A stretch of 16,317 nt of DNA from Planctomycetota bacterium (lineage in GTDB: Bacteria; Planctomycetota; JAMOSO01): assembly GCA_027063065.1 (NCBI GenBank), contig JAMOSO010000017.1, positions 1 to 16,317 of the forward strand. The letters run 5' to 3'. How positions within the stretch are numbered: the stretch's first letter is position 1; each line of letters begins with the position of its first letter. This document shows, in pieces, positions 1 through 16,317 of the stretch. A program made the position numbers and the translations under genes. The notes under the pieces were generated by a model. The model was not told where the DNA came from. It saw only the letters and a list, made by a program, of their open reading frames with translations, and searched no databases.

Positions 1-23
1 AAATTTAATTGGTTTGCTTACTG

Positions 24-1049
24 CTATTGTATTATTTTGTGTTGTAATACAAAATCAATACCTTCTATGACGTCTTTTAAATTATTTACTCGATCTAATT
101 TTGCTGATAATTTATGAACACCTTGATAACCACTTAAATATTTAATCATCTGAGGTCTAAATTTACGACATGCAGATATTTCATAAGTATTTGAATTTTT
201 GTTTTTGCGTCGACAACTATTTTTAAATTTATTTATTAATTCATTTAAATGATAAATAATAATCTCTCTACGTTGCTCATTATTTGGATGTATAAAAGAA
301 AGATTATTAAGTTTGCAAAATATTTCTTGAAAAATCCATGGATTGCCAATAGCAGCTCGTCCTATCATAACAGCATCAACTTTAGTGTGCTTAAGCATAT
401 CAATTGCATCTTGTGCGCAATTAATACCGCCATTGCCAATAACAGGTATATTCAATTGTTCTTTGATTTTTGCGATTAATTCCCAGTCGGCATTCCCTTT
501 ATGGTGATTTTCAGCATATCTCCCATGTATAGTTAAGGCTTTTCCACCATTAGACTCTACAGCATTGGCAACTTCATTTATCAAAGGAAAACCATCTTTT
601 AAGCCTATTCTAGTTTTTAAAGTTACAGGTAAATCAACAGCATCGCTGACAGCAGATATTATTTTTCCAATATTTTCTGGATTTTTCATTAAAGATGCCC
701 CTGCGCCTTTTTTCATTAATTTTGGCACTGGACATCCTGCATTAATATCTATAAGAGAGAATCTATTTAATTTTTCTATATTTATTGCTACTTCTGCCAT
801 TCTGGCGGCATCGGTGCCAAATATTTGCGCACCAACAGGTTGTTCTGACAAATCAGAAGTCAGGTATTCTAAACTTGCATTTGCTTCCCTGATTATACCT
901 TCAGAACTTATTAATTCAGATATAACTAAGCCGCAATTAAATTTACGACATATTTTTCTAAAAGGCAAATCACTAAATCCAGCCATAGGAGCCAATACTG
1001 TTGGGGTTGTTATGGTTAAATCTTTTATTGATAAAGGATATATTTTCAT
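24..1049 (-). CDS. dus: tRNA-dihydrouridine synthase, DusB/NifR3-like
   Basis: Flavin-dependent reductase that converts specific uridines in tRNA to dihydrouridine, probably in the D-loop, using NAD(P)H. The 341-aa length is normal for the family. Visible motifs are LAPMAG followed by SDLPFR (residues 19-31, FMN-barrel entry), NAGCPVPK (103-110) with C106 as the expected catalytic acid, KTRIG, TIHGR, IGNGGI and an IGRAAIGNPW phosphate-binding segment near the C-terminal side of the barrel. A C-terminal helical tRNA-recognition domain follows. The ATG overlaps the stop of the upstream maf gene in an ATGA (1046-1049), so the two are probably translationally coupled. The TAG stop lies 23 nt from the window edge. 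The family is clear; the Dus subgroup, and hence the modified position, is less certain. Confidence 0.93.
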   Translation of the reverse strand: MKIYPLSIKDLTITTPTVLAPMAGFSDLPFRKICRKFNCGLVISELISSEGIIREANASLEYLTSDLSEQPVGAQIFGTDAARMAEVAINIEKLNRFSLIDINAGCPVPKLMKKGAGASLMKNPENIGKIISAVSDAVDLPVTLKTRIGLKDGFPLINEVANAVESNGGKALTIHGRYAENHHKGNADWELIAKIKEQLNIPVIGNGGINCAQDAIDMLKHTKVDAVMIGRAAIGNPWIFQEIFCKLNNLSFIHPNNEQRREIIIYHLNELINKFKNSCRRKNKNSNTYEISACRKFRPQMIKYLSGYQGVHKLSAKLDRVNNLKDVIEGIDFVLQHKIIQ

Positions 1050-1585
1050 AAATTTAAATTTAAAATCCTATCTTTGCATAGACCCATAACAGTTGAGTGA
1101 CTACCTTCAATATCTTTTATTAACCAATCACCATGTTCGTCTATATTAAATCCACCTGCTTTATCTAATGGATTTACTTCAGCTACATATTTTTTAATAA
1201 TCTTATTGTTTAATTTTTTAAAATATAAAATTGCTGAATCACAATATATATGACTTATTTTACCATCATAGTAACCCATTGCCGTATATATTGTTAATTT
1301 ATTGTTTGAAAATGTATTTAACAAATTGATAGCTTCTAGCTTATCTTTTGGTTTGCCGATGGTTTTATTGTTGAATGCTACTACTGTATCGGCAGTGATA
1401 ATTCGATTATCTTGATTCTTATTAATACACCAATTTAATTTTAAAGAACTATTTTTAATTACAGTTGCTTTAGCATTATTTTTATCATGTATTTCATTGA
1501 CGCATGGAATTATAACTTCAAATTTGATATTTAAGTTATTTAATATTTCTTGTCTGCGGGGTGAACCTGATCCTAAAATAATCAT
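1046..1585 (-). CDS. maf: Maf/YceF-family nucleotide pyrophosphatase
   Basis: Maf proteins hydrolyse non-canonical or modified nucleoside triphosphates (dTTP/UTP or m7GTP types) to monophosphates and are linked to housecleaning and division arrest. The chosen start gives 179 aa beginning MIILGSGSPRR, which places the GSxSPRR signature (5-11) at the N-terminus as is typical. A longer in-frame ORF from 1696 would add 37 unrelated residues reaching into uvrB, so it is rejected. ADTVV (65-69) holds the catalytic Asp66, IGKPK follows at about 77, the KAGGF segment corresponds to the family KAGAYG region, and GSHSTVMGL corresponds to the family GSxxNVxGLP region. There is no Shine-Dalgarno before the ATG, and a possible promoter lies so close that the transcript could be leaderless. 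The gene is coupled to dus by ATGA. Substrate subclass is not assigned. Confidence 0.9.
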   Translation of the reverse strand: MIILGSGSPRRQEILNNLNIKFEVIIPCVNEIHDKNNAKATVIKNSSLKLNWCINKNQDNRIITADTVVAFNNKTIGKPKDKLEAINLLNTFSNNKLTIYTAMGYYDGKISHIYCDSAILYFKKLNNKIIKKYVAEVNPLDKAGGFNIDEHGDWLIKDIEGSHSTVMGLCKDRILNLNL

Positions 1586-1591
1586 AAGAAT

Positions 1592-1619
1592 ATGATATTG
1601 ACTAGGCTTTCTTTTGCAA
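1592..1619 (-). promoter_or_regulatory. possible promoter for maf-dus
   Basis: On the minus strand, TTGCAA (1619-1614) and TATCAT (1597-1592) are separated by 16 bp. The start point would fall at or next to the maf ATG at 1585, making the message leaderless. That agrees with the lack of a ribosome-binding site there. This is a by-eye match only; such matches are common in AT-rich DNA. Confidence 0.25.
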
Positions 1620-1627
1620 GCTAGAAG
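1598..1627 (+). promoter_or_regulatory. possible uvrB promoter
   Basis: TTGACT (1598-1603, five of six consensus bases) is followed after 18 bp by TAGAAG (1622-1627, four of six). It overlaps the possible divergent maf promoter inside the 63-bp intergenic region. No LexA-type GAAC-GTTC or CTG-CAG palindrome is visible, so SOS control of uvrB is not supported here. Confidence 0.35.
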
Positions 1628-1648
1628 AGTCTTTGTTATCCTTAATTT

Positions 1649-3616
1649 ATGAGTGAATTTAATCTTGTTTCTGAATATAAAATGAGTGGAGATCAACCTC
1701 AGGCAGTAAAATTATTGGTTGAATCTTTAAAAAAAGGCAATCGTTTTCAAACTCTGGAAGGTGTTACAGGTTCTGGTAAAACATTTAGTATGGCCAATAT
1801 TATTTGCCAATTAAATAAGCCAACTTTAGTATTGTCACATAATAAAACTTTAGCTGCTCAACTGTATAACGAATTAAAGTCTTTTTTTCCAAATAATGCT
1901 GTAGAATATTTTGTATCATATTATGATTATTATCAGCCAGAGGCATATATCCCTCAACGAGATTTATATATAGAAAAAGATTCGGCAATAAATGAAGCTA
2001 TTGATAGGTTGCGATTAGCTGCTACAGCATCATTGCTATCTAGGCGAGATGTTATTGTAGTTGCGTCTGTTTCTTGTATATACGGACTAGGCTCGCCAGA
2101 AGACTACGAAGATATGACTCTTTGTATTGATAAAAATATTGAAATATCACGAAATAGTATAATCAAGTCTTTAGTTGATATACAATACGAAAGAAACGAT
2201 ATCGACTTTCAGCCTGGACATTTTAGAGTTAGAGGAGATACTTTAGAGATATTCCCAGCTTACACACAAAATGCATTGCGTGTGGAAATGTTTGACGATG
2301 AGATAGAAGTGTTAGCTTGGATAAACCCCATTACAGGCAAACAAATTTCAGAGATAGAAAAAATAATTGTTTTTCCCGCTAAACATTTTGTGATCAATGA
2401 AGACAAATTAAAATTAGCCAAGCAAAGTATTTTAAAAGAGCTAGAAGAACAACTTTGTTATTTGGATATGCATGGTAAAGCTTTAGAGGCTAATAGATTA
2501 GAAAGTCGAACACGCTATGATATGGAAATGTTAGAAGAGATAGGTTATTGCAAAGGTATTGAAAATTACTCAAGGCATTTTTCTAATAAGCTAGCTGGAG
2601 AGCCTCCTGCAACATTATTAGATTTTTTTCCAAATGACTATTTAATGGTTGTAGATGAAAGTCATGTGAGTTTGCCACAAGTTAGAGGGATGTACAACGG
2701 TGATTTTGCTCGTAAATCAAACTTAGTTAATCATGGTTTTAGATTGCCATCAGCATTAGATAATCGTCCTTTAAAATTTAATGAATTTAAAAACAGAATT
2801 AATCAGGTAATAATGCTTAGTGCCACTCCATCTGAATTTGAATATCAAACTTCATCAATTATTGCTAAACAAATCATACGCCCAACAGGACTAATGGATC
2901 CTCCTGTAGAAATACGTCCTGCAAAAAGTCAAATAGTTGATGTTATGGATGAAGTAAAAAATGTGATCTCGCAAGGTCATCGTGCTTTATTAACTACTTT
3001 AACTAAAAAATTATCAGAAGATTTAACTTCATTCTTACAAGAACAAAACTTTAAAGCCGAGTATTTACATTCTGGTATTGACACTTTAGAACGTATAGAA
3101 ATATTACAAAAGCTACGTTCTGGAGAAGTTGATGTTTTAATAGGGGTTAATTTATTGCGTGAAGGATTAGATTTGCCTGAAGTTGCTTTTGTGGGTATTT
3201 TAGATGCTGATAGAGAAGGTTTTTTGCGCTCTACTACATCTTTAATTCAAACAATAGGTAGGGCAGCAAGGCATGTTGATTCAAAAGTTGTTTTATATGC
3301 GGATATTATTACAAAAAGTATAAAAGAAACGGTGGCAATAACAGCAAAACGGCGCAAAATACAAGCTATTTATAATAAACAAAATGGTATTACTCCAAAA
3401 TCTATAAAGCGTCAATTACAATTACAACTAGCAGAATTAGGTGAGGCAAAAAAAGTTGCAGAAAAACCTGTTGATTATGGAGTAATAGATTTTAAAGAGC
3501 GTCAAGATATCATCAGTTTATTAGAGGCCGAAATGTTAGAGGCTTCCAAGTCTTTGCAGTTTGAAGAAGCCGCAAAACTGCGTGATGAGATTATTAAGTT
3601 AAAATCAGATATATAA
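1649..3616 (+). CDS. uvrB: UvrABC excinuclease subunit B
   Basis: Damage-verification helicase of nucleotide excision repair. It is loaded by UvrA2, inserts its beta-hairpin between the strands, then recruits UvrC for incision. The 655-aa length is standard. Seen in order: FNLVSEYK start region, Walker A GVTGSGKT (38-45), the aromatic beta-hairpin YYDYYQPEAYIP (91-102), the DESH helicase motif II (336-339), LSATPSEFE (390-398), GVNLLREGLDLPE (499-511), QTIGRAAR motif VI (534-541), and a C-terminal UVR motif (about 620-652) for UvrC contact. The ATG at 1649 fits the family N-terminus (MSxxFxLVSEYK). No Shine-Dalgarno is visible. It is transcribed divergently from maf, and its 3' end lies 2 nt from the convergent cyclic-nucleotide-binding gene. 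Confidence 0.98.
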   Translation: MSEFNLVSEYKMSGDQPQAVKLLVESLKKGNRFQTLEGVTGSGKTFSMANIICQLNKPTLVLSHNKTLAAQLYNELKSFFPNNAVEYFVSYYDYYQPEAYIPQRDLYIEKDSAINEAIDRLRLAATASLLSRRDVIVVASVSCIYGLGSPEDYEDMTLCIDKNIEISRNSIIKSLVDIQYERNDIDFQPGHFRVRGDTLEIFPAYTQNALRVEMFDDEIEVLAWINPITGKQISEIEKIIVFPAKHFVINEDKLKLAKQSILKELEEQLCYLDMHGKALEANRLESRTRYDMEMLEEIGYCKGIENYSRHFSNKLAGEPPATLLDFFPNDYLMVVDESHVSLPQVRGMYNGDFARKSNLVNHGFRLPSALDNRPLKFNEFKNRINQVIMLSATPSEFEYQTSSIIAKQIIRPTGLMDPPVEIRPAKSQIVDVMDEVKNVISQGHRALLTTLTKKLSEDLTSFLQEQNFKAEYLHSGIDTLERIEILQKLRSGEVDVLIGVNLLREGLDLPEVAFVGILDADREGFLRSTTSLIQTIGRAARHVDSKVVLYADIITKSIKETVAITAKRRKIQAIYNKQNGITPKSIKRQLQLQLAELGEAKKVAEKPVDYGVIDFKERQDIISLLEAEMLEASKSLQFEEAAKLRDEIIKLKSDI

Positions 3617-3618
3617 TT

Positions 3619-4602
3619 TTAATTTACCAAGCGTATATAATCTGTATTGGTTTGGGCTATACGTTCGGCCAAACTGATTGCTATTTTCTCTAATAATCCA
3701 GGCATAAATGAAGTAAATTGTTCTAATTTAGTAATACATATGCTTGCTAAAGTGCAAGCAGTTTCTGTGCGAACAGTTGCACTTCGTGGTTGACTTAACA
3801 ATGACGACATTTCTCCAATAATGGAGCCTCGCTCGCCTAGGCTTGCAACGTGTCTACCGTCAACTTCGATATTAAGTTTGCCATCTAATAATATATATAA
3901 GTCTAAAGATGTTTCGCCTTGTTTGAATAATGTCTTACCTGCGGGGTATGTTTTAGTCATTCCTGATTGAGAATCATTTGTTTTGTCAAAAGCTTGGGTA
4001 ATATCTTGTTCACTAACTGTCGATGTGGATTCTTCTGATATTTTTTGATTTATTTCGTGCAGTTTCATAGCTAGATTGCGACATAGCCTTACCATAACTA
4101 AGGGTTGTGTTTTTGCTTGACCTATTAAAGATTTGCCATCAAAACTATGTACCATACAATCTGTTTTGGCAATTGCAGTTGCGCTGCGGGGTTTGGATCG
4201 TATAGCTGCCATTTCACCAATAAATGAACCTTCTTTGTTGATAGTAGCAATAATACGATTATTTATTTTTATTTCAATTTCACCATTTAAAAGTAAAAAT
4301 GCAGTATGTGTATTCTCGCCTGCTTCAAATAATACAGTGCCAGCAGGTATTTGTTTGCCAATTTTTATCACTTGCTTAGTAGCTTCTTTTTCGTAATTTG
4401 CAATATTGTCTTTAACGATTTGATTTAAATTTAGTTGAGGCTTTACTACAATAATATTACTTTGTAATAATTTAGGTATTTGGTGCAACAATTCAGAAGT
4501 TAATTTTTGACCAGCAGGTACAATAATGTTTTTACCATCTACAATATCTCTCAATATTGTTAGACCAGTAGCAAATTTTATTGGGATGTGATTAGTATGC
4601 AT
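3619..4602 (-). CDS. protein with two cyclic-nucleotide-binding domains
   Basis: A 327-aa cytosolic protein with tandem cNMP-binding (CRP/PKA-R type) beta-roll domains at about 78-190 and 212-325. Each has the PAGxxLFxxGE opening (86-95 and 220-230) and a phosphate-binding cassette with both key residues: GEM and PRSAT at E130/R139 and again at E264/R273. Both sites therefore look competent to bind cAMP or cGMP. No DNA-binding HTH, kinase or membrane segment is present, so output must go through a partner. The first 60 residues form a different small module, with DIVDGKNIIVPAGQKLT (19-35). It reminds me of short leader modules found before HD-type signalling domains; that is inference. An AAAGGGG Shine-Dalgarno lies 4-5 nt upstream of the ATG. 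The gene follows tRNA-Arg by 21 nt on the same strand and may be co-transcribed with it. Confidence 0.88.
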   Translation of the reverse strand: MHTNHIPIKFATGLTILRDIVDGKNIIVPAGQKLTSELLHQIPKLLQSNIIVVKPQLNLNQIVKDNIANYEKEATKQVIKIGKQIPAGTVLFEAGENTHTAFLLLNGEIEIKINNRIIATINKEGSFIGEMAAIRSKPRSATAIAKTDCMVHSFDGKSLIGQAKTQPLVMVRLCRNLAMKLHEINQKISEESTSTVSEQDITQAFDKTNDSQSGMTKTYPAGKTLFKQGETSLDLYILLDGKLNIEVDGRHVASLGERGSIIGEMSSLLSQPRSATVRTETACTLASICITKLEQFTSFMPGLLEKIAISLAERIAQTNTDYIRLVN

Positions 4603-4623
4603 TGTGCCCCTTTGTTAATAGAG

Positions 4624-4697
4624 TACACCCGGTAGGATTCGAACCTACAACCCTCAGGTTCGAAGCCTGATGCGCTATCCAGTTGCGCCACGGGTGC
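4624..4697 (-). tRNA. tRNA-Arg (anticodon TCG)
   Basis: A 74-nt cloverleaf. The 7-bp acceptor stem GCACCCG/CGGGTGT ends in a G1-U72 wobble, with discriminator A73. The D-arm is GCGC/GCGC. The anticodon stem is TCAGG/CCTGA with loop CTTCGAA, so the anticodon is TCG (reads CGA, and by wobble CGG). The variable loop is GGGTT and the T-arm is GTAGG-TTCGAAT-CCTAC. No CCA is encoded. Its own promoter lies just upstream. Confidence 0.97.
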
Positions 4698-4708
4698 ATG
4701 AAGTTTTT

Positions 4709-4736
4709 ATTTTACCTTTTTTTTTATCTCTATCAA
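4709..4736 (-). promoter_or_regulatory. promoter of tRNA-Arg
   Basis: On the minus strand, TTGATA (4736-4731) and TAAAAT (4714-4709) each match five of six consensus positions, with 16-bp spacing. The predicted start is near 4702, about 5 nt before the mature tRNA 5' end. This promoter could also drive the downstream cyclic-nucleotide-binding gene. Confidence 0.6.
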
Positions 4737-4785
4737 GTAAGAAAATGCATAAAAAGACTTGCTGCATATTGTGCAATTGATAAAA

Positions 4786-5382
4786 TCAAGAAAGTTTCTG
4801 CATATATAGATTTTGTTCTTTAATATATTTGATAACTGTAGGATTAAGCATATCTGTATGTTTATAAATGTCTTCTCGAATCATAGTAGAAGAAATAGCT
4901 AATGTATTTATTTTATGATAATAACTTTTTAACTTTTTTTGGATTGCAATAGGTAGTGCATAATCTATCTCTTGAGTTTCTCCAGGTCTAATAACTATCA
5001 ACGGTTCTATGATTTCAAGCAATTTACGCCATGATTTCCATGTGGAAAAAATACCAGCCATATCGTTGCCCATAATAAAAAATAATTTATCATTAGGATG
5101 TAATTTCTTAAAGTGCAAAGCGGTATTAATTGTGTAAGATGGACCTTTTGTTTGATTTTCGTAATCACTAATTTGAAATAGAGGTTCATCTTTTATGGCC
5201 AAGGAGGCCATTTTGTATCTATGTTTAAATACAGTTATTGTTTTGTTTAATTTATGCGGAGGTAAGGCTGAAGGTAAAAGAGTGACGCGATCTAATTGAC
5301 ATACTTTAGCTAACTCTTTAGCAGCATGTATGTGACCTGAATGTATGGGATCAAATGTCCCGCCTAAAAGTGCGTGTCGCAT
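4786..5382 (-). CDS. nadD: nicotinate-nucleotide adenylyltransferase
   Basis: Adenylates nicotinic acid mononucleotide with ATP to give deamido-NAD, the penultimate step of NAD synthesis. The 198-aa length is typical. Nucleotidyltransferase signatures are visible: GGTFDPIHSGH (7-17) with the HxGH-type motif at 14-17, PPHK (41-44), PSYTI (81-85), FIMGNDM (102-108, family FIIGxDxL), TWKSW (114-118) and ISSTMIR (163-169). The ATG at 5382 puts the GGTFDP motif at the usual distance from the N-terminus. No clear Shine-Dalgarno is seen. The gene is divergent from the HTH-PilZ gene across 50 bp. About 88 nt separate its stop from tRNA-Arg. It is not next to the usual obgE/rsfS partners. Confidence 0.95.
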   Translation of the reverse strand: MRHALLGGTFDPIHSGHIHAAKELAKVCQLDRVTLLPSALPPHKLNKTITVFKHRYKMASLAIKDEPLFQISDYENQTKGPSYTINTALHFKKLHPNDKLFFIMGNDMAGIFSTWKSWRKLLEIIEPLIVIRPGETQEIDYALPIAIQKKLKSYYHKINTLAISSTMIREDIYKHTDMLNPTVIKYIKEQNLYMQKLS

Positions 5383-5384
5383 AC

Positions 5385-5402
5385 ATAAATTGTTACATTT
5401 AT
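5385..5402. promoter_or_regulatory. inverted repeat in the nadD / HTH-PilZ intergenic region
   Basis: ATAAAT (5385-5390) and ATTTAT (5397-5402) form a 6-bp inverted repeat around TGTTAC, lying between divergent nadD and the HTH-PilZ regulator gene. It could be an autoregulatory operator. In AT-rich DNA an element this short can arise by chance. Confidence 0.25.
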
Positions 5403-5432
5403 ATGGTAAAAGTCCATAAAAAAGGAGAAAAA

Positions 5433-6020
5433 ATGAAAATCACTCAAGATATGATCGCGACACGTGCTGGTGTCGACCGTTCAACTGTGAGTAAAATTTT
5501 AAGTAACAATCCTAATTATCACCCAAATGAACATACAAGAGAAAAAGTTTTTAGAATTGCAGAGGAATTGGGTTATGATTTTGGAGCAATTCATAATCCA
5601 TTAAGGCGTAAATATAGTAGATTTGATGTAAATGTAGCAGTGTCTTTTAAAATTGTTTTTGAAAGTGGTGAAATATTTGATACGGGTACAGGAGTCTTAC
5701 GTAATATCTCTACTGGTGGAGCATTATTAACAGACATTAAAACCACTAAAGAGACATTGCCTATTAAATTTTTTACTATTGAGGTTGCTGTAAATGAGAT
5801 TGAGGGTTTGCAAGATATTGTTGCAGAATGTGAAGTAGTTAGATTTGGTATAGAAGGTACTAGCATATTAGCTCAAATAGGATTAAAATTTCGAAATTTA
5901 CTGCCAACAGCTCGTCAAAGGGTTAATAATTTTTTGGAAACACGTAAAACACAACGCATTGAAGAACGCATACAAAAAATGGGTAAAGCTCCAGAAGGTT
6001 CGGTTTTAGATAGGCGATAA
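5433..6020 (+). CDS. LacI-type HTH fused to a PilZ domain (putative c-di-GMP-responsive DNA-binding protein)
   Basis: A 195-aa protein. Residues 1-50 match the LacI/GalR DNA-binding head: a first helix with MIATRAGVD, the recognition helix RSTVSKIL (16-23), the NNP turn, then [16 protein letters not shown] (35-50), equivalent to the family TRERVLxAAxELGY hinge approach. The usual LacI sugar-binding domain is absent. Residues 56-170 instead form a PilZ domain with both c-di-GMP-binding motifs: RxxxR as R59-R63 in RRKYSR and (D/N)xSxxG as N91-S93-G96. The tail 171-195 is charged. An AAAGGAG Shine-Dalgarno (5421-5427) stands 5 nt before the ATG at 5433 and decides the start; an ORF extended to 5355 would reach into nadD. 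It heads a tight five-gene cluster. DNA binding and c-di-GMP binding are inferred from motifs; target genes are unknown. Confidence 0.85.
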
Positions 6021-6022
6021 TA

Positions 6023-6193
6023 ATGGGGAGAAAATATTTAAGTGTTATGTTTGAATGTTGTTCTGTATATCAACGCATTTATATAAATAAAGCGGAAACA
6101 GCTTATGTAGGCTGGTGTCCAAAATGTTGTAAAAAAGTATCAATAAAAATTGGTTCGAAAGGGACTAGCACAAGGCATTTTAGGGTAAGTTAA
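6023..6193 (+). CDS. small putative zinc-ribbon protein (56 aa)
   Basis: This short ORF starts 2 nt after the HTH-PilZ stop and ends 1 nt before the next ATG, which supports it as a real gene in the cluster. The product is basic, with cysteines at C12, C13, C32, C35 and C36. The pairs FECC (10-13) and WCPKCC (31-36) would make a one-zinc ribbon. The rest is short beta-strand-like sequence ending [14 protein letters not shown] (43-56). I recall small planctomycete proteins with a similar layout (Cys pair, VYxRIYxN, CPxC, IGxxGT, RxF), but cannot verify this here. No Shine-Dalgarno is visible, so translation may depend on coupling. An internal ATG at M9 (6047) would remove the first eight residues. 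Function unknown; RNA, DNA or protein binding are all possible. Confidence 0.72.
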
Positions 6194-6194
6194 T

Positions 6195-7700
6195 ATGAAT
6201 CTTGAAGAATTAATTAATCAAAGTAATGCGCTTATTCGTCAGGATAAAGATAATCTAGTAGCCGAGATTAAGATTCACGGTTATGATGGTAAAATAGACG
6301 ATATTATTACTATTATTAAACAAAACAAAACAAAATTAGATGACGATGCATCTATTTTGGAGCAAAAAATAATAGAATATCAAAAAATTTTAGAAAAACG
6401 CAGTAAACCTGTTTTGAAATTAACCCAGGCAGCTTTAACACTCTGCCTTTCTCAAGGAGCAGAGATGGATGATCTCGATGACTTATTAGGTGAAGATAAT
6501 AAAGAAACAAATACAGAAGTGGATTTAGATGAGTTATTAGGCGAACAAAGCGCAACGGAAGAAGTTGACTTAGATGCACTCTTAGATGATGTTACACAAA
6601 CTGATTCACCAGATAGTGTTGAAGCTCCATCAACTTCCGATGAAGGTGATGGGTTAGATGCTTTATTAGAAGAAACTAATGAAAATATAGACGAAACTGA
6701 TGGTTTAGACTCTTTATTGGATGAAAGTTCTGACACTGAGGATAATGGTTCAAAAGATGATTTAGATGCTTTATTGGATACAAATACTGACTTAACTGAA
6801 TCAACTGACGACCCTGTTGATGAAGACAATATAAATGAAGATGTTGTTTCAGGTGCTTGTGCTAAGGATGAGTTATCTGCCGATGAGGTGGTTGAGACTG
6901 AAAATGCTATAGAAGAGCCTCTTGATGATGCTAAAGTGGAAGATGAAACTACAGAAAAAGATATTAGTGAAGAATTAGAAATAACTAATAATGTTACAGA
7001 AGAAGCCTCAGCAGATACAGTTGATGAAGACAATATAAATGAAGATGTTGTTTCAGGTGCTTGTGCTAAGGATGAGTTATCTGCCGATGAGGTGGTTAAG
7101 ACTGAAGATGCTATAGAAGTGCCTCTTGATGATGCTAAAGTGGAAGATGAAACTACAGAAAAAGATATTAGTGAAGAATTAGAAATAACTAATAATGTTA
7201 CAGAAGAAGCCTCAATAGATACGGTTGAGGTTGACGATGTAAGTGAGAATGATGACAATGCAGAAACTGCAACAGTAGATGAAAATGAAAAGTCAATAAT
7301 ACCAGAAGATGAATTACTTTCTGAGGTGATGGATTTTACAGAGGAAAGTGACGAATCTGATTTAGATTTAGATTTAGATATTGATGAACATATTGAAAAT
7401 ATTCAAAGTGGGTTTATCGCTAGCGTTAAAGAAGCTGGAACTAAAGTTAGAATAGAGGGGGAAGAAATTAGCAATGAAAAGGTGCTAAGTTCTACATTTA
7501 GACTGCTTTCTGTAATTGATGGAGAAGATACAGTATTGTTAGAGTCCGATAAAAAAGAAACAATTGCCAATGAGTATATATCTCAATTAAATCAATTTAA
7601 AGCGAGTGAGTTATGTGTAGTTGAAGTTTTGTATAAAGAATTACAGGTAAAACGTTATGAATCTATCGAAATGCCTATTAATGTAGGTGTAAAGTTTTAA
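6195..7700 (+). CDS. acidic, repeat-containing protein with six LDxLL motifs
   Basis: I do not recognise this 501-aa protein. Residues 1-80 look helical and partly coiled-coil (ILEQKIIEYQKILEKR at 54-69) and contain no signal peptide. Residues 91-207 are a low-complexity Asp/Glu tract with six LDxLL motifs at 94, 111, 126, 154, 171 and 190. Residues 208-343 are two nearly identical 68-residue units, each with one cysteine in SGACAKDEL. More acidic linker follows. Residues from about 390 to 501 look folded, with mixed helix and strand, ending in NVGVKF. Very strong acidity predicts a disordered, soluble middle. The LDxLL elements resemble short helical docking motifs; binding is inference. It starts 1 nt after the Zn-ribbon stop, and its TAA overlaps the next ATG (TAATG, 7698-7702). 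There is no homology-based function. Confidence 0.88.
   Translation: MNLEELINQSNALIRQDKDNLVAEIKIHGYDGKIDDIITIIKQNKTKLDDDASILEQKIIEYQKILEKRSKPVLKLTQAALTLCLSQGAEMDDLDDLLGEDNKETNTEVDLDELLGEQSATEEVDLDALLDDVTQTDSPDSVEAPSTSDEGDGLDALLEETNENIDETDGLDSLLDESSDTEDNGSKDDLDALLDTNTDLTESTDDPVDEDNINEDVVSGACAKDELSADEVVETENAIEEPLDDAKVEDETTEKDISEELEITNNVTEEASADTVDEDNINEDVVSGACAKDELSADEVVKTEDAIEVPLDDAKVEDETTEKDISEELEITNNVTEEASIDTVEVDDVSENDDNAETATVDENEKSIIPEDELLSEVMDFTEESDESDLDLDLDIDEHIENIQSGFIASVKEAGTKVRIEGEEISNEKVLSSTFRLLSVIDGEDTVLLESDKKETIANEYISQLNQFKASELCVVEVLYKELQVKRYESIEMPINVGVKF
6816..7223 (+). repeat. 204-bp in-frame tandem duplication
   Basis: Copies at 6816-7019 and 7020-7223 differ by my reading at six bases only. 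Four residues change (E to K, N to D, E to V, A to I, the last needing two base changes) and one change is silent. The unit is exactly 68 codons, so the reading frame is kept. A start of a third unit (GTTGA) follows at 7224 but diverges at once. This is a recent duplication within the acidic protein. Confidence 0.95.
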
Positions 7701-8425
7701 TGGGTGTATTTGGTGATGTTGTCAAATCGTTTGTTACTCTAGCATTGAGTGACAGCGTTGTAGACGATAATTATAGGTTGGGGCTTGAGCAGGCGTCTAA
7801 GCATTATCTAAACGCTGTTGAGTCTCGATCTGATGCCGAATTTAAAAAAGTTTTTCAGATTTTACAAGCATTAGACAAATTTATTCCTAGTGACGCATCT
7901 GCGATTATAAACAAGTATCAATTATTAATACAAACTCATCTTAAAGTAGCTGAAATTGCATTAGAAAATTTGCAATTAGATTTACAAAAAGCAGATGGCA
8001 ATGCTCAAACTCCTGACGAAGAAAAACCTGTAAATAGTTTACATTTAGAATTAGCTAATATTATACAGCACTTAGAAGCCGCTGAGGTTAAAAAAGATTA
8101 TTTATTAAGGCAGTCGTATAGTGTTAAAAATGATGCTGAGCTTAAAGATGTAAAATCTAAAATATTGCAATTAAAACAAAGAAAGCACGAGTTAGAAAAT
8201 GCTATTTTGATGGCCACTAGCAGAGGGGCCGAAAAGAAAGTAATGAAGTCTGCTTATGAAAATAAAATAAATATAGCGTTGCGAGCAACTTTAGAGTGTT
8301 TAGTAGAATTAAACGGTATAACTGATTTTAGTTCTAAGAATGCGCAACAAAAAACAGAGTTAATTTCTAATGCAAAAAAAGCAATCGAATATATAAATAA
8401 TGCATTAAAGGAGGCTGTCCATTGA
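7700..8425 (+). CDS. helical protein of unknown function
   Basis: I do not recognise this 241-aa protein. It appears all-helical and soluble, with no signal peptide or transmembrane segment. The N-terminus MGVFGDVVKSFVTLAL is amphipathic and might touch membrane. Residues about 20-100 contain helices reminiscent of a TPR-like hairpin (GLEQASKHYLNAVESR), but no clear repeat consensus. A Pro/Asp/Glu linker at about 100-110 leads into a long coiled-coil (about 115-170, including KSKILQLKQRKHELENAIL) and a final helical bundle ending in AKKAIEYINNALKEAVH. The ATG overlaps the stop of the acidic protein by one base and the stop overlaps the yicC start by TTGA, so it is embedded in a translationally coupled run. 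A partner or scaffold role for its neighbours is inference. Confidence 0.85.
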   Translation: MGVFGDVVKSFVTLALSDSVVDDNYRLGLEQASKHYLNAVESRSDAEFKKVFQILQALDKFIPSDASAIINKYQLLIQTHLKVAEIALENLQLDLQKADGNAQTPDEEKPVNSLHLELANIIQHLEAAEVKKDYLLRQSYSVKNDAELKDVKSKILQLKQRKHELENAILMATSRGAEKKVMKSAYENKINIALRATLECLVELNGITDFSSKNAQQKTELISNAKKAIEYINNALKEAVH

Positions 8426-9291
8426 GTATTAAGAGTATGACTGGTTTTGCCAGTTTGAGCCAAGAGGGTGTGGATTTTCAAATACAAGCAACAATATCTA
8501 GCGTAAATGGTAAAGGTGCTCAAGTTAAAGTGAGATTGCCAGAGGCCTACCGTCATTTAGATATACCAATTAGAAAGAAAATAGCTTCACAAATATCACG
8601 AGGTAGTATCAATTTAAGTGTAAATATTCATTTGGATAATTCTATGCCAATTAAAATAGATAAATCTCGTTTAACCTCTTTTTTAAAAAGTATAGAAGAT
8701 GCTACGGGATACAAGCCTACTGAAGTTAGTATTCAAGATATCTCAGTAATACCAGATATATTTATAGAGGATATAGATGTAGTACGTGCAGATATAGAGC
8801 TAGCTATTGATCAAATAATAACAAATTTGTTAAATGACTTTAATCAAATGCGTACGGTAGAGGGTAGCTCTCTTAAAATAAACTTGGAATCACAATTGTC
8901 TGAAATAAAGAAATTAGTGAAAGAAATAAGAGATTTATCCGCTGGGGCTGTTGAAATAAATATGCAAAAAATTAAAGATAGAGTGCATAATCTTTTAAGT
9001 GGTTACGATCAGGAGATAAAACGAGAGGATATGTTACGCGAAGTAGCTATTTTAGCAGATAAATGTGATATTACAGAGGAATTAGACCGTTTAGATGCAC
9101 ATATACCAGCTTTTCAAAAAGCCTTGTCTGAAGGTAGGGTAGGTAAGAAATTAGATTTTATTTTACAAGAAATGAATCGGGAGACTAATACAACTGGTTC
9201 TAAAACTTCTCAGGTAGAAGTTTCAGAAAGGGTTATTTCTATCAAGAGTTTAATCGAGGCTATGCGTGAGCAGTCATTAAATATAGAATAA
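8422..9291 (+). CDS. yicC: YicC-family endoribonuclease
   Basis: The YicC/YloC family comprises endoribonucleases; E. coli YicC is reported to take part in decay of the small RNA RyhB. The 289-aa length is standard. The N-terminal signature SMTGFA (5-10) is present, followed by RLPEAYRHLD (38-47) and RGSINLSV (60-67). The C-terminal DUF1732 part is well conserved: REVAILADKCDITEELDRL (206-224), GKKLDFILQEMNRETNTTGS (241-260) and a terminal REQSLNIE. The start is TTG at 8422, chosen because an AAAGGAGG Shine-Dalgarno (8407-8414) sits 7 nt upstream and the SMTGF motif then falls at the usual position. The TTGA overlap with the previous stop suggests coupling. The common downstream partner gmk is absent; tRNA genes follow. 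Confidence 0.95.
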   Translation: MSIKSMTGFASLSQEGVDFQIQATISSVNGKGAQVKVRLPEAYRHLDIPIRKKIASQISRGSINLSVNIHLDNSMPIKIDKSRLTSFLKSIEDATGYKPTEVSIQDISVIPDIFIEDIDVVRADIELAIDQIITNLLNDFNQMRTVEGSSLKINLESQLSEIKKLVKEIRDLSAGAVEINMQKIKDRVHNLLSGYDQEIKREDMLREVAILADKCDITEELDRLDAHIPAFQKALSEGRVGKKLDFILQEMNRETNTTGSKTSQVEVSERVISIKSLIEAMREQSLNIE

Positions 9292-9304
9292 TTTTAAAAA
9301 AGGC

Positions 9305-9332
9305 TTGCATTTAAATTTAATTTTATTAAAGT
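9305..9332 (+). promoter_or_regulatory. possible promoter of the tRNA-Cys/tRNA-Leu unit
   Basis: TTGCAT (9305-9310) and TAAAGT (9327-9332) with 16-bp spacing predict a start about 11 nt before tRNA-Cys. Each hexamer matches four of six consensus bases. No terminator follows yicC, so read-through from the upstream cluster is an alternative source of tRNA precursor. Confidence 0.4.
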
Positions 9333-9349
9333 ATCGCCTCCACATTTGA

Positions 9350-9425
9350 GGTGGCATGGCCAAGTGGCTAAGGCAAAGGTTTGCAAAACCTTCATTCCCC
9401 GGTTCGAATCCGGGTGCCACCTCCA
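9350..9425 (+). tRNA. tRNA-Cys (anticodon GCA), CCA encoded
   Basis: Acceptor stem GGTGGCA/TGCCACC, D-arm GCC/GGC, anticodon stem AAGGT/ACCTT around loop TTGCAAA (anticodon GCA), variable loop CATTC, and T-arm CCCGG-TTCGAAT-CCGGG. The discriminator is U73 (9422), the known cysteine identity base, and it is followed directly by an encoded CCA (9423-9425). Confidence 0.97.
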
Positions 9426-9437
9426 TAAAAGAACTCA

Positions 9438-9522
9438 GGCCGAGTGGTGGAATTGGCAGACACGTGGGATTTAAAATCCCATTCCCGTTAAGGGAGTACC
9501 GGTTCAAGTCCGGTCTCGGCTA
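9438..9522 (+). tRNA. tRNA-Leu (anticodon TAA)
   Basis: An 85-nt class II tRNA. Acceptor GGCCGAG/CTCGGCT ends in a G1-U72 wobble, with discriminator A73 as expected for leucine. The anticodon stem is TGGGA/TCCCA around loop TTTAAAA (anticodon TAA, reading UUA). A long variable arm with CCC/GGG stem follows, then T-arm ACCGG-TTCAAGT-CCGGT. CCA is not encoded. It lies 12 nt after tRNA-Cys, probably in one transcript. Confidence 0.97.
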
Positions 9523-9530
9523 TTAATACT

Positions 9531-9567
9531 AAATGGCAATCACTGAAAAGTGGTTGCCATTTTTTTT
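9531..9567 (+). terminator. intrinsic terminator after tRNA-Leu
   Basis: ATGGCAATCACT (9533-9544) pairs with AGTGGTTGCCAT (9549-9560) with a single G-U pair, closed by a GAAA tetraloop. Flanking A and T bases can extend the stem. A run of eight T (9560-9567) follows. It should end tRNA (and any yicC read-through) transcripts and insulate the purine operon. Confidence 0.92.
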
Positions 9568-9587
9568 GGTGAAACTACAAATTTCTA

Positions 9588-9607
9588 TGTTATAATTAAA
9601 CGTTTAA
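9588..9607 (+). promoter_or_regulatory. extended -10 promoter with palindromic operator candidate before purH
   Basis: A perfect TATAAT (9591-9596) preceded by TG-T (9588-9590) forms an extended -10, which explains the lack of a good -35. The perfect 12-bp palindrome TTAAACGTTTAA (9596-9607) starts at the last base of the -10 and covers the expected start point near 9603. Its core AAACGTTT matches the centre of the E. coli PurR box. Repression of the purine operon by a LacI-family protein is a reasonable inference, not proven. Confidence 0.6.
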
Positions 9608-9629
9608 AAATAAAATATATGGAGTAGTA

Positions 9630-10232
9630 ATGCCTAAAATAAAACGAGCTTTGGTTAGTGTTTCAGATAAATCTGGTATTCTTGAATTTTGTCAGGGCTT
9701 AAGTAATTTAGGCATTGAAATTGTTTCGACTGGTGGAACATCTAAACTGTTAAAAGATAATAATGTGCCTGTAATGGATGTTTCAGAAGTAACTGGTTTT
9801 CCAGAGATGATGAACGGCAGAGTTAAAACATTACATCCTAAAATTCATGGAGGCATTTTGGCTGTTCGCGATAATCCAGAGCATGTTACAGCTATGCAAG
9901 AACACGATATTACAGGTATAGATATGGTTGTAGTTAATTTATATCCATTTGAAGAAGTAATGAAAAAAACTAATGTATCATTAGAAGAACTAATAGAAAA
10001 TATCGATATTGGCGGTCCAACTATGATTCGTTCTGCTGCAAAAAACAATCGTGATGTTACCGTCGTTGTGTCTCCTGATGATTATGCTAAAGTTTTAGAT
10101 ATGCTTAAAAATAATCAATTAGAAATTCCACAACAACAAAATCTAGAATTGGCTATTAAAGCCTTTGGGCGCACAGCTCAGTACGATACTACAATCAATA
10201 CTACTTTAGCAAAGCGTATACAAGGAGAATAA
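9630..10232 (+). CDS. purH: IMP cyclohydrolase (stand-alone PurH N-terminal domain)
   Basis: Closes the ring of FAICAR to give IMP, the last step of de novo purine synthesis. The 200-aa product covers only the cyclohydrolase (MGS-like) domain. Normal PurH is above 500 aa, with an AICAR transformylase domain that is absent here. Conserved pieces are SDKSGI (12-17), STGGT (33-37), GRVKTLHPKIHGGIL (63-77), NLYPF (103-107) and DIGGPTMIRSAAKN (126-139). Residues equivalent to the known catalytic set of PurH are present (K66, Y105, D126, K138). The stop is followed by purD one base later with no leftover transformylase sequence, so this is a genuine split form rather than a frameshift. GGAG at 9621-9624 precedes the ATG by 5 nt. 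AICAR formylation must be encoded elsewhere. Confidence 0.93.
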   Translation: MPKIKRALVSVSDKSGILEFCQGLSNLGIEIVSTGGTSKLLKDNNVPVMDVSEVTGFPEMMNGRVKTLHPKIHGGILAVRDNPEHVTAMQEHDITGIDMVVVNLYPFEEVMKKTNVSLEELIENIDIGGPTMIRSAAKNNRDVTVVVSPDDYAKVLDMLKNNQLEIPQQQNLELAIKAFGRTAQYDTTINTTLAKRIQGE

Positions 10233-10233
10233 T

Positions 10234-11502
10234 GTGAAAGTTTTAGTTATAGGAAGTGGTGGGCGCGAACATGCATTAGCTTGGAAACTTTCTCAAAGCC
10301 CCAAAGTAAGTAAAATATTTTGTGCGCCTGGCAATGCAGGTATAGCCCAAATTGCAGAAAATATAGATTTGGCAGCTGATGATGTTACCGGCTTGGCAAT
10401 GTTTGCCAAAGATCAAGCTATCGATTTGACCGTAGTAGGTCCAGAAGTATCTTTGGTTGCAGGTATTGTAGATCGTTTTGAAGGGGCTGGAATGAGAATT
10501 TTTGGTCCAAAAAAAGAGGCTGCAATGTTAGAAGGTTGCAAAGAAGTTGCTAAAAAACTTATGCGAAACTATCAAATCCCTACAGCATCTTATGAAGGGT
10601 TTTCAGAATTAGAGCCAGCTATTAATTATATAAAAAATCAACCTCACCCATTAGTAGTCAAAGCTACTGGACTTGCTGCTGGAAAAGGTGTTGCCGTATG
10701 TGATAATGCGGAAGAGGCCATTGTGGCTGTAACAAAAATGATACGAGAGGAAGCATTTGGTTCCGCAGGTAGACGAGTTATTATAGAAGAGCGCATGAGC
10801 GGGCCAGAAGTGTCTATCTTATTATTTTGTGATGGTCAAAATATTGCTATGATGCCAGCTAGTCAGGATCACAAAGCAGCTTATGATGGTGGTAAAGGGC
10901 CTAATACAGGCGGAATGGGTGCGTTTTGTCCGTCACCATTGATGAACAAACAACTTGAAAAAGATATTATTGACAATATTGTTATACCCTCGGTACATGG
11001 TGCTAAGTGCGAGTTTGGCGGATTTAAAGGTATAATGTATATTGGTTTGATGTTAACCCCACAAGGGCCTAAAGTCTTAGAATATAATGTACGTTTTGGA
11101 GATCCTGAATGTCAACCTCTATTAATGATGTTAGAAACTGATTTAGTTGATGTAATCAATGCTGTTATTGATGGCAATTTAGACAAATTAGACATTAAAT
11201 GGAAAGAAGATAGCGCTTCGATTTGTTTGGTTTTAGCAGCAGGAGGCTATCCTGGCAAGTATGAAAAAGGCCTCGAAATAGAAGGCTTAGATGATGTTAG
11301 TCAAGAGACGGTTGTATTTCACGCAGGAACAAAAAAATCTAGGGCAGGTCAAATAGTTACAAATGGTGGGCGTGTCCTAGGAGTTTGTGCTACAGGTAAA
11401 GATTTAAAAGAAGCAGCTAGCAAATGCTATCAACAGGCCGAAAAAATAACTTTTCATGGTATGCAATATCGTACGGATATAGGTAGCTTTAATACAAAAT
11501 AA
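10234..11502 (+). CDS. purD: phosphoribosylamine-glycine ligase (GAR synthetase)
   Basis: Joins glycine to phosphoribosylamine with ATP, the second step of de novo purine synthesis. The 422-aa ATP-grasp enzyme is full length. Motifs: GSGGREHAL (7-15), VVGPE (67-71), the ATP-grasp loop KATGLAAGKGV (143-153), GPEVS (190-194), QDHKAAYDGGKGPNTGG (211-227) and the metal-binding EYNVRFGDPE (283-292), then the C-terminal domain. The start codon is GTG at 10234, set by AAGGAG (10222-10227) inside the end of purH with 6-nt spacing. An ATG two bases earlier would stop immediately (ATG TGA). It is the second gene of the purine operon. Confidence 0.97.
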   Translation: MKVLVIGSGGREHALAWKLSQSPKVSKIFCAPGNAGIAQIAENIDLAADDVTGLAMFAKDQAIDLTVVGPEVSLVAGIVDRFEGAGMRIFGPKKEAAMLEGCKEVAKKLMRNYQIPTASYEGFSELEPAINYIKNQPHPLVVKATGLAAGKGVAVCDNAEEAIVAVTKMIREEAFGSAGRRVIIEERMSGPEVSILLFCDGQNIAMMPASQDHKAAYDGGKGPNTGGMGAFCPSPLMNKQLEKDIIDNIVIPSVHGAKCEFGGFKGIMYIGLMLTPQGPKVLEYNVRFGDPECQPLLMMLETDLVDVINAVIDGNLDKLDIKWKEDSASICLVLAAGGYPGKYEKGLEIEGLDDVSQETVVFHAGTKKSRAGQIVTNGGRVLGVCATGKDLKEAASKCYQQAEKITFHGMQYRTDIGSFNTK

Positions 11503-11528
11503 ATGAAGAATATATTTTAAAGGTCTCA

Positions 11529-11738
11529 ATGATTGCCAGTGAAACTATAGTAGTAATTTTATGTTGCGCTTGTTTTGCCGCATTATTATGGGTATCTTTT
11601 TTGTTAGAAGGTGTTAAGGAAGAAGAAGATCGTAAAGACTTTGTAGAACAGCGTATGCGGAGTATACGTGAGGCAGAAGAAAAAAAGCGTCGCCGACAAT
11701 CTGGTCAAAGTCTTCATGAAATTACTAAAAAAGGATAA
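11529..11738 (+). CDS. small single-pass membrane protein (69 aa)
   Basis: Unrecognised small protein. Residues about 6-27 (TIVVILCCACFAALLWVSFLL) form one transmembrane helix containing a Cys-Cys-Ala-Cys run. Residues 28-69 are highly charged and probably helical (KEEEDRKDFVEQRMRSIREAEEKKRRR), with a basic end that favours a cytoplasmic C-terminus. AAAGG (11519-11523) lies 5 nt before the ATG. The stop is 2 nt before gatC, whose ribosome-binding site lies in this gene's last codons, so it is a real operon member. There is no sign of enzymatic function; a membrane tether or small regulator is possible. Confidence 0.75.
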   Translation: MIASETIVVILCCACFAALLWVSFLLEGVKEEEDRKDFVEQRMRSIREAEEKKRRRQSGQSLHEITKKG

Positions 11739-11740
11739 GT

Positions 11741-12028
11741 ATGAACTTTACAGAAGATAACGTCAGAGAAGTGGCTGCTCTTGCACGTTTAAAATTTGAT
11801 GATAAAAAAATTGCAAGTATGGCCGAACAGATGGACAAGATTGTTGGTTATGTTCAATTGATTCAAGACGCACCCGTTGATGATTTAGAACCTTTTATAT
11901 ATCCTACAGAGTTAACTAATGTACTTAGAGAGGATATTCCTCAAGAATCTTTGGCAACTGTAGATGTGCTAGCAAACTGTCATAAAGCGGACGAACATTT
12001 TTTTTATGTGCCTCCAGTAATTGAGTAA
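11741..12028 (+). CDS. gatC: Asp/Glu-tRNA amidotransferase subunit C
   Basis: Small subunit that wraps around GatA and stabilises the GatCAB complex, which amidates Glu-tRNA(Gln) and/or Asp-tRNA(Asn). The 95-aa length is typical. Family features visible are the N-terminal VREVAALARLKF (8-19), the helix with MDKIVGYVQLI and DAPVDDLEP, then LREDIPQESL and the terminal FFYVPPVIE (family FxVPxVIE). An AAAAAGGA ribosome-binding site lies in the end of the preceding gene. Gene order gatC-gatA-gatB is classical. The presence of the operon implies that GlnRS and/or AsnRS is missing from the genome, which cannot be checked here. Confidence 0.95.
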   Translation: MNFTEDNVREVAALARLKFDDKKIASMAEQMDKIVGYVQLIQDAPVDDLEPFIYPTELTNVLREDIPQESLATVDVLANCHKADEHFFYVPPVIE

Positions 12029-12032
12029 TTCT

Positions 12033-13478
12033 ATGAATTTAATAAATTTAACTGCCCAAGAAATAAAAACTAAAGTCTTGAATTTAGAAATATCACCGCT
12101 AGATATAGTGGAACAGTTTTTAAATAATATAGAACAAAAAGATAAAACAATAGGTGCATTTGCCCATATTGATAGGGAATATGCGGAAATTTGCGCTAAT
12201 GATTTGGAGATAAGATTAAAAAAAGGTGAAAAACCTGCTCTTGCTGGCATTCCTATTGCTATTAAAGATAATATTTCTAGAAAGGGTTATCTAACTACTT
12301 GTTGTTCTCTTTCCTTGAAAGATTATAAAGGTGTTTATGATGCTACAGTTGTTAGCAAATTACGTGAAGCAGGGGCTATTATAGTTGGCACAACAAATAT
12401 GGATGAATTTGCTATGGGTTCGTCATGCGAAAACTCAGCTTTGCACCCAACTAAAAATCCATGGGATTTAAATTATAGTCCAGGTGGCTCAAGCGGTGGC
12501 TCGGCGGCATGCGTGGCTGGCGGGTTAGTGCCTCTGTCATTAGGTTCTGACACAGGAGGTTCTATACGTCAACCTGCTAGTTTATGTGGAGTGTTGGGCT
12601 TAAAACCTTCTTACGGCAGAGTTTCACGTTACGGTTTGGTTGCTTTTGCCTCTAGCTTAGATCAGATTGGGTCATTTGCGCGCAATTATCAGGATTTAAA
12701 TTTATTAACAGAAGTTATTTCTGGTTATGATAAAAAAGATTCAACTTCAGTTCAAAAAGATTTAAATTTAAATTTTGACAAAGACAAAACTATTACAGTA
12801 GGTATTCCAGAAGAGTATTTTAGTGACGGTTTAAACACAGATGTAAGAATCAAAGTAGAAGAAGCTTTGGATTATTTAACAAAAAATGCCAATGTTAAAA
12901 CGATACCCATTAGTTTACCATCTTTAAAATATGCTATAGCTACTTATTATGTTATTGCTACTGCAGAGGCCAGTTCAAATTTAGGTCGCTATGACGGTAT
13001 GCATTATGGTACAAGATTTGATGGTGAAAATTTAACCGATAGCTTTTGTCAAAGTCGAACAAATGGATTTGGTGATGAAGTACAGCGTCGTATTATGTTA
13101 GGCTCTTATGTATTATCTAGTGGATATTATGACGCTTATTATGTAAAAGCATTAAAAGTCAGGCGATTAATTGCCAATGATTTTCAAGATGCTTTTACAA
13201 AATGTGATGTAATTATTGGTCCGACTTCTCCCATTGCTGGATTAAAATTAAATGAAGATGTCGATGATCCGATGAGTAAATTTTTGTTAGATATTTATAC
13301 AGTGAGTGCAAATTTAGTAGGGCTACCAGGATTATCTGTACCATGTGGTTTTGGCGATAAAAATCATCCTATTGGTTTGCAGATAATAGGAAATTCTTTT
13401 GATGAAGCCTGTATACTTGAATTAGCTAGGCGTTTTGAAAATGCAGGACATAATAATAAAATCGCGGAGATTGCATAA
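12033..13478 (+). CDS. gatA: Asp/Glu-tRNA amidotransferase subunit A
   Basis: Amidase-signature subunit that releases ammonia from glutamine and passes it to GatB. The ATG at 12033 gives 481 aa beginning MNLINLTAQEI, in line with the family; a TTG four codons upstream, overlapping gatC, is the weaker alternative. The Lys/cis-Ser/Ser triad is seen as K78 in IPIAIKDN (73-80), S153 in SPGGSSGGS (149-157) and S177 in GSDTGGSIRQP (171-181). LGLKPSYGRVSRYGLVAFASSLDQIG follows in family order. The C-terminal half contains the family segment RRIMLGSYVLSSGYYDAYY, written here in part only. It starts 4 nt after gatC and its TAA overlaps the gatB ATG (TAATG, 13476-13480). Confidence 0.97.
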   Translation: MNLINLTAQEIKTKVLNLEISPLDIVEQFLNNIEQKDKTIGAFAHIDREYAEICANDLEIRLKKGEKPALAGIPIAIKDNISRKGYLTTCCSLSLKDYKGVYDATVVSKLREAGAIIVGTTNMDEFAMGSSCENSALHPTKNPWDLNYSPGGSSGGSAACVAGGLVPLSLGSDTGGSIRQPASLCGVLGLKPSYGRVSRYGLVAFASSLDQIGSFARNYQDLNLLTEVISGYDKKDSTSVQKDLNLNFDKDKTITVGIPEEYFSDGLNTDVRIKVEEALDYLTKNANVKTIPISLPSLKYAIATYYVIATAEASSNLGRYDGMHYGTRFDGENLTDSFCQSRTNGFGDEVQRRIMLGSYVLSSGYYDAYYVKALKVRRLIANDFQDAFTKCDVIIGPTSPIAGLKLNEDVDDPMSKFLLDIYTVSANLVGLPGLSVPCGFGDKNHPIGLQIIGNSFDEACILELARRFENAGHNNKIAEIA

Positions 13479-14914
13479 TGACATGGCAAACAGTAATTGG
13501 TTTAGAAATACACGTTCAACTTGCAACTAAAACGAAGCTATTTTGTGGATGTAGTTTAGCTTTTGGCGACGCTCCTAATTCTCACACTTGCCCAACTTGC
13601 TTAGGCTTACCTGGTTCTTTGCCAATTTTAAATAAAGGGGCAGTTGATAAAGCTATTTTGGCAGCATTGGGTTTGGAATGTAACATTCAAGAATTTTCAA
13701 AATTTGATCGCAAGACTATTTTTTATCCTGATATGCCCAAAGCTTTTCAGACCACTCAACTAGATTTGCCATATTGTTTAAAAGGTGGGTTGGAGATTCC
13801 TTTACAAGATGGTAATTCAAAGTTTATCGAGTTAAATAGAATCCATATAGAAGAAGATGCAGGTAAAAGTATACATGATCATACTCCAGAATATTCTTGT
13901 ATTGATTTAAATCGTGCAGGCACGCCTTTAGTGGAAATTGTAACCGAACCATGTATAGAGACAGCAAAAGAAGCTACTACTTTTTTAAATCGTTTACGTA
14001 TGATTTTAATTTATCTCGGCGTTAGTGATTGTGAGATGAGCCAAGGTAATTTTAGATGTGATGCTAATGTGTCTATTAGAAAAGCTGGCGAAAAACTAGG
14101 AAATAAAACTGAAATTAAAAATATGAATTCATTTTCAAATATTGAAGATGCAATTAATTATGAAATTAAACGTCATAAAAAAGTATTAGAAAAAGGTGGT
14201 AAAATCGAAGAAGAAACTCGTCTTTGGGATGTTGAAAAAAAACAGACTAGAGCGATGCGTTCTAAAGAGGCTGTCAATGATTATAGATATTTTCCCGAAC
14301 CTGATTTACCACCTTTGATAATTAATCAGGAATGGATAAATAAAATAAAATCAACAATGGTAGAATTACCATATAAAAAAGAAAAAAGATTTGTAGAAGA
14401 ATATAATTTACCGCAATACGATGCTGAGGTATTAATACAAGATCGTTTACTAGCAGATTATTTTGAAAATGTGGTAGCAAAGATTAACGGTAAACCTAAA
14501 GAAGCTAGTAATTGGATAATGGGTGAGATTAATCGTTGGTTAAAAGAATTAAAAAAGGATATTACTTCGTTAGGAGTTGATGCAAAAAATCTTGCAGAAT
14601 TAATTAATTTAGTAGGCGATGATACTATTTCTAATCAAGTGGCAAAGCAAGTATTAGAAATGATGATTCAAACTGGTAAATCTGCCAAACTTATAGTTGA
14701 TGAAAAAGGTTTAGCTCAAGAATCTAACACAGAAGAATTAATTAGTATTATCAATAAAATTATAGATGCCAATCCTGCACCTTTAGAAGATTTTAAATCT
14801 GGCAATAAAAAAGCAGCAGGATTTTATGTTGGTCAAGTAATGAAGGCTTCTAAAGGTAAAGCTAATCCTAAAATAGTAAACCAAGTTTTAATGCAAGAAT
14901 TGTCAAAACGCTAA
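13478..14914 (+). CDS. gatB: Asp/Glu-tRNA amidotransferase subunit B
   Basis: Kinase-like subunit that activates the carboxyl group on misacylated tRNA with ATP and completes transamidation. The 478-aa length is normal. The N-terminal GLEIHVQL (8-15) is present. A structural zinc site is formed by C23 and C25 (FCGCS) and C38 and C41 (HTCPTCLGLPG). FDRKTIFYPDMPKAFQTTQ matches the family FDRKNYFYPDLPKGYQ stretch. EDAGKS, DLNRAGTPLVEIVTEP and RCDANVSIR follow. The C-terminal 100-150 residues form the helical tail plus the YqeY-like tRNA-binding domain. GGAG (13466-13469) precedes the ATG by 8 nt. The gene is coupled to gatA by TAATG and followed by the kinase gene after 4 nt. Confidence 0.97.
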   Translation: MTWQTVIGLEIHVQLATKTKLFCGCSLAFGDAPNSHTCPTCLGLPGSLPILNKGAVDKAILAALGLECNIQEFSKFDRKTIFYPDMPKAFQTTQLDLPYCLKGGLEIPLQDGNSKFIELNRIHIEEDAGKSIHDHTPEYSCIDLNRAGTPLVEIVTEPCIETAKEATTFLNRLRMILIYLGVSDCEMSQGNFRCDANVSIRKAGEKLGNKTEIKNMNSFSNIEDAINYEIKRHKKVLEKGGKIEEETRLWDVEKKQTRAMRSKEAVNDYRYFPEPDLPPLIINQEWINKIKSTMVELPYKKEKRFVEEYNLPQYDAEVLIQDRLLADYFENVVAKINGKPKEASNWIMGEINRWLKELKKDITSLGVDAKNLAELINLVGDDTISNQVAKQVLEMMIQTGKSAKLIVDEKGLAQESNTEELISIINKIIDANPAPLEDFKSGNKKAAGFYVGQVMKASKGKANPKIVNQVLMQELSKR

Positions 14915-14918
14915 ATAT

Positions 14919-16124
14919 ATGTCAGAATTAAAAGAACAAGATGTCAATCACTTCATCCAGTTAGCTATTAAAAAAGGTTTTGCTTCTGCTTCTAATGTCA
15001 AAGTTGCCTTAGAAAACATTAAAGAAAAACGCCAACGTGGAGAGCGAGCTACAATTGTATCGGAAATGATTGCCAGTGGTGCTATTACAGATTTTCAAGC
15101 AGATTTTTTGATAAAACAAATATCTAAAAGCAGTGACATCGCCGAAATAGAAGTATCACAGGATTCTATTATTGCTGGTTATGAAATTTTATCTAATCTG
15201 GGTGTTGGTGGTATGGGTACGGTTTATAAAGCTCGTCAAGTTTCTATGGATCGTATTGTCGCATTGAAGGTTTTAAAAGAAGAACTGTCAAACAACGATA
15301 GATATGTGATGCGTTTTTTAAAAGAAGCCAAGACTGCCGGACGTATAAATCATCAACATGTTGTAAATGTTTATGATGTTGGCAAAAGTTCTGGCTTGTA
15401 TTATATAGCTATGGAATATGTAGATGGTGATAATTTAAAAGTTATATTACAAAATGAGCGCCAATTAAGTCCAGATGCTGCGTTTACTTATGGATTACAG
15501 ATAGCACGTGCTTTACGTAGAATGCGAGAGCATAAAATTATACATCGCGATATTAAACCAGAAAATGTTTTTGTAACCAAAAGTGGTCAGGCAAAATTAG
15601 GTGATTTGGGTATAGCTAAGATAGAAGAAGATAAAGGGGCTACACAAACACGCAAAGGATTTGTTGTGGGCACTTTTGAATATATGAGTCCAGAACAAGC
15701 CTCTGCAGATAAAGTTGATTTTCGAAGTGATATTTTTTCTCTTGGTGTGATGATTTATACTTTGATTGCTGGTGAAAACCCTTTTATATCTAAGACGCCA
15801 GCAGATACTGTCGGCAATGTGTTAAATAAGAAACCTATAGCGTTAAATAAATATTGTGAAAATTTTCCTCAAGAAGCGTCAATAGTTTTAAGTAAAATGA
15901 TGGCTAAAAACAAAGAAGATCGCTACTCAGATTTAGAGTCTTTAGTACGCGATTTAGACATGGCACTTTGGACTATAAAAACACCGGCATTTAAACGTAA
16001 CCAAGAAGAGGAAGACTTAGAGTCAAATTTACAAAAATATTTAATTACAATTTTATTTTTATTAGTCACCAATGTTATTAGCATTGTTTATTTATTAAAA
16101 GTTTTGGCAAATAAAGGTCAATAA
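14919..16124 (+). CDS. membrane-anchored Ser/Thr protein kinase
   Basis: Hanks-type kinase of 401 aa. N-terminal part 1-80 is helical: GFASASNVKVAL (20-31), then SEMIASGAITDFQADFLIKQ (48-67). It resembles the paired helix motif of GspE/MshE N-terminal domains; I treat that as a weak inference. The kinase domain begins at about 87: glycine loop LGVGGMGTVY (94-103), VALK with K117, alpha-C E136, HRDIKPEN (209-216), DLG in place of DFG (229-231, a usual variant in bacterial kinases), GTFEYMSPEQ (251-260) and DIFSLGVMIY (271-280). All catalytic residues are kept, so it should be active. Residues about 375-395 are a single transmembrane helix, leaving only a short tail outside and no sensor domain. 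It begins 4 nt after gatB without a Shine-Dalgarno. Substrates are unknown. Confidence 0.95.
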   Translation: MSELKEQDVNHFIQLAIKKGFASASNVKVALENIKEKRQRGERATIVSEMIASGAITDFQADFLIKQISKSSDIAEIEVSQDSIIAGYEILSNLGVGGMGTVYKARQVSMDRIVALKVLKEELSNNDRYVMRFLKEAKTAGRINHQHVVNVYDVGKSSGLYYIAMEYVDGDNLKVILQNERQLSPDAAFTYGLQIARALRRMREHKIIHRDIKPENVFVTKSGQAKLGDLGIAKIEEDKGATQTRKGFVVGTFEYMSPEQASADKVDFRSDIFSLGVMIYTLIAGENPFISKTPADTVGNVLNKKPIALNKYCENFPQEASIVLSKMMAKNKEDRYSDLESLVRDLDMALWTIKTPAFKRNQEEEDLESNLQKYLITILFLLVTNVISIVYLLKVLANKGQ

Positions 16125-16127
16125 TTT

Positions 16128-16317
16128 ATGGCATTACGCATAGCTGTTTTACTTTCAGGTTCAGGTTCAACATTTGCCAATTTGTTAGAATGGCAAAAAA
16201 GTGGCAAACTAGATGTTGAGTTTTCAGTTGTTATATCCAGTAAATATAATGTTAAAGGATGTTATTTGGCCACTCAGGATAATATCCCTTTAGTAGTTAT
16301 ACCTTCTAAAGACTACA
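16128..16317 (+). CDS. purN: phosphoribosylglycinamide formyltransferase (5' part)
   Basis: Transfers formyl from 10-formyl-THF to GAR, the third purine step. Only the first 63 codons are in the window. The start reads ALRIAVLLSGSGSTFANLL (2-20), matching the family N-terminal IAVLxSGxGSNL loop that binds the GAR phosphate. VEFSVVISSKYNVKGCYLA follows, equivalent to the family VxxVISxRxxAxGLxxA, and then IPLVVIP. AAAGG (16113-16117) lies 10 nt before the ATG, and the kinase stop is 3 nt upstream. Its place beside purH and purD confirms a purine operon. The gene is cut by the window edge, not by mutation as far as can be seen. Confidence 0.88.
   Translation, partial: MALRIAVLLSGSGSTFANLLEWQKSGKLDVEFSVVISSKYNVKGCYLATQDNIPLVVIPSKDY

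Follow-up and report, generated by a model that had tools for sequence, protein, structure and literature searches.

A LacI-type DNA-binding head joined to a PilZ domain: a conserved, apparently undescribed family of predicted gene switches in Planctomycetota

Introduction

In LacI repressors, the operator centre is read by a hinge helix with the signature YxPNxxAxxL, whose leucine enters the CpG step. In most known c-di-GMP transcription factors the ligand sites are unexpected and hard to predict, and to our knowledge the c-di-GMP effectors of Planctomycetota are barely known. MrkH requires c-di-GMP for DNA binding, and the substitution R113A abolishes its activity (PMC3161979). No factor covered by two reviews of the field (PMC12564702, PMC10519070) pairs PilZ sensing with a LacI head, and the word "LacI" is absent from both.

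Here we analyze a 16,317-nucleotide stretch of a Planctomycetota contig (the window). A first-pass annotation, made from its sequence alone, had noticed a LacI-type helix-turn-helix (HTH) head and PilZ motifs in one protein and had proposed a compact transcription factor whose DNA binding is switched by c-di-GMP. This protein belongs to a conserved, apparently undescribed family of predicted gene switches, the genes of which are probably under their own control. Its novelty lies in the pairing: both domains are known, and a LacI-PilZ protein was not found in the literature searched, where most subscription journals fall outside coverage.

Results

Domain architecture and predicted structure

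Features of the locus are listed in Table 1. The ribosome-binding site AAAGGAG lies directly upstream of the ATG at 5433 (preceding sequence, AAAGGAGAAAAA), and this start matches the position of the starts in relatives; a longer open reading frame beginning at 5355 is thus unneeded.

Table 1. Features of the fusion gene and its surroundings in the window.
Feature	Position	Strand	Basis
Divergent gap to nadD (- strand), 50 bp, holding AAAGGAG	5383..5432		ORF spacing
LacI-type HTH and PilZ protein, 195 aa	5433..6020 (stop included)	+	Translation, Pfam, predicted structure
LacI-type HTH head, residues 2-50	5436..5582	+	Pfam, structural matches, model helices
Linker, residues 51-58	5583..5606	+	Low-confidence stretch of the model; in the place of the LacI hinge helix, hinge signature missing
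PilZ beta-barrel, residues 58-168	5604..5936	+	Pfam, six model strands, structural matches
R59-x-x-x-R63, putative c-di-GMP motif 1	5607..5621	+	Conservation, positional match to YcgR/MrkH
N91-x-S93-x-x-G96, putative c-di-GMP motif 2	5703..5720	+	Conservation among 36 sequences
Long C-terminal helix, residues 158-184	5904..5984	+	Model
Closely packed downstream genes	6023..9291	+	ORF spacing, Pfam
56-aa CxxC protein	6023-6190	+	CC and CxxCC motifs, FECCSVYQ...WCPKCCKK
Very acidic 501-aa protein	6195-7700	+	Repeated DLDxLLxE motifs; internal duplication, VDEDNINEDVVSGACAKDELSADEVV twice
Coiled-coil protein	7700-8425	+	ORF list, Pfam
YicC	8422-9291	+	Pfam

Both domains scored above their Pfam gathering cut-offs, LacI over residues 8-48 (36.9 bits, E = 3.2e-9, cut-off 27) and PilZ (PF07238) over residues 58-168 (35.5 bits, E = 1.4e-8, cut-off 22.5). 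The first-pass annotation had placed the LacI head in residues 1-50 of a 195-aa protein and had read the motifs R59xxxR63 and N91xSxxG96 further on; the head, for which the matching fold is also predicted, is where it was said to be, and counting on the translation puts both motifs at just these residues.

The structure predicted by AlphaFold2 from an alignment of 22 sequences has a mean pLDDT of 88.6 and contains both the HTH and the PilZ barrel. Head helices span residues 5-12, 16-23 and 33-46, and the barrel is six-stranded, followed by a long helix (158-184) that is possibly a dimer helix and is shorter in many aligned relatives. The linker is poorly determined (pLDDT 61 for block 51-60). 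The best Foldseek matches were PilZ proteins, with MotI (E = 2.5e-5), YcgR, Alg44, MapZ, BcsA and MrkH in the lead. In a second structural comparison of the matches, the PilZ part aligned with YcgR-c-di-GMP (Z 12.3, 2.3 Å, 112 residues), MotI (Z 12.2) and, as the closest solved PilZ transcription factor, MrkH-c-di-GMP (Z 11.2, 2.4 Å, 113 residues); the head aligned with those of RbsR, CelR and CcpA (Z of about 8-9, 1.1-1.9 Å, 47-49 residues). Residue 57 of the model pairs with YcgR 112 and MrkH 107, and if the initial alignment residues are gap-free, R59 and R63 would correspond to residues 114 and 118 of YcgR and 109 and 113 of MrkH.

Conservation and phyletic distribution

We searched the same phylum with the single protein (294 genomes) and with an alignment (392 genomes). 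A first scan of genome contigs with the single protein gave no match; a narrower alignment found relatives. The two-domain layout recurs in 36 distinct full-length proteins, which represent some 15 groups of family level within Planctomycetota (our groups f1, f2, f5, f7, f21, f24, f33, f37, f46, f57, f72, f77, f81, f83 and f96), which in the aligned set are 23-46% identical to the window's protein. Scanned singly with Pfam, 19 of 22 relatives matched PilZ and 18 matched LacI. Close relatives were not comparable, since among the genomes searched the window's genome is the only one from its order and class. Every source genome is metagenome-assembled, a setting in which two adjacent genes could be joined by an assembly or annotation artefact; the junction, however, is identical in all 36 distinct sequences, which come from many independent assemblies and have both domains in a single open frame, and we give this explanation next to no weight.

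R63, P110 and R137 are each kept in all 36 sequences, G96 in 35 and R59 in 34. Position 91 is N or D in 30 sequences and E in five, and position 93 is S in 26 and G in nine; in members of group f46, NIGxxG replaces NxSxxG. The recognition helix (V19, K/R21, I22, L23) is well conserved across the set. Because the motif residues are shared so widely among the 36 full-length sequences and both folds are confidently predicted and match solved structures, the motif is far beyond chance. The observation of the two domains and their motifs is confirmed, and it gains weight because it defines a conserved family.

Strict-threshold searches of two other phyla, represented by a Duganella locus (398 genomes) and a Lachnospiraceae locus (299 genomes) and both without an internal positive control, gave no match. 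Plasmids, phages and viral contigs yielded matches to the LacI head only and no fusion. Planctomycetota also contain PilZ-only relatives. The N-terminal part of one PilZ protein (L025:1288-1866) resembles a decayed LacI-type head (ESRRMVFKAAGG...RETRRREV), a sequence that suggests loss of the DNA-binding head. A tree of the PilZ parts, itself poorly resolved, is compatible with a single fusion and a few head losses.

Does the PilZ domain sense c-di-GMP?

Domain matches in the window's genome (2.13 Mb, 90% complete) comprise eight to GGDEF, of which six show a clear, intact GGEEF, two to EAL and seven to PilZ. Given these GGDEF and EAL domains, c-di-GMP is very probably both made and broken down in the host, and a c-di-GMP switch in the window's protein is plausible. 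PilZ domains without ligand binding exist, and the one studied here might likewise serve as a dimerisation or partner-docking module in an autorepressor under other control. The variation of S93 in f46 and L005-like members and the loss of R59 in two of the 36 sequences would fit such a role. However, the near-complete retention of R59, R63 and G96 down to 23% identity, at positions that are ligand contacts in YcgR and MrkH, and the presence of c-di-GMP synthesis domains in the genome make a PilZ domain that does not sense the nucleotide unlikely, at perhaps one chance in six.

The LacI hinge and the central CpG

The hinge signature YxPNxxAxxL is missing in the window's protein and its relatives; the pattern of the family is YDFxxxRxxx instead, and the PilZ RxxxR motif starts immediately after this replacing segment. 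A full-size LacI protein of the same genome carries GYKVNPLARGL at its hinge. At position 57, where LacI repressors have the leucine that enters the CpG step, the window's protein has L, but most relatives have H, F or N. Since the signature is absent and this leucine is not conserved, reading of a central CpG does not carry over from LacI repressors. The expected recognition of a palindrome with CpG at its centre was therefore not borne out; the candidate operator described below also has no constant central CpG.

A candidate operator in relatives

In f46 genomes, a sigma70-type promoter (TTGACA-N17/18-TACACT; TTGACA...TACACTCTGTGCATTCTGAATATGCACA) precedes the fusion gene and is immediately followed by TGTGCATTC, which is invariant across five genomes despite diverged flanks. 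The full dyad, TGTGCAT-N7/8-ATGCACA, is present in four of the five, just after the -10 box of the fusion gene itself. When whole genomes were searched with the strict pattern GTGCAT-N4-11-ATGCAC, the upstream dyad was the sole match in G140 and G109, one of two in G075 and one of four in G055. In six of seven f46 genomes, the upstream 350 bp show a 6-20 fold enrichment of GTGCA half-sites. Across 1.2 Mb of G055, these half-sites cluster most densely upstream of the fusion gene, with 10 in 350 bp (the next densest cluster has seven). A member of another family-level group (L051) has TGTGCGGATATGCACA at the equivalent spot after the -10 box. Because the motif was chosen after inspection, a motif-free shuffle test is the fair one; in it, 4-13 of 300 shuffles equalled the perfect arms of 7-8 bp for each of the four genomes.

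Half-sites of the LacI family include TGTGA, which TGTGC resembles. From this resemblance and from the gene's place beside the site, we infer that the fusion protein binds the TGTGCAT dyad in f46. The position of the conserved dyad after the gene's own -10 box, together with the upstream half-site clusters, implies that the gene is probably autoregulated. The spacing between the arms is 7 or 8 bp in f46, and in L051 it is shorter by about 5 bp. Such variation would not be tolerated by a rigid LacI dimer, and a flexible linker that permits it is the only explanation we can offer.

No dyad was found upstream of the fusion gene in most of the distant relatives, and the upstream region of the window's own gene contains neither the dyad nor a significant operator. 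The best inverted repeat there, ATAAATTGTTACATTTAT, was equalled in 50 of 300 shuffles and was rejected; the one exact dyad in the window's genome lies inside a coding sequence and was taken as a chance match.

A nucleoid- or RNA-associated factor, or a partner protein under c-di-GMP control, might be envisaged in place of a site-specific regulator, since with the hinge missing the high-affinity specific operator binding of LacI proteins may be lost, and the window's own gene yielded no operator. A precedent is CdbA, a nucleoid protein acted on by c-di-GMP (PMC7156744). This role is hard to reconcile with the gene-specific dyad at the promoter and the half-site clusters in relatives, or with the well-conserved recognition helix, and we regard it as improbable, clearly more so than a PilZ domain without ligand.

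A cluster of seven intergenic GTGCA half-sites also lies at L163:1618-1960 (G055:C3:781619), upstream of an ORF. This ORF, which by eye resembles the small membrane protein of ATP synthase operons (AtpI/AtpZ type), is a possible second target in f46.

Gene neighborhood

The gene for the 56-aa protein starts 2 bp after the fusion gene, and its product matched no Pfam family above the cut-off. The acidic protein has a GapR-like N-terminal match, below threshold, as its sole match. The fusion gene stands at the head of this closely packed + strand set. Judged by their spacing, the genes from 6023 to 9291 probably form one transcription unit that ends at a hairpin found by the terminator scan after yicC (9531-9562). 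Beyond it, at 9630-10232 (+), a PurH-like protein of only 200 aa, which appears to consist of just the IMP-cyclohydrolase half, adjoins purD. On the other side of the fusion gene, 3619-4602 (-) encodes two cyclic-nucleotide-binding domains (Pfam, 106 bits) and thus a second nucleotide-sensing protein nearby.

Among the relatives' loci compared, none shares the window's neighbor genes, and synteny is therefore uninformative about targets in the window. The f46 locus has genes for a LysM protein and a citrate-transporter-like protein upstream and a TPR/transglutaminase-like gene downstream (four to six genomes).

Discussion

We consider it likely, at close to three chances in four, that the window's protein is a one-component, c-di-GMP-responsive, probably autoregulating local transcription factor, with ligand binding presumed from its motifs. 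In the mechanism we propose, the LacI-type head would bind DNA half-sites and the PilZ barrel would bind c-di-GMP through R59/R63 and N91/S93/G96. Because R59xxxR63 begins at the LacI hinge point, ligand binding could make the short head-barrel linker ordered, which would shift the relative placing of the two heads in a dimer and switch DNA binding either on or off. Among relatives, the protein would most likely bind the TGTGCAT dyad overlapping its own transcript start and regulate its own gene, perhaps its operon. We infer several elements of this scheme: ligand binding, dimerisation, occupancy of the dyad by this protein, the direction of control and its targets in the window's genome. The original proposal of a compact factor switched by c-di-GMP thus gains from the domains, the family, the GGDEF/EAL context and the candidate palindrome in relatives, and loses its central CpG.

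More tentatively, and with somewhat less than an even chance, the family may form a Planctomycetota-wide class in which the PilZ motif replaces the LacI hinge and provides an order/disorder joint driven by a nucleotide, with relaxed operator spacing. If so, a single allosteric joint would be driven by a nucleotide messenger rather than by a sugar core. A LacI head that can couple to a non-sugar sensor without the hinge would be a useful case for how allosteric control over DNA binding evolves. The sequence itself makes the readout legible, with a textbook DNA head, a textbook c-di-GMP sensor and a predicted operator in relatives, and the protein might be of use in building c-di-GMP reporters.

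Each half of the protein has well-studied counterparts. With MrkH of Klebsiella it has in common a PilZ barrel with RxxxR, which in MrkH controls DNA binding; the N-terminus of MrkH is a YcgR-N-like beta domain without an HTH, whereas the window's protein has a LacI-type HTH. The PilZ fold and motif positions are also those of YcgR and MotI, in which an N-terminal beta-barrel acts on the flagellar motor in the place of the DNA-binding head. The HTH head is shared with the LacI/GalR proteins RbsR, CcpA and PurR. Unlike these, the window's protein is 195 rather than about 330 residues long, lacks the hinge signature, and has a PilZ barrel and a helix where they have a periplasmic-binding-protein-like sugar core. 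BldD, FleQ, VpsT, BrlR, CLP and LtmA are HTH factors as well, and their binding to DNA is responsive to c-di-GMP (PMC12564702, PMC10519070).
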